64,000 bases of DNA from Salipaludibacillus neizhouensis. GTDB taxonomy: Bacteria > Bacillota > Bacilli > Bacillales > Salisediminibacteriaceae. The notes beneath the pieces are model-generated. The model searched no databases and was not told where the DNA came from. It saw nothing but the letters and a program-made list of their open reading frames with translations. Within the stretch, counting starts at the first letter, position 1; each line of letters starts with the position of its first letter. Where the stretch lies: assembly GCF_002886185.1 (NCBI RefSeq), contig NZ_KZ614147.1:903187-967186 (forward strand), read 5' to 3'. The translations under genes were made by a program, and so were the position numbers. Shown one piece after another: positions 1 through 64,000 of the stretch.

Positions 1-69
1 ACCTGTCCTAGTGTTATAGAATTTTTCTAAAGCCTTAACTATATTACCTACGTTCTTCCTAGGGTCCAT
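1..69 (-). CDS. Partial gene downstream of Panacea gene (possible toxin partner)
   Basis: The reading frame opens with ATG at 69 and runs off the left edge; only 23 residues are visible, beginning MDPRKNVGNIVKALEK. A GAGGTG ribosome site sits 8 bases before it. It starts 18 bases after the stop of the Panacea-domain gene, so the two are probably co-transcribed. Panacea proteins are commonly encoded beside a small toxin, so a toxin is a reasonable guess, but the visible part matches no family I recognise. Confidence 0.45.
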   Translation of the reverse strand, partial: MDPRKNVGNIVKALEKFYNTRTG

Positions 70-87
70 AACCTAACACACCTCAAA

Positions 88-549
88 TCAACAAAGAGAC
101 TCTGAATCATTTTCAATTTCTTCTTCTTGAATATCAAATAGAATATCTTCCTTATTCATAATATTTTGACCTGGGTCATCTTCAGACAAGTTTGTCCTTG
201 AACGTTTATAAGCAAAATCATCATGGCTCTTATTTCTTAATACACCTGCAGAGTGTTTTCCATATTCGTGTACTACTTCCCTGATGGTATATTCTTCGTT
301 AAGATCTAAAGAATCAATATCGAACTCATGAAGTGATTTAAAAGCATTTCTTACTTTCTTATTAACTGGACCGTGAATCCATCCCTCAAAGTCATCATCG
401 AATAACCATTGACCGAAATTTCTATAATGCTCTTTTTGGGCGAAATAAAGTAATTTGTGCATTTTCATTTCAGTTAAATCATCTTCTTGGAAAACTTTCT
501 GATAAAGATGGTGGATGGCAGCGGCAATATCAATTATATTTTTGGTCAT
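88..549 (-). CDS. Panacea-domain (DUF4065/SocA-like) protein, probable antitoxin
   Basis: This 153-residue protein carries the core of the Panacea/DUF4065 family: an N-terminal helix pair with KLLYFAQ near residue 33 and the GPV motif near residue 60, followed by a charged C-terminal tail ending in an acidic stretch. Family members act as antitoxins that neutralise many unrelated toxins, or as proteolysis adaptors (SocA), and are frequent in prophages and mobile islands. An AAGGAAGG ribosome site supports the ATG at 549. The next gene on the same strand begins 18 bases after its stop and is cut by the window edge. An inverted repeat just upstream could be an autoregulatory operator. Family assignment is good; antitoxin function is inferred. 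Confidence 0.75.
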   Translation of the reverse strand: MTKNIIDIAAAIHHLYQKVFQEDDLTEMKMHKLLYFAQKEHYRNFGQWLFDDDFEGWIHGPVNKKVRNAFKSLHEFDIDSLDLNEEYTIREVVHEYGKHSAGVLRNKSHDDFAYKRSRTNLSEDDPGQNIMNKEDILFDIQEEEIENDSESLC

Positions 550-584
550 GCTTCGCTCACCTTCCTTCTTAGTATTTGATACTA

Positions 585-612
585 ATACTATACCCTGTTT
601 TGGGTATTGTAT
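585..612 (-). promoter_or_regulatory. Inverted repeat upstream of the Panacea gene
   Basis: ATACTATACCC (585-595) and GGGTATTGTAT (602-612) form 11-base arms with one mismatch and a 6-base centre. The repeat lies 36 bases before the start codon, where a promoter and an autorepression operator of a toxin-antitoxin pair would be expected. Confidence 0.45.
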
Positions 613-769
613 AGCACTGGCTAGAAATTCAGACTATAGTTTAATACAATCACGTCTTTAGTAAGTTAATAATGGATACATCGACTCTCTTCTTATGTAA
701 TCTTATAATATTTCAAAGAGTAATACAAGAACAAATGTTCGGTAATTGTAACGAGGTTGTAGAACTTTA

Positions 770-866
770 TTATTGTTGCTTGAGACCGATAATAGTCTTC
801 TGTAGAAAACGATTTAGGTTAGCCTCCCACAGAGACCGATCGGTAATTCTTCCAAACAACCTTCAC
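770..866. repeat. Degraded copy of a dispersed Bacillus-type repeat
   Basis: The segment ends in TTCCAAACAACCTTC, matching segments near 10655-10673 and (reverse strand) 58440-58455, and contains AGCCTCCCACAGAGACC-like sequence. I see no gene in 613-862; the short open frame here has no ribosome site and no protein-like composition. Confidence 0.4.
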
Positions 867-1288
867 TGCTGATACAAAATCGTCTGTCCAACTCCAATAA
901 AATATTCTGATTCCACAATAATATGGTTCAAAACCACTTTGGCTGTTGGATTGGTACGGATAGGTTCACTTTCTTCCATAATAGTCCGGCAAAACTGAAT
1001 AAATTGTTCACTCTGCTGTAAGCAAAAGGAGGTAAGCTGTAAAATATCCTGATAGAGTTGCTGAGAAACTTGTCCCCCCGAACGGTTGAGCGTTTCAATA
1101 TATCTTATTACTTGGTGGTGAGCCTTTGCGAATTCTTTTTCCCATTCCTTTAATGCCTCTACATATTCCTGTTCCAGATTAACGACAAGTTCTCTAATAA
1201 CTACCGTATGTTCCTCTTCTTGATGTTTCCAAAACTCAGCCTCATCAAGAACACGCAGGGGCATCTGATTCCCATAATAAAACTGCAT
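863..1288 (-). CDS. DUF2935-like helical protein
   Basis: A 141-residue, all-helical protein with regularly placed His and Glu residues (EFWKHQEEEHTVVIRE near the N-terminus, a second helix pair with FIQFCR, and a C-terminal helix with NHIIVESEYF). This pattern fits one domain of the DUF2935 family, which forms a ferritin-like four-helix bundle, often with two domains and probably metal binding. The function is unknown. I chose ATG 1288 because GGAGG lies 7 bases before it; an upstream in-frame ATG at 1351 has a weaker site. It stands alone, convergent with nothing obvious and divergent from the uxuR operon. The family call is from memory of the motif spacing. Confidence 0.55.
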   Translation of the reverse strand: MQFYYGNQMPLRVLDEAEFWKHQEEEHTVVIRELVVNLEQEYVEALKEWEKEFAKAHHQVIRYIETLNRSGGQVSQQLYQDILQLTSFCLQQSEQFIQFCRTIMEESEPIRTNPTAKVVLNHIIVESEYFIGVGQTILYQQ

Positions 1289-1366
1289 AATCAATCCTCC
1301 ATCCTCTTTAACTCTCACACTCCATTCATACATATTTCCAAGAAGATTCATTAGAACCTTTTTTTT

Positions 1367-1394
1367 GGAAGCATAGAACCGTCCCTATGTTTCC
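1367..1394 (-). repeat. REP-like unit, copy 1
   Basis: The reverse strand carries AGGGACGGTTCT flanked by GGAAACAT and ATGCTTCC, so the unit can fold back on itself. It is one of twelve related copies in this window. Confidence 0.8.
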
Positions 1395-1460
1395 ACTTGG
1401 ACTCTTGTATTCTATTAATGTTCCTTTATATAAACTTACCAGAAAAGTCTAAAAAAATAA

Positions 1461-1496
1461 TTGACAACGCTTTCAATATATACTAGTATACAAGTA
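1461..1496 (+). promoter_or_regulatory. uxuR operon promoter with overlapping cre and GntR-type operator
   Basis: TTGACA (1461-1466) and TAGTAT (1484-1489) are 17 bases apart, an excellent sigma-A promoter. TGACAACGCTTTCA (1462-1475) overlaps the -35 and matches the CcpA cre consensus except at one position. TACTAGTATACAAGTA (1481-1496) is a 16-base palindrome with one mismatched pair covering the -10, typical of operators of FCD-type GntR regulators. This implies glucose repression and autorepression by the adjacent regulator. Confidence 0.75.
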
Positions 1497-1542
1497 TGGA
1501 AGCGAACGAATTTTACTTCGTTTCATAATCTGGAGGTAAAAA

Positions 1543-2244
1543 ATGACGGTTATTGATTTTTCAAATAAAAAAAGCACCTCGATGGGAACAAAAGTATATG
1601 AATTTCTGAAAAAAGAAATTGTCAGTTTAAATATGCTACCAGGTAAATCAATTAGTGAAAATGAAATAGCTGAAAGTTTACAAGTAAGTCGAACGCCTGT
1701 GAGAGAAGCCTTCTTAAAACTTTCTCAAGAAGATTTAATAACGGTGTATCCTCAGAAAGGGTCGATCGTTTCATTAATTGATTTGGATCATTTAGAGGAA
1801 ACTAGATTTATGAGGGAGCATTTAGAAGTAGCTACGTCACTGCTAGCATGTGAGCTATTTAATGAAGAAAGTTTTCAGCGCATTACAGCTAACCTAGAAA
1901 AACAAGAAAAGTGTATTAGTGAAAAAAAGTATAAAGAGTTCTTTGATTTGGATGATGATTTTCATTCCATAATTTTTACAGGGTGTAACAAAACACGAAT
2001 TTGGAATGTGCTGCAAAATATGATGAGTATTAATTTCAATCGAATAAGATTTTTAAGTGTATCGGAAGAATTAAATACGGATTTAGTTATCGCTCAACAC
2101 CATGAGATTGCAAATGCTATTCGTGCAGAAGACAAGGTGCGTGTCGAGAAAGTTGTCCGTGAACATTTAAATTTAGTTGTCATTGATAGACAAGAGTTAA
2201 ATAAAAAGTACCCGGATTTTTTTAAAGTGGTTCATCCGATTTAA
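1543..2244 (+). CDS. uxuR: GntR-family (FCD) regulator of the hexuronate operon
   Basis: A 233-residue regulator with an N-terminal GntR winged helix (about residues 15-80; VSRTPVREAFLKLSQEDLI is the recognition region) and a C-terminal FCD all-helical ligand domain with a D-x4-H type metal/acid-binding pattern (DDDFHSIIF). FCD regulators of uronate operons (UxuR, ExuR types) sense sugar acids and repress in their absence. AGGAGG-like GGAGG lies before ATG 1543. It is first in the operon, immediately upstream of KDG kinase, TRAP and mannonate genes, and a fitting palindrome covers its promoter. The symbol is assigned by context; the effector is inferred. Confidence 0.75.
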   Translation: MTVIDFSNKKSTSMGTKVYEFLKKEIVSLNMLPGKSISENEIAESLQVSRTPVREAFLKLSQEDLITVYPQKGSIVSLIDLDHLEETRFMREHLEVATSLLACELFNEESFQRITANLEKQEKCISEKKYKEFFDLDDDFHSIIFTGCNKTRIWNVLQNMMSINFNRIRFLSVSEELNTDLVIAQHHEIANAIRAEDKVRVEKVVREHLNLVVIDRQELNKKYPDFFKVVHPI

Positions 2245-2271
2245 TCGTTTTTATGATAGGAGTGAAGCAAT

Positions 2272-3233
2272 GTGAAAGATGTCATTACAATAGGCGATGC
2301 AATGATTACGTTTAATCCTGGTTCAACGGGACCCATGAGGTTTGTTTAATCGTTTGAACGAAAAGTTGTTGGCGGAGCAGAGTTAAATTTTGCGATTGGC
2401 TGCGCGATACTCGGTTTACAGACTGGTTGGATTAGCAGGCTTGGAAATGATGAGTTCGGTAAACATATTTTCAACTTTGTCCGTGGAGAGGGAATTGATG
2501 TTTCAGAAGTGAAGTTAGTCGATGGTTTTCCGACCTCTTTAAATTTTAAAGAAATTATGGACGGTGGAGAAGGAAGCATATTTTACTATCGTTCTCAGTC
2601 ACCAACGGTTAACATTATCGCCCGATAGCATTAAAAGTATCTATTTTGAAAGCGCTAAATTACTTCATATTACAGGTGTTTTTCCAGATATTGATGAAAA
2701 AAGCATTGAGATTATTCATGCGGCTATTTCAGAAGCTAAAAAACAGGGGGTGCTCATTTCGTTTGATCCAAACATTCGTTTAAAAATGTGGACGAAAGAA
2801 AGAGCGAAAGAAGTATTAAGTATTACTTCAGTTTTTGCCTCACGTGGATATTTTGTTAACAGGGTTAGAAGAAGCAGAGCTCTTACTTGGAACGAATGAA
2901 CCAAAAGAAATCATTAGTGAATGTAAGAAGTTAGGAATTGCTTATACCGCCATTAAACTTGGTGATAAAGGAGCCATTGGCTATCATGACGGGGAGTACA
3001 TAGAGGCTGCTCCAATTGTGCCAAAAAAGGTTGTTGATACTGTCGGAGCGGGAGATGGCTTTGATGCAGGTTTTATCTACGGTGTCTTAAATAATTGGCC
3101 GTTAGAGAGAACATTAAAGTTTGCTAATACGATTGGCTCCATGGTTGTAAGTATTAAGGGTGATAATGAAGGGCTGCCGTATTTGGAGGATGTTCTTATC
3201 AAATTAGGCGAAAAAGAATTTATTGATAGATAA
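2272..3233 (+). pseudogene. kdgK: 2-keto-3-deoxygluconate kinase, disrupted
   Basis: The pieces together make a full-length PfkB-type KDG kinase: GTG 2272 with AGGAG upstream, the N-terminal GDAMITFNPG, the GGAELN substrate loop, FDPNIR, and the catalytic GAGDGFDAGF near the C-terminus (about 3040-3070). It is broken at three places: an in-frame TAA at 2347-2349, a frame change between about 2600 and 2625, and another near 2835. KDG kinase would phosphorylate the product of mannonate and altronate dehydratases to KDPG. Sequence flanking each lesion is still well conserved, so the decay is recent or the lesions are sequencing errors. As written it cannot make active enzyme. Confidence 0.85.
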
Positions 3234-3344
3234 ACATGATTATCAAAGCAGAATTATTCAAGGGAGGTGATTGAACGTACTGAAAGTTAGTCGGTTTCCA
3301 AAAAGCTAGTCAACTAAGGATCTACTATATAAGGGGGATTTAGA

Positions 3345-4397
3345 ATGAGAAAATTTAAAATTTTACCAGTCATTTTTTCAGCAATGTTTGTTATGTCAGC
3401 GTGTGGATCTGATGAATCTTCATCAGATACGGAAAATGGAAATAACGATTCAGCTAATGAAACTAACGATTCAGGTCAGGAAGCAGCAGGTGAGACGATT
3501 ACTTGGAAATTCGGACATGTGGCTGCTGAAGATCACATATGGCATAAAACAGCTGAGAAATTCAGTGAGTTGGTAAGTGAAAATACAGATGGTCAAATTG
3601 AAATTGAACTCTATCCTAACAACCAATTAGGTGGAGAAACAGATACAATCAACAGTATTAAAGCAGGTTCGGCGGACTTAGTTATTTCCGGAGAAACCAT
3701 GGCAAACTGGTCTCCTAAAGCAGCACTAATGGCAGTACCTTACGCTTTTAGAGGGGAAGATCACTTAGTAGAAGTGATTGAAGGTGACATCGGTCAGCAA
3801 ATTGAAGATGAGATCGTTGAAGAAGTTGGTTTAACACCACTTTACTACCATACACGTGCACCACGTAACTTAACGTCAAACGAACCAATCTCGACACCTG
3901 AAGATTTAGAAGATTTTAGTATGCGTGTACCAAACGTTCCATTGTTCTTAAGTGTTTGGGAAGCAGCGGGTGCAAGACCGCAAGTTATGGACTTTACCGA
4001 GGTGTTTACTGGATTACAACAAGGTGTTATCGATGGTCAAGAAAACCCGCTGGATTTAATTCATAGTGCTGGTTTTGCCGAAGTACAAGATTATGTGAAT
4101 GAAACAGAACACGTTTACTCTTGGATTTATATTTTGGTAGGAAATGAACAGTTCGATGGTTTATCTGATGAGTTAAAAGAAGGCGTTTTAGAGGCTTCTG
4201 AAGAGGCTCAAGTTTACGGTAAAGAACTATTTGATGCAGAATTTGAGAACTATCGTGCAGAGTTAACGGAACAAGGAATGAACTTCAATAGTGATGTTGA
4301 TCAAGATGCATTCCGTGAAGCCATGCTACCTGCTATTAAAGAGAACTTATCTGAAGAACAGTATTCTCTTTACGAACAAATCTTGGAAGTAGAATAG
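3345..4397 (+). CDS. dctP: TRAP transporter solute-binding lipoprotein (DctP family)
   Basis: A 350-residue extracytoplasmic binding protein. The N-terminus is a lipoprotein signal with Cys20 in MSACGS, followed by a Ser/Asp/Asn-rich linker to about residue 50. The mature part shows DctP features: WKFGHVAAEDHIWHKTAEKF at the domain start, and the conserved Arg region (MRVPNVPLF) followed by DFTEVFTGLQQGVIDGQENP, which in this family contacts the carboxylate of the ligand. With uronate enzymes around it, the substrate is likely a hexuronate or aldonate. GGGGGA precedes the ATG. It is followed by a long hairpin and then the two membrane subunits. Confidence 0.9.
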   Translation: MRKFKILPVIFSAMFVMSACGSDESSSDTENGNNDSANETNDSGQEAAGETITWKFGHVAAEDHIWHKTAEKFSELVSENTDGQIEIELYPNNQLGGETDTINSIKAGSADLVISGETMANWSPKAALMAVPYAFRGEDHLVEVIEGDIGQQIEDEIVEEVGLTPLYYHTRAPRNLTSNEPISTPEDLEDFSMRVPNVPLFLSVWEAAGARPQVMDFTEVFTGLQQGVIDGQENPLDLIHSAGFAEVQDYVNETEHVYSWIYILVGNEQFDGLSDELKEGVLEASEEAQVYGKELFDAEFENYRAELTEQGMNFNSDVDQDAFREAMLPAIKENLSEEQYSLYEQILEVE

Positions 4398-4415
4398 TCA
4401 TACTTAAAATCTAGA

Positions 4416-4470
4416 AGGTACACCGCTTACTATCAAAAAAACGAACAATCATGAAGTGAGTGGTGTACCT
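4416..4470 (+). terminator. Intercistronic hairpin between dctP and dctQ
   Basis: AGGTACACC (4416-4424) pairs perfectly with GGTGTACCT (4462-4470), extended inward by a GCTTAC/GTGAGT stem with wobble pairs. There is no T-run, so it is more likely an mRNA-stabilising or partial-attenuation element, as often found after abundant binding-protein genes, than a full terminator. Confidence 0.65.
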
Positions 4471-4497
4471 AATTTACTGGTAAAGGATTGAAGTAAA

Positions 4498-4974
4498 GTG
4501 AGGAGTACAAAACTATTAGACCGCACCTTGGAAATAGCTACAATACTATGTTTTACAGGATTAATCATTGTGGTTATTATCCAAATTGCTTCCCGCTATT
4601 TACCACAGACTTTTGTTTGGACGGAAGAGTTATCGCGTTTCCTATTTTTATATTCGGTTTCCTTTGGTGCTCCGTTGGCATTAAAAGACAAAGAATTTAT
4701 TAATGTAGATCTATTACTTAATTATCTTCCTAAAAGAGCAAGAGAAATTTATGAGGGATTCATCTATTTGACCATTGTTTTATTTAGTGCCGTCGTTGCG
4801 TTTTGGGGATATAAGTTTATCGGAATTGGGCGTGGCCAATCATCAGCGACAATGGCATTTGACATGTCCATCATTCATGCGTGTATTTTTATTACGATGT
4901 TCTTCATTGGAATTTATGCATTACTCCATACGATCAACTATTTTAAGGGGCACGAAAAAGGGAGTGAATCCTAA
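4498..4974 (+). CDS. dctQ: TRAP transporter small membrane subunit
   Basis: A 158-residue protein with four predicted membrane helices, typical of DctQ. It contains the family signature around residues 36-60 (WTEELSRFLFLYSVSFGAPLALK). It starts with GTG 4498, with AAAGGA about 10 bases upstream, and its stop overlaps the dctM start by one base (TAATG), indicating translational coupling. The small subunit links the binding protein to the DctM channel subunit; import is driven by an ion gradient, often Na+, which would suit an alkaliphile. Confidence 0.88.
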   Translation: MRSTKLLDRTLEIATILCFTGLIIVVIIQIASRYLPQTFVWTEELSRFLFLYSVSFGAPLALKDKEFINVDLLLNYLPKRAREIYEGFIYLTIVLFSAVVAFWGYKFIGIGRGQSSATMAFDMSIIHACIFITMFFIGIYALLHTINYFKGHEKGSES

Positions 4975-6248
4975 TGCTAGCACTTTTACTGTTTGTTTCG
5001 TTTATCATATTAATCTTTTTAGGAATTCCAATTGCTTTTAGTTTAGGCATCTCTTCGCTCTTCTACTTGTTCATGGCGGATATTTCTTTATCAATTATTC
5101 CACAAAGAATGTTTGGTGGATTAAACTCTTTTGTTCTTCTGTGTATTCCGGGCTTTATTTTGGCAGGGAATTTAATGAATGCAGGGGGAATTACGGAGAA
5201 GATTATTGAGTTTACCAATAATGTTGTAGGGCATATCCGTGGCGGGTTAGGACTTGCAAATGTGGGATCTTCCATGGGGTTTGCGGGTATATCCGGTACA
5301 GCTCTAGCGGATACAGCGAGTATTGGATCGGTTTTAATTCCAGCCATGAAAAAACAAGGCTATGACGCTGACTTCTCTGCAGCTGTTACATCATCATCAT
5401 CAACCATTGGTCCCATTATTCCACCTTCATTGCCATTAATTATTGTTGGTACGTTAGCAAGTGTCTCCATTGGAGATCTCTTTTTAGCCGGGGCCATTCC
5501 TGGATTGATTTTAGGTATTGGTTTGATGATCGCCGTCTACATTATTTCGGTTAAGCGAAATTATCCAAAAGGAGAAAAACAAAAGTTATCCGTCATTGGA
5601 AAATCATTTATTGATGCTTTTTGGGCGTTAATGATGACTGTAGTCATTTTGTACGGAATCTTGGGCGGTTATTTTACACCAACAGAAGCTTCTATTGTTG
5701 CGGTTGTTTATGCGTTAATAGTCGGTTTATTTGTGTATAGGGGTCTTAAAGTAAGTGCAATTCCATCTATTTTATTGAGTTCCATGAAGAGCACAGCTTC
5801 GATTATGATTTTAGTTGGTTTGGCAAATTTATTCGGATGGATTTTAGTGAGTGAAAAAATTCCTCAACTAGTGGCAGAAGGGATCTTAAGTATTTCGGAT
5901 AACAAGGTCGTTGTCATCTTACTTATTATTTTACTGTTGCTGTTTGTCGGTACCTTCATGGAAACGATCGCAGCACTTGTCATCTTGTTCCCAGTACTTT
6001 TACCTGTAGCACAAACAGTAGGAATGGATCCTGTCCATTTTGGGGTAGTGATGGTTCTTGGTCTCATTATTGGACTTTCAACGCCTCCAGTCGGAGTTTG
6101 CCTGTTTGTTGCATCCAGTATCGGGAAGGTATCGGTAGGAAAGACGTCTATTGCTCTTATACCATTCTTATCAGTTAGTATTATTGTGTTATTGTTAGTT
6201 GCTTTTATACCACAATTAACGCTTTATTTACCGAGTTTATTAGACTAA
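4974..6248 (+). CDS. dctM: TRAP transporter large membrane subunit
   Basis: A 424-residue highly hydrophobic protein with about 11-12 membrane segments. It carries DctM hallmarks: [15 protein letters not shown] at the N-terminus, a [24 protein letters not shown] motif at about 100-125, and [17 protein letters not shown], the hairpin-loop substrate and Na+ region. A second symmetric motif, [12 protein letters not shown], lies near residue 370. It forms the transport subunit with DctQ and takes ligand from DctP. Its position within a uronate operon, with no ExuT/YjmB permease, makes it the likely importer. Confidence 0.92.
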
Positions 6249-6270
6249 ATACGAAAGGACTGAGTGTTTC

Positions 6271-7287
6271 ATGAAAGCTGTTCAAGTTACAGGAGCACAT
6301 GAGCTTGCCATTATTGAAAAAGAGAAACCAGTCATATCAGAAGCAAACCAAGTATTAGTAAAAGTAAAAATGGTCGGTATTTGCGGCTCGGATATGCATA
6401 TTTACCATGGTACTAACCCATTAGCAACGCTGCCAAGAATTATTGGGCATGAGGTCACTGGTCAAGTAGAAGAAATTGGCGCTGATGTGACGGGCCTTGC
6501 TGTTGGAGATAAAGTAGTCATTGAACCCATCGAATCATGCGGGAAATGCTATGCATGTCGTACGGGAAGAACCAATGTCTGCAGCAAGTTAGAAGTATAT
6601 GGCGTTCATCTAGAAGGCGGAATGCAAGAATACGTAGCGATGCCAGATTACTTAGTTCATAAAGTGAGTCAGGATTTAGATTGGAAAGAGTCTGTATTAG
6701 TTGAGCCATTTACGATTGGGGCACAGGCGACTTGGCGTGGAAATGTGAAAAAGGGAGACACTGTATTAATTACGGGGGCTGGTCCAATAGGTCTTTGTTG
6801 TTTAAAAATGGCGAAGGCAAAAGGAGCCACTTGTATCATTACAGATTTAAGTGACGATCGTCTCGAGTTTGCGAAATCTTGGGGGGGAGATGTCACGATA
6901 AATGCCATAAAGGAAGATGTAAAAGAACAAGTTTTCGATCTCACAAACGGTGAAGGGGCGAATATCGTCATCGACGCTGTTTGTATCCCGAAAACTCTTG
7001 AAGATGCTATTGAAATTGTTTCTCCTGCTGGATATGTTGTTGTCCTTGGGTTTGATGAAAAGCCTTCAAGCATTCCACAATTGCCGATAACAAAGAAGGA
7101 AATTACGATCGTTGGCTCGCGATTACAAACAAACAAGTTTCCGGAAGTGATTCAACTATTCAATGAAAAGACGTTTGGAATAGAAGATATGGTGACACAT
7201 CAATTCCCGGTAGAAAAGATTAAAGAAGCGATCTCATTAATTGAAAATTCTCCTAATGACATCCGCAAAGTTGTGATCACATTTTAA
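6271..7287 (+). CDS. Zinc-dependent alcohol dehydrogenase, L-galactonate/L-gulonate 5-dehydrogenase type
   Basis: A 338-residue medium-chain dehydrogenase. Catalytic zinc ligands are visible as Cys in GICGSD (about 38), His in GHE (about 60) and Glu in LVEPF; the structural zinc cluster is [15 protein letters not shown] at about 90-104. The NAD-binding GAGPIGL lies at about 170. It resembles RspB/LgoD-type enzymes that oxidise L-gulonate or L-galactonate to fructuronate or tagaturonate. That would feed the SDR and mannonate dehydratase encoded downstream. A threonine- or sorbitol-dehydrogenase-like activity cannot be excluded from sequence alone. It lies 22 bases after dctM and is co-directional. 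Confidence 0.72.
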
Positions 7288-7321
7288 AGATGAATACTGA
7301 GATTGAGGTGTTATCAATACT

Positions 7322-7972
7322 ATGATTCAAAAATCAAAGATTATAATGGAAATAGTAGAGTCAGGCGTCGTGGCAGTTATCCGCACAGAAAGTGAAGAGA
7401 AAGCGATCCAAATTTCTAGTGCTAGTATGAAAGGTGGAATTAGATCGATTGAAGTAACATTAACCGTGCCGGGAGCCGCAGATGTTATTTCGATGTTGAC
7501 GAAAAAGCCTGAGTTTAAAAACTTACTAGTTGGTGCCGGCAGCGTTTTAGATAGTGAGACAGCACGGATTGCGATACTTGCCGGTGCTAAATATATTGTA
7601 AGTCCTTGTTTTGATCAAGGGACAGCCATCCTTTGTAATCGATACCAAATTCCTTACATGCCGGGTTGTATGACGGTAACTGAAATGAAAACGGCGATGG
7701 AGTACGGGGCAGAAATCGTAAAAATGTTCCCTGGAAATCATTTCTCACCATCCATCGTGAAGTCCATTAAAGGACCTCTTCCGCAAGTGTCGATTATGCC
7801 AACAGGCGGGGTTAATCTTGAAAATGCAAAAGAGTGGATCAAAAGTGGAGCAGTTGCTGTCGGAATTGGCAGTGATTTAGCCGCACCTGCTAAAAAAGGA
7901 AACTATGAAGAAGTCACATCTTTAGCTAAACAATATTGTGATCTCGTTAAAGAAGCAAGAGCAGAAATGTAA
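7322..7972 (+). CDS. eda: 2-keto-3-deoxy-6-phosphogluconate aldolase (KDPG/KHG aldolase)
   Basis: A 216-residue class I aldolase that splits KDPG to pyruvate and glyceraldehyde-3-phosphate. The family landmarks are present: GVVAVIRTES at the start, IRSIEVTLTVPGA with the catalytic Glu, VGAGSVL, the IVSPCFD strand, and the Schiff-base lysine in IVKMFPG at about residue 137. MPTGGVNLENAKEW forms the phosphate-binding loop. The length is normal. It is the terminal enzyme of the uronate route encoded here. GAGGTG lies about 12 bases before the ATG. Confidence 0.9.
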   Translation: MIQKSKIIMEIVESGVVAVIRTESEEKAIQISSASMKGGIRSIEVTLTVPGAADVISMLTKKPEFKNLLVGAGSVLDSETARIAILAGAKYIVSPCFDQGTAILCNRYQIPYMPGCMTVTEMKTAMEYGAEIVKMFPGNHFSPSIVKSIKGPLPQVSIMPTGGVNLENAKEWIKSGAVAVGIGSDLAAPAKKGNYEEVTSLAKQYCDLVKEARAEM

Positions 7973-8008
7973 TACTACTAGATAAATAATGGTATGGAGT
8001 GGATGTTT

Positions 8009-9070
8009 ATGAAAATGGTTTTTAGATGGTTCGGGGAAGGGAACGATAGTGTTTCTTTAAAACACATAGGGCAGATTCCGGGCGTAGAAGGTGTAGTATG
8101 GGCGCTTCATGATGTCCCTGTTGGAGAAGAATGGCCAATGGATAAAATTTCAGAAGTGAAAAAGCAAGCTAATAAGCATGATCTTCATATTGATGTTGTG
8201 GAAAGTGTAAATGTTCATGAAGATATTAAGCTTGGTTTGCCTACAAGGGACTTATACATTGAAAACTATAAAAAAACGATCGAGAAATTAGCGAAGGTGG
8301 GCGTTAAGGTCATCTGTTATAATTTTATGCCTGTTTTTGACTGGTTGCGAACGGATCTGTTTAAAGAGCTTGAAGATGGTTCTACGGCACTTTTTTATGA
8401 AGGATCGAAAATCAAAGATATTGATCCAATGGAGTTAGTCAAAAAAATAGGTGAAGACTCTGAATTAACGATGCCTGGCTGGGAGCCTGAAAGACTTTCC
8501 CATTTGGCTAAGTTATTTGACGCTTACAAAGATGTGACAACAGAAGATTTATGGGATAACTTAAAATACTTCTTAGATGAAATTATTCCAGTTGCAGAAA
8601 AACATGATATTAAAATGGGGATTCACCCAGATGATCCGCCATATCCGGTTTTCGGTTTGCCACGTATCATTATTAACCGAGAAAACATTCAACGATTTTT
8701 AAGTCTTGTTGATAACCCATACAACGGTTTAACACTATGCAGCGGTTCTTTAGGAGCCAATCCGAATAATGACATCGGAGCAATGGTTCGTGAATTTGCA
8801 GATCGCATTGCTTTTGCTCATATCCGCAATGTTCGAGTATATGAAAATGGTGACTTTATCGAGACATCCCACAGAACTCAGGATGGCACAGTCGATATTT
8901 ATGACATCGTCAAAGCGTATCATGAGAATGACTTTAAAGGATATGTGAGACCGGATCATGGAAGACATATTTGGGACGAAAAATGCCGACCTGGATATGG
9001 GTTAAATGACCGTGCGCTAGGAATCATGTATATGTGGGGAATTTGGGATTCTCTTGAAAGACAGAAGTGA
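8009..9070 (+). CDS. uxuA: D-mannonate dehydratase
   Basis: UxuA converts D-mannonate to 2-keto-3-deoxygluconate in the cytoplasm and needs Fe2+/Mn2+. The protein begins MKMVFRWFGEGNDSVSLKHI and continues IPGVEGVVWALHDVPVGE, the recognisable UxuA N-terminus. It carries the metal-site regions MGIHPDDPP, LCSGSLGANP, HIRNV and DHGRHIW. ATG 8009 is preferred over 7994 and 8003 because GGAG sits 9 bases upstream and homologues begin at this point; the product is then 353 residues, the usual length. It follows the aldolase gene by 36 bases. Confidence 0.93.
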   Translation: MKMVFRWFGEGNDSVSLKHIGQIPGVEGVVWALHDVPVGEEWPMDKISEVKKQANKHDLHIDVVESVNVHEDIKLGLPTRDLYIENYKKTIEKLAKVGVKVICYNFMPVFDWLRTDLFKELEDGSTALFYEGSKIKDIDPMELVKKIGEDSELTMPGWEPERLSHLAKLFDAYKDVTTEDLWDNLKYFLDEIIPVAEKHDIKMGIHPDDPPYPVFGLPRIIINRENIQRFLSLVDNPYNGLTLCSGSLGANPNNDIGAMVREFADRIAFAHIRNVRVYENGDFIETSHRTQDGTVDIYDIVKAYHENDFKGYVRPDHGRHIWDEKCRPGYGLNDRALGIMYMWGIWDSLERQK

Positions 9071-9121
9071 GTGTGAAGACTTATTTCAAAAATAGGGAAT
9101 TTATGAAGGGAGTGTTGGGTT

Positions 9122-9970
9122 ATGTTAACACTAAATGAAAATCTTAAAGGAAAAGTAGCCGTAATTACTGGAGGAAGTGGTGTCCTCTGCAGTGCGATGG
9201 CAAAGGAACTGGCCAGACAGGGAGTGAAGGTTGCCATTCTTAATCGAACGGAAGAAAAAGGGAAAGAAGTGGAACAAAGCATTAGAGAAGCTGGAGGAGA
9301 AGCTTTAGCGATTTCTTGTGATGTTCTGGATATTGCAAGTATCAAAAAAGCCGAACAAATCGTCACAGATACATTTGGTGTTTGTGACATTTTAATCAAT
9401 GGAGCCGGCGGAAACCACCCAGATGGAATTACGACAAATGAAATCTTCCAACAAGAAGATGTGGAAAAAGAGGACGTCTCTACTTTCTTTGATTTAAAGA
9501 GTGAAGGATTTGGGCATGTTTTTAACTTGAACATTTTAGGAACGGTAAACCCAACACAAATCTTTTTAAAGAAAATGATTCAAAAAGAAAATGTGGTTGT
9601 CATCAATATGTCATCAATGAGTGCCCCGTCCCCAATGACAAAGGTCCCTGCCTACAGTGCGGCAAAAGCTGCTATTGATAATTTTACAAAGTGGTTAGCC
9701 GTTCATATGGCTCAAACCGGGGTACGCGTAAATGCCATCGCTCCAGGCTTCTTCCTCACAGATCAAAACCGAAATCTATTAACAAATGAAGACGGTTCAC
9801 ACACCGAAAGAGCAAATAAGATTATTACACATACACCGATGAGAAGATTTGGTGATCCCGAAGATTTACTTGGAACATTATTATGGTTAGTCGACAACAA
9901 CATGTCTGGCTTTGTAACAGGCGTAACCATCCCTGTTGACGGCGGATTTATGGCATATTCAGGTGTATAA
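9122..9970 (+). CDS. uxuB: SDR oxidoreductase, probable D-mannonate oxidoreductase (fructuronate reductase)
   Basis: A 282-residue short-chain dehydrogenase. It shows the NAD(P) motif [11 protein letters not shown] at about 18-28, NGAGG, and the catalytic Ser (MSSMSA) and Tyr-x3-Lys (YSAAK). It matches the B. subtilis YjmF/UxuB type of SDR that interconverts fructuronate and mannonate, which is non-homologous to the E. coli UxuB. It ends the operon directly behind uxuA, consistent with that role. A clear promoter-proximal terminator does not follow; an REP-like unit begins 18 bases after the stop. Confidence 0.82.
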
Positions 9971-9987
9971 GGAAGCATAGGTGTGAA

Positions 9988-10013
9988 GAAGCATAGGGAC
10001 GGTTCTGTGCCTC
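9988..10013 (+). repeat. REP-like unit, copy 2
   Basis: GAAGCATAGGGACGGTTCT followed by GTGCCTC, immediately behind the uxuB stop codon. A half-unit GGAAGCATAGG (9971-9981) precedes it. Confidence 0.75.
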
Positions 10014-10070
10014 ATTTTAAAAGTTTGAGTAATGGTGTTACCAGATGGTTATCGGAAAATTTTAAATAGT

Positions 10071-10116
10071 AAACCTCGCCATGCGTGAAGAATAGCCCTT
10101 ACACATAGCGAGGTTT
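10071..10116 (+). terminator. Hairpin of the GTGAAG family
   Basis: AAACCTCGC (10071-10079) pairs perfectly with GCGAGGTTT (10108-10116). The inner part, ATGCGTGAAG against CTTACACAT, extends the stem with one mismatch and a bulge. It may terminate the uronate operon. The same inner GCGTGAAG/CTTCACGC stem recurs in other hairpins of the window. Confidence 0.6.
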
Positions 10117-10270
10117 GGTTAGTTAAAGAAAAGATTGTGATAGCGTGCATATGCATTTATCGCAGTATGGTTTTTATGAAGTGTGGGGTGAAAGGAAGGG
10201 ACTAGACATTGATTGCTAGTCCCTGTCTCTTTCCCGAAGTTTAGTAGATTTTGTCGTCGACGTTAAAAGT

Positions 10271-10296
10271 GAAGCAGAGAACCGTCCCGAAGCTTC
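10271..10296 (-). repeat. REP-like unit, copy 3
   Basis: GAAGCAGAGAACCGTCCC then GAAGCTTC on the plus strand. With copy 2 it brackets the hairpin at 10071-10116 as an inverted pair. Confidence 0.75.
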
Positions 10297-10575
10297 CTCA
10301 TCCAATTCTTCTATTGAGTCATTTGTCTGTCTCATTATGGGTATATCCCTCATTAATCTTGTCCATTTATAAATACATTTTGACTGTAAAAGGTTGAGAT
10401 AACTCCCTAGATGACTAACTCCGTATTCTCACGCTGTTCAACCGTTTCACCTTTTTTCCTTGAATGGATTCGTATTTCTAACTATTTCATTAATCCACGC
10501 CAAAATTGTACCCACATTCGATCAAATCGCTGCAGTTGCAAGAACAAACCGTCCAAATGCCTTTATACAAAACTA

Positions 10576-10673
10576 TTGTTTGGAAGATGCAGACTCCACA
10601 GAGCGTTAGTTCGCTAGAGGAGTCTTGCGAATCGTCCATGGAAAGAGAGCGGTATTTTCCCCAAACAACCTTC
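10576..10673. repeat. Degraded dispersed Bacillus-type repeat
   Basis: AGACTCCACAGAGCG, GAGGAGTCTTGCGAATCG and CCAAACAACCTTCG resemble the long repeat at 58439-58572 in reverse. Open frames across 10411-10688 are shadows of this repeat rather than genes. Confidence 0.45.
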
Positions 10674-10798
10674 GATGATAACAAATAAAAACACTGAATT
10701 AGAGATAACAGATGAAAAGCTTGTTAAAAACTGCATGACTATTTTTCTAATCTTGATAACTATGGAAAGGGATCATTCTCTTCACTTGAGATTCCATC

Positions 10799-10815
10799 AT
10801 ATCGGTAGGCGATAT
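10799..10815. promoter_or_regulatory. TATCG-N5-CGATA site 1
   Basis: ATATCG, spacer GTAGG, CGATAT. First of six sites with the same half-sites and a fixed 5-base spacer, all within 10.8-16.25 kb. Around it, 10.68-11.58 kb has no convincing gene but ten CGATAC/CGATAT words. Confidence 0.6.
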
Positions 10816-10968
10816 AGCTTTATAGATTGGTCCGAAAGGCTTCATATCACATAAGAATGTGAAATCGCCATGCGATATATCAAGTGCAACAAAATTATCG
10901 AGATAGCTATCGTATACCTAGACAATAATGGTATACTTAATAGACAATTAGTGAGGAATTACCTCATG

Positions 10969-10982
10969 ATTTCCCGGGAAAT
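10969..10982. repeat. Perfect 14-base palindrome
   Basis: ATTTCCCGGGAAAT is perfectly symmetric, and directly before it TGAGG/CCTCA (10952-10966) makes a short stem. Its function is unknown; it lies in the gene-poor stretch upstream of the HTH gene. Confidence 0.4.
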
Positions 10983-11110
10983 GTCGTTTTAGAAGGGCTC
11001 TAATTAGGTGGAATTGGGTGTAGTGCGCTTTTCTTTTTATGAAGTAACTCTCGTACCCATAGGGTCTTCTTCTATGTGTATCCCACAAATCATGGCCTCA
11101 GCTGTTCGAG

Positions 11111-11153
11111 GTTTTCCTGTATTGTATCGGTAGGCGATACAATACAGGAAAAC
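11111..11153. repeat. Perfect 19-bp inverted repeat with TATCG-N5-CGATA tip (site 2)
   Basis: The arm GTTTTCCTGTATTGTATCG (11111-11129) and its exact complement (11135-11153) enclose the 5-base spacer GTAGG. There is no T-run after it, so it is not an ordinary terminator. The tip is identical in form to site 1, while the outer arms differ between sites. Confidence 0.85.
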
Positions 11154-11236
11154 TAGCGCAAAGTGAGCGATATGTGAATGGGCATAGGTTTATCTGAGAG
11201 GGTGGCAATTGGCATACCTTCGTTCTAACCGTGATC

Positions 11237-11283
11237 GTAGCGTTACGCAATATGTACAAGTTTTTGGACGATACAATTTAGCG
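11237..11283 (+). pseudogene. Fragment of the DUF3967-like HTH gene
   Basis: GTAGCGTTACGCAATATG, then TTTTTGGACGATACA, follows the sequence of the intact gene around 11776-11812 (ATAGCGTTACGCGATACG, then CCTTTGGACGATACAG) at most positions. The frame is not maintained beyond it. It is a short decayed copy about 500 bases upstream of the intact gene. Confidence 0.6.
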
Positions 11284-11517
11284 TAGGACCTTCTGTAAAT
11301 AGAGGGAGTGGAAGAATCTATTGAAAGAGTAATTGCGATACATAGAATCCCACACATAGAAATTAATGGGCGATATACATAAGCGATATACATCTAAAAG
11401 AGATTACAATTTGAAGTCGCAGCAGGCGGCATGCATGGTGAAGAAAGCATGGGAAAGTGTAATAAAACAAAGCCATTTCAATAGATCGACTCTAGAAATG
11501 GATGGTCATGTTTATCA

Positions 11518-11532
11518 TATCGCGGGGCGATA
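11518..11532. promoter_or_regulatory. TATCG-N5-CGATA site 3
   Basis: TATCG, spacer CGGGG, CGATA, 62 bases before the start codon of the HTH gene, a position suited to autoregulation. Confidence 0.6.
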
Positions 11533-11593
11533 CACTAGCAATTTTCACCATAAAAAACCTAGATATTTATTAGATTAGTAAAGGAGAGACGAT

Positions 11594-12307
11594 ATGCGAC
11601 ATGATATACAACCAAATGAACGGTCTTTTTCTACAAAGGAAGTGGCAGAGAAAGTGGGGATTGCAACTCCCACGGTTCGAAAGTATGGCCAAATCCTAGA
11701 GCGAAACGGCTATGAATTTTTTAAAGATGCAGATCGGCGTATCTTTGTTCAATCAGACATCGAAGCACTTATAGCGTTACGCGATACGGACAGGCCTTTG
11801 GACGATACAGCAAAAGATCTTATGGAGCAACAAAAAGAAAGATTAGAAGACTCCAATCAAACATCCCCAGCTGTATCGGCACCCGATACATATGCTAATC
11901 TACCGAATGATCCCAACCAATTAAAAGAGTTCTTACAGTATCTAGCAAATGAACTGGCGGCGACTCGTGATATGAATAACCAACTGACAAACAGTATGTC
12001 TGAATTAAAAACAACGGTTTCCCGGCTTCAACAGGACCACCATGTGATCAGTTCTGTTATAGGGAATTCTGCACAAAAAACGAATGCTAAAATAGAAAAG
12101 TTAACGGAACAACAAAGAACCGAGTTCGATACATTGCTTGAACAAGAAAAACAAAAAAGTGAATTCTTACAAAAAGAATTACAAATGATGCGGGACGAAC
12201 AGCAAAGAGAATGGCGTTCACAAAACGAGTTTAATAAACGTTTAGAGGGTGCGGTACAAAAACCTAAAGGAGTTTTGGAGGGGCTATTTTCCAAACTGCG
12301 CAAATAG
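11594..12307 (+). CDS. RacA/DUF3967-like DNA-binding coiled-coil protein
   Basis: A 237-residue protein in three parts. An N-terminal MerR/RacA-type helix-turn-helix (about 10-65: STKEVAEKVGIATPTVRKYG, then RRIFVQSDIEAL) is followed by a polar linker. A coiled coil runs from about 105 to 215, rich in Gln, Glu and Lys. A short basic amphipathic tail, KPKGVLEGLFSKLRK, resembles the DUF3967 end. Such proteins occur on Bacillus plasmids and chromosomes; RacA anchors chromosomes, and the plasmid members are unproven but suspected in segregation or regulation. AAAGGAG precedes ATG 11594. The coding sequence contains one TATCG-N5-CGATA site (11874-11888), and others lie before and after it. Two decayed fragments of the gene flank it. 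Confidence 0.7.
   Translation: MRHDIQPNERSFSTKEVAEKVGIATPTVRKYGQILERNGYEFFKDADRRIFVQSDIEALIALRDTDRPLDDTAKDLMEQQKERLEDSNQTSPAVSAPDTYANLPNDPNQLKEFLQYLANELAATRDMNNQLTNSMSELKTTVSRLQQDHHVISSVIGNSAQKTNAKIEKLTEQQRTEFDTLLEQEKQKSEFLQKELQMMRDEQQREWRSQNEFNKRLEGAVQKPKGVLEGLFSKLRK
11874..11888. promoter_or_regulatory. TATCG-N5-CGATA site 4, inside the HTH gene
   Basis: TATCG, spacer GCACC, CGATA, encoding the Val-Ser-Ala-Pro-Asp region of the linker. The equivalent position in the decayed copy (16231-16245) keeps the site while the reading frame is lost. Confidence 0.55.
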
Positions 12308-12395
12308 GCTGGAATCATGGAAGTTTTCTGTTTTAAATTAACTCATCCTGAATGGGTGGAAGAATCGTTTGTTATAAACATAGTAATTAATAGAA

Positions 12396-12440
12396 AGCCG
12401 CCATGCGTGAAGAAGGTCACTTCGCGCATGGCGGCTGTTT
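12396..12440 (+). terminator. Terminator of the HTH gene
   Basis: AGCCGCCATGCG (12396-12407) pairs perfectly with CGCATGGCGGCT (12425-12436), followed by GTTTGTTT. The loop side again holds TGAAGAAGGTCACTTCG, the GTGAAG-family core. Confidence 0.8.
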
Positions 12441-12826
12441 GTTTATGGCTGTGTATAGTATAGAAATCTTCCTCGCTCTCATTAGTAAAAAAATATCGTT
12501 ACACAGATCGATAATGATAGAGTGTGAGGAATGATACTTATTAAACCAAAAGAATAGAGTGGAATCCAAGAAAATATAACTTTGCTGTAAATGGACGGGA
12601 GTAATATCTTTCCTTTTCAACGTTTATCGTAATTTAGTCATAATTTTTCTTATTCTGATAATAGTTTGATCATATTTTTCATTTACACTAAATTTGTACC
12701 TCACAAAGAGGGCAATGCAAAATGTTCAAAGGAGGTCGTTTTGAAGTTCCCCCAAAGAACTAAATAATCATTACTTATAAGGTTTGGGTGTAAAAAAAAT
12801 TACTTATTTTCAAGGAGGACTACAAA

Positions 12827-14488
12827 ATGGTAGTAAAACGTAATCTTAATACTGAAAAGAAAGTATCAAAACGACAGAGTCGAAAAGTACCGTTTGTGTT
12901 ATCAACGTCTATGTTAGCTGCAACATTTTTGGTTGCGGGAACAACGGTATCCGCAGATGAACATAATGGAGAAGATGTAAAACACGGTGAAATTGTATCT
13001 GAAGTGGCCCAAGCTCTTCCAGGCTCACCTGAAAAAGGGCAGATCATGAGTTCAATTGCTCAAGGCGATTATGAGCTAGCGAATGAAATTTTAAGTGACT
13101 TAATTGATGAAAGTGAAAATTTAGATGAAGAAGATTTTGAAGACTTAATTCCAGAAGACGGAACAGAAGATGGAGCAGCAGAACAAGACGCAACAGAAGA
13201 TGAAGCAGCAGAAGAAGACGCAACAGAAGATGAAGCAGCAGAAGAAGACGCAACAGAAGATGAAGCAGCAGAAGAAGACGCAACAGAAGATGAAGCAGCA
13301 GAAGAAGACGCAACAGAAGATGAAGCAGCAGAAGAAGACGGAACAGAAGATGGAGCAGCAGAAGAAGACGGAACAGAAGATGGAGCAGCAGAAGAAGACG
13401 GAACAGAAGATGGAGCAGCAGAAGAAGAAGCAACAGAAGATGAAGCAGAAGAAGAAGAAGGAACAGAAGATGAAGCAGTAGAAGAAGAAGGAACAGAAGA
13501 TGAAGCAGTAGAAGAAGAAGGAACAGAAGATGAAGCAGTAGAAGAAGAAGGAACAGAAGATGAAGCAGTAGAAGAAGAAGGAACAGAAGAAGAAGCAACA
13601 GAGGATGAAGGAACAGAAGAAGAAGCAACAGAGGATGAAGCAACAGAAGATGAAGCAGCAGAAGAAGAAGGAACAGAAGATGAAGCAGCAGAAGAAGAAG
13701 CAACAGAAGATGGAGCAGTAGAAGAAGAAGCACCAGAAGAAGAAGGAACAGAAGATGAAGCAGCAGAAGAAGAAGCAACAGAAGATGGAGCAGTAGAAGA
13801 AGAAGCAGCAGAAGAAGAAGCGACAGAAGAAGAAGTAGCAGAAGAAGAGGCAGCAGAAGAAGACGCAACAGAGGATGAAGTAGCAGAAGAAGAAGCACCA
13901 GAAGAAGAAGCGCTAGCAGAAACAGAGCAGCAATTAGATGCCCAACACGATGAAATTGTTGAGGAAATAACAGACCGTTATCAATCAATCTTTGATAGAA
14001 ATGAAGCACTATTAGATTATCAAGATCTCTATATAGAGGATCAATTGGTATCGATCGGTGTGATAGATGAAACGGAAGATGCAGAGGCTCTTGAAGAAGA
14101 AATTGCTCTAATCACTGAAGATGTAGAAGAGAATCTTGATGAAGGTGCAGATGGAAATAGTCAAGATATCCAAGCAGAAGGCAATGCAGAGGTTCAGGCT
14201 GGTGCAGAAGCTGAAGTCGTAACAAATGAAAATGGTGCAGTAGAATCTGACGAAACAACAGATGAGAATGCTACTGTTGCTGTAATTGACGCAGACGCTA
14301 ACGCAGACGCAGAAGCCAATACAGAAATTCAAGCTGATGAAGAAGCTGAATCAGACCAGCTAGTGGAAGGTGAAAATGATCAGCAGGTTCAGCAGGAAGG
14401 TTCTACGTTCGGACCTTTTCTACAGCTGACTAATGCTTATGAGAAAGTTAAGAACTCTTATACTAATTTCATCTCTTCATTGAAATAA
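12827..14488 (+). CDS. Secreted acidic decamer-repeat protein
   Basis: A 553-residue protein of unknown function. A signal peptide is likely: a basic N-terminus (KRQSRK), a hydrophobic stretch to about residue 40, and cleavage near VSA-DE. A helical segment follows (about 45-110), then about 250 residues (113-362) of near-perfect ten-residue units such as TEDEAAEEDA. A second helical segment (about 365-430) and an Asp/Asn/Ala-rich region follow. The C-terminus ends FGPFLQLTNAYEKVKNSY. There is no sortase motif. AAGGAGG lies 8 bases before the ATG. The extreme negative charge fits a protein exposed to high salt or alkaline pH. A strong terminator follows. An orphan response regulator is next, but there is no proof of a link. 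Confidence 0.8.
   Translation: MVVKRNLNTEKKVSKRQSRKVPFVLSTSMLAATFLVAGTTVSADEHNGEDVKHGEIVSEVAQALPGSPEKGQIMSSIAQGDYELANEILSDLIDESENLDEEDFEDLIPEDGTEDGAAEQDATEDEAAEEDATEDEAAEEDATEDEAAEEDATEDEAAEEDATEDEAAEEDGTEDGAAEEDGTEDGAAEEDGTEDGAAEEEATEDEAEEEEGTEDEAVEEEGTEDEAVEEEGTEDEAVEEEGTEDEAVEEEGTEEEATEDEGTEEEATEDEATEDEAAEEEGTEDEAAEEEATEDGAVEEEAPEEEGTEDEAAEEEATEDGAVEEEAAEEEATEEEVAEEEAAEEDATEDEVAEEEAPEEEALAETEQQLDAQHDEIVEEITDRYQSIFDRNEALLDYQDLYIEDQLVSIGVIDETEDAEALEEEIALITEDVEENLDEGADGNSQDIQAEGNAEVQAGAEAEVVTNENGAVESDETTDENATVAVIDADANADAEANTEIQADEEAESDQLVEGENDQQVQQEGSTFGPFLQLTNAYEKVKNSYTNFISSLK
13163..13912 (+). repeat. Coding tandem repeat, about 25 units of 30 bases
   Basis: Units of the type ACAGAAGATGAAGCAGCAG plus AAGAAGACGCA are nearly identical at the left end and drift toward the right, with variants GlyAla, Val and ProGlu. 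The near identity of the first blocks indicates recent unit duplication. The minus strand gives a long poly-Leu open frame that is an artefact. Confidence 0.95.
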
Positions 14489-14500
14489 CTGATATTGTAT

Positions 14501-14532
14501 AAGAACTCTGGTGAACATTCACCAGAGTTCTT
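14501..14532 (+). terminator. Terminator after the acidic repeat protein
   Basis: AAGAACTCTGGTGA (14501-14514) and TCACCAGAGTTCTT (14519-14532) form a perfect 14-bp stem with loop ACAT. The inner part again reads GTGAA/TTCAC. Confidence 0.85.
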
Positions 14533-14729
14533 ATCTGTAATAAGACAAACTTTATACTTTGACTTGAGCATAAAAGACCTAAAAAATTGATTGCTACGTG
14601 TTTTCTTAATGAATCTATCGTCTCTTGATAAGTGAATCAGGACAATGCTACTTTGAATAGAGGACTTAGTAAAAACTGGTTCCAAAACTTTTTAAACAAT
14701 TTTGTTAATTTACTAGAGGAGTGCGTAAT

Positions 14730-15422
14730 ATGTTTAAAGTTTTAGTCGCAGATGATGAAGATTCAATTCGTGAAATTTTAAAGTACTCTCTTAATAAGAA
14801 TGGTATGGAAGTATGTGAAGCGCGTACAGGTAAAGAAGTGTTAGAAAGCCTTCGATCCTTTTCGGCTGATTTTATCATTCTTGACATTATGATGCCTGAA
14901 ATGGATGGCTATGAAGTGTGCAGAGAGTTAAGAAAAACGTCCGAAGTCCCAATCCTTATGGTAACGGCTAAAGGAGAAGAGTACGATCGTGTTCTCGGTT
15001 TAGAATTAGGTGCAGATGATTATATGATCAAACCATTCAGTCCGAGAGAATTAATTGCACGTATGAAAGCAATCTACAGAAGAATAGATTCTGGACACCC
15101 TATCAAAGTTGAAAATGAGCAAGAAGCTTACACTAATGGGGATTTAAAAATACACATTAAACACCGTAAAGTCACTGTAAAAAAAGAAGTTATTATTTTT
15201 AAGCCAAGGGAATTTGATTTACTGGCCTATCTAGCCAAATCACCTGGACAAGTCTTCACAAGAGAAGCCCTGTTGCATCATGTGTGGGGGTATGACTTTA
15301 TTGGGGACATCCGTACGGTCGATGTGCATGTAAAAAAAATTCGTGAAAAACTTAAAGAGAAGAAATCTGATGTGTTGCAAACAGTATGGGGAGTGGGATA
15401 CAAATTTGAACCTAAGTTGTAA
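14730..15422 (+). CDS. OmpR/PhoB-family response regulator, orphan
   Basis: A 230-residue two-domain regulator. The receiver has DD at 8-9, phospho-acceptor Asp52 in FIILDIMMPEMDGYE, Thr in MVTAKGE and Lys in DDYMIKPFSPREL. The C-terminal winged helix includes FKPREFDLLAYLAKSPGQVFTRE, HVWGYDF, and the DVHVKKIREKL recognition helix, ending GVGYKFEPKL. I place the start at ATG 14730, 9 bases after GAGGAG; the in-frame GTG 14721 abuts the ribosome site. No histidine kinase gene follows or precedes, so its kinase must be elsewhere. It could control the acidic repeat gene upstream, but this is only a positional guess. Confidence 0.88.
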   Translation: MFKVLVADDEDSIREILKYSLNKNGMEVCEARTGKEVLESLRSFSADFIILDIMMPEMDGYEVCRELRKTSEVPILMVTAKGEEYDRVLGLELGADDYMIKPFSPRELIARMKAIYRRIDSGHPIKVENEQEAYTNGDLKIHIKHRKVTVKKEVIIFKPREFDLLAYLAKSPGQVFTREALLHHVWGYDFIGDIRTVDVHVKKIREKLKEKKSDVLQTVWGVGYKFEPKL

Positions 15423-15609
15423 GACGAGAGGAGGCACTGTTCCCCTGCTTCTTCTTACTAATAAGTATAATAAATATTTTTTTAGAATAAGTCATATACA
15501 ACGTTTTACCTCTCTATAATTAGGGAAAAGGAAAATACTACGTGAAAAATCTTTATTCCGCTTATATCGTACAGATTACTGGTCAAAGCAGAAAGGGTGA
15601 GGATATAAC

Positions 15610-15894
15610 ATGAGTAAAAAAAATGTTGCCCCAAAAAGTGCCATGGTCGTCAGAAACGAAGCAGGAAAAGGGATAGATGTCATTTCCGCAAAGATAATTG
15701 CACAAGCCCTTAAAAAAGGGGAAAATGTCTTCGAACTATTGGAAACGTTCTCAAACATGACTAGAGTGGATGATTCATTCATTGTAGGCGAGGAACCTCA
15801 AGAGGCTTCAGCCATATATCTTAATAAATTAAACAACTACAAATTTACTGTGAATCGATGCCGTAAAAATACGTTCTCTTTTTCACCTTGCTAA
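15610..15894 (+). CDS. Small protein of unknown function
   Basis: A 94-residue frame with a convincing GGGTGAGG site before ATG 15610. The first half (about 1-50) is basic then helical, with AKSAMVV-like and ISAKIIAQALKKGENVFELLE segments. The second half is mixed, and the last 15 residues (RCRKNTFSFSPC) look unlike a natural C-terminus. It may therefore be a truncated or frameshifted gene. I do not recognise the family. It is co-directional with the response regulator 187 bases upstream. Confidence 0.5.
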   Translation: MSKKNVAPKSAMVVRNEAGKGIDVISAKIIAQALKKGENVFELLETFSNMTRVDDSFIVGEEPQEASAIYLNKLNNYKFTVNRCRKNTFSFSPC

Positions 15895-16004
15895 TCCGGA
15901 ATTAACTAAACCAATACACATAGATGAAGCACTCACACTCTAAAGGAATAGGTTGGCTTATATAGCTGAATTAGTTTTACTTAGTGCGAACTCTCATACC
16001 TGAA

Positions 16005-16045
16005 GTTTTGCCTTTCGTATCGGCAGGCGATATGAAAGGCAAAAC
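16005..16045. repeat. 18-bp inverted repeat with TATCG-N5-CGATA tip (site 5)
   Basis: GTTTTGCCTTTCGTATCG (16005-16022) and CGATATGAAAGGCAAAAC (16028-16045) pair at 17 of 18 positions around the spacer GCAGG. The outer arms differ from the 11111-11153 repeat but the tip and spacer are the same. Confidence 0.8.
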
Positions 16046-16092
16046 CGACATAGAAGGAGCGATACGCAACGAGCGTATTAGAGACAGCTCAG

Positions 16093-16260
16093 TGTATCTT
16101 TGTTCAATCAGACATTGAAATACTTATAGCGTTAAGCGATATGGACAGATTTGATTAGGCGATACAGTGAAGGTCTTATAGAGCAAATAAGGAAGGCAAG
16201 AAGGCTCCAATCAAACGCGACTGTATCGTGTATCGTCACCCGATACAACGCGATTTACCA
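16093..16260 (+). pseudogene. Decayed copy of the DUF3967-like HTH gene (internal segment)
   Basis: GTATCTTTGTTCAATCAGAC is identical to the intact gene near 11740-11760. The similarity continues through TACTTATAGCGTTA, GATATGGACAG, TTATAGAGCAA and CTCCAATCAAAC to CCCGATACAACG. Small indels destroy the frame. It covers roughly codons 49-104 of the intact gene. It shows the gene or its segment duplicated and decayed 4 kb away, on the far side of the acidic-protein block. Confidence 0.85.
16231..16245. promoter_or_regulatory. TATCG-N5-CGATA site 6
   Basis: TATCG, spacer TCACC, CGATA inside the decayed gene copy. An extra GTATCG lies 7 bases before. Confidence 0.55.
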
Positions 16261-16336
16261 TACGGATATACGTTTGTGGAATAGAATTTCTCATTTTTCT
16301 AAACTAATTTGGTCGTTTTAGTATATGGCATTATGA

Positions 16337-16362
16337 GAGACGCAGGGACGGTTCTCTGCTTC
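16337..16362 (+). repeat. REP-like unit, copy 4
   Basis: GAGACGCAGGGACGGTTCT followed by CTGCTTC. Apart from this, the decayed gene copy and the hairpin, 15.9-16.53 kb holds nothing recognisable. Confidence 0.8.
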
Positions 16363-16430
16363 AGTTTCACTGCTTGAGTAATAATATTCATTCCGCTTGG
16401 TTTATTGAAAAAACAACAAAATAACAAGTG

Positions 16431-16463
16431 GCGAGGCGTGGAGGATTATCCTTCACGCCTCGC
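16431..16463 (-). terminator. Terminator of the truncated haemoglobin gene
   Basis: GCGAGGCGTG (16431-16440) pairs perfectly with CACGCCTCGC (16454-16463); on the minus strand it is followed by a T-rich tract. The inner stem is again of the GCGTGAAGG type. Confidence 0.75.
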
Positions 16464-16535
16464 GCATTCTTCTGATACTAAAACAAATAGATTTTACCAT
16501 TGAACAAATACAACGAGTGCCAATGATCCTGCCAA

Positions 16536-16934
16536 TTATTCTTCTGTTGTATCCGAACTATTAACCATGATACTGGCTACCTGTATTAACCGATTGTAGA
16601 AAGCCATTCCTGCTGGCGTATCATAGAGACCTATTTCCACAAAAGCACCTTTCATACAATTGAGCCAGCATTCCGCTCTTTTTGGTGTTATTTCAAAGGG
16701 AAGATGTCGGCTTTTCATGGCAGGGGGGCCAAACTCCTGACTGTATAGAGCTGGGCCACCTAAAAATTGAGGCAAAAACATGCGCTGCTTATTTTTAATC
16801 TCTTCGATGTCTCCCTCAAACAAGGGTCTTAGCTCCTCATCTTCATATACGCGAGGATAGAAAGCATCCACAAGCTTATCGATCGTTTCTTGTCCACCAA
16901 TTTCAACATAAAGAGTATTTAAGTTTGACCTCAT
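16536..16934 (-). CDS. Truncated haemoglobin, group II (YjbI/GlbO type)
   Basis: A 132-residue 2-on-2 globin. It begins with TLYVEIGGQETIDKLVDAFYPRVY, the conserved phenylalanine/tyrosine B-helix, then a long loop with FLPQFLGGP and the proximal His region KSRHLPFEITP. A C-terminal helix contains CWLNCMKGAF. These proteins bind O2 or NO and are linked to detoxification or low-oxygen life; B. subtilis YjbI works near the thiol-stress system. I start at ATG 16934 with GGCGGGTGGG upstream; the longer frame from 17039 runs through the promoter and a dispersed repeat and is not real. A perfect Fnr-type box at -41.5 suggests induction when oxygen falls. Confidence 0.88.
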   Translation of the reverse strand: MRSNLNTLYVEIGGQETIDKLVDAFYPRVYEDEELRPLFEGDIEEIKNKQRMFLPQFLGGPALYSQEFGPPAMKSRHLPFEITPKRAECWLNCMKGAFVEIGLYDTPAGMAFYNRLIQVASIMVNSSDTTEE

Positions 16935-16961
16935 TTTCCCACCCGCCTTCATTTTTCTTTC

Positions 16962-17004
16962 ATTATAATAGCAAAACAAAAGGTATGCTGTGACACATGT
17001 CACA
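16962..17004 (-). promoter_or_regulatory. Fnr/Crp-type activator box and -10 of the truncated haemoglobin gene
   Basis: TGTGACACATGTCACA (16989-17004) is a perfect TGTGA-N6-TCACA palindrome, the form of the Bacillus Fnr site. On the minus strand TATAAT lies at 16967-16962, giving an expected transcript start near 16955. The box centre (16996.5) then falls at about -41.5, the standard place for class II activation, and there is no good -35 hexamer. Confidence 0.75.
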
Positions 17005-17010
17005 CCCATT

Positions 17011-17083
17011 GGAAACATAGGGACGGTTCTCTGCTTCATTTTTACTGCGTGTGTATAGAAGCAGGGAACCGTCCCCTTGCTTC
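17011..17083. repeat. Inverted pair of REP-like units (copies 5 and 6)
   Basis: A unit reading ATAGGGACGGTTCTCTGCTT (17011-17037, plus) faces one with GCAGGGAACCGTCCCC (17058-17083, minus), 20 bases apart. The pair can fold into one long hairpin, like REPIN/BIME doublets. Confidence 0.85.
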
Positions 17084-17292
17084 TACGTTCTAAAAAAACG
17101 TCAAGAAATTTTTAGTCCCGCTCTTATTTTGAAGAAAAAGTAAAAATTAGTATAATAGACACATTATGTATGTCGTGAATGATGAACTATCAAACAAATA
17201 AGGGCAAAGTGCCTATGTCACCAACAAATTTTTATAAAATTCAATAGATTTCTTTGAATAAAAAATAACCCAAAATAGTCGGAGGTATAGCT

Positions 17293-17844
17293 ATGAAAGC
17301 TCGGTTTTGTTCTGTATGTGGAAAAGAAAGAGTCGATGATGGTACTTTTTGTTGGTACTGTGGTGATAGATTTGAGGAGGAGACGACGGTAGGTGGAGAA
17401 ACTTCTGCTACCAAGGAAGTACCTGTGAATCATTTTTCTGATCAAGTAAAAGGGGTCTTCTTACAAGCAACAGAGAAAGTGAACAGCATGGTAGGTGAAA
17501 AAGGAAACATAGATTTAAAACTCAGGGATGTTTTTTCTGCTGTGTTAAAAAAGCATTCAAAGGAAGAAGGAGAGGTGCTCTTCATAACAGGAACTTCTTT
17601 AACCACTCCGGATGAGAGTGAAATATCTGCATCATGGCCGAAACCGTGGTTGTTCTCAAGAGTATTTTTAATATTAGCTTCTACATATCTTTTATTGTAC
17701 ATATGCACGTTTACTTTCCAAAATGATAATGCCGTTCCAGGTTTAATGATGATTGGACAACTCAACAGAGTGTTACGGTATATTAGTCCAATTACGACAA
17801 AAAGTGTGCCAACAAAAAATAGAGGTAGAAAGGTGTGGAGGTGA
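17293..17844 (+). pseudogene. Zinc-ribbon membrane protein, apparently truncated (PrsW-like N-terminus)
   Basis: A 183-residue frame with GGAGG before the ATG. It starts with a rubredoxin-like zinc ribbon (FCSVCGKER, then CWYCGDRF), a charged linker, and then the first membrane segment (about 123-142, SRVFLILASTYLLLYICTF) followed by NDNAVPGLMMIG. In Bacillus, zinc-ribbon plus PGLMMIG-type sequence is the N-terminal part of PrsW-family membrane protease-like proteins, which continue for more membrane segments. Here the sequence turns into non-membrane, basic residues (QLNRVLRYISPITTK) and stops, so the gene looks cut at about 17760. The PrsW link rests on this short segment and is tentative. 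Confidence 0.5.
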
Positions 17845-17912
17845 TAATTACTCAACTGAGCCATTTCTGGAATAAAATTTGTCATTACCGAAGGCTTACC
17901 AATTAGCATAGA
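17757..17912 (-). other. Reverse-strand membrane-protein-like fragment
   Basis: Read on the minus strand, this stretch codes for MLIGKPSVMTNFIPEMAQ, then HTFLPLFFVGTLFVVIGLIY, a good membrane helix. It begins just where the forward gene loses its family character, so a recombination may have joined an inverted piece of another gene. The remaining 17.93-18.16 kb is AT-rich and holds no gene I can support. Confidence 0.3.
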
Positions 17913-18163
17913 GTAACAACTCCTCCTATAAATAGTATTATTATTTATATACAAATGGCACTGGTAATAAACCTAATTAATGATATTATTTTGATCTAGC
18001 TATATTTTCATAAGGGACTAATTAATTAATACATAATCCTTTTAAAGTAATATTCCTGAGTATATATTGGAAGTATTCAAAAATGATAGTATATGAAGTA
18101 ACTATTTGTTAGAATAATAAAGTCTTTGAAGGAAATTGTAGATTTGAGAGGAGGACCCGGGAA

Positions 18164-19615
18164 GTGTTATTTAACTCATTTGAATTCATATTTATCTTCT
18201 TACCATTTGTTTTCTTCGTCTACATGTTCCTGAATAAAAGAAAACTTACGATTCTAGCTAAGGTATGGCTGGTGTTAAGTTCCCTCTTTTTTTACAGCTG
18301 GTGGAATGTATTATATTTACCTTTGATACTATCGTCCATGATAATAAACTATTTAATAGGAAAGAAGCTGGGCAAGACCGACAGTCTAAATTCAAGTCGT
18401 AAGCCAATATTAATTATCGGTATTGTGTTAAATGTTGGGTTATTAGGATACTACAAGTATTCAGACTTTTTTATAGAAAATGTAAATTACTTCTTTTCAA
18501 CGAATATACCTTTACTGAATTTGGTGTTGCCTTTAGCGATTAGTTTCTTTACTTTTCAACAAATCTCTTATTTAGTAGATGCATATAGAAACGAAACAAA
18601 AGAATACGATTTTCTAAATTACGCGTTATTTGTGAGTTTTTTCCCACAATTGATCGCTGGTCCTATTGTTCACCATAAAGAAATGATGCCCCAGTTTGAA
18701 AGTAAACGAAATAAATTTATTAATTATAGAAATATTGCACTAGGAATACTAATCTTTTCGATAGGTTTATTTAAAAAGGTTGCAATCGCGGATACTTTTG
18801 CACTTTGGGCAACAGAGGGCTTTGATAATACGGAAGTATTAACTTTCTTTGAAGGATGGATCGTTTCGCTGTCTTATACTTTTCAAATTTATTTTGATTT
18901 TAGTGGATATACAGATATGGCCATAGGTATTGCATTGTTGTTTAATATTTTACTACCAATTAACTTTAATTCTCCATATAAAGCATTAAGTATTCAAGAT
19001 TTCTGGAAACGATGGCATATCACTTTGAGTAGATTTTTAACACATTATATTTACATTCCCCTAGGTGGAAGTCGAAAAGGAAAACGTAGAACTTATATAA
19101 ATATTTTTTTGATATTTCTAATAAGCGGTTTTTGGCATGGGGCAGGATGGACATTTGTTTTTTGGGGATCTTTACACGGAATAGCTATGGTTGTTAACCG
19201 TTACTGGCAAACCCTTAATATAAAAATGAACGTTGTTCTTGCTTGGTTTATTACGTTTAATTTTGTGAATTTAGCATGGGTGCCTTTTAGAGCCGAGACG
19301 TGGGGAGATGCTGTCAAGGTTTGGAGTGGTATGTTTGGCCTAAATGGATTTAACCTCCCTATTATTGGTGTGGTTGATGGAAACCTAAATTTTGTCGTTG
19401 ATTACCTCCTTCAATATGATTTACTCTTTACAAATAATATAGCCGTAGTGTATATTTTCATTTTTGGATTAGTAAGTGTTTTGGTGAAAAACTCAATGGA
19501 GTTCAGCAATACCAACATACTTAATTGGAAGTATGTATCCTTTACAGCTCTTATCTTGACGTATGCCATTTTAAATCTTTCAAAACTAAGTGAATTTTTA
19601 TATTTCAACTTCTAA
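18164..19615 (+). CDS. MBOAT-family O-acyltransferase (AlgI/PatA type)
   Basis: A 483-residue polytopic protein of the membrane-bound O-acyltransferase family. It opens with LLFNSFEFIFIFLPF-type sequence and SSLFFYSWWNVLYLPL, characteristic of AlgI-like members. It has QISYLVDAYR, then DFSGYTDMAIGIALL, and the region with catalytic His, SGFWHGAGWTFVFWGSLHG. These enzymes move acetyl groups across the membrane to an acceptor-specific SGNH partner that acetylates a polysaccharide. GTG 18164 is the start, with GAGAGGAGG about 9 bases before. The partner gene follows after 18 bases. The acceptor polymer is not evident. Confidence 0.9.
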   Translation: MLFNSFEFIFIFLPFVFFVYMFLNKRKLTILAKVWLVLSSLFFYSWWNVLYLPLILSSMIINYLIGKKLGKTDSLNSSRKPILIIGIVLNVGLLGYYKYSDFFIENVNYFFSTNIPLLNLVLPLAISFFTFQQISYLVDAYRNETKEYDFLNYALFVSFFPQLIAGPIVHHKEMMPQFESKRNKFINYRNIALGILIFSIGLFKKVAIADTFALWATEGFDNTEVLTFFEGWIVSLSYTFQIYFDFSGYTDMAIGIALLFNILLPINFNSPYKALSIQDFWKRWHITLSRFLTHYIYIPLGGSRKGKRRTYINIFLIFLISGFWHGAGWTFVFWGSLHGIAMVVNRYWQTLNIKMNVVLAWFITFNFVNLAWVPFRAETWGDAVKVWSGMFGLNGFNLPIIGVVDGNLNFVVDYLLQYDLLFTNNIAVVYIFIFGLVSVLVKNSMEFSNTNILNWKYVSFTALILTYAILNLSKLSEFLYFNF

Positions 19616-19633
19616 TGTCAAGGTGGTTTTATC

Positions 19634-20680
19634 ATGAGAACTAATTATAAAAGGTGGGTTATTGTTACACTTCTGATTCCTTTAGTCATCATTACATGTG
19701 TCGGAGGATTTAATTATTATATTGATCCTCTGTGGACCTTTTCACATGTCAATAAATTAAATACCTCACAAGATAGTTTTAATGAACGGCAGCAAAAAAC
19801 GAATATAGTCACCTATAGAGAATTTGATTATGACACTCTTTTATTAGGAAGTAGTAGAACTACTTATATAAATCAACATGATTTTATGGGTTTAGATACT
19901 TTCAATTATGCGCTTAGTAGTATGTCGATACAGGAATATAACGACTATATAGAATATGCAAAAAAGGAAAATAAAAAAGAATTCGAATATATTTTTATAG
20001 GATTGGACTTCTACGCGACGAATAAGAACAGAGAGATGATTGAAGATCCGCAAATATATATTAATAAAGCGAATGAATTTATGTATAGGTTCAAAAATTT
20101 AATATCAGTAGATTTACTTAAACAGTCAATAGAGAATGCTAAATCTTCCTCCGCTGAAGACCAATATTTTACTCGAAGTTACAATAGGGAAAATGTCGCT
20201 ACTGCAAAAGTTGCAGAAGGGGAAGAAGTAAAAAAAGAAATTGAGAAAACTGTTGAAAGTTATAGAGAAAGTGTGTACGGACCTGGATATGAATACAATG
20301 ACGACATAAAAAAAATCTTCACAGAGCTAAAAGAAAACAATCCTAATACAACTTTTATCGTTTACACGACACCAGTAACGAGCCAATTATTTAATTTGTT
20401 GTACGAAGAGAACAGATTACAAGATTATAATCAGTGGATAAGCGATACAGTAGAGGTCTTTGGCAGTGTATATAACTTTATGTATACTAACTCCATCACT
20501 TCGGATTCCTCAAATTATTATGATGGACATCATTTTTATCCTGATGTCGGGACGTTAATCGCACACAAGATAATCAATCATGAGAACAAAGATATACCTG
20601 AGGACTTTGGGGTTTTGGTAACTGATGATAATCTAAGTGAACATCTTAATTTTGTGGAACGCACTTTGACTGAGCCTTGA
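19634..20680 (+). CDS. SGNH-hydrolase-like partner of the MBOAT acyltransferase (AlgX/AlgJ/DltD-like)
   Basis: A 348-residue protein with one N-terminal membrane anchor (about 8-28) and an extracellular domain. YDTLLLGSSRTTYI (about 75-88) provides the nucleophile Ser block of SGNH enzymes. YYDGHHFYPDVG near the C-terminus supplies the Asp-x2-His pair. It lies 18 bases after the MBOAT gene, the usual pairing in which MBOAT exports acetyl groups and the SGNH protein transfers them to an exopolysaccharide or wall polymer. The low overall similarity typical of this group means the acceptor cannot be named. Confidence 0.75.
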   Translation: MRTNYKRWVIVTLLIPLVIITCVGGFNYYIDPLWTFSHVNKLNTSQDSFNERQQKTNIVTYREFDYDTLLLGSSRTTYINQHDFMGLDTFNYALSSMSIQEYNDYIEYAKKENKKEFEYIFIGLDFYATNKNREMIEDPQIYINKANEFMYRFKNLISVDLLKQSIENAKSSSAEDQYFTRSYNRENVATAKVAEGEEVKKEIEKTVESYRESVYGPGYEYNDDIKKIFTELKENNPNTTFIVYTTPVTSQLFNLLYEENRLQDYNQWISDTVEVFGSVYNFMYTNSITSDSSNYYDGHHFYPDVGTLIAHKIINHENKDIPEDFGVLVTDDNLSEHLNFVERTLTEP

Positions 20681-20973
20681 TGCAAGGGACTTTTTCGAAT
20701 TGAGATCATTTTTGACCTCAGGACGATAGAGGAATTTAAGCAGTTGAAGAAATTAGGAACTCTTTTCATTAGTAACTAATCTATTAATAACACTAAATGC
20801 TAGAAAAATGACACCTATGATGAAAAATGATGTCATATAAGGGAAGTTAAAATAAGTTGAATCCGGGATAAAGTTATTCAATTACATCAAATCCTTTATA
20901 TGGTTATTTAGTTAATTATTATCATAAAGTGTGGAAAATTTCAACGTGATGATCTAATTTATCGAAACGTGGA

Positions 20974-21003
20974 GAAGAGGCAAAGGGACGGTTCTCTGCA
21001 TCC
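20974..21003 (+). repeat. REP-like unit, copy 7
   Basis: GCAAAGGGACGGTTCTCTGC with GAAGAG before and ATCC after. With copy 8 it encloses the terminator at 21105-21151. Confidence 0.7.
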
Positions 21004-21104
21004 TTTTGCCAAGTAGGGTATTGCATAGGTTTAACAGGAATGGCGTGTTGTTCATGAAAAAATATGAAGAACAAACGATTAGTAACCCCACAGCCTAATT
21101 AAAT

Positions 21105-21151
21105 AAAAATGAGCCACCATGAAGGAAAGCACTTCAGAGTGGCTCATTTTT
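21105..21151. terminator. Bidirectional terminator between the SGNH and HupE genes
   Basis: AAAAATGAGCCAC (21105-21117) and GTGGCTCATTTTT (21139-21151) are perfect 13-base complements with A and T tracts outside, so it can act on both converging transcripts. The loop carries ATGAAGG...CACTTCA, related to the GTGAAG hairpin family. Confidence 0.85.
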
Positions 21152-21162
21152 ATCTATTCTTA

Positions 21163-21190
21163 GGAAGCAGAGAACCGTCCCCACGCTTCC
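21163..21190 (-). repeat. REP-like unit, copy 8
   Basis: GGAAGCAGAGAACCGTCCCC then ACGCTTCC, ending just before the HupE stop codon. Confidence 0.8.
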
Positions 21191-21192
21191 GT

Positions 21193-22284
21193 TTAAAAAA
21201 TTCTTTCCATGAACCAATAGATGCCGAAGAGACAAATGATGATCGAGGTGCCGTTAACAATTTGAGGTTGCCACTTGATTTTTTTCAAGTAAGTAACGGC
21301 GGGTAACAAGACTAGTAATACTGCAATTTGTCCAATTTCAACGCCAAGATTAAACGAGAGAAGTGGAACGATAAAATTATCTCCTAATGTACCACTTAAC
21401 ACTTCTGCAAATCCAAACCCATGTACGAGTCCGAAAAGTAACGCGACAACCCAACGCCATTTAACCGACTTGGCGCGAGTATTCTCGACAGCGATATATA
21501 CGATACTCAAGGCGATCAACGGTTCAATAATGCTACTTGAAATCATAATGATTTCTAGGGCAGCGAGAGCTAACGTAATACTATGTCCGACGGTAAAGGC
21601 TGTAATTATTGTTGCGTAATGCTTAAAACTTCCTCTTACCAGAATAAGTGCAAGAATAAAAAGTAGATGGTCGATCCCACCCCATATATGTTTCATTCCT
21701 AAAAGTGTATAATCCCAAAATGTGAGACTTGAGCCAAGGGCACTGGTACCTGCTTCACTTACACTGCCCTCAAAATATCGTGAATCCTCTGTAAAGACCT
21801 GCTCAACTACTTGATCCTCATGCTCAACGGTTAAAAAGTTTTGATGGCCAGGATCGAGCCCATCCAAAAAAATATTGTAATTGATTTCGTAGCTTTCAAC
21901 AGGTCTATCAAACTGAAACTTAAGTTCGATGTGGAACATATCTGTATTAAAACGCTCGGTTAGCTCAATCTCCTGCATACTCCCATTTCCTATCGTACCG
22001 TTATTAGCCAGTGCCAGTTGACTAAAAATAAAGTCTTCGAGTTCTGGTTTGGAAGCATTGATTTCATCAGGGGTCATATGCCCATCTTCGTTACTATCAA
22101 TCAGCAAACCCCCGCCTAGTAAATCTGCTAGCAAATATAGCTCATAGTGAATCGTATCTCCTTCAATAGTAATATCCGAGTAACCCATTGATCCCGTGTG
22201 CGCCAATGTCATTTGAGGTTGTACCAATGTAACTATCACAAAAAAAATGACACAAGTTTTCATAATTAATGTATGTATACGCAT
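21193..22284 (-). CDS. HupE/UreJ_2-family membrane protein with EF-hand
   Basis: A 363-residue protein with a signal peptide (to about residue 30) and an extracellular region holding one EF-hand-like loop (DSNEDGHMTPDE, about 82-93). A C-terminal half of about six or seven membrane segments begins at SLTFWDYTLLGMKHIWGGIDHLLFILAL and includes FTVGHSITLALA and GLVHGFGFAEVL. The His-rich membrane motifs define the HupE/UreJ_2 family, associated with nickel or cobalt uptake, but no hydrogenase or urease is near. The start at 22284 is chosen because AGGAGGGG lies just before it; the longer frame adds 18 residues without support. Confidence 0.82.
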   Translation of the reverse strand: MRIHTLIMKTCVIFFVIVTLVQPQMTLAHTGSMGYSDITIEGDTIHYELYLLADLLGGGLLIDSNEDGHMTPDEINASKPELEDFIFSQLALANNGTIGNGSMQEIELTERFNTDMFHIELKFQFDRPVESYEINYNIFLDGLDPGHQNFLTVEHEDQVVEQVFTEDSRYFEGSVSEAGTSALGSSLTFWDYTLLGMKHIWGGIDHLLFILALILVRGSFKHYATIITAFTVGHSITLALAALEIIMISSSIIEPLIALSIVYIAVENTRAKSVKWRWVVALLFGLVHGFGFAEVLSGTLGDNFIVPLLSFNLGVEIGQIAVLLVLLPAVTYLKKIKWQPQIVNGTSIIICLFGIYWFMERIF

Positions 22285-22612
22285 AAATTGTCCCCTCCTT
22301 ATATAGCGATAAAGTCGATTTGAATGGAACTTTATCATCTAATGCCCTATTGTAACGATTCAATGTTAATGAATTGTGTGTCGATTGTTAAGAAATACTG
22401 CGAATTGTGAACTTTCGGAATGGCTAATAAAACGAAAAATAGTTCAAAGCCTTATTCTGACTACCTATTTAAAGGAAAAACTTGAATATCGCTCCCAACT
22501 CATTACAAATAAACTTTATATTCATTTACATTGTCTTTAAACTTTCTTATTAACCTTTGTATAGAATTGTAGAAGATTGCAGAAGAAAAAGTTATTTGGG
22601 AGGGGAAAAAGC

Positions 22613-25600
22613 ATGTACAGGATGAAGAAAAGAATAAACAAGATGCTTGTGGTTTTCTGTGTGTTCTTGGTAATGTTTTCGAATATGAGTCTTGCTTTTC
22701 ACACAAAACCTGTTTTCGCAGAAGGTAACAATACTGCTTCAACGGATCAAGAACTACCAATACTAATCACAGAACTATTAGCAAACGGATCCGGTGGTGG
22801 AACCGATAATTATGAATTTTTCGAGTTGTACAACACAACAGGAGAAACTATCTCATTAAATAACTATTCACTTTTCTATGATTATACCGACAGTGAAAAA
22901 GAAGTAGTCTTTCAAATTCCAGACACCTCGATTGATGCAAAGGAAACGCTCGTTTTTTGGTTCAATCATGACGATCGTAGTTTAGAAGAATTCAATCAGA
23001 ATTTTGACACGGAATTGACCAGGGATCAAATGGTTCCGCTTACTGATATATTTCCGAAGATTGATGAGGATGGAAACCCCTCTAAATCAATCATCTTGAA
23101 AGATCAAGCTGGAAATGAAGTTGTTTCAGCAATCTGTTCAGAGGAAGACAAGGATACGCTCGTTACTAAAATTCAATACCAATATCCAGTATCAGGGACA
23201 GAGATGGACAACCTAGAAAAACTGTCGGAGCCGACTCCTGGATCAGTCGAAGAAGTACAAATTAAAAACCAAACAAAGCCTAGTGAAGGGGGAAACCAGC
23301 TAGGCGAAATAAAAGAAGAAGTAACAGATGAGCAAAAGCAAGAAGAAGTAAAAGAAGAGGAATCAGCAGAACAAAAGCAAGAAGAAGTAAAAGAAGAGGA
23401 ATCAGCAGAGCAAGAGCAAGAAGAAGTAAAAGAAGAGGAATCAGCAGAACAAGAGCAAGAAGAAGTAAAAGAAGAGGAATCAGCAGAACAAGAGCAAGAA
23501 GAAGTAAAAGAAGAGGAATCAGCAGAGCAAGAGCAAGAAGAAGTAAAAGAAGAAGAATCAGCAGAGCAAGAGGAAGAAGAAGTGAGTGTATCAGCAGTAG
23601 AGCAAACAGTGAGTGAACTTCCGTTACTCATTACGGAATTATCTCCAAACTCAGCAAGTGGTGGAACCGATTATTATGAGTTTTTCGAGCTTTATAATAA
23701 TACAGATCAATCTCTATCGTTATTAAACTATTCATTTATATACCATTATACATCTTCTGGAACTGAACTTCCTTTTCAGATTCCAGCAACAACGATTCAT
23801 TCAAAAGAAACCATAGTTTTTTGGTTCAATGTTGGAGATCTGACGTTAGACGAGTTTAATCAAAATCACGGTACTGAATTAACCAGTGATCAAGTGGTTG
23901 AATTTACAGACGTATTCCCTGGATTTGCAAATGGTGGGGACCGTGCATTAGTACTTAAAGACAAGGAAGAAAAGGAAATAGTTTCAGCTAGCTACTTAGG
24001 AGAAGATAATGATAACACTGGAGCTGGTATCCACTATATGTTCCCGGAGTCAGGAACTTCAATGGACAAGTATGAAAGCTTGGCAGCATCTACTCCAGGA
24101 GAAGTGAAACAAGCTCAAGTACCAAGCGAGCAAGTATCCTTACCTGAAACACCGGAAGATACCGAAGCACCAGTAATTACACATGAACCGGTAACAAAAG
24201 GCACTGCCTTTGAATCTATTTCGATTGAAGCGACCATTACGGATAATGTTGCTGTGCCGATAGCAACGCTTTCGTACAGGATAGAAGGAATGGATCAAAA
24301 AACAATACCGATGAAGCGTTCAGAAGATTCCTCTTTGTATACAGCGGAAATACCTGGTTTAGATGTGGAATCAAACGTGTTTTATATGATCGAAGCGACA
24401 GATGGATTTACTGTAAGCAATACGGAGGAGTATGAAATTTCCGTGGAAACTGTGGAAGACATTGACTATAACAGCGTGCCACAGTTTCTTGTTACAGAGA
24501 TTGTACCTGATTCCACAAACGTGGGGACAGCTGATGGATTTGAGTTTGTTGAAATCTATAACAATACAAACAAAGATATCAATTTTAATGACTATAAACT
24601 TTCGTATAGATATGGATCAGATCCTAATACGGATATCGTTTGGCCGTCTGTTCCAGAAGAGGTTGTCATTCCTTCAAAGGAGACGCTCGTTTTCTGGATC
24701 ATTAACGATCAAAATGGGGATCAAACCGTAGCGGACTTCAACAAAAATTATGGAACGAGTTTAATCAAAGATCAAGAAATTGTTCGCGTGCACAGTGCTG
24801 GTATGGCAAATGGAGCAATGAGGGGACTTCTTGTTGCAACAAATGCTAAAAAACAAATAGGGGTTTCCTATTACAATGATAACCCGAGTGAAGATGATAC
24901 CAAGGCAAATAAAGGAATCCTTTATAAGTACCCGGTGGATGGTTCGACGCAATCAACAAAGATAAGTGCCGGTATTGAGGATGCTACACCAGGAATTGTC
25001 GAATCGTTTCAGGTACCTAATCAAGCTGTTGAGCTTGGAGAGGATAACGAAAACCCAACGATTACCGATTTAACAGAGCAAACGGAAGTTAGCGAAACGG
25101 AAGATATTCATATTAAAGCGGAAGCAAACGATGATAAAGAGGTTATATCCGTTCGTTTGTTTACTAAATTAAATATAGAAACAGCATTTTCCGAAAATAT
25201 ATTGGATAAAAATAAGGAAACGGACATCTTCGAATATACCATTCCTTCCCCAGATATTATCGGTAAAGAATTCATAGAGTATTACTATCTTGTGTCTGAT
25301 GGTGTAAATGAAGTGAAAAGTGACGTGAAACGGATAGAGATTACTAGTTTCTACGATAGATCGGACCTTCGTCTTAATGTAATAGAGGGTGAGGTTTTAA
25401 GCGGAGAAAAAACGCTGAAGGGAACATCAAAATCCGGTTCTTCAGACGATGTCAATTTATTCATTGATCAAACCGAAGTAACGGAAGATCTCTATCAATC
25501 ACTTGAATATGATGCCTATTTTGCTTATGAAGTAAGCGGAATAAATGCGCTGTTCCAAAACGGAGTAACTATGGACGAAGATATTTTACACGTGTTTGAT

Positions 25601-28267
25601 AAAACGATGTCGGATTGGACATTAATTACGATTCCAATTGAAGCTGGTCGACTGCAGTTAGGGGAAAATACGATAACTGTCCGTGCTGGAAATAAATCGT
25701 CCCCATTTGAATTAGACATAGTTGAGGAAAACCGCGATGACTTTAATCTTCGTAATGTTCGTCTCGTTTTATCTGATGGAACGATTCTTACAGATCCGGT
25801 GAAGAGTGATCCGAATCAAACGTTTGATATGGGTGACGATGGAACATATCGCCCGTTTGAACATTTTACATTCGATCTCACCGAAGATATTACGCCTTCA
25901 AAAACCTATAAATGGGACACAACAGCTGTGTCTGACGGCGAACACTCTGTTATGGTGCAGGATCAAACGAATGAAAAGAGTGTCACTATCCGTGTGGATA
26001 ATACATCACCTGAAATCACAACTAATGTAGAAGAGGGGAAAAAGTACAAAGGAGCCTTCACGATTGATGTGACAGCTACGGATGAAATTGCAGGGGTTCA
26101 ATCTGTATCGGTATTTCTTGATGAGCAGGAAATCGAAACTCCGTATGAGACAGCTTCTTCCCAGCTAGCAGCAGGTGATCACCAACTCACTGTGCTTGCA
26201 GTAGATCATGCTGGAAACGAAGAAGAGTTAGTCGTTCCATTTTCTGTTGTGAATGAAAATCCGGAAAAACCCGAACTCATTGCACCAACCGATGGTGTTT
26301 CAAGTTCCGTTGACGGGAATCCTGCGTTAACGGTAAAAGTAAGTGACCCAACGAAGGATGAGTTAGATGTCTCCTTTTATCAAGGCTTTAAATATGATGG
26401 AAATCGACCGGATCATCTAGCTGGATTCTCAAATGCTTCTGATTTTGAGCCACCTGACACAATGATTCCAGATGGTGAAATGGCATTTCAAGGAGAAGAT
26501 TATGCTGTTATCTCTGAATTAGACGGGGAGTATTTAGTGAATGATTCAAGTTCACAGTTCCCATACCATCGTTTTGAAGTATCTGTGGATGCTGAAGTGG
26601 ATGTAGACGATACAATTGAACTCGTTTGGAACGGAAACTCATTAGATGGGCGAAAAGTTTCCATGTATGCATGGAACCATGATACTTCTAAATGGGAGTT
26701 AATCATCTATAAGGTAGCAGGAACAGAGGATTTTGAATTAAAAGGAAATGTAGCTTATGGTCCGTTTGTGAAGGATCAAAAAATTAATGTGATCGTTCAG
26801 GATGAGATTCCAAGCTCACCTGATGAGTATGACTATACGTTTGCATGGATTTCTGACACGCAGTATTATTCAGAAAGCTATCCTCAAATTTTTGATCAAC
26901 AGACACAATGGATAGCTGAGATGAAGGATGAGATGAAAATAAAATATGTTTTCCATACAGGTGACCTCGTTGACAAGTATTATCAAGAGTATCAATGGGA
27001 AAACGCCGATGAGTATATGGGAACGTTAGATGAGAATGATATTCCATACGGTGTTTTAGCGGGAAATCATGATGTCGATTACCTGAATGACGATTATACG
27101 GAGTATTCTAAGTGGTTTGGTGAAGACCGTTTTGAAGACAAACCTTATTACGGAGGCTCTTATAAAAACAATCGTGGTCACTTCGACTTAATCTCCGAAA
27201 ATGGGAATGATTTTATTATGATGTACATGGGTTGGGGAATCCAGGATGAAGACATCGAATGGATGAGTGCCGTTTTAGCAGAATACCCTGATCGATTAGC
27301 GATTTTGAATTTTCATGAATATTTGCTCGTCTCTGGAAACCGAAGCCCATTAGGAAATCGGATCTTCAATGAAATAATTGAACCTAATGAAAATGTCATT
27401 GCTGTTTTAAGTGGACACTATCATGACGCAGAAACGTTGATCAGTGAAATAGATGATAATGGCGATGGTTCAGTAGATCGAAAAGTCTATCAAATGCTTG
27501 CAGATTACCAAGGTGGACCTGAAGGCGGACAAGGGTATTTGAGACTACTGCACTTTGACCAAGACAATAATCAAATTGCGATTAATACGTACTCACCATA
27601 TTTGGATGATTATAACTACTATGATCCAGTGGAGTACCCAGGAAAAGATGAGTTTACGATTGATGTCGATTTATCCGTGAAAGAAAAAAGAGTAGCTACC
27701 GATTATTTTTCTGTCAATATTTATACCGATACAGAGATAGGTAAAGTAGAGGGTGTTGAAAGTGGTGCAAATGCTGAATTAGTATGGCAAACCCTTTCCG
27801 ATAATACAACCTACTCTTGGTACGTAGCAGCCGAAGACCAATATACAGGTAGAACATTATCTGATATTTGGACATTCACAAAAGGGATCAATGAAGAGAC
27901 ACCACCAGATCCAGAACCAACTGATCCGGAAGAAGATGAAGGAACGCCACTGAATCCGGAAAAAGATAAGGATGAAAAAGAGAAAGAGAAAGAGAATCTC
28001 AATGACAAAGATAAGGATAAAGAAAAAGAGAAGTTAGAAGATCAGCAAAAGAAGGAGAAAGATAAGGCAGAGAAAAAGCAAGAAGAAAAAGACAAGGATT
28101 CCGACGAATCAGAATTCCTAGTAGAATCTTCTGCATATAATTCGAATGGTAAATTGCTTCCTGACACCGCAACATCTTACTACAATACGTTATTACTGGG
28201 GATACTTTCCCTATTATTAGGACTTACCACTCATTTTGCACGTAGAAGAAAAACAGCTTCATTGTAA
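22613..28267 (+). CDS. Giant LPDTA-anchored surface protein: lamin-tail domains plus metallophosphatase
   Basis: 1884 residues. The order is: signal peptide (to about 36); lamin-tail domain 1 (about 45-195, LPILITELLANG, YEFFELYN); acidic repeats (about 232-326); lamin-tail 2 (about 335-500); Ig-like modules; lamin-tail 3 (about 620-800); and further bacterial Ig-like modules. A calcineurin-like phosphoesterase follows (about 1403-1662) with WISDTQ, HTGDLVD, AGNHDVD, NFHEY and SGHYHD metal ligands. Then come a fibronectin-like end, a Lys/Glu/Asp wall-spanning linker, and LPDTA (about 1848) with a membrane helix and RRRK tail. It is probably wall-anchored and may take phosphate from nucleotides or other esters outside the cell. 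GGGAGGGG precedes ATG 22613. A class D sortase normally handles LPDT(A/S) signals; only a remnant follows. Confidence 0.9.
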   Translation: MYRMKKRINKMLVVFCVFLVMFSNMSLAFHTKPVFAEGNNTASTDQELPILITELLANGSGGGTDNYEFFELYNTTGETISLNNYSLFYDYTDSEKEVVFQIPDTSIDAKETLVFWFNHDDRSLEEFNQNFDTELTRDQMVPLTDIFPKIDEDGNPSKSIILKDQAGNEVVSAICSEEDKDTLVTKIQYQYPVSGTEMDNLEKLSEPTPGSVEEVQIKNQTKPSEGGNQLGEIKEEVTDEQKQEEVKEEESAEQKQEEVKEEESAEQEQEEVKEEESAEQEQEEVKEEESAEQEQEEVKEEESAEQEQEEVKEEESAEQEEEEVSVSAVEQTVSELPLLITELSPNSASGGTDYYEFFELYNNTDQSLSLLNYSFIYHYTSSGTELPFQIPATTIHSKETIVFWFNVGDLTLDEFNQNHGTELTSDQVVEFTDVFPGFANGGDRALVLKDKEEKEIVSASYLGEDNDNTGAGIHYMFPESGTSMDKYESLAASTPGEVKQAQVPSEQVSLPETPEDTEAPVITHEPVTKGTAFESISIEATITDNVAVPIATLSYRIEGMDQKTIPMKRSEDSSLYTAEIPGLDVESNVFYMIEATDGFTVSNTEEYEISVETVEDIDYNSVPQFLVTEIVPDSTNVGTADGFEFVEIYNNTNKDINFNDYKLSYRYGSDPNTDIVWPSVPEEVVIPSKETLVFWIINDQNGDQTVADFNKNYGTSLIKDQEIVRVHSAGMANGAMRGLLVATNAKKQIGVSYYNDNPSEDDTKANKGILYKYPVDGSTQSTKISAGIEDATPGIVESFQVPNQAVELGEDNENPTITDLTEQTEVSETEDIHIKAEANDDKEVISVRLFTKLNIETAFSENILDKNKETDIFEYTIPSPDIIGKEFIEYYYLVSDGVNEVKSDVKRIEITSFYDRSDLRLNVIEGEVLSGEKTLKGTSKSGSSDDVNLFIDQTEVTEDLYQSLEYDAYFAYEVSGINALFQNGVTMDEDILHVFDKTMSDWTLITIPIEAGRLQLGENTITVRAGNKSSPFELDIVEENRDDFNLRNVRLVLSDGTILTDPVKSDPNQTFDMGDDGTYRPFEHFTFDLTEDITPSKTYKWDTTAVSDGEHSVMVQDQTNEKSVTIRVDNTSPEITTNVEEGKKYKGAFTIDVTATDEIAGVQSVSVFLDEQEIETPYETASSQLAAGDHQLTVLAVDHAGNEEELVVPFSVVNENPEKPELIAPTDGVSSSVDGNPALTVKVSDPTKDELDVSFYQGFKYDGNRPDHLAGFSNASDFEPPDTMIPDGEMAFQGEDYAVISELDGEYLVNDSSSQFPYHRFEVSVDAEVDVDDTIELVWNGNSLDGRKVSMYAWNHDTSKWELIIYKVAGTEDFELKGNVAYGPFVKDQKINVIVQDEIPSSPDEYDYTFAWISDTQYYSESYPQIFDQQTQWIAEMKDEMKIKYVFHTGDLVDKYYQEYQWENADEYMGTLDENDIPYGVLAGNHDVDYLNDDYTEYSKWFGEDRFEDKPYYGGSYKNNRGHFDLISENGNDFIMMYMGWGIQDEDIEWMSAVLAEYPDRLAILNFHEYLLVSGNRSPLGNRIFNEIIEPNENVIAVLSGHYHDAETLISEIDDNGDGSVDRKVYQMLADYQGGPEGGQGYLRLLHFDQDNNQIAINTYSPYLDDYNYYDPVEYPGKDEFTIDVDLSVKEKRVATDYFSVNIYTDTEIGKVEGVESGANAELVWQTLSDNTTYSWYVAAEDQYTGRTLSDIWTFTKGINEETPPDPEPTDPEEDEGTPLNPEKDKDEKEKEKENLNDKDKDKEKEKLEDQQKKEKDKAEKKQEEKDKDSDESEFLVESSAYNSNGKLLPDTATSYYNTLLLGILSLLLGLTTHFARRRKTASL
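23340..23585 (+). repeat. Coding 39-base tandem repeat in the surface protein
   Basis: About six units encode EEVKEEESAEQEQ with little variation between copies. It separates lamin-tail domains 1 and 2 as an acidic spacer. Confidence 0.9.
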
Positions 28268-28270
28268 TAA

Positions 28271-28307
28271 GCCAAACATCCTCATTAATATGAGGGTGTT
28301 TGCTTTT
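28271..28307 (+). terminator. Terminator of the giant surface protein
   Basis: AAACATCCTCAT (28274-28285) pairs with ATGAGGGTGTTT (28290-28301), with one wobble and a TAAT loop, then GCTTTT. Confidence 0.8.
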
Positions 28308-28341
28308 AAAGAATGCTATATAGGAAGAGAGGATCGGTTTA

Positions 28342-28633
28342 ATGAAGATAAGTATTCCAAGACTATTAATCCTAGGGGGTGCTTTTTGTATCATCTATAG
28401 TGGTTGGCAGTTGGGTACCACTATAGTGAAACAGAATCATGCCTATAGCGAAGCGAAGGAAGTAGTTACAAACGCTCAAGCTGCTGAAAGCAAAGGGAAA
28501 AGTAATTTCCGAAGATCTCGCAGGATGGGTTTCCCGAGGAGCCGTAAAAGGTTTCCATAGAAAACAATCGACCTATAATAAATTCGAGTTGTATCATATC
28601 CATTTTAAAAATTTAGGAACACAACGTTATTAA
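28342..28633 (+). pseudogene. Class D sortase-like N-terminal remnant with frame change
   Basis: The frame starts with a good GAGAGGA site. The opening MKISIPRLLILGGAFCIIYS and GWQL, followed by a helix (AYSEAKEVVTNAQAAE), look like the membrane anchor of Bacillus class D sortases. The catalytic His, Cys and Arg parts are absent. After AAAGGGAAAAG at about 28493-28503 the annotated frame becomes Arg-rich and stops at 28560. A one-base shift instead reads VISEDLAGWVSRGAVKGF and on to YHIHFKNLGTQRY, stopping at 28633. That tail is not sortase-like to my eye. It is either a decayed sortase fused to other sequence or a frameshifted small membrane protein. Confidence 0.5.
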
Positions 28634-28637
28634 CAGA

Positions 28638-28688
28638 AAACCAGTCTACGTGAAAGAGAGATCGCTTCACGCAGACTGGTTTGTTTTT
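28638..28688 (+). terminator. Terminator of the GTGAAG hairpin family
   Basis: AAACCAGTCT (28638-28647) and AGACTGGTTT (28673-28682) pair perfectly. The inner ACGTGAA/TTCACGC continues the stem, and TTGTTTTT follows. Confidence 0.85.
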
Positions 28689-28700
28689 AGTTGCTGGAAT

Positions 28701-28726
28701 GAAGCACAGAACCGTCCCTTTGTTTC
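28701..28726 (-). repeat. REP-like unit, copy 9
   Basis: GAAGCACAGAACCGTCCC then TTTGTTTC on the plus strand, 19 bases after the preceding terminator. Confidence 0.8.
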
Positions 28727-28783
28727 ACCTTGTTTGTTTGCTATACTATTAAAAAATGGTTCCAACTGAAATGAGGATTTACC

Positions 28784-30022
28784 TTGACTGAAATCTTGCT
28801 TTTGAACTTTTTCTTTCTGCTTTTTCCTGCCATGTTGTATGTTATTTTCTTTGAACATCGACTAAATAGTTACAATAACAACCTGTTTATTTTACTAGTA
28901 TCATCTTGTTCGATCGTTCTATGTATGACGTATCCTATCCAATTAGAACTTGGATTCATCTATGATTTGCGCTATATTCCTTTTATTATCGCATCGCTTT
29001 TCGGTGGCTTTAAAATTGGCTTACCATTATACGCTGTTTTAAACGTCTATCGATTTATGATTGGTGGAGAAGGAATATTACTTTCCTTTTTATTCTCAAC
29101 TATCGTACTTGTGGCCGTGTGTTTATTGAGCAAATACTTCTTAAAAAAAAACGGGAGAGACCGACTAAAAATAGCAGCTCTTGCCTCTATTGGAACGATG
29201 TCCTGTTATCTCTTGATTCTAGCAGGTTTATACGAAACGATAACGACTGAATTCTGGTTTATGGCGGTCAATGTCCTTGTGATTCATGCTGCAGGGATGA
29301 TTATTATGATGGTTTTCATTGAGAAAACGATTACCAATATTAAAACACGTGAAAAATTTTTGGAATCCGAAAAACTTCATATCATCAGTGAATTGTCAGC
29401 GAGTGTTTCTCATGAAATAAGAAACCCACTCACGGTTACTAGCGGGTTTCTTCAACTTTTACATCAATCAAAAGATATAACGAAGGACGATAAGCGGTAT
29501 GTAGACCTTGCATTACAAGAGACAAAGCGGGCGGAAGAGATTGTGACTGATTTTCTTTCGCTTGCTAAACCTCAGGCGGAACATATGGTTCATTCCAACT
29601 TAAAGGAAGAATTCGAATATGTGAATAAGATTATGCAGTCCTATGCCAACCTTCATCAAGTAGAGTTGGACTATCATTTTGACAACACTTTATTAAAAAA
29701 GTATGACAAAAATCAGCTCCAGCAATGTTTGGTCAATCTGTATAAAAACGGAATTGAATCGATGAAAGATCAGAACGGAACTCTCTTTATCGATGTCGGG
29801 GAACATAAAGGCAAGATCAGTATTAAAATTACAGATACCGGAGTTGGCATGACAAAAGAAGAAATGGCGGACATTGGCAAGCCCTATTACTCCACGAAAA
29901 AAGAAGGGACAGGCCTCGGTATGGTTATGGTCTATTCCACTGTCAGCAAGCTGGGCGGTTCCATAAATATAAAAACCACCAAAGGAAAAGGCACCACCTT
30001 CCACCTCACCATCCCCGCCTAG
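28784..30022 (+). CDS. LytS-type 5TM sensor histidine kinase (sporulation-kinase-like)
   Basis: A 412-residue kinase starting at TTG 28784 with TGAGGA 8 bases upstream. Residues about 1-185 hold five to six membrane segments with LGFIYDLRYIPFIIASLFGG, the 5TMR-LYT sensor signature. HisKA follows with phospho-acceptor His210 in SASVSHEIRNPLTVTSGF. The ATPase domain has N (NLYKNGIESM), G1 (DTGVGM), F and G2 (GTGLGMVMV). This layout and the H-box resemble KinB-type phosphorelay kinases of Bacillus that lack a cognate regulator gene. None is adjacent here. The REP-like unit copy 10 begins right after the stop codon. Confidence 0.82.
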   Translation: MTEILLLNFFFLLFPAMLYVIFFEHRLNSYNNNLFILLVSSCSIVLCMTYPIQLELGFIYDLRYIPFIIASLFGGFKIGLPLYAVLNVYRFMIGGEGILLSFLFSTIVLVAVCLLSKYFLKKNGRDRLKIAALASIGTMSCYLLILAGLYETITTEFWFMAVNVLVIHAAGMIIMMVFIEKTITNIKTREKFLESEKLHIISELSASVSHEIRNPLTVTSGFLQLLHQSKDITKDDKRYVDLALQETKRAEEIVTDFLSLAKPQAEHMVHSNLKEEFEYVNKIMQSYANLHQVELDYHFDNTLLKKYDKNQLQQCLVNLYKNGIESMKDQNGTLFIDVGEHKGKISIKITDTGVGMTKEEMADIGKPYYSTKKEGTGLGMVMVYSTVSKLGGSINIKTTKGKGTTFHLTIPA

Positions 30023-30049
30023 GGAAACATGGGGACGGTTCTCTGCTTC
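30023..30049 (+). repeat. REP-like unit, copy 10
   Basis: GGAAACATGGGGACGGTTCT then CTGCTTC, beginning at the base after the kinase stop codon. Confidence 0.85.
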
Positions 30050-30086
30050 ATTTGTAGGCTTGTTAGCGCTGGAGATTAGATATGGA

Positions 30087-30214
30087 AGCCAGATATAACC
30101 GGTTTTGTTCTCCCTGGTGCAGGAACAGGTATTTTTAGTGATTTTGTCGATAAAATGGACGGATTTGGTTACGAATCAGTGATAATACTAATGAACAAAA
30201 ACTGCCAAGTGTGA
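30087..30214 (+). pseudogene. Possible gene remnant
   Basis: One frame reads TGFVLPGAGTGIFSDFVDKM and onward to a stop in the next hairpin. It looks like a piece of a real membrane-transport-type protein, but there is no start or ribosome site. The call is tentative. Confidence 0.25.
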
Positions 30215-30238
30215 AAAAAGCTCCTCACACAAGGCAGT
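30201..30238 (-). terminator. Terminator of the siderophore operon
   Basis: ACTGCC (30201-30206) with GGCAGT (30233-30238), and inner GTGTGA with TCACAC. On the minus strand it is followed by TTTTTGTTC. It is a member of the GTGAAG-like hairpin family. Confidence 0.75.
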
Positions 30239-30280
30239 AGAAAGAATACTTTCGCCTATACAGACTGTTTTAGATTCCCC

Positions 30281-32122
30281 TTACGCGTTTACTTTTTCTT
30301 TAATAAATGGAAGATGAAGATGCAAGGGATTTTTAACTTTTCCAAATTTAGATGCGTGAGGGCGATCGTCGTCATCCTCGTAGCCGTAATCAATCATTCT
30401 GTTACGATTTAAGCATAGCTTCGTATAAGACGGTTTCAGCAAATCAAATAGTTGGAACCTTTCTTTTAATTCAGGGAAACGGCTTTGGTAAGCGATAATT
30501 GTTTCTCGTAGTGAGAGCCAAAATCTTTCCTCATCATAGTGATAATAGATATCTAAAATATCCGATAAGTAACGAAAATGGCAGACAAAAAGCCCAGTGA
30601 AAATAAATTGACATAACCCTTCTGGTTCTTCACTGCGAAGAATAGGTTTTAATTCCTTTGGTAAATGCAGCAGTTCAGGAAGTGGTTCGCCACTAACATT
30701 CACATCATCCACAAAGTCTTTCATAGCTAAACGATGGGGAACATAATCCTTTAACACGATGACTGTATTTTGCCCGTGCGGTGAAAACACCGTTCCATAT
30801 TGATAAAGAAAATGCAATAGTGGCGGCAATGTTACGCGAAGTAGTTTGTCTATCCACTCATCGACCGATAATCCTGACCTTTCAATGAGTGATGCTACAA
30901 ATGGCTTGCCAGCGTTGTCTACATAAAGCAGAGAAGCCAATGTGATAGGTTGTTCTCCTTCATCTAAAAATGAGTAGATGCTTTCACGCCAAATGCTTCC
31001 TAACATTTCAAGACATTGATAAGGAGCCCCTTCCAACTGTGAATAATAGGGATGGTCATAGTTAACACTAGCCACTTCTCCAGGCAAGATCAACCGGCAT
31101 TCTTCTCGCAGGAAAGAGTCCTGATCACGGATGCTATGAATATATTCTGTAATGGTTGGTGCGACAACGGTGCGTTCCCCAGGAAGACCACGGTATACTA
31201 GGGTATTTAAAATACTTATTGGTAATTTAACGTGATGTTTGCTTTTGTCACTTGTGTTAACGAACGTACGAATCGACTGTTGTGGTAGATAATCATCTCC
31301 TCCTTCACCAAGAGGAATGATTCTTTTTTGAGCGATGTCCTCCGTGAAATATTGAATGATGGCATTATTCCATTGCCATTCATGAACCGGTAGAAAAAGG
31401 TAGTCTATAGGTTCTACTTTTTTCCTTTTTAAAAGCTCTAAAAAAGAATCGAAATTTTCAATTCCTAGCTCTGCTTGGATGAATGTTTCATACTCTAATT
31501 TTGAAACAGAATGAAAGCTTGCATAATCTTTATGAACGGCTATCCATGAAAGCTTCACCCGTTTTTTTTGTTCGGGTGAATACGAGAGATAGTCTTGGTA
31601 ATCAAATCCAATACGTCCTTTATTGTAAGTGATCCAAGGATGTCCCTCCATTTCTCCCTCTAATTCTCCATAATCCATATCAATTAAATCTTCAACACTT
31701 TGTTTTTGCTTTTTATGTAAAATATGAGCATCTGCTAGTAAAGTGTTGTTATATTCCTTGATGAGATGTCCTGTTGTCAAAGGTTTGATTCCGACGGTTT
31801 GCTGAATATCTAAAAGAAATTGAATTGGCTTTAACGCTCTATCCCTTCGGCCATTTCTCACGCAATGAATCGTATCCGGATCAATTCGATAGCTATCCAT
31901 CAACCGTTTTTTTCCTTTAAATTGATAGCAAATTTCTTGACCAGCTTTTCCTTCATTCAGGGTTAGTTTATACAGAGTGAAATTTGCTGTTTCCTCCATA
32001 ACCTCCGGATGTATAATTTCCTCGTACATAAACTCTGAAATCATTTTTACTAATAAGTTCAGACTAACTTGATCCCAAATTTCAGGTGTTAATATTTCTT
32101 GTACATGATTACTATTTTGCAT
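30281..32122 (-). CDS. NIS siderophore synthetase, IucA/IucC family (second condensation)
   Basis: A 613-residue NRPS-independent siderophore synthetase, which adenylates a carboxylate (citrate or its mono-amide) and couples it to an amine. Family parts seen: MEGHPWITYNKGRIGF, where the conserved HP-x-HP-x-K-like loop is read as GHPWITYNKGR; the ATP-site stretch LPVHEWQW; LPISILNTLVYRGLPG; and the C-terminal FerricReductase-like FhuF-type segment with FSPHGQNTVIVLKDY. Its place last in an operon of rhbBCDEF order makes it the RhbF/IucC-like enzyme that adds the second hydroxamate arm. GAAGGAAG lies 8 bases before the ATG. Confidence 0.88.
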   Translation of the reverse strand: MQNSNHVQEILTPEIWDQVSLNLLVKMISEFMYEEIIHPEVMEETANFTLYKLTLNEGKAGQEICYQFKGKKRLMDSYRIDPDTIHCVRNGRRDRALKPIQFLLDIQQTVGIKPLTTGHLIKEYNNTLLADAHILHKKQKQSVEDLIDMDYGELEGEMEGHPWITYNKGRIGFDYQDYLSYSPEQKKRVKLSWIAVHKDYASFHSVSKLEYETFIQAELGIENFDSFLELLKRKKVEPIDYLFLPVHEWQWNNAIIQYFTEDIAQKRIIPLGEGGDDYLPQQSIRTFVNTSDKSKHHVKLPISILNTLVYRGLPGERTVVAPTITEYIHSIRDQDSFLREECRLILPGEVASVNYDHPYYSQLEGAPYQCLEMLGSIWRESIYSFLDEGEQPITLASLLYVDNAGKPFVASLIERSGLSVDEWIDKLLRVTLPPLLHFLYQYGTVFSPHGQNTVIVLKDYVPHRLAMKDFVDDVNVSGEPLPELLHLPKELKPILRSEEPEGLCQFIFTGLFVCHFRYLSDILDIYYHYDEERFWLSLRETIIAYQSRFPELKERFQLFDLLKPSYTKLCLNRNRMIDYGYEDDDDRPHASKFGKVKNPLHLHLPFIKEKVNA

Positions 32123-32146
32123 GATTACACTTCCTTCGATTTTGAT

Positions 32147-33343
32147 TTATACGACTTCTTTCGCGACATCTTTTTGAATTGGTGTTTTTCGATCTTTAAG
32201 AATGGTTAAGCATGCAACGAAAAATGTTAGCAAACAAATTGCTCCAGCAACAACCAAAGGCGCTGCTAAGTTATAGGTAACAACGGAAGTTGATGCGAGC
32301 AATGGAGCGACTAACAAACCTGCATTTTGAAAAGAGGATGCAATTGTATAGTTGACGTTTAGCTGATTGCTGCTTTTTTGGAATAAGTAAAGTTCAAGTG
32401 TAGATTGTGCGATTGCAAGAAAAAAACCATAAAAAGCTCTTCCTATACATAAGACAAGTAAACTATTTGTCATTCCTTGTAAAGTGAGACTTATTGCTAA
32501 AATACCTAAAGCGAATGCAAAAACAAATGATAATTTATCAGGTGAACAGAATTTTCGAATAGTTGGATAAGCAATAAGTGCCATCAGACTCGGAATCAAA
32601 AATAAGATACTACTCTCAAGTAACGACAGATTAAAATCAGTGATAGTAAAGGTTGTAAAATACGGACGAATCATATTGTTAGCTACATGAAAGGCAAAAA
32701 TGACAAGTCCGATTGCTACTAAAAAACGAAATTGTTTTCCACCTGATTGAACCGAAGTCTTTTTAGCCACGATTTTTTTTCTGGATGGTAGCTTTCGTAA
32801 GGAGATACAACATATAAACCAAAGAGTGGCCTCAACCACAGCCCATCCGTAAAATAAAAGCAAAGGGTCTTCAAGGTTAATGAACCACGCACCAGATAAT
32901 GTCCCTAGGATGATGGCGCCGTGAAAGGTTGTGTGGTAAATCCCAACAACCGTAGAACGTTTTTTCTCTCCATTCAGAGCAATCAACAATGGGTAAATGA
33001 GAAAAAAACTACTTTTCCCAATTAAAAGTAAAACAGTACACCATAAAAATTGCTGGACATTTTGCGCACCTGCCATTCCAACTAACATTCCAACGGAGAT
33101 CCATTGACCAATATATAACAAATGCTTTACTTCAAAGTACTTGGAAAGAATCCCCAAAATCGGAACAGCAATGACCACCGTAAAACGAGCGATGAAAATA
33201 TAAAAAGCTGTATATTCCAAATCAGTAATTCCAAATACCTTCTCAAAAAACTGAGGATAAAAGGGAGACAGTGCTACATCTGTATATACGAAATAATAAA
33301 TCAAGGAAAATAACACTGTCTGGGTTGCTTTGGAAGTAGTCAT
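32147..33343 (-). CDS. MFS transporter, probable siderophore exporter
   Basis: A 398-residue protein with about 12 membrane segments and a short Lys-rich loop after segment 6 (RKLPSRKKIVAKK), typical of the major facilitator superfamily. There is no signal sequence. It begins directly at the stop of the monooxygenase gene (TAAATG) and lies 24 bases before the last synthetase gene. Such embedded MFS genes usually export the finished siderophore. The substrate is inferred from context only. Confidence 0.82.
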   Translation of the reverse strand: MTTSKATQTVLFSLIYYFVYTDVALSPFYPQFFEKVFGITDLEYTAFYIFIARFTVVIAVPILGILSKYFEVKHLLYIGQWISVGMLVGMAGAQNVQQFLWCTVLLLIGKSSFFLIYPLLIALNGEKKRSTVVGIYHTTFHGAIILGTLSGAWFINLEDPLLLFYGWAVVEATLWFICCISLRKLPSRKKIVAKKTSVQSGGKQFRFLVAIGLVIFAFHVANNMIRPYFTTFTITDFNLSLLESSILFLIPSLMALIAYPTIRKFCSPDKLSFVFAFALGILAISLTLQGMTNSLLVLCIGRAFYGFFLAIAQSTLELYLFQKSSNQLNVNYTIASSFQNAGLLVAPLLASTSVVTYNLAAPLVVAGAICLLTFFVACLTILKDRKTPIQKDVAKEVV

Positions 33344-34708
33344 TTAGGTAACTCCAAATTGCTGAAAAACATTTCGCTTCGTAACAGGATATACGTCCCG
33401 ATTCGCGAGTTGATTAATAATGATCGAATTCCGATAGGCTCCCATGCCTAAGTCAGGTGCCGCAACTCCGTGGGTATGCATTTCTCCATTTTGTATAAAA
33501 ATTTTATTGGAAATATCCTGCGTAAGCGTAAGTTGATAATTTTCCTGTACGCTATACCTTCCTTTCTCATCGCACTCAATCAGCGAGTGCAGGTCGGATA
33601 GAAACTTCGGTATAGGGTGTTGATAGCCTGTAGCTGCTACGATAACCTCACTTTCATGCGTAAAAGTTTTCTCTTGTTCCCATTGCCTGCAATGTAGTTG
33701 ATAATTCCTGCTTTTACCTTGGCTGATTTCCTTCACGTTCGTTATCTCTGTTTTAGCGAGCAATCGAACAGGAGGAGTATCTCCTCCAACGGAATATTCA
33801 TAGAGTGCATCATAAATATCAGCAATCGTCGTCGGACTAATTCCTTTATATAGCAAGTCTTGTTTCGGTAGCTGTTCGTCCTTTTTCTCCTGCGATAATT
33901 GATAGAAATAATCGATATAATCCGGTGAAAAATGCTCCAACCCTAGCTTTGAATATTCCATTGGAAAGAAGCCTTTTGACCGGGTAAACCAATCCAATTG
34001 ATAGTGATAAAGATGCTGTTCCTTTACCAGTTCAAGAAAAACTTCAGCGGCACTTTGTCCCGATCCTACCACCGTAATGGAATCCGCCTGACGCAACCGA
34101 TCTCGATTTCTTAAAAATTCAGCAGAATGAAAAAGGTCTTCTTTCGAATGATCAGACATGCTATTTGGAAGATAAGGAGCACTGCCAATTCCAATGGCGA
34201 GATTAAGGGCATAATAGTAGCGGATTTCCTTTGTTTCCACGTCCTCTATTTCGACTTTAAAGTAACCGTTACGGTTGTCTAGTTCTTCTTCCAAGGAGCT
34301 CTCTTCAGCGATATTCGTTTGCCACTGAATCGCTGTCACTTTCTTCCCGAAGTGGCAACTTGCCAGTTGCTCAGAGACCCATTTACAATAATGGTTGTAC
34401 TCTCTTCTTGGGATGTGGAATCGTTCCAGAAAATAGAACTTGTACAATCGTTCATGCTCGTGTAAATAATTAATGAAACTAAACTTGCTCTTCGGATTCG
34501 CCATCGTGACAACGTCGGCAAAAAATGGGACTTGAAGGGTCGTCTCCTCGATAAGAAGCCCTCCGTGCCACTCAAAATGAGGCTTTTGTTCAAAAAAAAG
34601 TGCTTTTACTTCCGATCCCTCTTCTGTTAAAGCAGCTAAGCCGAGATTAAATGGACCAATACCAACGCCAATGACATCATACATGCAGTTGCTGAATGAA
34701 GTTGACAT
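33344..34708 (-). CDS. Diamine/lysine N-monooxygenase (IucD/RhbE-like)
   Basis: A 454-residue flavin enzyme that N-hydroxylates a primary amine using FAD, NADPH and O2. Seen: FAD-binding GVGIGPFNLGLAAL at about 12-25, WHGGLLIEETTLQVPFF, the NADPH-binding VGSGQSAAEVFLEL, and ATGYQHPIPKFL near the C-terminus. ATG 34708 is preferred to 34801 because AGGAGGTGG is just upstream; it overlaps the acetyltransferase gene by 32 bases. With a diaminobutyrate-decarboxylase-like gene in the operon the likely substrate is 1,3-diaminopropane, though lysine or cadaverine is possible. Confidence 0.88.
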   Translation of the reverse strand: MSTSFSNCMYDVIGVGIGPFNLGLAALTEEGSEVKALFFEQKPHFEWHGGLLIEETTLQVPFFADVVTMANPKSKFSFINYLHEHERLYKFYFLERFHIPRREYNHYCKWVSEQLASCHFGKKVTAIQWQTNIAEESSLEEELDNRNGYFKVEIEDVETKEIRYYYALNLAIGIGSAPYLPNSMSDHSKEDLFHSAEFLRNRDRLRQADSITVVGSGQSAAEVFLELVKEQHLYHYQLDWFTRSKGFFPMEYSKLGLEHFSPDYIDYFYQLSQEKKDEQLPKQDLLYKGISPTTIADIYDALYEYSVGGDTPPVRLLAKTEITNVKEISQGKSRNYQLHCRQWEQEKTFTHESEVIVAATGYQHPIPKFLSDLHSLIECDEKGRYSVQENYQLTLTQDISNKIFIQNGEMHTHGVAAPDLGMGAYRNSIIINQLANRDVYPVTKRNVFQQFGVT

Positions 34709-35255
34709 CTTTCCACCTCCTAAAAAAGGTTGATCGCTCACAAAACATAAGTAATCCTTGTTTATCAGGCAGTACGATTTCCTTTTGTGGTTCAAAACCA
34801 CATTTTTTAAATATATGAATCATCTTTCCGTTGCGAATGTCTGGCTCAGCTACAATTTTATTCGTACCCTCATGCTGAAACATAAAGGCTGTCATCGCAC
34901 GTACGAGTGGTAAGGCTAATCCTTTCCCTAAAAATTTCGCAGGACCGAACAATAGGTGAATCCCTTGATCTGCGTCTTCATGCTGATAGTAATTCCCAAT
35001 AATGTCTTCGGTAGGCCAGTAACATTCCCAATAGCTCATCGGTTCTCCGTTGACATAGCCAATATATAAAGATTGATGGCGATCACATAATAGTTTGTAC
35101 AAATGCTCCTTATATTTTGGTAAAGGAAAGTTTTGCTTCCAAAAGGGAATAACGTGGGCTTGATGATGCCAATGATGCAAGCGATCCAAATCGTCCTCTA
35201 GCTCGACTCGCCGGAATGAGATTTCATAACCTGTTTCCTCATCAATAAGCCTCAA
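34677..35255 (-). CDS. GNAT acetyltransferase for hydroxamate formation (RhbD/IucB-like)
   Basis: A protein of about 192 residues in the acyl-CoA acetyltransferase family of siderophore clusters. It contains HHWHHQAHVIPFWKQNFPL, the active-site His region, and YWECYWPTEDIIGNYY. The acetyl-CoA-binding part is DADQGIHLLFGPAKFLGKGL, then AEPDIRNGKMIHIFKKCGFE. It acetylates the N-hydroxy-amine to make the hydroxamate. I place the start at TTG 35255, 10 bases after AAGGAG; this overlaps the end of the synthetase gene by 14 bases. TTG 35276 is an in-frame alternative without a well spaced site. Confidence 0.82.
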   Translation of the reverse strand: MRLIDEETGYEISFRRVELEDDLDRLHHWHHQAHVIPFWKQNFPLPKYKEHLYKLLCDRHQSLYIGYVNGEPMSYWECYWPTEDIIGNYYQHEDADQGIHLLFGPAKFLGKGLALPLVRAMTAFMFQHEGTNKIVAEPDIRNGKMIHIFKKCGFEPQKEIVLPDKQGLLMFCERSTFFRRWKDVNFIQQLHV

Positions 35256-37077
35256 TTGTATCCAACTCCTTCTCAACTAAAGGATTATCGATGTCCACGT
35301 AAACCGATTGTGTTTCCAAGGAACCAGTCAACTCATCCATGTCGTGGAAACGCGTGAGTAAGTTTGCTTTGCATGGCAGGGTTTCATATGTAAGTATGCT
35401 ATTAATAAGCTGCGATGAGGTTTCCACTGGTAGTTCAATCTGTTCTAATGCTTCCTTGATTTCGAACAGGAGCTTCTTTTCCTCTATCAGATTACTTACA
35501 CCAAATGCGTTAACTAAGCCGAGCAAATGATTATAGTAAAAATAGTACAGTAAACGTTCATCTGCAATCGCGTCCGTGCATACGGTGTTACTTTTTTCGC
35601 TAATCCCTGGTAAAAGTCGATTAAGCCGCTCATGATAAGATTGGCAATAATAATAACCTTGATTATCTCGATAATAGAAGCGGTCAGGATAACCTTCTGC
35701 TAATTGGATAACACTATTTTGTTGATGCGCTTCAAGAGCGATCCCATAAGTTAAGTAAAGCCACATAATCGGCTTCAAAGAACGACCTAGGTAGCATCGG
35801 AACCAATCCAAGCTCACTTCTTCCGTTGAACGTTCCTCCTTAACCGCTAATTCTTTAATTATTTCTGCTAGTCTTGAGGAATGTCCATCGATCGAATCCT
35901 GACATAGTGCAGCAACTGAAGTTGCATTCAAAGCACGTTCTAAATAAAATGGATTTTCTCTTAAAATCACTTCAAATCCAGATTCCTTTTCTCCATCAAT
36001 CGCAACAGTTAAAAAGGCAGGATCGCTGATGATTTGAAAATGAGGATGATTGTTTCTTAGATCTTCACCAATCTTGCCGTCAAGCAATTTTTTAACTTCT
36101 ACTCCTCTTTCAAGCTCCATCCTCTTATTCGCACGAATAGAATTTGTAATTTTCACGTTCAGGGAAAGCTTCCACATATATTTTTCTTCTGGATGGTAGA
36201 CTGTCCGAACAGAAGACGTTGGATAAAAGGGACGCCCTTGCTTTCCAATACTTTCGATTAATCCTTGCTCCATCAATGCTTTTACGTGTGGTTTCCGCAT
36301 GAGAAAAGCGGCCTGCCACGGGTGAATCGGGATAAGCGCATACTCATCGACTTGACAATAGTTCGCTTTGAATTCACTTGTTATTTGAGGATCTTCCTTT
36401 AATTGTTCTTTTACAAGTTTTATTGCTGTATTTTCTAGGGCGGACCCATGTTCGACAATCGATATATGGACCCGGAAATAATGTAATTGAAACTTTCCCT
36501 TTAACTCTGGCGAATAAAAGGGGGCATCCCATTCAGATATTCCCTGACGACTTTTTGGTGTCGGGTGCAGTAAGTGACCAAATATCAATGCTTGCTCTGA
36601 TTCTATGAAGTTCATATCAGACTGATAGAGATGATCCGCCTCATTAGAACGCGCTCGCACAAAATTTTCGATATTTTGGCAACTTAAAATGACTCGCATC
36701 ATCAGTTCATCTTGATATCCAGTCCCATTGCTTGCAGCCCCAGCGTTCATATTCAACTCCTTGATCACCATACTTGTGAGCGTTACATAATCAAGCTCAA
36801 ACAGTTGATTACTGTCAGAGGAAAGAGAATAAAAGAGAGGAAATGAAAAAATATGCCTTCCAGTGATCGACCAATATCTTAATGGAATATATAAGTGAAT
36901 ATCTTGGTTGGATAATTCGCAATCGATTAGTTGTTTTACTTCCTTGCGATCTGCTAATCTGCTAACCAAGTCGCAGAGGCTATTATCCTTTTCGAGCTTA
37001 TAATCTCCTGTTTCTCTTAAATAGCAATTTAAGAAGCTTTGAATCGTCGCTTGTTCCGCAATCTGTTTTGAATTCAT
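35242..37077 (-). CDS. NIS siderophore synthetase, IucA family (first condensation)
   Basis: An approximately 611-residue IucA/IucC enzyme. The family blocks are clear: FGHLLHPTPKSRQGI (the HP-T-K loop), ALIPIHPWQAAFLM, PTSSVRTVYHPEEKYMWKLSLNVKITNSIR, and LRENPFY. In the C-terminal half are YGIALEAHQQNSVI and NHLLGLVNAFGV. It probably couples citrate to the first N-hydroxy-N-acetyl-diamine. Two starts are possible, ATG 37086 and ATG 37077; AGGAGAGG sits too close to the first, so I use the second. It lies 15 bases after the decarboxylase gene. Confidence 0.88.
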   Translation of the reverse strand: MNSKQIAEQATIQSFLNCYLRETGDYKLEKDNSLCDLVSRLADRKEVKQLIDCELSNQDIHLYIPLRYWSITGRHIFSFPLFYSLSSDSNQLFELDYVTLTSMVIKELNMNAGAASNGTGYQDELMMRVILSCQNIENFVRARSNEADHLYQSDMNFIESEQALIFGHLLHPTPKSRQGISEWDAPFYSPELKGKFQLHYFRVHISIVEHGSALENTAIKLVKEQLKEDPQITSEFKANYCQVDEYALIPIHPWQAAFLMRKPHVKALMEQGLIESIGKQGRPFYPTSSVRTVYHPEEKYMWKLSLNVKITNSIRANKRMELERGVEVKKLLDGKIGEDLRNNHPHFQIISDPAFLTVAIDGEKESGFEVILRENPFYLERALNATSVAALCQDSIDGHSSRLAEIIKELAVKEERSTEEVSLDWFRCYLGRSLKPIMWLYLTYGIALEAHQQNSVIQLAEGYPDRFYYRDNQGYYYCQSYHERLNRLLPGISEKSNTVCTDAIADERLLYYFYYNHLLGLVNAFGVSNLIEEKKLLFEIKEALEQIELPVETSSQLINSILTYETLPCKANLLTRFHDMDELTGSLETQSVYVDIDNPLVEKELDTIEAY

Positions 37078-37092
37078 TTCGTCCATCCTCTC

Positions 37093-38649
37093 CTATATCC
37101 TTTGTTCTGTTTCAACTAAATGTTTGATTTGGCTTAAGATAGATTGAATATCCTCTACAGTTGTACTTGGATTTAGTAGGGTCAATTTTAAGTAAACAGA
37201 GTTGTTAACTCTGGTTCGTGCGAGTACAGTATGCCCTTGTTTCAAAAGCTTGTTCCGTATCAATCTGTTCAGCCTATTAAGTTCTTCTGTATCGTTTATT
37301 TTCTCTTTTGATTCAGCTCGATATCGAAAAACAACGGCATTAATTTCAGGGTGATTCATAAGCTCAAAATCAGAATCCTTTTCAATCATTATTGCGGTAT
37401 CTTGAGCTAGCTTAATTGTATAATCAATCATGTCAGCAAACGTTTTTTTACCAAGAGCTTGGAAAGAGACAAAAAGCTTTAAAGCATCAAAGCGTCTCGT
37501 CGTTTGAATCGACTTGGTTACTAAGTTGGGAATACCAGTGTCTTCATCGTCCTCAGGATTTAAATAATCAGCGTGTAGCTTGATAAAATCAAAGTTCGAT
37601 TTGTCCTTTACTAGGAAAGCACCACAACTAATCGGCTGATAAAATAACTTGTGAAAATCGACGGAGATCGAGTCAGCAAGATTAATTCCAGTTAACTGAT
37701 GTTTGTGACTTTCACTAAGCATAAGTGCCCCTCCATAGGCAGCATCAACGTGAAACCAGATTTGATGCTGATAGGCACGTGTCGCTATCTCAGCTAGTGG
37801 ATCGACACTGCCGAAGTCTGTTGTCCCTGCTGTTGCGACCAGTGCAAAGGGATGTAACCCCTGATTTCTTACTTCCTTTAAGCAACGATCTAAACTGTCT
37901 ACGCACATTCGATGATGACTATCTGTCTCCACTGGTATGACTGCTTTCTCCCCTAAACCAAGCAAAAAAGCAGACTGACGAACGGTGAAATGTGCATCCT
38001 TAGAGCATAAGATTCTTAGTTTATTGGCCTCGATCGGTAATCCGTTTCTTTGGGCATTCCAGTTAAACGTTCTTTTCAGATAGCGATCCCTAGCCAAAAG
38101 TAATCCCATAAAATTAGATTGTGTCCCACCACTTGTAAATACTCCGTCTGCTCGTTTCCTTTGAAAAAAGAGATCGCTTAACCAATCAACCATTTTTTCT
38201 TCAAGTACGGTCGCCGACGCGCTTTGATCCCATGAATCCATGGATTGATTTGTTCCACTTATCATCACCTCTGCTGCAAGAGCAGAACTTAAAGGTGGAC
38301 AATGAAGATGGGCAAGGCATGTTGGGTTTGAGACGACAATGGAATGTCTCAAAATAGTTTTACCAATGTTTTCAAGCACTGTATCCATCGATGATTCGTC
38401 ATCAGGTAATATTTCTTCAAAGGTTTCATTGAATAATCCCGTAAACTCTTCATGACTTAAACCACTATAAGGTTTTTTGTTATTAGAAAACTGATGTACC
38501 AAAGCATCTTGTGCCCGCCCCATTGCATTAGCATAATTATCGAGGCTCTCTTTTGTACTATTTAAAAAGTAATGATTAAATGTTTGATTATTAAGTTGAG
38601 CTGATCCATGCGTGACCGGTTCTAGTAAACTAGCTTGTTTAATGACCAT
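37093..38649 (-). CDS. PLP-dependent L-2,4-diaminobutyrate decarboxylase-like enzyme (RhbB/Ddc)
   Basis: A 518-residue group II PLP decarboxylase. It shows HLHCPPLSSALAAEVMISGTNQSMDSWDQS, FTSGGTQSNFMGLLLAR, the PLP-ring Asp in WFHVDAAYGGALML, and the PLP lysine in SVDFHKLFYQP. It is first in the siderophore operon and would make 1,3-diaminopropane from diaminobutyrate, as RhbB does for rhizobactin/schizokinen. Lysine or aromatic amino acid decarboxylation is a less likely alternative. No diaminobutyrate aminotransferase (RhbA) gene is present in the operon. AGGAGGTG lies before the ATG. Confidence 0.82.
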   Translation of the reverse strand: MVIKQASLLEPVTHGSAQLNNQTFNHYFLNSTKESLDNYANAMGRAQDALVHQFSNNKKPYSGLSHEEFTGLFNETFEEILPDDESSMDTVLENIGKTILRHSIVVSNPTCLAHLHCPPLSSALAAEVMISGTNQSMDSWDQSASATVLEEKMVDWLSDLFFQRKRADGVFTSGGTQSNFMGLLLARDRYLKRTFNWNAQRNGLPIEANKLRILCSKDAHFTVRQSAFLLGLGEKAVIPVETDSHHRMCVDSLDRCLKEVRNQGLHPFALVATAGTTDFGSVDPLAEIATRAYQHQIWFHVDAAYGGALMLSESHKHQLTGINLADSISVDFHKLFYQPISCGAFLVKDKSNFDFIKLHADYLNPEDDEDTGIPNLVTKSIQTTRRFDALKLFVSFQALGKKTFADMIDYTIKLAQDTAIMIEKDSDFELMNHPEINAVVFRYRAESKEKINDTEELNRLNRLIRNKLLKQGHTVLARTRVNNSVYLKLTLLNPSTTVEDIQSILSQIKHLVETEQRI

Positions 38650-38804
38650 TCTTACACCTCCTGGACTAAGCAGCCCTTTAATAAAGACGCTTTAACTGTT
38701 TCTCGAGATAAGCCTTAGATAAAATGAATTCTGTAATCACATGCATCTGGATGTAAGAAACTGTTCAATGTATAAATAGTTCTATGTGACCTCCCCACTT
38801 TCCT

Positions 38805-38880
38805 TATAGGCTGTTTTCTAAAAGATTGTTGCTTTTCCCGCTGGAGTCCCTTTTCCAAAAACAAAAAGTATACGAAAACA
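38805..38880. repeat. Short copy of a Bacillus-type dispersed repeat
   Basis: On the minus strand GACTCCAGCGGGAAAAGC and nearby sequence resemble the core of repeats widespread in Bacillaceae. It lies in the 5' leader of the siderophore operon. Confidence 0.35.
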
Positions 38881-39018
38881 GACTTCCTATAAATAAATCA
38901 TGTGTTAAATCCCTATCTGTCTACTATTAATAAACAAAACTAGTAGTGTAGGTGGGAGTCTATGTGGCGGATTGCTAGTTTTACATCATTTACCATCTTT
39001 GCCCGACTCGATGTGTTC

Positions 39019-39047
39019 ATCTTATTGAAAATGAGAATCATTGTCAA
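39019..39047 (-). promoter_or_regulatory. Fur-controlled promoter of the siderophore operon
   Basis: On the minus strand TTGACA (39047-39042) and TAAGAT (39024-39019) are 17 bases apart. TGAGAATCATTGTCA (plus, 39032-39046) matches the Bacillus Fur box TGATAATNATTATCA at all but two of its defined positions and lies over the -35 and spacer. Transcription would begin near 39012, leaving a leader of about 360 bases before the decarboxylase gene. Confidence 0.85.
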
Positions 39048-39094
39048 TTAGATTTGAAGAATTAGTCTATTCGTCTCAGGCCAAATCCTTTTGT

Positions 39095-39115
39095 CCCGGG
39101 ACGCTTCTCTGCTTC
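39095..39115 (+). repeat. REP-like unit, copy 11 (degenerate)
   Basis: CCCGGGACGCTTCTCTGCTTC keeps the spacing but has CGCTTCT in place of CGGTTCT. Confidence 0.6.
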
Positions 39116-39224
39116 TTTTGGACAGGACGAGTTCTGCCGTTATCTGTTGGTATTTGGCTGTTTTGGACGATAGTTAGGAGGGGATATTCGTTAGATTGAC
39201 GATATAGTAATAAATAGAAAAGCC

Positions 39225-39255
39225 CCAGGCGTGAAGAAGAGCAATTCACGCTTGG
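39225..39255. terminator. Hairpin of the GTGAAG family
   Basis: CCAGGCGTGAA (39225-39235) pairs with TTCACGCTTGG (39245-39255) with one G-T pair. AAAG/CTTT extends it outward. No gene ends close by on either strand, so it is not serving an obvious transcript. Confidence 0.6.
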
Positions 39256-39435
39256 AACTTTGCATGTAGGATAGATTGAATATGATAAAATATGGTCAAT
39301 TAAACATTCATGAACTTAAAATTTTTTAGGGGAATTCAGAAATAGTACATGTTCCATTTCATACTCGAAGTAGATAGTTATATTATTAGACTTCCTCAAT
39401 CAACATTCTTAACTACACTGCCAGCCTCCTTTCGA

Positions 39436-39463
39436 GGAAGCGTTAGGGACGGTTCTCTGCTTC
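39436..39463 (+). repeat. REP-like unit, copy 12
   Basis: GCGTTAGGGACGGTTCTCTG with GGAA before and CTTC after. The rest of 39.05-39.66 kb holds no gene. Confidence 0.8.
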
Positions 39464-39562
39464 ATTACTGAGTAATATCGATACACTGCTGCAATCTTTT
39501 AAAGGATCACCAGATTACCTTAAGAAGGAAATTATGATATATTTGATCTAGAAACTTACGAG

Positions 39563-39602
39563 GCTACTATCTGTCTTTCTCCCAGGTAGTAGCTTTCTTT
39601 TT
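39563..39602 (+). terminator. Terminator-like hairpin in front of cysQ
   Basis: GCTACTATCTG (39563-39573) pairs with CAGGTAGTAGC (39583-39593) with one wobble, followed by TTTCTTTTT. No gene lies upstream on this strand, so it may be a leader attenuator of cysQ or the end of an unseen small RNA. Confidence 0.65.
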
Positions 39603-39666
39603 ACCGAGTAACTGAGAAATAGTTGCAAACTTAAAATTCATAAGCTATAAAAATGGAGGTTTTACC

Positions 39667-40491
39667 TTGCTAAATCGTGTTCAAATAACAGATATTATTG
39701 CATTTGCTATCAAAGCTGGTGACGAAATTTTAGATGTGTATCATTCGGCCGACTTTGGAGTGGAAAGCAAAGTCGATGATTCTCCGTTAACGCAAGCGGA
39801 TAAACGAGCGAACGATGTCATTACGGATTTTTTACAAAAAAATTATGCGGAGATTCCTATCCTTAGTGAAGAAGGAACCCACCTTAGTTTTACAGATAGA
39901 AAAAATTGGGAATACTTTTGGTTAGTAGACCCACTTGATGGAACAAAGGAATTCATTAAAAAAAATGATGAATTCACAGTAAATATCGCCTTAATACATA
40001 ATGGTCAGCCGGTAATTGGCGTAATTTATGCCCCAGTCTTAGATATATTATATGTTGCAAAAAGAGGTTTAGGTTCCTTTAAACTAGCAAATGCCTCCAA
40101 ACAATCAATGTCTTCAGAAACGGAGCTTCTCAACCTCGCAATCAAGTTACCTATACCAAAACAAGATAATACAGTGTCTGCCGTAGCAAGTCGCTCGCAT
40201 TTATCAGCAGAAACGGAAGAATATTTAAACAAAGTAAAAGAAAAATACGGAGAAATAACGATTACTTCGGCGGGCAGTTCTCTTAAGTTATGTTTAGTAG
40301 CGGAAGGCAAAGCAGAAGTCTATCCAAGATTTGCGCCCACCATGGAATGGGACACGGGTGCAGGACAAGCCATTGTGGAACAAGCTAACGGTACAGTAAT
40401 AAACACGGAAACGAATGAACCAGTAGTTTATAACAAAGAAAATTTGCTTAATCCTTGGTTTATTGTGAAGAAAGAAAGGTTTGATTTTTAA
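39667..40491 (+). CDS. cysQ: 3'(2'),5'-bisphosphate nucleotidase
   Basis: A 274-residue inositol-monophosphatase-fold enzyme that removes the 3' phosphate from PAP/PAPS, protecting sulfur metabolism and RNA turnover; it is Mg2+ dependent and cytoplasmic. Seen: SPLTQADKRANDVI, LSEEGTH (metal Glu), WLVDPLDGTKEFIKKNDEFTVNIAL (the D-x-x-D-G-T motif), and PTMEWDTGAGQAIVEQANG near the end. The start is TTG 39667, 7 bases after GGAGG. It is a single-gene unit with a leader hairpin and its own terminator. Confidence 0.9.
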   Translation: MLNRVQITDIIAFAIKAGDEILDVYHSADFGVESKVDDSPLTQADKRANDVITDFLQKNYAEIPILSEEGTHLSFTDRKNWEYFWLVDPLDGTKEFIKKNDEFTVNIALIHNGQPVIGVIYAPVLDILYVAKRGLGSFKLANASKQSMSSETELLNLAIKLPIPKQDNTVSAVASRSHLSAETEEYLNKVKEKYGEITITSAGSSLKLCLVAEGKAEVYPRFAPTMEWDTGAGQAIVEQANGTVINTETNEPVVYNKENLLNPWFIVKKERFDF

Positions 40492-40612
40492 GTTTTTTTC
40501 AAAGTAGAGTTCAATTAACTCATAGTTTATACTCTCGGAGTGGTTATCGGAAAAGTAAATATGATACGGAAGGGATATTATTGCTGAAAAAAACTAAGTA
40601 AAAGCTTGCTTC

Positions 40613-40657
40613 AAAAAAGACTTAAACGTGGATATGTGCTACGTTTAGGCCTTTTTT
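40613..40657 (+). terminator. Terminator of cysQ
   Basis: CTTAAACGT (40621-40629) with ACGTTTAGG (40641-40649), flanked by AAAAAAG and CCTTTTTT. Confidence 0.85.
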
Positions 40658-40741
40658 GATTGGTAAGAAAGAATAGATTTGGACCATGTTTTCTTAAGGG
40701 AGAATTGTCGTCTTATAGATTGCTATTTTCCTCCTAACAGA

Positions 40742-40890
40742 AGTGCTCAATCAGCTCTAGGCGGACGCTTTCCGCGGGAAACGGCTTCAGCCTCCTCAAA
40801 AATATGTCTCTTCCTCTGCCAGTAAAGCTCGTCCCGGCGGGGTCTTCAGTCGTTACTATCCCCAGGAGTCGCCGCCTTCACTACTTCTAG
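40742..40890. repeat. Bacillus-type dispersed repeat (long)
   Basis: TAGGCGGACGCTTTCCGCGG near the left end and CAGGAGTCGCCGCCT near the right end are the hallmarks of a GC-rich intergenic repeat found many times in Bacillaceae genomes. Its GC content contrasts with the flanks. Confidence 0.7.
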
Positions 40891-40932
40891 CTTTTAAAAA
40901 AAGGCAGGGTTAAGAAAACAGTCATTTTAAGT

Positions 40933-40956
40933 GAAAGACGCTAAGCGTTTTTCTTA
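40933..40956 (+). repeat. AAAGACGC/GCGTTTTTC hairpin repeat, copy 1
   Basis: GAAAGACGCTAAGCGTTTTT followed by CTTA. First of five similar small hairpins, all found after 40.9 kb. Confidence 0.7.
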
Positions 40957-41143
40957 TCATGTCGAGTTAGCAACCATAGCCTAAATGTTAGGTGAAGAAG
41001 AAGCCTTCCCCACCACACTTAAAAATATAAAGACAAACTATTAAATCGAGACATCGTTTTAAATGTAAAAGATAGCAGAAAGAAAATTTGAATGGTTTTG
41101 TAAGTATAATATTGCACAAATAGGCACTACAAAATTAAGATTA

Positions 41144-41181
41144 TGTAAGCATTTACATTCTTTGCTGGCAATATCTATAAT
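41144..41181 (+). promoter_or_regulatory. PTS operon promoter with overlapping cre
   Basis: TTTACA (41152-41157) and TATAAT (41176-41181) are 18 bases apart. TGTAAGCATTTACA (41144-41157) fits the CcpA cre pattern with one departure and covers the -35. This predicts carbon catabolite repression of the PTS operon. Confidence 0.65.
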
Positions 41182-41221
41182 GAGGTTAACTAGTTAATTT
41201 AATTTTTCTGAAAATCTAAAA

Positions 41222-41235
41222 TTGCACATGTGCAA
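41222..41235. promoter_or_regulatory. Perfect palindrome at the regulator's ribosome site
   Basis: TTGCACATGTGCAA is perfectly symmetric and overlaps the AAAGG site of the PRD regulator gene. Its left half ATTGCACA also occurs at 41111-41118, upstream of the promoter. It may be the regulator's operator. Confidence 0.5.
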
Positions 41236-41248
41236 AGGTTGTGTTTCT

Positions 41249-43372
41249 ATGACGTTGGATGAAAGGTGTACACAAATCATCACGGCCCTATTTAATTCAA
41301 AGAAATGTGTATCCGTTGAAAGGCTAACAAACCAATTGGGGATATCGAAGCGGACGGTGTATTATGACGTTCAAAAAATAAATACTTGGTTGGAAGAAAA
41401 TAAATTAGAGAAAGTCAAAAAAAAGCACAGTAAGGGTTATTATCTAGAAAAAGAAGCAAAGGAAATTATTCCAAAGCTTATTGGTGAAGTTAATAAATTT
41501 CAATACTTTTATAGCATGGAAGAACGATCGTGTTTAATTGCTGTGGAGTTATTAACTAGCCAAATGCCAGTATTTATAGAAAAATTGATGGAGTTAACAC
41601 AAGTTAGTAGAGCAACAGTTTCGAATGACCTGAAAGAGATAAAAAGGACCTTTTTACAGCATCAATTAGAGGTGAGTTTTCATAGAAATAGCGGTTATAA
41701 AATTACTGGGAAAGAAGAACTCAAGCGGCAATTGTTAGTGAATTATTTGGCAGAATTAATGACAACAAAAAAAGAATGGAATAATTTGATAGATCAGATC
41801 AAACTTCCTTTTTATGAGAATGACTTTGGACCTAAGGGGTTCTATGTTCAGTTAAACAGTATGAAACCGCTCATCACAGAATGTGAAGAAGAATTGTCGA
41901 TTGAGCTAACGGACGAAGCGGTTCACCTATTAGCATTAAAATTGATCGTAATTATTCAGAGATTAATGCATGGAAATCGAATCACTATCGATAACGATGA
42001 ACAGGAAGCGTTAACTTCAACTACTGAATATCAGGCTTCTGTAAATATCTCCAGGAAATTGGAGATGTTATATAGCATTTATATTCCAGATAGTGAAATA
42101 TGCTTTATCACTATGAACCTACTGGGATCCAAAGTAAATTATTCAGAATTAGAAGATAGTCAAAATCAAGAAATGAAGAAACTTAGAGTTACAGTTAAAA
42201 GCATTGTTCAAGATTTTCAACACTATGCTTGTATTCTCTTTCAAGACAGTTTTCAGCTTGAAGAGTCTTTATTCAAACATTTAAAGCCCGCCTATTATCG
42301 TGTTAAGTATAATGTGAGTCTAAAAGATGAAAATACGGAAAATTTACAACGAGAATTCCCAGAGATTTTTGAATTAACAAAGAAATCTATTCGTCAGTTG
42401 GAGCAATTACTTGGTGCACAAGTAAAGGATTCGGAAGTAGCGTATATTTCCATGCATTTAGGCGGATGGCTTCAACGGGAAGGGAAGAGGCCAGTTCAAA
42501 GGAAGAAAGCAATGATTGTTTGCGAGAATGGTCTAGGTACATCCAATATACTGTGGGGACAGTTGGAAAAAATTGTAGCAGCCGTTGACATCATCGGATC
42601 TATTTCACAAAGGCAATATGAAAGTAATCCGTATGACGTTGACTTTGTTTTTGCTACAGCCCCTATAAAAAGTGAAAAACATCCAGTTCTAATCGTCAAT
42701 CCTATCCTGACAGATAGGGATAAAGAGGCAGTTTTATCCTTTGTAAATAACCACAATGATTATTCTATAGATGAAAAAACAGTAACCCCTACCCTTCATA
42801 CAATCATGAATATCGTTAGAAAACATACATCAATTTTTGATGAAAAAGAATTGATTCAAGATTTATCATTATTATTTAGTTTAGAACAAGGTACAAACAA
42901 GGTTAGAGAGGAGAAACCTGTGTTAAACGAACTGCTTACAAAGGAAACAATTCAATTAAAAACCAAAGTAGCAAACTGGCAAGAGGCTATACGATTCGCT
43001 TCAGAACCATTGATAGCAAATGGGAGTATTACTGAGGATTATGTTGAAGCAATGATCACAAATGTGGATGAGTTGGGGCCTTATGTTGTCATCGCTCCAG
43101 AGATTGCCCTTCCACATGCGCGCCCTGAGTACGGGGTAGAAAAAATTGGTATGAGCCTTTTACTATTAGGAGAGAGTACTTATTTTTCAAAAGAAGAAAG
43201 GCATCGTGCGAGATTAATCGTTGTCTTAGCGGCTGTTGATAATGAAAAACATTTAAAAGCATTAGCTCAATTGTCTACAATGCTATCAGATGAAGAAGTT
43301 CTGCAAGATGTAATGGGTGCTGAAAGTGTTGAAGATATCATAACATGTATTGACCATCATTCTACTATATAA
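41249..43372 (+). CDS. PRD-containing transcriptional regulator with EIIB- and EIIA-like domains (MtlR/LicR/UlaR class)
   Basis: A protein of about 707 residues. The order is: N-terminal HTH (about 1-60, VERLTNQLGISKRTVYYDVQKI); a second HTH (about 90-155, LTQVSRATVSNDLKEI); two PRD domains (about 175-390, with His such as SMHLGGW); an EIIB-like P-loop (about 415-425, IVCENGLGTSN); and a C-terminal EIIA domain (about 560-707) with the phospho-His in IALPHARPEYG. Such activators are switched by PTS phosphorylation. I use ATG 41249 with AAAGG upstream; TTG 41222 lies inside a palindrome. The following genes encode only IIB and IIC, so this EIIA domain may also serve transport. Confidence 0.85.
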   Translation: MTLDERCTQIITALFNSKKCVSVERLTNQLGISKRTVYYDVQKINTWLEENKLEKVKKKHSKGYYLEKEAKEIIPKLIGEVNKFQYFYSMEERSCLIAVELLTSQMPVFIEKLMELTQVSRATVSNDLKEIKRTFLQHQLEVSFHRNSGYKITGKEELKRQLLVNYLAELMTTKKEWNNLIDQIKLPFYENDFGPKGFYVQLNSMKPLITECEEELSIELTDEAVHLLALKLIVIIQRLMHGNRITIDNDEQEALTSTTEYQASVNISRKLEMLYSIYIPDSEICFITMNLLGSKVNYSELEDSQNQEMKKLRVTVKSIVQDFQHYACILFQDSFQLEESLFKHLKPAYYRVKYNVSLKDENTENLQREFPEIFELTKKSIRQLEQLLGAQVKDSEVAYISMHLGGWLQREGKRPVQRKKAMIVCENGLGTSNILWGQLEKIVAAVDIIGSISQRQYESNPYDVDFVFATAPIKSEKHPVLIVNPILTDRDKEAVLSFVNNHNDYSIDEKTVTPTLHTIMNIVRKHTSIFDEKELIQDLSLLFSLEQGTNKVREEKPVLNELLTKETIQLKTKVANWQEAIRFASEPLIANGSITEDYVEAMITNVDELGPYVVIAPEIALPHARPEYGVEKIGMSLLLLGESTYFSKEERHRARLIVVLAAVDNEKHLKALAQLSTMLSDEEVLQDVMGAESVEDIITCIDHHSTI

Positions 43373-43387
43373 AAGGAGAGGTTTCGA

Positions 43388-43663
43388 ATGAGAAAAATAT
43401 TAGTTGTTTGCGGAAACGGATTAGGAACTAGCTTTATCGTTGAGATGAATGTAAAAGCAATTTTAAAAGAGTTAGGTATAGAGGCGGAAGTCTCTCACAC
43501 TGATTTGACGACAAGTAAGTCAGAACAAGCGGATTATTATTTAGGGGCAGCAGACTTACTAGAAAATTTAGAAGATGGAAAAAGAAATCTTATTAAATTA
43601 ACTAACATTATGGATAAAAAAGAACTCCGTGAGGCAATAGAGACAAATATGAAGGGGGCTTAA
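43388..43663 (+). CDS. ulaB: PTS ascorbate-type EIIB component
   Basis: A 91-residue cytoplasmic phosphocarrier. The phospho-Cys loop KILVVCGNGLGTSFIVEMNV is at the N-terminus, as in SgaB/UlaB. KLTNIMDKKELREAI ends it. It passes phosphate from EIIA to the incoming sugar bound by EIIC. It lies 15 bases after the regulator and 3 bases before the IIC gene, with AAAGGAGAGG before its ATG. Confidence 0.88.
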   Translation: MRKILVVCGNGLGTSFIVEMNVKAILKELGIEAEVSHTDLTTSKSEQADYYLGAADLLENLEDGKRNLIKLTNIMDKKELREAIETNMKGA

Positions 43664-43666
43664 ATA

Positions 43667-45040
43667 ATGGTAGATTTAATAATGAATGATATTCTCGGTA
43701 CTCCAGCCATTTTAGTTGGTTTATTCGCACTTTTAGGTTTAATTCTACAGCGAGCTGCTATTACAAATATTGTTTCCGGTACATTAAAAACTGTAATGGG
43801 TTTTGTTATATTAGGGGCCGGTGCTGGAGTAATCATAGGTTCCCTTGATCAATTTTCAAGCATGTTTGATAATGCCTTCAACATTCAAGGTGTTATTCCA
43901 AATAATGAAGCAATCGTAGCATTGGCACAGGACGCTTTCGGTACGGAAACTGCTATGATTATGCTGTTCGGTATGCTCGTAAATATCCTGTTAGCAAGAG
44001 TAACCCCATATAAATATATTTTCCTTACGGGACACCACACGATGTTCATGGCTTGTTTGATCGCAGTTATTTTGATGACAGGCGGAATGTCCGGTTTTCC
44101 ACTTGTATTTATCGGATCTATCATTCTAGGATCTCTTATGGTGCTAATGCCAGCTTTAATTACACCTTATACGCGCAAAGTTACTGGATCAAATGATTTC
44201 ACTGTTGGTCACTTTGGTTCGATTGGTTACTTCGTTGCAGCATTTGTTGGTGAAAAGGTCGGTAAAAATTCTAAATCTACGGAAGAACTTAAAGTTCCTA
44301 AATCGCTAGGATTCTTAAGGGACACTTCCGTTGCGGTGGCATTAACAATGTTTATTCTCTTTTTCATCGTAGCTCTTTTTTCAGGACCTGCATTTATTGA
44401 ATCAGAACTTAGTGGAGGAACAAATTTCTTAGTATTTGCTTTCTTACAAGGTTTGACGTTTGCTGCAGGTGTATATATTATTCTTGCTGGTGTACGAATG
44501 CTGTTAGCTGAAATTGTGCCTGCGTTTAAAGGAATTGCGGATAAAATCGTACCAAATGCGATCCCAGCATTGGATTGTCCAGCAATATTCCCATTTGCAA
44601 ATAATGCAGTTATAATTGGTTTCATATTTAGTTTCATTGCTGGTTTAATTAGCATGTTTTTACTTCCGCTTTTTGGTTTAAGTGTTATTGTACCGGGTCT
44701 TGTACCTCACTTTTTCACGGGTGCTGCGGCAGGAGTATTCGGTAATGCAACAGGCGGAAGAAGAGGTGCAGTATTCGGTTCTATGGCTAATGGTTTTCTT
44801 ATTAGTTTCTTACCAGCCTTATTATTACCAGTCCTTGGTACTCTAGGATTCGAAGGAACAACTTTCGGTGATTCCGACTTCGGATTAGTTGGTATTGTTC
44901 TTGGAGGTATTGTTGAACTATTTTCTTCGCAAGTAGTATTTATTACATTCATACTAGCCATTCTAGCTGCGATCTTTGCAATTGGAATAATGAGAAACAA
45001 AAAAAATCCTCCAAAAGTAGAAGAGTCAGTAAATTCGTAA
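43667..45040 (+). CDS. ulaA: PTS ascorbate-type EIIC permease (SgaT/UlaA family)
   Basis: A 457-residue membrane permease with about 11 segments. Family features: ILGTPAILVGLFALLGLIL at the N-terminus, YKYIFLTGHHTMFMACL, DFTVGHFGSIGYFVAAFVGE, AIPALDCPAIFPFANNAVIIGF, and PHFFTGAAAGVFGNATGGRRGA. This family transports L-ascorbate or related acids with phosphorylation. None of the ascorbate catabolic genes (ulaDEFG) lies nearby, so the true substrate is uncertain. A strong terminator follows. Confidence 0.88.
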   Translation: MVDLIMNDILGTPAILVGLFALLGLILQRAAITNIVSGTLKTVMGFVILGAGAGVIIGSLDQFSSMFDNAFNIQGVIPNNEAIVALAQDAFGTETAMIMLFGMLVNILLARVTPYKYIFLTGHHTMFMACLIAVILMTGGMSGFPLVFIGSIILGSLMVLMPALITPYTRKVTGSNDFTVGHFGSIGYFVAAFVGEKVGKNSKSTEELKVPKSLGFLRDTSVAVALTMFILFFIVALFSGPAFIESELSGGTNFLVFAFLQGLTFAAGVYIILAGVRMLLAEIVPAFKGIADKIVPNAIPALDCPAIFPFANNAVIIGFIFSFIAGLISMFLLPLFGLSVIVPGLVPHFFTGAAAGVFGNATGGRRGAVFGSMANGFLISFLPALLLPVLGTLGFEGTTFGDSDFGLVGIVLGGIVELFSSQVVFITFILAILAAIFAIGIMRNKKNPPKVEESVNS

Positions 45041-45058
45041 AGTTACTTGAATAATACT

Positions 45059-45093
45059 AAGAAGTGTGGGGTGGAATCCCTCACTTCTTTTTT
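45059..45093 (+). terminator. Terminator of the PTS operon
   Basis: AAGAAGTGTGGG (45059-45070) pairs with CCCTCACTTCTT (45078-45089) with one mismatch, followed by TTTT. Confidence 0.88.
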
Positions 45094-45180
45094 GTATGGG
45101 ACAGCAATCTTTACACCACACTCATAAAGGGTAAAGGGAAGCCCGCCCTTTATGCTCAAGAGATAGTGGCGAAAGATTAC

Positions 45181-45216
45181 GCTGTATTTAATAAAAGACG
45201 CTATGCGTTTTTCTTA
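45181..45216 (+). repeat. AAAAGACGC/GCGTTTTTC hairpin repeat, copy 2
   Basis: GCTGTATTTAATAAAAGACG then CTATGCGTTTTTCTTA. The leader GCTGTATTTAAT is shared with copies 3 and 4. Open frames in 45.05-45.29 kb are shadows of it. Confidence 0.8.
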
Positions 45217-45505
45217 AACAATATATCCTCGCAAAACCTTCTCCCTATCTTGACAAAAAACGTACTTTTCTTAAACTATTCGTAAACAATAATCTAAAAA
45301 CTCACTCGGATCGTGTTGAAAGAGTATATTAAGAATCTCACTGATATGGTATGGTTAAACAATAAAAAACGTTTTCAAACGATTATGAGAGATTATCGAC
45401 GAATAGAGTCACTTTGATTTAGTAAGCAGGAACGGGAATAAATCGCATGTTTTGACAGCAGTCCGATTTGGATCGACGATGCGAAACTCAGGAGGAGAAG
45501 ATAGA

Positions 45506-45913
45506 ATGTCATTTATGTTGACGTTAAAAAAGATTTTTTCAACAGGGACAGAAACGCGTGATCATCATCCGGATGAGAAATTCGTGACACATTATTATAA
45601 AGGGATGCAAAAAAAGATTTTGCATGAAGTGGAGAGTATGTTAAACGGTAAAAAAAATTTCAAGGTGGCTTCGGTATCAGAAGAACGAGGCGAAATCATC
45701 GTTCGTGTGACGGGTAAAAAAAAGGTTTTTTTAGTGGCCACTGTTATTATGGTTAGTCCTAACCGAACTTCCGTTGATTTTTCGGCCTCGACAGATACGA
45801 TCTTATTTACTGACTTTGGCTATAGTAGAAGGTTTGTGACAGAGCTGTATAAGGAGCTTGACCCAAGGCTGAATTTTCTTGGAAAAGGTTTAGGCGATAA
45901 GCTGATAAAATAA
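45506..45913 (+). CDS. Conserved cytosolic protein of unknown function
   Basis: A 135-residue protein starting at ATG 45506, with AGGAGGAG upstream; the longer frame from 45452 has no site. It is soluble with a mixed fold: HPDEKFVTHYYKG, then VASVSEERGEIIVRVTGKKKVFLVATVIMVSPNRTSVDFSAST split by short loops, and a basic C-terminus ending GKGLGDKLIK. It resembles small conserved Bacillus proteins with a heat-shock-like beta sheet, but I cannot name the family. It is a single-gene unit with its own terminator. Confidence 0.7.
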   Translation: MSFMLTLKKIFSTGTETRDHHPDEKFVTHYYKGMQKKILHEVESMLNGKKNFKVASVSEERGEIIVRVTGKKKVFLVATVIMVSPNRTSVDFSASTDTILFTDFGYSRRFVTELYKELDPRLNFLGKGLGDKLIK

Positions 45914-45924
45914 AATGGAATTTT

Positions 45925-45966
45925 AAAAGACCTTTATTTGAGTGAAAACTCCATAAAGGTCTTTTT
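45925..45966 (+). terminator. Terminator of the 45.5-kb gene
   Basis: AAAAGACCTTTAT (45925-45937) with ATAAAGGTCTTTT (45953-45965), then more T. Confidence 0.88.
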
Positions 45967-46087
45967 TGCTATCAGAAAGTGTTGCGACCGTAGATAGAAG
46001 TCTTTGAGAGTTTGTTCAGAGATAAGAATTTATAAAATTGGCAGCTACCTTCACACCGCAAGCATCAAGGGAAACCCACTCTCCTTT

Positions 46088-46124
46088 CGAGTAGCACCTA
46101 CACACATTACGTAGGTGCTACTCG
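46088..46124. repeat. Perfect 14-bp inverted repeat
   Basis: CGAGTAGCACCTAC (46088-46101) and GTAGGTGCTACTCG (46111-46124) are exact complements with a 9-base loop. There is no T-run. It lies between genes beside the small hairpin repeat. Confidence 0.75.
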
Positions 46125-46141
46125 GGGCGGTGGAAGCTGAC

Positions 46142-46177
46142 GCTGTATTTAATAAAAGACGCTTTGCGTTTTTCTTA
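46142..46177 (+). repeat. AAAAGACGC/GCGTTTTTC hairpin repeat, copy 3
   Basis: GCTGTATTTAATAAAAGACG then CTTTGCGTTTTTCTTA, one base different from copy 2 in the loop. Confidence 0.8.
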
Positions 46178-46253
46178 AAAAAGGTATTGCAATGGCGCTA
46201 CACACGCTGCTAGCCTGTTCTGAGAAAACGGTGACACTGGCACCGATAAAACG

Positions 46254-46330
46254 AAGCTTCCCTATAGTAACACTCAAATGTCTGGGATCAGATTGAAAGT
46301 TACTATAGGAAGCTTATAGTAACTTTCAGA
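46254..46330. repeat. Nested inverted repeats before lnrJ
   Basis: AAGCTTCCCTATAGTAAC (46254-46271) pairs with GTTACTATAGGAAGCTT (46299-46315) with one bulge. GAAAGTTACTATA (46295-46307) also pairs with TATAGTAACTTTC just after it, so two alternative hairpins are possible. The rest of 45.97-46.58 kb has no gene. Confidence 0.65.
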
Positions 46331-46589
46331 AAAGTTTGGTCACCCTGAGTGGCACTATAGAAAGCTTATAACTACATTCAGCCTGCCGTGCTCATCTAAA
46401 GGGCACTAAAAGTAATTAGCAGCTTCTCCACCGTTCTCTTATCTTCCTATAGATGAGGATTTTCGTCTGTAAAAGTCCTCTATGTATATAAAGAACTTAT
46501 TCTTTTGTCTCAAACAATTTGCTATGATTAAACTACTTATTAAATAAAACTTATCGAGGTCTCCTAACTCAAGTATCGGAGGGAAACAA

Positions 46590-47732
46590 ATGCGTGCGTA
46601 CTGGATCTGGTTTTTATTATTAACTACAGTCTGGTTTTTTGCCATTTACCATATCATTGATAACCCTGTCGAAGCCCCTCTTCGTATTGTCGGAAGTGCC
46701 GTTTTTTTCACGTTATTCTTTATATCTCCTCTTTTTCGTAAAAAACAAGATGAACTTACCTATCTATTATGTGCTGCTGCATTGCTGTCCATTATCACAC
46801 TTTGGCCTGTAGATGGCATTGAACCAAATCCATATACTCTCCTAGTTTTTTCGATACTAGCAGGGAAGGCTGTTTATCGACTCAAGCCGTTCCAGGCGTT
46901 CATAGTTGGTGGAATTCTTGTTTTAGGTGCTGTGGCACCAGGGATAGCAGGATATTCATCGTTTTCGGTCATTTTTATGCTTCTTTATGCCGTCTCACTA
47001 TGTGTTGCATTCATTGTATATCGGAAATTATTGAATCGGACAGAGGATTCCTCTGCAAGATATGAAGCGTTACTAAGTGAATACCGCAAAATGAGAAGAA
47101 GCACAGCTACAGACGAAGAATTGGCACGTCAAGAAGAACGTTCACAAATTGGCCGTGACATTCATGATAGTGTTGGTCATAAATTGACCGCTTTGTTGAT
47201 GCAATTAGAAGTATTTCGGATGCAAGCGGATGGAGAGACAGAAAAGCGCTTGGAGGAACTAAAAAAGTTAACAAAGGAAAGTTTAGAAGAAACAAGAAAA
47301 GCAGTTAAAGTATTGCGTGATGATCAGGTTGGTGGAATTTCAGCTGTGATTAATCTTATTCGTAAATTGGAGGCAGAAAGCTTTATTCGTATTCAATTTT
47401 CAGTGAAACATGGGGTCATGTCTGCGCCTCTTGAAAATGAGCAAGCAATTGTCATATATCGTGCAGTGCAAGAAGGGTTAACAAATATTATGCGCCATAC
47501 TCCGGCACGGGAGGCTGAAATTATGTTTGAGGCTCCTGGTAAAGGAGTATTTCGTTTTGAAGTATCTAATTCAATCAAAGAAAAAGTGAATTATCGAGAA
47601 GGATTTGGTCTGACTTCAATGAGGGAACGAATAGAGAAAATCGGGGGACAGCTGGAGATTGTTCAATACGATGGACGTTTTATTATCCGTGGAACATTGA
47701 GTTTAAAAGATAGGAGTGGGGTGAGTGTATGA
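46590..47732 (+). CDS. lnrJ: NarL-type sensor histidine kinase, LnrJ-like
   Basis: A 380-residue kinase with about six N-terminal membrane segments (to about 150), a coiled coil, a HisKA_3 domain with His192 in QIGRDIHDSVGHKLTALL, and an ATPase domain (AVQEGLTNIMRHTPA, GFGLTSMRERIEKIGG). It overlaps the regulator gene by 4 bases (ATGA). In B. subtilis the LnrJK system senses membrane-active linear polyenes and turns on the LnrLMN exporter, and the same five-gene order is seen here. GGAGGG precedes the ATG. The exact drug is inferred. Confidence 0.85.
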   Translation: MRAYWIWFLLLTTVWFFAIYHIIDNPVEAPLRIVGSAVFFTLFFISPLFRKKQDELTYLLCAAALLSIITLWPVDGIEPNPYTLLVFSILAGKAVYRLKPFQAFIVGGILVLGAVAPGIAGYSSFSVIFMLLYAVSLCVAFIVYRKLLNRTEDSSARYEALLSEYRKMRRSTATDEELARQEERSQIGRDIHDSVGHKLTALLMQLEVFRMQADGETEKRLEELKKLTKESLEETRKAVKVLRDDQVGGISAVINLIRKLEAESFIRIQFSVKHGVMSAPLENEQAIVIYRAVQEGLTNIMRHTPAREAEIMFEAPGKGVFRFEVSNSIKEKVNYREGFGLTSMRERIEKIGGQLEIVQYDGRFIIRGTLSLKDRSGVSV

Positions 47733-48361
47733 TACGAATTTTGTTAGCCGAGGACCAGGGAATGGTTCGACAAGGTTTGAAAATGATGATTGAAACGGAC
47801 AGTGATCTTCGCGTCACAGGTGAGGTTAGCAATGGAAAGGAAGCGATATCCCTTTGTGAAACCGTGCATTTTGATATCGTCATTTTAGATATTCGTATGC
47901 CGGTTATGGACGGTTTACAAGCAGCAAGGATTATAAATACGAGATGGCCGGATCGGAAAATTCTTATGCTCACGACATTTAACGATGAAGATTATGCACT
48001 TGAAGCGCTAAGATGCGGAGCTAGAGGTTATATGCTTAAGGATGCAGAGCCGGATGCATTAATTCGCTCGATTAGAAGTTGTTTGTCAGGAGGACTATCC
48101 TTGCAAGAAGATGTAGCAGCTAAAGTAATGCCGCGATTACTTAAAAAAGAAGAAGAAAAACCTGTGGATTCTTCCATAACTCCTAGAGAATTAGATATTA
48201 TTATGAGAGTAGGTGAGGGGAGAAGTAACCGGGAAATCTCCGATGAATTAGGCCTCTCGATTGGAACCATCAAAAACAATGTTAGTTTAATCTTGGATAA
48301 GTTAGAACTTCGAGATCGGACACAGCTGGCTATTTATGCGATCCGTCACAAACTGGTCTAA
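47729..48361 (+). CDS. lnrK: NarL/LuxR-type response regulator, LnrK-like
   Basis: A 210-residue regulator. The receiver has ED at 8-9, Asp54 in IVILDIRMPVMDG, Thr in MLTTFND and Lys in GYMLKDAEPD. The LuxR-type HTH is ITPRELDIIMRVGEGRSNREISDELGLS, split here by its loop, then IGTIKNNVSLILDKL. It is translationally coupled to the kinase gene. The predicted target is the ABC exporter operon directly downstream, which is separated by a terminator. Confidence 0.87.
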   Translation: MIRILLAEDQGMVRQGLKMMIETDSDLRVTGEVSNGKEAISLCETVHFDIVILDIRMPVMDGLQAARIINTRWPDRKILMLTTFNDEDYALEALRCGARGYMLKDAEPDALIRSIRSCLSGGLSLQEDVAAKVMPRLLKKEEEKPVDSSITPRELDIIMRVGEGRSNREISDELGLSIGTIKNNVSLILDKLELRDRTQLAIYAIRHKLV

Positions 48362-48416
48362 CTACTAAATTGACCATAATGACTAAGGTCATGGTTTCGA
48401 TAATAAGTAATGACGG

Positions 48417-48441
48417 AAGACAGTGGGAGCACTGTCTTTTT
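48417..48441 (+). terminator. Terminator between lnrK and lnrL
   Basis: AAGACAGTG (48417-48425) pairs with CACTGTCTT (48430-48438) with a 4-base loop, then TTT. It separates the sensor pair from the exporter genes, which would need their own promoter. Confidence 0.85.
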
Positions 48442-48494
48442 CTATATATACTTTAAACATAAGGAATCAAGTAAATAACAAGGAGGTTAAAAGA

Positions 48495-49427
48495 ATGTTA
48501 GAAACTGAGGTGTTATCAAAAGTTTTCAAAGGAAAAGTCGCAGTTGATGGGGTCAGTCTCTATTTGGATAAAGGAGAATCGGTTGGACTGCTTGGGCCAA
48601 ACGGTGCTGGCAAGTCAACCACAATATCAATGATGTCATCGTTGATAAAACCAACTTCGGGTGATGTAAAGCTTCATGGGAAGAGTGTGGTTAATGATCC
48701 GGATAGTATCCGAAAAGTACTTGGGATGGTTCCACAGGAGATAGCTCTTTATGAGGAATTAACTGCGTATGAAAATCTGAAGTTTTTCGGGCGGATATAT
48801 GGATTAAAAGGTGAAGTTTTAAAAAAGGCCATTCAAAACATATTAGAGCTTGTAGGGTTAGAGGATCGACAAAAAGAAGTGATTAGTACGTATTCTGGTG
48901 GGATGAAAAGACGTATTAATATGGCTGTTGCCATGTTGCATGACCCAGAAGTACTGATCATGGATGAACCAACGGTAGGCGTCGATCCACAATCACGAAG
49001 TCATATATTAGAGATGGTCCGAAAATTAAACCGGGAAAAAGGGTTAACCGTATTGTACACGAGCCACTATATGGAAGAAGTTGAACGGCTTTGTGACAGG
49101 GTATATATCATGGACTATGGCAAAGTCATTGCCTCGGGTACAAAGGAAGAATTAAAAAGCATATTGTCTGGAGAGGAAACGATATGGATCGACTTAGACC
49201 GTGGCAGTCCTAATTTAGTGATGGAACTTCAAGGATTTGAGGGGATTCAACAATCTACAGAGACGGAAAAGGGTTTGAAACTCATTGTTCCTAAAGGAAG
49301 CAAATTATTGGGAAAAGTCTTTCAGGCAGCTGAGCGCCATGAAGTTCAAATATTGAATGTAAATGTACAGATTCCTACGCTTGAAGATGTCTTCTTACAT
49401 TTAACCGGCAGGAAATTAAGAGATTAA
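48495..49427 (+). CDS. lnrL: ABC exporter ATPase, LnrL-like
   Basis: A 310-residue ATPase. Walker A GPNGAGKSTT at about 36-45, Q-loop VPQEIALYEELT, signature YSGGMKRRINMAVAM, Walker B VLIMDEPTVGVDP and H-loop YTSHYMEEVERL are all intact, followed by a DUF4162-type C-terminal domain. ATG 48495 has AAGGAGG upstream; the longer frame from 48423 runs through the terminator. With the next two genes it makes a CcmA/YhaQ-type exporter like LnrLMN for linearmycin-class polyenes. Confidence 0.9.
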   Translation: MLETEVLSKVFKGKVAVDGVSLYLDKGESVGLLGPNGAGKSTTISMMSSLIKPTSGDVKLHGKSVVNDPDSIRKVLGMVPQEIALYEELTAYENLKFFGRIYGLKGEVLKKAIQNILELVGLEDRQKEVISTYSGGMKRRINMAVAMLHDPEVLIMDEPTVGVDPQSRSHILEMVRKLNREKGLTVLYTSHYMEEVERLCDRVYIMDYGKVIASGTKEELKSILSGEETIWIDLDRGSPNLVMELQGFEGIQQSTETEKGLKLIVPKGSKLLGKVFQAAERHEVQILNVNVQIPTLEDVFLHLTGRKLRD

Positions 49428-49440
49428 GGAGTTGAAACGG

Positions 49441-50730
49441 GTGGGCACCTTTTTATGGAAAGATATTATCGTACTGTTACGTAAAAAAACAGAATTAATC
49501 ACACTTATACTGATGCCATTAGTATTGATTGTTATTCTCGGATTTGCACTAAAAGGTTTACTTGGTGGTGACACAGAAGCTCTTAACATGAAAGTCGGGA
49601 TTGTTAATAAGGATAATGAGCAACTTGGTATCGAGGAATTCATTAACGAACTAGAGGAAATGGATCTTTCAGAAGAAGTGGTCAGTGAGCTTCGTTTGGC
49701 AGGCGGTGAGATTAGTCCCGTTTCACTACTGGATGAAGTGTTTCAAGAGGAAGGTATTCAAGACATCATGGAGACAGAGAATATGGATGTAGCAGATAGG
49801 GATAAAGCGGTGGCAGAGGGAGACGTAGACGCAGTATTAACGATTCCCGAAGGTTTTACGTATCAGGCTTTACAGAAAATGCTGTTAAATAAAGGGGATG
49901 TAACAGCATTTGACATAACGATTAATGAGTATTCCTCCTTATCAGCTAATGTGTTTAATTCTATCGTGGAGGATTTTGTTCGTACGCTTAACTTTGAAAC
50001 CGCAATAAATAGAGCTTTAGGAGAAGAGGAACAATCAATTTCCTCTCTTGAAGAAGAATCAAGAGAAAGAAATGAACTTGGAGGTATAGAAACAGTTTCA
50101 ACAGGCGAACCGATTAGTTCATTCCAATATTATACGATAGGTATGGCAGTTATGTTTGTGCTTTTCGTTGCCTCTACGATAGCAGGTGAAGCATACGTGG
50201 AAAAGCAACAGCATGTATTTAATCGTATTTTACTTTCTGGGAAACATCCCTTATTATATTTAGCTGGGAAAATGGTATCCACTACTGTGATTGCATTTGT
50301 ACAATTAGTTCTTTTATTTTCAGTTTCAGCACTTATTTTTCAATCCTTTATCACAGAGACGTTAGAATTTTGGGCGGGTATGGCAATGATCTCTCTCTTT
50401 CTCTCTATCTGTGTTGGATCGCTTGCAACACTCTTAACTTCATTGACTATTCGTTTTAACAGCGTAGCATTTGTTTACATTTTTTCAGGTGGTCTTGTTA
50501 CTCTTTTTGCATTTGCGGGTGGGAGCTTTTTCCCAACATCACAAATGCCTGAGGTGGTCGCTTTAATTGGAAACTGGACACCCAATGGTGCTGCATTAAC
50601 TTCTTATATGCAATGGATGCAGGGGTTTGGTCTGGATACATTGAGACCTTCACTATTTAGGATAATAGGTGCATCGATCTTGTTTATAACAGCTAGTCTC
50701 GTAATTTTTCCGCGAAGGAGGTTAGTTTGA
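49441..50730 (+). CDS. lnrM: ABC exporter permease, LnrM-like
   Basis: A 429-residue ABC-2 type permease. One membrane helix near residues 18-40 is followed by a large extracellular domain (about 45-220, acidic) and then five C-terminal helices beginning at SSFQYYTIGMAVMFVLFVAST, with GGSFFPTSQMPEVV near the end. The start is GTG 49441, 9 bases after AAGGAG; TTG 49432 abuts the site. It begins 13 bases after lnrL and is followed by its paralogue. It forms a heterodimer with the next product in the Lnr model. Confidence 0.87.
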   Translation: MGTFLWKDIIVLLRKKTELITLILMPLVLIVILGFALKGLLGGDTEALNMKVGIVNKDNEQLGIEEFINELEEMDLSEEVVSELRLAGGEISPVSLLDEVFQEEGIQDIMETENMDVADRDKAVAEGDVDAVLTIPEGFTYQALQKMLLNKGDVTAFDITINEYSSLSANVFNSIVEDFVRTLNFETAINRALGEEEQSISSLEEESRERNELGGIETVSTGEPISSFQYYTIGMAVMFVLFVASTIAGEAYVEKQQHVFNRILLSGKHPLLYLAGKMVSTTVIAFVQLVLLFSVSALIFQSFITETLEFWAGMAMISLFLSICVGSLATLLTSLTIRFNSVAFVYIFSGGLVTLFAFAGGSFFPTSQMPEVVALIGNWTPNGAALTSYMQWMQGFGLDTLRPSLFRIIGASILFITASLVIFPRRRLV

Positions 50731-50732
50731 GT

Positions 50733-51839
50733 ATGAAGTCTATTTATTTACTGCAATGGCAACGATTTCGAAGGGAACCAGTTCTAGTAGTGTCATTTTT
50801 TGTATTAACGATCCTGTTTATCTCGGTTTTAGCGGGTTTTGGGACCGATAATAAAATGACTGTATACACCTTTTCAGATGCTAGTCTGTCTGACTCAGAC
50901 CGGGACTACTGGCTAGAGAAATTAAATGAATCCAATGAATTTGAGTTTCAAACCACGGAGGAATCTCAGGCAAGGCAAGCAGTTGCAGAAGGAGAAGTAA
51001 GTTTAGCTTTAAAATTAATGAAGGAGGATTACCTTATATTTGTAGCGGCAGATGAGCCAGGTCGTTACCTAGTGGAAGGATATATTCACCAAATTTATAG
51101 TGAACAATTACGTTTGAATGAGGTGGAGAACCAACTAGTTGGAGGTGAGTTCCATGGTGAAGTGGAGAGATTATTGGCTGAACCGAGTCTGACGGTTGTT
51201 ACATCTTCTCTCGAAGGAGAACATGGTTCCTATGAATCTGATGGACAACTGCAAGTTTTATTTGGGATGACGTTGTTCTTTAGTATTTATACAATTATGT
51301 ATAGTCTAGGTAAGATCGTCGAAGAGAAACAATGGGGTACATGGAATCGTCTTATTTTATCGCCTCTTAGTAAGACTCAAATATATATTGGACATTTAAT
51401 GTATAGCTTTACAATTGGTTTTATACAAATACTACTGATTTTCCTGTTCTTTCAATACGTATTTCATTTCGATATAGGAGATCGTTTTGGTACTATCTTA
51501 GTTATTATAGGGTTTTATACGTTTGCCATTGTTGCTTTAAGTATGCTGCTTATGGGAGCAGTCAAAACCTCTCAGCAATTTCAAACAGTTGTCCCACTTG
51601 TTGCTACAAGTATAGCCATGCTTGGTGGTGCATTTTGGCCGATCGAAGTAGTATCAAATCCATTCATGATAGCTTTATCAAAAGGAATGCCAATTGCTTA
51701 TGGCTTAGATGCTTTAAAGGGTGCAGCGATTTATGACAGAGGAGTATTTGATTTAGTTGAACCGTTATCACTTATGTTGCTTTTCGGCGTCATATGTATG
51801 GGGGTAGGTATTAACTTAATGGAGAGACACAAAGCATAA
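50733..51839 (+). CDS. lnrN: ABC exporter permease, LnrN-like
   Basis: A 368-residue ABC-2 permease with the same plan as its neighbour but shorter: an N-terminal helix (about 15-35), an extracellular domain (about 40-170), and five C-terminal helices with GKIVEEKQWGTWNRLILSPL and GGAFWPIEVVSNPFM. ATG 50733 is chosen, 11 bases after AAGGAGG and two bases past the preceding stop; TTG 50727 would overlap it. A terminator follows. Confidence 0.86.
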   Translation: MKSIYLLQWQRFRREPVLVVSFFVLTILFISVLAGFGTDNKMTVYTFSDASLSDSDRDYWLEKLNESNEFEFQTTEESQARQAVAEGEVSLALKLMKEDYLIFVAADEPGRYLVEGYIHQIYSEQLRLNEVENQLVGGEFHGEVERLLAEPSLTVVTSSLEGEHGSYESDGQLQVLFGMTLFFSIYTIMYSLGKIVEEKQWGTWNRLILSPLSKTQIYIGHLMYSFTIGFIQILLIFLFFQYVFHFDIGDRFGTILVIIGFYTFAIVALSMLLMGAVKTSQQFQTVVPLVATSIAMLGGAFWPIEVVSNPFMIALSKGMPIAYGLDALKGAAIYDRGVFDLVEPLSLMLLFGVICMGVGINLMERHKA

Positions 51840-51872
51840 TCACACGAATTTAGATGTTTTTACTTTGACAGA

Positions 51873-51910
51873 AGGTGCTCGAATTCCCTTCCAAGCGGAT
51901 TCAAGCACCT
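51873..51910. terminator. Terminator between lnrN and the YidC gene
   Basis: AGGTGCTCGAAT (51873-51884) pairs with ATTCAAGCACCT (51899-51910) with one mismatch. T-richness is modest on both sides; it probably serves both converging genes. Confidence 0.7.
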
Positions 51911-51933
51911 ATTTAAGAACGGCTATTCTTACC

Positions 51934-52800
51934 TCACTTATTCTCCTCAACAGTATCAGAAGAAACTTCCTGATCAATAACAGGTACCGATGGCTTTGGC
52001 TTGTACAGATAACGGGCCAACTGAGATTGGAAAATTAAAAAGATTCCCCCGATGGACCAATAAAGTGGCAGTGCAGCTGCGACAGCAAAGGAGAATACTC
52101 CCATCATGATTGGCAGAATGTAACCGATGATCTTCATTTGTTGCTGCATCTCTCCGCCTTGACCGACAAGCTTTGAATCCTTCATTTCTTTTCGTGAAAA
52201 CTGGAATTGTACGGAATAGATCGCTGCTGCTATCAAAGGCAGAATTGCATCTCTTTCACCGAGATTAAACCAAAGAAAACTGCTCCCAGCAATTTCAGGC
52301 GTTCGAATAATGGCATAGTAAAAACCAATTAAAAACGGTAACTGAATCAATACAGGCAAACAGCCAAACGAGGCCATCGGATTAAACTGGTGTTTTTCAT
52401 AAAGTTTTATAATTTCTTTTTGCATCTCTTGTTTATCTTCTTTACTTTGCTTTTCCTTATAACGATCTTTTAACTCTGTCATTTCAGGATGAATGATAGC
52501 CATTTTATCTTTCATAAAAATTTTGTTTTTATATTGTTTAAGCATAAGTGGCATTAACGCAGTACGAAGTAAAACAGTCATGAGAATGATCGATAAACCA
52601 TAGCTTCCTTGAAAAATCGTCGCAAAAAAATGAAGTAAAAATGAGAATGGATAGACGACAATCTTATTAAAAATCCCCGGAGTATCAGAATTTATTGGCT
52701 CCGTATTGACTCCGCACCCGGATAGCGTGAGAAGTAAAATCCCAACAACCAGTAGCGGAAGAATAGAAGGAAAATGAGATTGTTTCGTTGAAAAAATCAT
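51934..52800 (-). CDS. yidC2: YidC/Oxa1-family membrane insertase (lipoprotein, YidC2/YqjG-like)
   Basis: A 288-residue insertase. The N-terminus is a lipoprotein signal with Cys29 (LLTLSGCG). Five membrane segments follow with YGLSIILMTVLLRTALMPLM, including the conserved hydrophilic-groove Arg, then FNPMASFGCLPVLIQLPFLIGFYYAI and a C-terminal GGIFLIFQSQLARY. It inserts membrane proteins with or without Sec. A lone YidC away from rnpA-jag is typically the second copy (YqjG). AAAGGGG lies 9-10 bases before the ATG. I found no MifM-like leader gene in front of it. Confidence 0.9.
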   Translation of the reverse strand: MIFSTKQSHFPSILPLLVVGILLLTLSGCGVNTEPINSDTPGIFNKIVVYPFSFLLHFFATIFQGSYGLSIILMTVLLRTALMPLMLKQYKNKIFMKDKMAIIHPEMTELKDRYKEKQSKEDKQEMQKEIIKLYEKHQFNPMASFGCLPVLIQLPFLIGFYYAIIRTPEIAGSSFLWFNLGERDAILPLIAAAIYSVQFQFSRKEMKDSKLVGQGGEMQQQMKIIGYILPIMMGVFSFAVAAALPLYWSIGGIFLIFQSQLARYLYKPKPSVPVIDQEVSSDTVEENK

Positions 52801-52918
52801 GATGATAGGCCCCTTTTTATGAAAACGTCGTCATTTTTATATATAATTGTAGTATGATAGATAAATAAAATGAATACAAGAGAATATTTAGAAAAGAAAG
52901 AATTATAAAAATACAGTA

Positions 52919-52947
52919 TTGTCGCATGTTTTATGACATGATATAAT
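52919..52947 (+). promoter_or_regulatory. Promoter-like sequence on the plus strand
   Basis: TTGTCG (52919-52924) and TATAAT (52942-52947) are 17 bases apart, directed toward the small frame at 52962 and the uxaC operon. Confidence 0.45.
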
Positions 52948-52961
52948 GAAGTAGAACGAAA

Positions 52962-53078
52962 ATGAACGTAAAAAAACAAGTGAAGATCACGACGAGAAGC
53001 GGTAATAGAGTGCGATTTGATGATGCCGCAAGCACAAAATCCAGAAATTCTCTTGATACATTGCCCCTGTTTTTTTGA
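52962..53078 (+). CDS. Possible small protein upstream of uxaC
   Basis: A 38-residue frame (starting MNVKKQVKITTRSGNRVRF, ending DTLPLFF) begins 15 bases after a promoter-like TATAAT. The ribosome site is weak (GAAG, then GAACG). The amino acid composition is protein-like, with a basic first half. I do not recognise it, and it could be chance. Confidence 0.25.
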   Translation: MNVKKQVKITTRSGNRVRFDDAASTKSRNSLDTLPLFF

Positions 53079-53123
53079 GCGGGTCAAAGGCCTTATTAAG
53101 AGAAAAATTTATTTACAGCAAAA

Positions 53124-53141
53124 AATAACAACGTTGTTATT
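53124..53141. promoter_or_regulatory. 18-bp palindromic operator before uxaC
   Basis: AATAACAACGTTGTTATT is perfectly symmetric with a central CpG, the form of LacI-family operators. It overlaps a possible promoter (TTTACA at 53112-53117) and lies 21 bases before the uxaC start. A near copy lies before the lplA-like gene (62115-62132). Confidence 0.75.
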
Positions 53142-53162
53142 CCATTAGAGGAGGAAACAAAG

Positions 53163-54590
53163 ATGACAAAACCGTTTATTCACGATGATTTTATGTTGCA
53201 AAATGAGGTAGGGAAAAAACTCTATCATGAGTATGCGAAGGATATGCCAATTTTTGATTTTCATTGTCACTTGAGTCCAAAGGAAATTAGTGAAAACCAT
53301 CAGTTTTCGAACATCTCAGAGATTTGGCTCCACGGAGATCACTATAAATGGCGGGCCATGCGTACTGTTGGTGTTCCTGAAGATATCGTCACAGGACGAG
53401 AGGCTACGGATGAGGAAAAGTTTGCTGCATGGGCAAAGACCGTTCCTTACACGATCGGTAATCCGCTTTATCATTGGACACATCTCGAGTTGAAGAGCTA
53501 TTTTGGTATCGAAGACTTGTTAAATGAAGATACGAGTAAGCAAATATGGACAGAGGCTAATAAACAACTGCAAGGAACGGAATTAACGACACACAGTATT
53601 TTAAAACGTTCGAATGTTAAGGGCATTTGTACAACGGATGATCCAATTGACGATCTCCGATACCACAAGCAGATTGCTGAAAATCCAGCTATCGATACAA
53701 AGGTGTTGCCGACTTTCCGTCCGGATAAGGCGATTGAAATCCAACAGCCAGGTTTTAATGACTATATTACTAAATTGGCTGCCGCTGCAGAAATGGAGAT
53801 CGCTACTTATGATGATGTGTTAACCGCATTGGAAAAACGAATGAATGCCTTTGATGAAGTGGGATGTGTTGTTTCCGACCACGGCATTCAGACGCTTCCG
53901 TTTGCACCTGCCACAAAAGAAGAAGCAGCGACAATATTCAAGAAAAAATTAAGCCAAGAAGAACTTAGTCATGAGGAAGTAGAAAAATACAGGACATATA
54001 CGATGACTTTCCTAGGAAAGCAGTATTCACAACGACAGTGGGTGATGCAACTTCATTTAGGCGCGATTCGAAACAACAATCAGCGAATGTTCGAAAAACT
54101 TGGTCCTGATACCGGATTTGATTCCATGTATGACTATGATATGGCCGGATCACTCAATGGCTTTTTTAACGAACTTGATCAGACAGATGACCTGCCAAAA
54201 ACAATCGTTTATAACCTGAACCCGATTCATAACGAAGTGATTGCGACGGCGATCGGCAATTTCCAGTCATCCGGAGTTAAGGGGAAAATTCAATTTGGTT
54301 CAGGCTGGTGGTTTAACGACCAAAAGACTGGAATGGTGAAGCAAATGACAGATTTGGCGAATCATGGATTACTTAGTCTGTTCGTCGGAATGCTGACCGA
54401 TTCGCGAAGCTTCTTGTCTTACACCCGTCATGAATACTTCCGCAGGATTCTTTGTAATCTGATTGGGGAATGGGTAGAACTTGGTGAAGTTCCGGAAGAT
54501 TATTCGTTACTTGGAAACATGGTGCAGGATATTTGTTTTCACAATGCGAATGAATTTTTTGGTGTCGGACTTCAACATCAGGAGGCATAG
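53163..54590 (+). CDS. uxaC: Glucuronate/galacturonate isomerase
   Basis: A 475-residue uronate isomerase of the amidohydrolase superfamily. It interconverts D-glucuronate with D-fructuronate and D-galacturonate with D-tagaturonate. Seen: FDFHCHLSPKEISENHQFSN with the metal-binding His pair, WRAMRTVGVPE, SDHGIQTLPFAP, QLHLGAIRNNNQRMFEKLGPDTGFDS split by its loop, and a C-terminal MLTDSRSFLSYTRHEYFRRILCNLIG region. GAGGAGG precedes the ATG. It is the first gene of the pectin-sugar operon. Confidence 0.95.
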   Translation: MTKPFIHDDFMLQNEVGKKLYHEYAKDMPIFDFHCHLSPKEISENHQFSNISEIWLHGDHYKWRAMRTVGVPEDIVTGREATDEEKFAAWAKTVPYTIGNPLYHWTHLELKSYFGIEDLLNEDTSKQIWTEANKQLQGTELTTHSILKRSNVKGICTTDDPIDDLRYHKQIAENPAIDTKVLPTFRPDKAIEIQQPGFNDYITKLAAAAEMEIATYDDVLTALEKRMNAFDEVGCVVSDHGIQTLPFAPATKEEAATIFKKKLSQEELSHEEVEKYRTYTMTFLGKQYSQRQWVMQLHLGAIRNNNQRMFEKLGPDTGFDSMYDYDMAGSLNGFFNELDQTDDLPKTIVYNLNPIHNEVIATAIGNFQSSGVKGKIQFGSGWWFNDQKTGMVKQMTDLANHGLLSLFVGMLTDSRSFLSYTRHEYFRRILCNLIGEWVELGEVPEDYSLLGNMVQDICFHNANEFFGVGLQHQEA

Positions 54591-54592
54591 TC

Positions 54593-55267
54593 ATGACTCG
54601 TATCTTCTTAATTGGTGATTCCACGATGAGTACCTACCCGGAAGCGCGTTATCCACGAATGGGCTGGGGGCAGGTTCTTCAAGACTACATCCCGGGAGCT
54701 GAAATACGGAATCATGCTGTTCCAGGTCGAAGTACAAAAAGCTTTTATGAACAAGGACATTTTGAAGAAGTAGAGGAATTACTGCAGGAAGGTGATTTTC
54801 TCTTCATTCAATTTGGCCATAACGATTCGAAAAAAGACGACCCAATCAGGTTTACGAACCCTTGGAGTGACTACCAGGATAACTTGAAAATGTACATTGA
54901 TGCTGCTCTCAGCAAACAGGCAAGACCGATTTTATTGACCCCTGTTGCACGCAGATATTTTGATGAAAGTGGTAATTTGATCGACGCGCATGGTGATTAC
55001 CCGAAATCGATGAGAAAGCTCGCGGCAGACCTGGACATTCCCCTTGTAGACGTCACGCATTTGTCAGAAGCATGGTTACGAAAACAGCAGCCTGAAGCGA
55101 CGAAGCAGTTTTTCATGTGGCTTTCCCCAGGAGAATACGATTATTATCCTGAGGGTAGTGAAGATAATACTCATTTCACTGAAAAAGGCTCGCATGAAAT
55201 TGCGAAAATAACGGCGAACGCGTTGGTGGAAAAAGGAATTATTCCTCCTCGTTGGATGACAGTGTAG
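54593..55267 (+). CDS. rhgT: Rhamnogalacturonan acetylesterase-like SGNH hydrolase
   Basis: A 224-residue GDSL/SGNH esterase with all four blocks: GDSTM (nucleophile Ser) at about 8, G in VPGRSTKSF, the N block FGHNDSKKDD, and the D-x2-H block DNTHFTEKG near the end. It is similar to B. subtilis RhgT/YesT, which removes acetyl groups from pectin-derived oligosaccharides. No signal peptide is seen, so it works inside the cell on imported oligomers. It starts 3 bases after uxaC, with AGGAGG inside the uxaC end. Confidence 0.85.
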   Translation: MTRIFLIGDSTMSTYPEARYPRMGWGQVLQDYIPGAEIRNHAVPGRSTKSFYEQGHFEEVEELLQEGDFLFIQFGHNDSKKDDPIRFTNPWSDYQDNLKMYIDAALSKQARPILLTPVARRYFDESGNLIDAHGDYPKSMRKLAADLDIPLVDVTHLSEAWLRKQQPEATKQFFMWLSPGEYDYYPEGSEDNTHFTEKGSHEIAKITANALVEKGIIPPRWMTV

Positions 55268-55285
55268 GAAGAAGGGATAATTCAG

Positions 55286-56707
55286 ATGGATGTTATAGAC
55301 GGAATGACAAAGGATCAGCCATTTCAAGTCACGCTTCCTAGTATTCCTGAACGAGAAGTAATGATCACGAGTTTTGGAGGCAAAGGGGATGGAAGTTTTG
55401 ACAATACAGAAGCTTTTGCGAGGGCTGTTGCTGATTGTCAACTGCACGGTGGCGGAACGATAAAAGTTCCAGCTGGAATCTGGAAAACGGGGCCGATTAC
55501 GTTTACCAATCAGATGCGATTGGACTTAGTTCAACACGCTGTGATCCAATTCAGTGATGATCCGAAGCATTATCCCTTAATCGAAAGCTCTTTTGAAGGC
55601 GAAAGGGTCTACCGTTGTCAATCACCATTGAATGGGGAAAAAATCTCGGACATTGAGATTACGGGTCTCGGTGTCATCGATGGTGCAGGTCAGGATTGGC
55701 GCTATGTCAAAAGATTTAAGATGTCGGAGATGCAATGGGAAACACTCGTTAACTCAGGTGGAGTCGTGACAGAGGATGAGCAGGAATGGTGGCCATCTAT
55801 AGAAGCTTTACATGGAAAAGAACACATTCACCAGCTTCGTCTGCAAAACGCTGACAAGTCCGAGTATGAGAAAATAAAGCACTTTTTAAGGCCGAGTTTA
55901 CTCAGTTTCCGAAGCTGTGAGCGCATAAAACTTAGCGGTGTAACCTTTCAAAATTCGCCGGCGTGGAACGTGCATCCTCTAGAAAGCAACGACATTTTGA
56001 TTGATGGCGTTACGATCAGGAACCCATGGTACTCCCAAAATGGGGACGGATTAGATATTGAGTCATGTAAACGGGTTATTATTCAAAACACTGTTTTTGA
56101 TGTTGGAGACGATGCTATCTGTATGAAATCCGGAAAAGGTAAATGGGCTCGTGAATTAGGGATACCAACGGAACTGGTTGAAGTAAAAGGATGTAAAGTC
56201 TACAGTGGGCACGGAGGTTTTGTTATCGGTAGTGAGATGTCCGGTGGCGTAAAAGATGTCTATGTTCACGACTGTGATTTCTACGGGACAGATAGTGGAT
56301 TGCGATTTAAAAGTAGCCGTGGAAGAGGCGGAGTAGTTGAACGAATTCAAATTGAACGGATCCAAATGATGGATATTAAAGAAGACGCCATAACGTTTCA
56401 GATGCACTACAGCAATAATGGAGAGAAGGTTGGGGAGACAACGGAAGCGGTTACAGAAGAAACTCCTGTATTTAGCGATATCCACCTTAAAAAGGTCACG
56501 TGTATCGGTGCAAAAAGACCGATTGTGATTCACGGCCTTCCGGAGCAACCGATAACAAACTTGATTTTTGAAAAGATATATGTGGAAAGCGAACAGGCAC
56601 TTGAAATCCACAATTGCGATAATCTAGTACTCTTGCAAACGGAGATTCTGAATCGAGATAAGAAGGATCCGGTATTTGTAAATTGTCAATTTGGTGTGAA
56701 GGAGTAA
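55286..56707 (+). CDS. GH28 polygalacturonase-type glycoside hydrolase, cytoplasmic
   Basis: A 473-residue right-handed beta-helix enzyme of family GH28. It opens with ITSFGGKGDGSFDNTEAFARAV, and the catalytic region reads NSPAWNVHP, NGDGLDIESCKRVIIQNT, DVGDDAICMKSGKG (catalytic Asp pair), GHGGFVIGSEMSGG and SGLRFKSSRGRGG. It hydrolyses the ends of galacturonans, releasing galacturonate for UxaC. The lack of a signal peptide implies an intracellular exo-acting role on oligogalacturonides. AGAAGGGA lies before the ATG, 18 bases after rhgT. Confidence 0.9.
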   Translation: MDVIDGMTKDQPFQVTLPSIPEREVMITSFGGKGDGSFDNTEAFARAVADCQLHGGGTIKVPAGIWKTGPITFTNQMRLDLVQHAVIQFSDDPKHYPLIESSFEGERVYRCQSPLNGEKISDIEITGLGVIDGAGQDWRYVKRFKMSEMQWETLVNSGGVVTEDEQEWWPSIEALHGKEHIHQLRLQNADKSEYEKIKHFLRPSLLSFRSCERIKLSGVTFQNSPAWNVHPLESNDILIDGVTIRNPWYSQNGDGLDIESCKRVIIQNTVFDVGDDAICMKSGKGKWARELGIPTELVEVKGCKVYSGHGGFVIGSEMSGGVKDVYVHDCDFYGTDSGLRFKSSRGRGGVVERIQIERIQMMDIKEDAITFQMHYSNNGEKVGETTEAVTEETPVFSDIHLKKVTCIGAKRPIVIHGLPEQPITNLIFEKIYVESEQALEIHNCDNLVLLQTEILNRDKKDPVFVNCQFGVKE

Positions 56708-56847
56708 ACAGGTTTTAGAGGTTGTTGATTTGTTAGAACAGAGGGGATCGAATCCTCTCTAGTGTAACCCTTTAGGCTCTTAAAACATTTGGCAGAAGAT
56801 CACACTGTATTAAATGAAATACCGTTTTTACTAATGGAGGTATGATG

Positions 56848-58347
56848 ATGAGTGCAATAGCAGATTATTTGAAAGTTCACCGTTCTGATAATGTTATCGT
56901 GATTCTAAAAGATTATCAGAAGGGAGACTCGTTGACAGTAGAAGACGTAGAATTAACAGCAAAGGAAGATATCGGTTTCGGACATAAGCTTGCTTTGAAA
57001 CCGATCAATAAAGGCGAGAACATTATGAAATACGGCTATCCGATCGGGCACGCAACAGAAGATATTTCCGCAGGGGATTGGGTCCATTCGCATAATACAA
57101 AAACCAATCTTTCCGGAACCTTAGAATACAACTATACTCCGACAGAACCGATAGTGAAGCAAAAGGCAACAGAACGAACATTTCAAGGGTATGTTAGGGC
57201 AAATGGTGACGTTGGTATCCGTAATGAAGTTTGGGTTATTAATACCGTTGGCTGTATTAACAAAACCTGTGAAATTGTCGCCAGGACGGCCAATGATATG
57301 CATAAAGGAGACAATATTGACGGGGTTTATCACTATCCACACTTATTCGGGTGCTCTCAATTAGGAGATGACCTTCTGAACACGCAAAAGATCTTAAGTG
57401 ATTTGATTCATCACCCGAATGCTGGAGCTATATTGGTGTTGGGACTTGGTTGTGAAAACAATTATATTGACCTATTTAAAGAAGTAATTGGTGATTTTGA
57501 CGAGAAGAGAGTCAAATTTATTGAAGTGCAGCAAGTCGATGATGAAATTGAAGATGCTTTAGACGCGGTAGAAGAGCTTGTAGAATATGCAAAAACGTTT
57601 AAACGTGAACCTGTTCCCGTTTCCAAGCTTAAGGTCGGCTTAAAATGTGGAGGATCCGATGGCTTTTCCGGAATTACAGGAAACCCTCTCTTAGGGGCTT
57701 TTTCAGATAAACTTATTGAACACGGTGGCTCTACCATTCTTACTGAGACTCCGGAACTGTTTGGTGCAGAAACACTATTAATGGAACGAGCAAAAAATGA
57801 AGAGGTTTTCCATAAAATCGTTGGAATGGTGAACGGATTTAAAGAATACTTTATCAAACACGAGCAAAATGTGTATGAGAATCCATCCCCAGGGAATAAA
57901 AAGGGCGGTATCACAACACTGGAAGAAAAATCACTCGGAAACGTTCAAAAAGGTGGCTTTGCTCCGGTAGTTGATGTTCTTAATTATGGCGATAGAATGA
58001 AAGAGCCAGGTTTAACACTATTAGAAGGACCAGGGAATGACCTTGTTTCGGTCACGGCGTTAGCAAGCTCAGGAGCACATATTGTTCTTTTTACAACTGG
58101 TCGAGGAACACCTTTTGGCGGACCGGTACCAACAGTAAAGATCTCCACAAATACGGCATTGAGCGAAAAGAAGAAGAAATGGATTGATTTCAATGCAGGG
58201 GAACTTGTAGAAGGAAAGGATAAAGAAGAATTAACGGACGAATTCTTCGAGTATATCCTTACGCTAGCTTCTGGTGAAGTAAAGGCAAATAATGAAAAAT
58301 ATGGGTTCAAAGAGATTTCAATCTTCAAAGATGGGGTTATCCTATAA
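56848..58347 (+). CDS. uxaA: Altronate dehydratase
   Basis: A 499-residue iron-dependent dehydratase turning D-altronate into 2-keto-3-deoxygluconate. The N-terminal SAF domain (to about 90, with FGHKLALKPINKGENIMKYGYPIG) is followed by the large domain with GYVRANGDVGIRNEVWVINTVGC, GCSQLGDD, GLGCENN, LKCGGSDGFSGITGNP and TTGRGTPFGGPVPTVKISTNT. Three ATG codons in a row follow GGAGG; the third (56848) has the best spacing. It lies 140 bases after GH28, possibly as part of the same transcript. The tagaturonate reductase (uxaB) expected beside it is absent. Confidence 0.93.
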   Translation: MSAIADYLKVHRSDNVIVILKDYQKGDSLTVEDVELTAKEDIGFGHKLALKPINKGENIMKYGYPIGHATEDISAGDWVHSHNTKTNLSGTLEYNYTPTEPIVKQKATERTFQGYVRANGDVGIRNEVWVINTVGCINKTCEIVARTANDMHKGDNIDGVYHYPHLFGCSQLGDDLLNTQKILSDLIHHPNAGAILVLGLGCENNYIDLFKEVIGDFDEKRVKFIEVQQVDDEIEDALDAVEELVEYAKTFKREPVPVSKLKVGLKCGGSDGFSGITGNPLLGAFSDKLIEHGGSTILTETPELFGAETLLMERAKNEEVFHKIVGMVNGFKEYFIKHEQNVYENPSPGNKKGGITTLEEKSLGNVQKGGFAPVVDVLNYGDRMKEPGLTLLEGPGNDLVSVTALASSGAHIVLFTTGRGTPFGGPVPTVKISTNTALSEKKKKWIDFNAGELVEGKDKEELTDEFFEYILTLASGEVKANNEKYGFKEISIFKDGVIL

Positions 58348-58356
58348 ACGAAAAAG

Positions 58357-58392
58357 AAGAGCGACTTTCGAAGAACTCGACAAGTCGCTCTT
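58357..58392 (+). terminator. Terminator of uxaA
   Basis: AAGAGCGACTT (58357-58367) and AAGTCGCTCTT (58382-58392) are perfect complements. Confidence 0.85.
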
Positions 58393-58438
58393 TACATATA
58401 AGAAAACGCTAGTGTCTATTTAGTGGCTTGTTATGACG

Positions 58439-58572
58439 AAAGGTTGTTTGGAAGAATTCCCGCTCGCTTTCCGTGGACGATTGGTGAGCCTCCTCGAGCT
58501 ACCGCTCTGCGGGGTCTCCCCTGAATCGTTCTTCCACAGGAGTCTCGCGGATTCAAGTACTTCTATATGGAA
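58439..58572. repeat. Bacillus-type dispersed repeat (long)
   Basis: AAAGGTTGTTTGGAAGAATT, CCGCTCGCTTTCCGTGGACG, CTCTGCGGGGTCTCCC and CAGGAGTCTCGCGGA make up a GC-richer unit related to 40742-40890 and, in reverse, to 10576-10673. Confidence 0.65.
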
Positions 58573-58630
58573 GTAAACCAACAATTTTAGGAATTCCGTC
58601 TTCAAAAACGATGTTTCTTAAAACGAAAAA

Positions 58631-58663
58631 GCGCAAGTATCCGCCAGAAGCGAATACTTGCGC
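58631..58663 (-). terminator. Terminator of yesL
   Basis: GCGCAAGTAT (58631-58640) pairs with ATACTTGCGC (58654-58663); on the minus strand TTTTTCGTTTT follows. Confidence 0.8.
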
Positions 58664-58697
58664 TGTATTTAATAAAAGACGCTGCGCGTTTTTATTA
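58662..58697 (+). repeat. AAAAGACGC/GCGTTTTT hairpin repeat, copy 4
   Basis: GCTGTATTTAATAAAAGACG then CTGCGCGTTTTTATTA. It carries the end of the yesL gene, whose last codons come from it. Confidence 0.75.
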
Positions 58698-59345
58698 AGC
58701 ATTTGATACACTTATTTTTTCATGGCTTTTACGGTTTTTTTTCTCCATATATTTGAAGGATAGCTGTGCCATCGCCATGATAAAAAATGCTGGTAATCCA
58801 ATCGTGAAGAAAGGAGCTAGCCCGGGAACCGACATAAATAAAAAGTAAAGAATCGTTAACACAATAACCATGACCACAACCATGTGAAAATTTATAAGCC
58901 CTAACATTAACGTTTGTCGAAAGTACTGACGAAAAGAAAGCTCAAAATGTACATAGACTGGAAAGAAATATAACAAGAAAATGATAAAAATAAGCGATGC
59001 CAGTGAAAAACCAAACAGCATAATTGTATGATAGTTTCCGGAAATCGTGGATAAGTATTGTAGATTAAAATAGAGTAAATACAACGCGATACCAAAAATA
59101 ATTCCAAATTTATTTCCGGTAATAAATTCTCGCTTGTAAACTTGCCAGTACGTTTGAAAAGTTGGAAATTCTTCTTTTCGATACCATCTGCGAATCAACG
59201 TGAACATGGCAATTGTTGCGGGCATGATACCTAAAATGACACATCCAATTAGTGTGAAGAAGATCCATAAAAAATTTACATAAACGATTCGCATCATCCA
59301 TTCAGAAACTTTATAAAAACCACCTGCTAATCCAGTTAACTCCAT
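58695..59345 (-). CDS. yesL: YesL-type DUF624 membrane protein
   Basis: A 216-residue protein with about five membrane helices and the DUF624 pattern: LWIFFTLIGCVILGIMPATIAMFTLIRRW near the N-terminus and a second pair of helices around 100-175. DUF624 genes in Bacillus and Paenibacillus sit beside family-1 sugar-binding ABC systems and AraC-type sensors (YesL with YesMN-OPQ, YteU-like). The role is thought to be accessory to oligosaccharide uptake. It is divergent from the yesS-like regulator. AAAGGTGGG precedes the ATG. Confidence 0.82.
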   Translation of the reverse strand: MELTGLAGGFYKVSEWMMRIVYVNFLWIFFTLIGCVILGIMPATIAMFTLIRRWYRKEEFPTFQTYWQVYKREFITGNKFGIIFGIALYLLYFNLQYLSTISGNYHTIMLFGFSLASLIFIIFLLYFFPVYVHFELSFRQYFRQTLMLGLINFHMVVVMVIVLTILYFLFMSVPGLAPFFTIGLPAFFIMAMAQLSFKYMEKKNRKSHEKISVSNA

Positions 59346-59566
59346 TTGCAGCCCACCTTTACTATCTAATAAATTAATTTTAGCATAGAAATATTTTTGA
59401 GTACGGTAAATCTGTGAATAACAGAGAACATGATTACTTCTGTTATATAGAGAAGATAAAGATCATAAAGACATTTTAATTCTAAAACTTAGTTCTAAAA
59501 AAATACTATCATTATATGAAAAATTTCCATATAGTTATTAGTAGGATATTATTTTATTTATTAGAG

Positions 59567-59580
59567 TGAGAGCGCTTTAA
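59567..59580 (+). promoter_or_regulatory. Possible cre site before the yesS-like gene
   Basis: TGAGAGCGCTTTAA matches the CcpA cre core at most positions (AGCGCT centre), 46 bases before the start codon. Confidence 0.5.
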
Positions 59581-59625
59581 CTAACTGGTGATTTTACATA
59601 AGGTTTTGGGGGAGTTGGTATAGTC

Positions 59626-61923
59626 ATGAAAAATCTTAGTTTTTTTAATAAATTGGTTATATTCGGGACAATATTCGCTTTGTTTCCAATGATTATTATG
59701 GGATCGTTTTCATATATACAATCTACAAATCTCGTTCAGGAAAGAGTAAGTGAAGAACGGGTAGAAACGGTCAGGCAGATTCGAACAAATATTGAGCAAA
59801 ATCTATCGATGGTTGACCAATCTATTAATGTGATGGTTGATTCCGCGACAATGGGACAAGTTATTTACTCCTCAATGAATGCCGAAGATTTTATTCTACA
59901 TCGAGAGGTACGTCAAGAGCTTGCCAATGTTCAAACGATACACCCGTTAATCGAGGATTATGTGATTATAAATTTTCAATATAATTGGATGATGAATGAA
60001 CGAGGCAGTCGTATTGCCGATCAACATCCGGATATTGAAACTTACCGTGAATTATTGTCACAGGGGGTTCAATCTTGGCAATTACTAAATTCTACAAATT
60101 TTGAAGAACCTTTAACAAAAGGCAGTTGTCCATATACGCTTAGTTTAGTAAAATCACTACCACGAATGGCGAGTGAACCGAGAGCATTAGTGTTAATACC
60201 GATGTCTGTTTGTGAACTTGTAAAAAGTTTGCAGGGGGACATATCCCATCAGGATTTAGTGATTGTCAATAATGATTCACAAATTATCTATCACCCGGAT
60301 CTTGCACTTATTGGACAAGACCTTGAAGAATCCGGCCTTGTTCATTCTATAGAGGGCATCACTGAAACTAGTGGATTTTTTGAAACCACAAATAATGGTG
60401 AAGTCTTTACTGTCTCATACGCCCAGGCTAATATGAATCAATGGTCATATTTAATGGTTCATTCCGTGGATGAACTGCGCGAAGAGTCAAAATCAATTGC
60501 TCTCGTGATGATCAGTTTGATTATTATCGTATCCGTCGGGTCTTTATTATTTATCCTGATCGCTAGTCGATATTTATACCGCCCCCTCAAAAACGTTCGC
60601 AGTCTTATTGATGAAGGTAGCGGAGATCCAAATGAGTATTCCAACGCCGACAGGGATGATATAAAAGTTATTGAAAACCGTTTTAAATCCTTATTCTCAT
60701 CGAAGTTCATCATGGAGTCAGAGCTTGATAAACATAATAAGCAAGCAAAAACAATGTTCTTGACAAGAATGTTCATTGGAGATGTCGATCAGCAGCAATT
60801 AGAAGAGAATTTAACATTTTTTAAGATGAAAAAAGAGCACTGGCGTAACCATATCGTTATGACGTTAGAAATAGATTCTATCAGTTCTTCACGATTCGAA
60901 TTTAAGGATTGGGATTTGATCACTTTCTCCATCGTAAATATTTTAGAAGAAATCTTAGCTGAGACAGAGCACTTTGAGCCGATATGGATTCAAAATACAC
61001 TTGTTTGTCTAGTCAGTGATGATCGAGCTGATCAAGAAGAGCTAGAAATTACTCTTAATCAAATTGCTGAAAGACTGAAAGATACGATCGAAAAACTGAC
61101 CAATATTATTGTTAGTATTGGGCTGAGTATGTCTTATAGCGATATGAGAAAATCTGATCGTGCGTATCAAGAAGCGATTGAAGCATTGAAACACCGGATT
61201 CGTCTTGGCAAAGGTGTGATCATTCCTTATGGACATATTAATGAAGGAAAGCATTCGATTATGTACAGTTATCCAGTGAAACTGGAAGAGGATCTCCTCT
61301 TATCTATCAAAACAGCGGACTGGGAAAAGACGGTGACTTCATTTGAGGGATGGATGGGAAAGGTTTTTAAACAGGATCATTCCCTTCAGGATTATCAAAT
61401 TTCGATGATGCGTCTCTTGAACAATCTCATTTTGGTCTATCATGAAAATCTCATTCAAATAGATCAAGAACACCAGCAAAAAGAATATTACTATGAAGAA
61501 CTGTTTCAACTGTCCGATAAAAAAATGATTTATGAATGGTTCACCGAAAAATTAATTACACCTCTCTACAATGAATTTTTAAGAAAAAGAGATTCTCAGT
61601 TTAAGAACTTGTCAGAAAAAATGATCGATATGATTCACGAACAGTATGATCACGAACTGACATTAGAACAGTGTGCAAATCAACTCCATTACAATGCAAA
61701 TTATTTAAGCAGCGTTTTTAAGCAGGAGACGAAGCATACATTCAGTGAATATTTGGCCATGCATCGATTTAAAAAAGCAAAGGAGTGGCTGATTAAAACT
61801 GACATGCCTGTGAAGGAAATTGCAGAAAGACTTCAATACAATAACTCACAGAATTTCATCCGATCATTTAAAAAGTACGCAGATATGACACCTGGGCAGT
61901 ATCGAAAAGAAAATGGAATATAA
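59626..61923 (+). CDS. yesS: Membrane-bound AraC-family regulator, YesS-like
   Basis: A 765-residue one-component sensor. Membrane helix 1 is at about 10-32, an extracellular dCache-like domain at about 33-285, and helix 2 at about 288-312 (ALVMISLIIIVSVGSLLFIL). A cytoplasmic linker domain follows (about 375-620), then a C-terminal AraC double HTH (about 665-765: LTLEQCANQLHYNANYLSSVFKQET, then VKEIAERLQYNNSQNFIRSFKKYADMTPGQYR). B. subtilis YesS has this architecture and activates rhamnogalacturonan genes. It lies between yesL and an lplA-like binding-protein gene, which it probably controls. Confidence 0.85.
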   Translation: MKNLSFFNKLVIFGTIFALFPMIIMGSFSYIQSTNLVQERVSEERVETVRQIRTNIEQNLSMVDQSINVMVDSATMGQVIYSSMNAEDFILHREVRQELANVQTIHPLIEDYVIINFQYNWMMNERGSRIADQHPDIETYRELLSQGVQSWQLLNSTNFEEPLTKGSCPYTLSLVKSLPRMASEPRALVLIPMSVCELVKSLQGDISHQDLVIVNNDSQIIYHPDLALIGQDLEESGLVHSIEGITETSGFFETTNNGEVFTVSYAQANMNQWSYLMVHSVDELREESKSIALVMISLIIIVSVGSLLFILIASRYLYRPLKNVRSLIDEGSGDPNEYSNADRDDIKVIENRFKSLFSSKFIMESELDKHNKQAKTMFLTRMFIGDVDQQQLEENLTFFKMKKEHWRNHIVMTLEIDSISSSRFEFKDWDLITFSIVNILEEILAETEHFEPIWIQNTLVCLVSDDRADQEELEITLNQIAERLKDTIEKLTNIIVSIGLSMSYSDMRKSDRAYQEAIEALKHRIRLGKGVIIPYGHINEGKHSIMYSYPVKLEEDLLLSIKTADWEKTVTSFEGWMGKVFKQDHSLQDYQISMMRLLNNLILVYHENLIQIDQEHQQKEYYYEELFQLSDKKMIYEWFTEKLITPLYNEFLRKRDSQFKNLSEKMIDMIHEQYDHELTLEQCANQLHYNANYLSSVFKQETKHTFSEYLAMHRFKKAKEWLIKTDMPVKEIAERLQYNNSQNFIRSFKKYADMTPGQYRKENGI

Positions 61924-61933
61924 TTAACTAAGT

Positions 61934-61980
61934 GGTTACACTCAGACTCTTTGACCAATAGAATCTGAGTGTACCTTTTA
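61934..61980 (+). terminator. Terminator of the yesS-like gene
   Basis: ACACTCAGA (61938-61946) pairs with TCTGAGTGT (61964-61972), extended by GGT/ACC with a one-base bulge, then CTTTTA. Confidence 0.8.
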
Positions 61981-62114
61981 AAAGTACACAGCTGAACGGA
62001 AACAATCATTATCTCATATAAGCTGTTAAAACGGCTTTGTAAACGTTTTCCTAATATGAGTCTGTAGAGATGATTATATACGAAACTTGTGATAGCCCTG
62101 TAAACTGAAAATAT

Positions 62115-62132
62115 AATAACCACGTTGTTATT
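62115..62132. promoter_or_regulatory. Near-palindromic operator before the lplA-like gene
   Basis: AATAACCACGTTGTTATT differs at one base from the perfect palindrome before uxaC. It lies 160 bases before the binding-protein start, in a region with no gene. Confidence 0.75.
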
Positions 62133-62291
62133 GTGAGTTGATTCAAATAAAAGGGGGATTGGAAATTAAGTTTAGTCGCATCATTTTCAAATTTGTAACC
62201 GTTATCATTTATTTTTTACATGTATATGTAGAGGGGCATTTGCCAGAGAAAAACGAAATTCGCACCTATTAAAAGAAGGAGAGTGAATGGC

Positions 62292-63854
62292 ATGAAAAGA
62301 ATCAAATTATCTAAAAGGTTGGCAGTAGTTGGAACAGTTACGTTGTCGTCGATGATTTTAGCTGCATGTGGTGGAAACAATGAGGGAAACACAGAGGCAA
62401 ATGCAAATGCTGATGCTTCAAATAACAGTGAAGTAAGTACAGAGGAGTTGGATGATGAGCCGGTAACGATTGAAATGATGGCGAACTTGCACACTCCAGA
62501 AACGCCTGGTGATTTCCTTAAAGATAAATTAGAAGAAAAGTATAATGTAGAGTTAGATATTCAATGGGTACCGGATGGTAACTATGAAGAGCGTTTAAAT
62601 ACGGCTTTCGCTACCGACACATTACCAATGGTTGTACCGATGGGATTTGATATGTTTAATCAATTTAAAGATCCGATTCGGGCCGATCAGTTCTGGGAAA
62701 TTGAACCTTATTTAGAGGAGTTCGAAAACCTTTCAAAACTAAACCCGGAAATACTTGATAACACACGTGTTGACGGCAAACTTTACTCGCTTTATCAAGG
62801 GCGCCCGCTATCAAGACAAGGTGTCATTTATCGAAAAGACTGGGCGGATAATCTAGGAATTGAAGAACCAACAACTACAGAAGAATTCATGGAAATGGCT
62901 CGAGCCTTCACAGAAGATGATCCGAATGGTTCAGGTTCTGATGACACAATAGGGCTGACAGATCGCAGTGATCTCGTCTACGGTGCTTTTAAAACGATGT
63001 CTTCTTGGTTTGGTACACCGAATAATTGGGGAGTAGTTGACGGAGAGGTTAAACCGGAATTTATGTTTGACGAGTATATCGAAACGATGGATTTTGTAAA
63101 AGAAATGCATTCTAATGGCTATATGAACCAGGATTTTCCGGTTACAAGTAAAGATGATCAGCAAGCGATGTTTAAAAACGGTGGTGCTGGTATTTATGTA
63201 GGCTCAATGGGTGACGTACTTAGTATTCATACTGATGCTACTGAATTAAACCCTGATGCTGAATATGGCGTATTCAATTATGTAGAAGGACCAGATGGGG
63301 AATATAATGTTTGGGCAATCCCTGGATTTGGAAGTGTCGTATTATTCCCTAAGTCTGCTTATGAAGATGAAAATGAACTGCGCAAAGTTCTTGCCTTTTA
63401 TGACAAGTTAATGACTCCTGAAGGTGCTAACCTTTTAGTATGGGGAGAAGAAGGTAGACACTATGAAATGGAAGGTGAAGGAGTTAACTGGATTGAGGAT
63501 AATCTGAATGAAGTCGACAATGATATACGCCCGTTTTTATCACTTGAAATTGGTGAGCCGGCAACAAGCGGACGTTATGAAATGGCTTCCACATACGACG
63601 TGAAAGCGGAAGCAGATAAGTTAACGATCGAAAATGAGGAATATCTTGTTCATGATCCGACAATTACACTTGATTCTGAAAGTCACATTACTTACGGTGA
63701 CCGTTTAGATCAAATGATGAATGATGCTACGCACCAATATATGCTCGGTCAAATTGACTTAGATGAATTCAACGCGACTGTAGAAGAATGGAAGAGTGAA
63801 GGTGGAGAAGCAATTATGGCTGAGTTTACAGAAAGCTATCAAGCGCAACAATAA
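62292..63854 (+). CDS. lplA: Extracellular sugar-binding lipoprotein, LplA/YtcQ-like (family 1)
   Basis: A 520-residue binding protein with a lipoprotein signal (Cys26 in MILAACGG) and an Asn/Glu-rich linker. Mature-part motifs are YNVELDIQWVPDGNYEERLNTAFAT, GKLYSLYQGRPLSRQGVIYRKDW and LAFYDKLMTPEGANLLVWGEEG, as in LplA and YtcQ of Bacillus, which serve uptake of pectin or other plant oligosaccharides. ATG 62292 is chosen, 9 bases after AAGGAG. The matching permease genes (lplB, lplC) are not in the window; they should follow to the right. The substrate is inferred from neighbours. Confidence 0.87.
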   Translation: MKRIKLSKRLAVVGTVTLSSMILAACGGNNEGNTEANANADASNNSEVSTEELDDEPVTIEMMANLHTPETPGDFLKDKLEEKYNVELDIQWVPDGNYEERLNTAFATDTLPMVVPMGFDMFNQFKDPIRADQFWEIEPYLEEFENLSKLNPEILDNTRVDGKLYSLYQGRPLSRQGVIYRKDWADNLGIEEPTTTEEFMEMARAFTEDDPNGSGSDDTIGLTDRSDLVYGAFKTMSSWFGTPNNWGVVDGEVKPEFMFDEYIETMDFVKEMHSNGYMNQDFPVTSKDDQQAMFKNGGAGIYVGSMGDVLSIHTDATELNPDAEYGVFNYVEGPDGEYNVWAIPGFGSVVLFPKSAYEDENELRKVLAFYDKLMTPEGANLLVWGEEGRHYEMEGEGVNWIEDNLNEVDNDIRPFLSLEIGEPATSGRYEMASTYDVKAEADKLTIENEEYLVHDPTITLDSESHITYGDRLDQMMNDATHQYMLGQIDLDEFNATVEEWKSEGGEAIMAEFTESYQAQQ

Positions 63855-63886
63855 TCATTTAGCTGATCTGTAAAATGTAAAATCAA

Positions 63887-63933
63887 GGAGGTCTCATCAT
63901 GGTATTAAAGACCATGGAGACCTCCATTTTTTT
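63887..63933 (+). terminator. Hairpin with T-run after the binding-protein gene
   Basis: GGAGGTCTC (63887-63895) with GAGACCTCC (63917-63925) and inner CATGGT/ACCATG, then ATTTTTTT. It would end or attenuate transcription before the next gene. Confidence 0.85.
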
Positions 63934-63962
63934 AATAAAAGACGGCTACGCCGTTTTTCTTA
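63931..63962 (+). repeat. AAAAGACGG/CCGTTTTTC hairpin repeat, copy 5
   Basis: TTTAATAAAAGACGGCTACG then CCGTTTTTCTTA. Compared with copies 1-4, both stem arms carry an extra matching G-C pair, so pairing is kept. Confidence 0.75.
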
Positions 63963-63978
63963 TAGGAGGAATATGATT

Positions 63979-64000
63979 ATGATTCTTATCGTTAATCAAG
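63979..64000 (+). CDS. Start of a gene cut by the window edge
   Basis: AGGAGG (63964-63969) is followed by ATG at 63973 and ATG at 63979; the second has the better spacing. Only MILIVNQ is visible, so the product cannot be named. A permease or enzyme of the same pectin locus would be expected. Confidence 0.35.

Follow-up and report, generated by a model that had tools for sequence, protein, structure and literature searches.

We asked whether the inverted repeats crowded around a gene for a RacA-like protein form, together with that protein, a self-contained DNA-binding system. The window (the whole stretch of DNA that was analysed, 64 kb) contains six exact copies of TATCG-N5-CGATA, here called the dyad, starting at 10800, 11125, 11518, 11874, 16018 and 16231, and no further exact copy in its 64 kb, as an earlier note on this DNA had stated; shuffled windows held 0.08 dyads on average and six were reached in 0 of 100 shuffles. 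That note had also called the motif private, and this is borne out by the genome, where only 9 dyads occur in 5,511,086 bases and 6 of these lie in the window cluster (a reversed-pattern control gave 3 matches in the whole genome). Single CGATAY words, said to be dense, indeed reach 14.6 per kb in the cluster (both strands) compared to 1.0 per kb in the rest of the window. The features are:

10800–10814, + strand: upstream dyad TATCG-GTAGG-CGATA (exact motif match)
10969–10982, + strand: exact Noc-binding-site core ATTTCCCGGGAAAT, upstream of the gene; the only match in the window at up to 2 mismatches
11125–11139, + strand: upstream dyad at the tip of a 19/19-pair hairpin, 11111–11153 (motif match and pairing)
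11238–11275, + strand: decayed gene-copy fragment, 84% like 11772–11809 (sequence similarity)
11518–11532, + strand: leader dyad TATCG-CGGGG-CGATA, 76 bp 5' of the start codon (motif match)
11590–11595, + strand: CGATAT word across the start codon, CGATATG (sequence)
11594–12307, + strand: gene of the 237-aa RacA/Par-like protein (open reading frame, alignment, predicted structure)
11782–11787, + strand: coding word CGATAC (R63-D64-T65), preserved by codon choice in relatives (codon comparison)
11803–11808, + strand: coding word CGATAC (D70-D71-T72), preserved by codon choice in relatives (codon comparison)
11874–11888, + strand: dyad within the coding sequence (exact motif match)
16018–16032, + strand: downstream dyad at the tip of a 17/18-pair hairpin, 16005–16045 (motif match and pairing)
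16080–16216, + strand: decayed partial gene copy; 16080–16148 is 86% and 16186–16216 is 81% like the intact gene (similarity)
16231–16245, + strand: downstream dyad next to the decayed gene copy (exact motif match)

Part of the site clustering in the window is thus due to descent, in decayed gene copies. What is conserved in the sites themselves could be read from relatives, for which a contig scan kept the best 80 of 196 relative-encoding stretches, all with Bacillales names. Around these 80 named genes (best 80 of 196) the spacer was N5 in 187 cases, N4 in 2 and N6 in 3, with 1 match for a mirrored control, so the exact five-base spacing proposed from the window is kept. The two long hairpins are real (19/19 and 17/18 pairs) but not general: among 162 dyads near 76 relatives' genes, pairing stopped at the core in 130 and a single one had at least 4 extra pairs, which makes long stems the exception. 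Dyad and spacing, then, are conserved and the hairpin is not. An RNA hairpin reading was rejected on two grounds: a longer stem is absent from most dyads, and the leader dyad precedes a promoter-like stretch in relatives; this stretch was inferred by eye in the relatives and is poor in the window.

Which protein is encoded among these sites? The 237-aa product is predicted to consist of a winged helix (~13–66), a helix (69–89), a linker, a coiled coil (107–222) and a basic C-terminal helix (225–236). No Pfam or NCBIfam model matched it above the model's own cut-off; PF00376 (MerR) fell below it, with 14.8 of 28.2 bits. Pfam gave 15 families at E <= 1 for it, and DUF536 was not one of them (for 18 other family members, the best 25 of 50 Pfam families were compared). 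Nor was DUF3967, a label that the earlier note had attached to the protein and that Pfam does not support; this annotation is borne only by some distant plasmid kin. The RacA likeness survived in part. None of the four RacA models of NCBIfam matches at E <= 1, and the likeness is therefore one of fold and layout. The AlphaFold model (pLDDT 82, pTM 0.37) was made from 19 aligned sequences, which have a mean column identity of 76% and an almost fixed helix-turn-helix. With this predicted model Foldseek placed MerR proteins on top (E 0.0097) and gave no match at E <= 0.001; the RacA–DNA structure 5i44_G was matched with probability 1.00 and an rmsd of 1.4 over 55 residues. These fold matches support a MerR-type winged helix, and a sequence profile run against solved structures gave no relative below E 0.01. 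The C-terminal tail is conserved, basic, W..LFS.F.K-like and predicted to be helical; its hydrophobic moment is 0.44 compared to 0.33 (sd 0.16) in shuffles, above the 95th percentile of a protein's own shuffles in only 3%.

We asked how far this protein is distributed and whether the sites follow it. Of 397 genomes sampled from the order, 95 encode a close relative (profile, E 1e-40), as do 21 of 135 genera, with a single match in 94 of the 95 protein-bearing genomes. Class-wide, 8 of 398 genomes had the protein, all within its own order, and in a nearer sample 35 of 100 relatives matched at E 0.001, about half of them strongly. Two or three loci per genome were seen in Cytobacillus citreus, Bacillus sp. 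OV166 and Bacillus sp. B15-48. Phages and viral contigs gave no match to the protein at the settings used, and a viral origin was rejected on that account. The check proposed in the earlier note, co-occurrence of motif and protein, came out in favour of the pair: order-wide, the consensus dyad TATCGNNNGGCGATA was found in 75/95 genomes with the protein versus 54/302 without it (odds ratio 17), with means of 3.15 and 0.21 consensus dyads per genome, respectively. It was missing from 20/95 protein-bearing genomes, and at least 2 copies occurred in 7/302 genomes without the protein; a first, smaller comparison had given 22/28 with and 0/10 without, so the larger sample is less absolute. Unfiltered dyads are noisy, since G010, which lacks the protein, has 6 and the reversed control also reaches 6, in G143.

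The sites also lie where the gene lies. A dyad was found near the gene at 15/18 strong orthologue loci, at 71/76 named loci and at 106/118 distinct loci (118 loci and 93 genes being the sets left after two duplicate loci were removed). Around the best 80 of 196 relatives, dyads lay mostly between −0.5 and +2 kb from the gene, with density peaks of 1.7 per kb at −0.5 to 0 kb and 1.5 per kb at +0.5 to 1 kb and a density near 0 beyond +2 kb. Eleven distant relatives (L029–L039) had one dyad in total, and the site therefore belongs to the close family. Protein and site are linked. The array copies around the gene are probably the binding sites of its own protein, and the clustering round orthologues (106/118) speaks for the self-contained system, a RacA-like protein with private sites, that had been proposed from the window. 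No description of the dyad motif or of this protein was found in the literature searched, mostly outside subscription journals; the pair is apparently both widespread and undescribed.

In relatives, the leader has a regular anatomy: a dyad lies at about −50 to −75, and there are also a TTGCAA-like box, a ribosome-binding site and CGATATG at the start codon. The 11518 leader dyad of the window agrees with this position. Further words lie inside the relatives' gene near +8, +188, +209, +284 and +392, and up to three decayed copies, or none, follow the gene, each of them having a leader dyad of its own (extra gene fragments occur in 32/101 sequences). Does selection act on the word or only on the protein? 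Among 93 distinct genes, the R63 codon is CGC in 87, compared to 5% of other arginines; D64 is GAT in 92 (63% elsewhere), I5 is ATA in 88 (39% elsewhere) and D70 is GAC in 80 (37% elsewhere), while codon 3, which precedes the +8 word, is a weaker case, with a final C in only 43/93. There is codon-level selection for the word. In decayed copies, intact words were 152/267 versus 5133/18049 for other 6-mers; CGATAC was kept in 59% compared to 28% for the average 6-mer, yet ranked only 32nd of 289, the best-kept 6-mer being the dyad's GTATCG (24/26). Four loci with truncated starts (L060, L067, L113, L131) were left out of the pairing, leader, decayed-copy and codon counts, and G069 and G007b out of the last two. 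With so high a codon bias and CGATAC only 32nd of 289, the coding evidence for nucleotide-level selection on the CGATAY word inside the gene is strong, and the evidence from retention of the word in decayed copies is moderate. Single words show a polarity that their position in gene copies largely accounts for. By sequence, copies decay as genes yet retain their sites, and the array grows by tandem duplication.

The module has a second palindrome. The Noc-binding-site consensus is given in the available part of PMC7383237 as the 16-bp palindrome TATTTCCCGGGAAATA; the core is exact at 10969–10982, which makes this a candidate Noc site. In relatives, the module ends in a tail with a palindrome resembling the Noc-binding site. 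At one mismatch, 88 matches lay near genes versus 8 far from them (controls, 0–1), and 86/118 distinct loci had the palindrome and 32/118 did not; its main forms are ATTTCCCGAGAAAT (43) and AATTCCCGGGAAAT (34), and three TCNACAA repeats, 21 bp apart, adjoin it. As the palindrome tails are homologous, these counts measure conservation and not independent gains. In 92 loci the palindrome lies downstream of the gene, and there CGATAY falls from 8.2 per kb before it to 0.64 after it and dyads from 185 before it to 4 in the 3 kb after it: the downstream palindrome is the end of the array in relatives. A Noc-like palindrome at one mismatch was also found at 5/20 remote-site loci, 0.3–9 kb from the dyad (two pairs are homologous). 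No parS was present near the locus at 2 mismatches. The commonest neighbour family was found in 30 of about 100 loci compared, and because it reached only these 30, a conserved partner gene was rejected.

Where on the chromosome do gene and sites lie? dnaA was located in 36 genomes, and gene position was taken from the 27 with exact lengths. The origin-proximal quarter of the arm holds the gene in 20/27 mapped genomes; the gene is outside it in G079 (0.2506), G040, G380, G292, G219, G069 and G008, five of these 7 exceptions being at 0.39–0.61 or more of the arm. As genomes of one genus share the place of the gene, these counts are not independent. Counted by gene context, the quarter holds 9/14 (p 0.002; single-link neighbourhood grouping had chained 73/101 loci and was replaced by a stricter grouping), and genus medians of gene position are not uniformly distributed (p 0.002). 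For nine loci in eight named genomes the distance to dnaA is 160–485 kb, with one exception at 1,211 kb (same contig assumed), and in the window's genome dnaA is 495 kb from the gene and 319 kb from one remote dyad. Remote consensus dyads lie in the quarter in 26/27 cases (13 genomes, 7 genera; several are homologous, and those of G019/G026 and g18 are partly the same sites). Of unfiltered remote dyads, counted in 12 of 14 protein-bearing genomes, 28/51 lie in the quarter versus 12.75 expected (p 5e-6). Some remote dyads are in terminator-like hairpins and some inside long open reading frames. There is an origin bias, and with it the predicted sites share a trait of RacA, concentration in the origin region, with the exception genomes named above. 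The partition or anchoring role suggested earlier gains support from the origin-proximal gene, the remote candidate sites and the Noc-site-like palindrome.

We compared these properties with those of known systems. On the staphylococcal plasmid pSK1, the cluster of Par sites adjoins the par gene. RacA, pSK1 Par and RocS are grouped, in the available text of PMC11500499, by a winged helix, a coiled coil and a C-terminal region. Par is, like the window protein, a single protein with a winged helix, a coiled coil and a C-terminal stretch (same text); in contrast to it, Par is plasmid-borne and, as that text has it, contains DUF536, which does not appear in the Pfam list of the window protein. RocS of Streptococcus pneumoniae shares the winged helix and coiled coil, and its C-terminal amphipathic helix is a membrane anchor (PMC11500499, available text); it differs in belonging to another order and to the DUF536 family, and the part of that paper available mentions no private site array. 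RacA tethers centromere-like elements of the origin region to DivIVA, according to the accessible part of PMC6593407. RacA of Bacillus subtilis resembles the present protein in having a MerR-type winged helix followed by a coiled coil (here predicted), in being chromosomal, in belonging to Bacillales and in having sites concentrated near the origin. However, its binding site differs, the gene here sits inside the main site cluster, and no curated RacA model fits the window protein at E <= 1. RacA-like genes were found in 26/28 protein-bearing genomes and 6/10 without the protein (all matches were below the curated cut-off, and some, on long open reading frames, are probably other MerR proteins), and replacement of RacA was therefore rejected. 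Noc palindromes on the chromosome bring DNA to the membrane, as stated in the accessible part of PMC4331003. The module likewise has an NBS-like palindrome; Noc itself is ParB-type and unrelated to the window protein, so that the Noc site here would be at most accessory.

Given an anatomy like that of RacA, pSK1 Par and RocS and the precedents of Noc and RacA, the best reading is an origin-domain tether: a chromosomal DNA tether that consists of one protein and lies within a centromere-like array of its own, which we hold to be somewhat better than an even bet. In such a tether, winged-helix dimers would bind the TATCG-N5-CGATA dyads, whose half-sites are one helical turn apart, and single CGATAY half-sites would be bound more weakly. 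The coiled coil would oligomerise the protein and bridge sites, and the basic C-terminal helix may recruit the complex to the membrane or to some membrane partner, judging by its layout and by RacA, pSK1 Par and RocS. Through the leader dyad and the start-codon word the gene would be autoregulated, tandem duplication of leader plus gene enlarges the array, and Noc would be loaded at this place too, by the Noc-site-like palindrome. The net effect would be anchoring or shaping of the origin domain, because array and remote dyads are for the most part origin-proximal. We infer binding, bridging, membrane contact and the purpose of the protein from this anatomy.

How do other explanations fare? 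An ordinary autoregulated MerR-like transcription factor would treat dyads and words as operators, the extra ones as leftovers of duplication and remote dyads as target promoters. It fits what relatives show, with a leader dyad just 5' of a promoter-like stretch and a word at the start codon, and also a downstream array made largely of decayed copies and best fold matches to MerR proteins. However, up to 16 CGATAY words per gene, many of them coding, exceed what an operator needs, and codon choice preserves the coding words; several remote dyads lie inside long open reading frames or terminator-like hairpins, and an origin bias of remote sites is unexpected for a regulon. We regard such a regulator as rather unlikely. 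Less credible still is that there is no functional array, the words having simply been inherited with duplicated pieces of the gene and having no meaning beyond it; the synonymous codon bias for the word, the exact N5 spacing and remote dyads near the origin with unrelated flanks weigh so heavily against this that we give it very little chance, even though the copies resemble the gene and some other 6-mers are kept even better in them.

A transmissible selfish hitchhiker, in which gene, array and palindrome tail move together and survive by being tethered to the origin region of the host as it segregates, seems improbable to us, if not as far-fetched as an array devoid of function. Mobility is suggested by 15 different gene contexts among 28 genomes, by a tail that accompanies the gene in different contexts, by the patchy occurrence (21/135 genera) and by a gene tree in which named genera are intermingled and the four loci from the window's genus fail to form a group. 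Distant kin also occur on plasmids (weak kin in 15 plasmid records) and in the phage family phrog_3470, of unknown function, which 19/19 members match. On the other hand, 94/95 genomes have a single match, several genera have the gene at one conserved spot, neither a recombinase nor a defined end came up in ORF clustering or in family scans of eight of the window's ORFs, and phages and viral contigs held no copy at the settings used.

Returning to the origin-domain tether, an origin-near gene with a few distant sites suggests an undescribed way of anchoring chromosomes. More tentatively, and as a possibility that we do not expect to hold in full, the module may be a transmissible chromosomal centromere, in which the gene is its own centromere with sites in promoter, start codon and codons. 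It would enlarge its array through tandem duplicates that decay, would be connected to Noc through a site of its own, and would move between Bacillales chromosomes, ending up in the origin domain and seeding single dyads there, so that a second tether would exist alongside RacA. It is still an open question how origins are positioned and held when no dedicated motor is present, and a protein–site pair present in about a quarter of sampled genomes (95/397), with candidate sites and an origin bias, offers a directly testable system. If the reading is true, a DNA-binding gene would have a coding sequence that, together with its decayed duplicates, forms its own binding array, and a RacA-like tether would be physically connected to nucleoid-occlusion sites.

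A window scan allowing at most three mismatches identified GGGACGGTTCTCTGCTTC as a dispersed repeat, present in 12 places between 1368 and 39463, against none in shuffles of the window. One inverted pair of these repeats brackets the whole cluster of TATCG-N5-CGATA dyads around the RacA/Par-like gene.

10271-10288 and 16345-16362: example copies of the repeat (at most three mismatches)
12827-14488: 553-aa ORF between the gene and its decayed copy
14721-15422: OmpR-type response regulator (family scans)

The 553-aa ORF carries a long acidic tandem repeat with units of 15/30 bases, and a Pfam scan of it returned no family at E ≤ 1.

In the tails 3' of the gene at the relatives' loci, TCNACAA occurs three times with 21 bp spacing around the palindrome that resembles a Noc-binding site; these repeats are reminiscent of Spo0A boxes.

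The relatives' genomes G019 and G026 each contain six remote consensus dyads, 220-302 kb from dnaA, some of them inside terminator-like hairpins (layout CCCCCG-dyad-CGGGGG), and tblastn at E 0.01 detected no gene fragment at these sites. The window's genome has a lone remote dyad:

G000:C2:738681 (loci L002, L185): lone dyad, 319 kb from dnaA

It is followed by a piece of the gene's leader, CTTGCAAAT, and a Noc-like palindrome with one mismatch lies 277 bp away. Dyad, leader piece and palindrome together are perhaps the relic of a lost copy.
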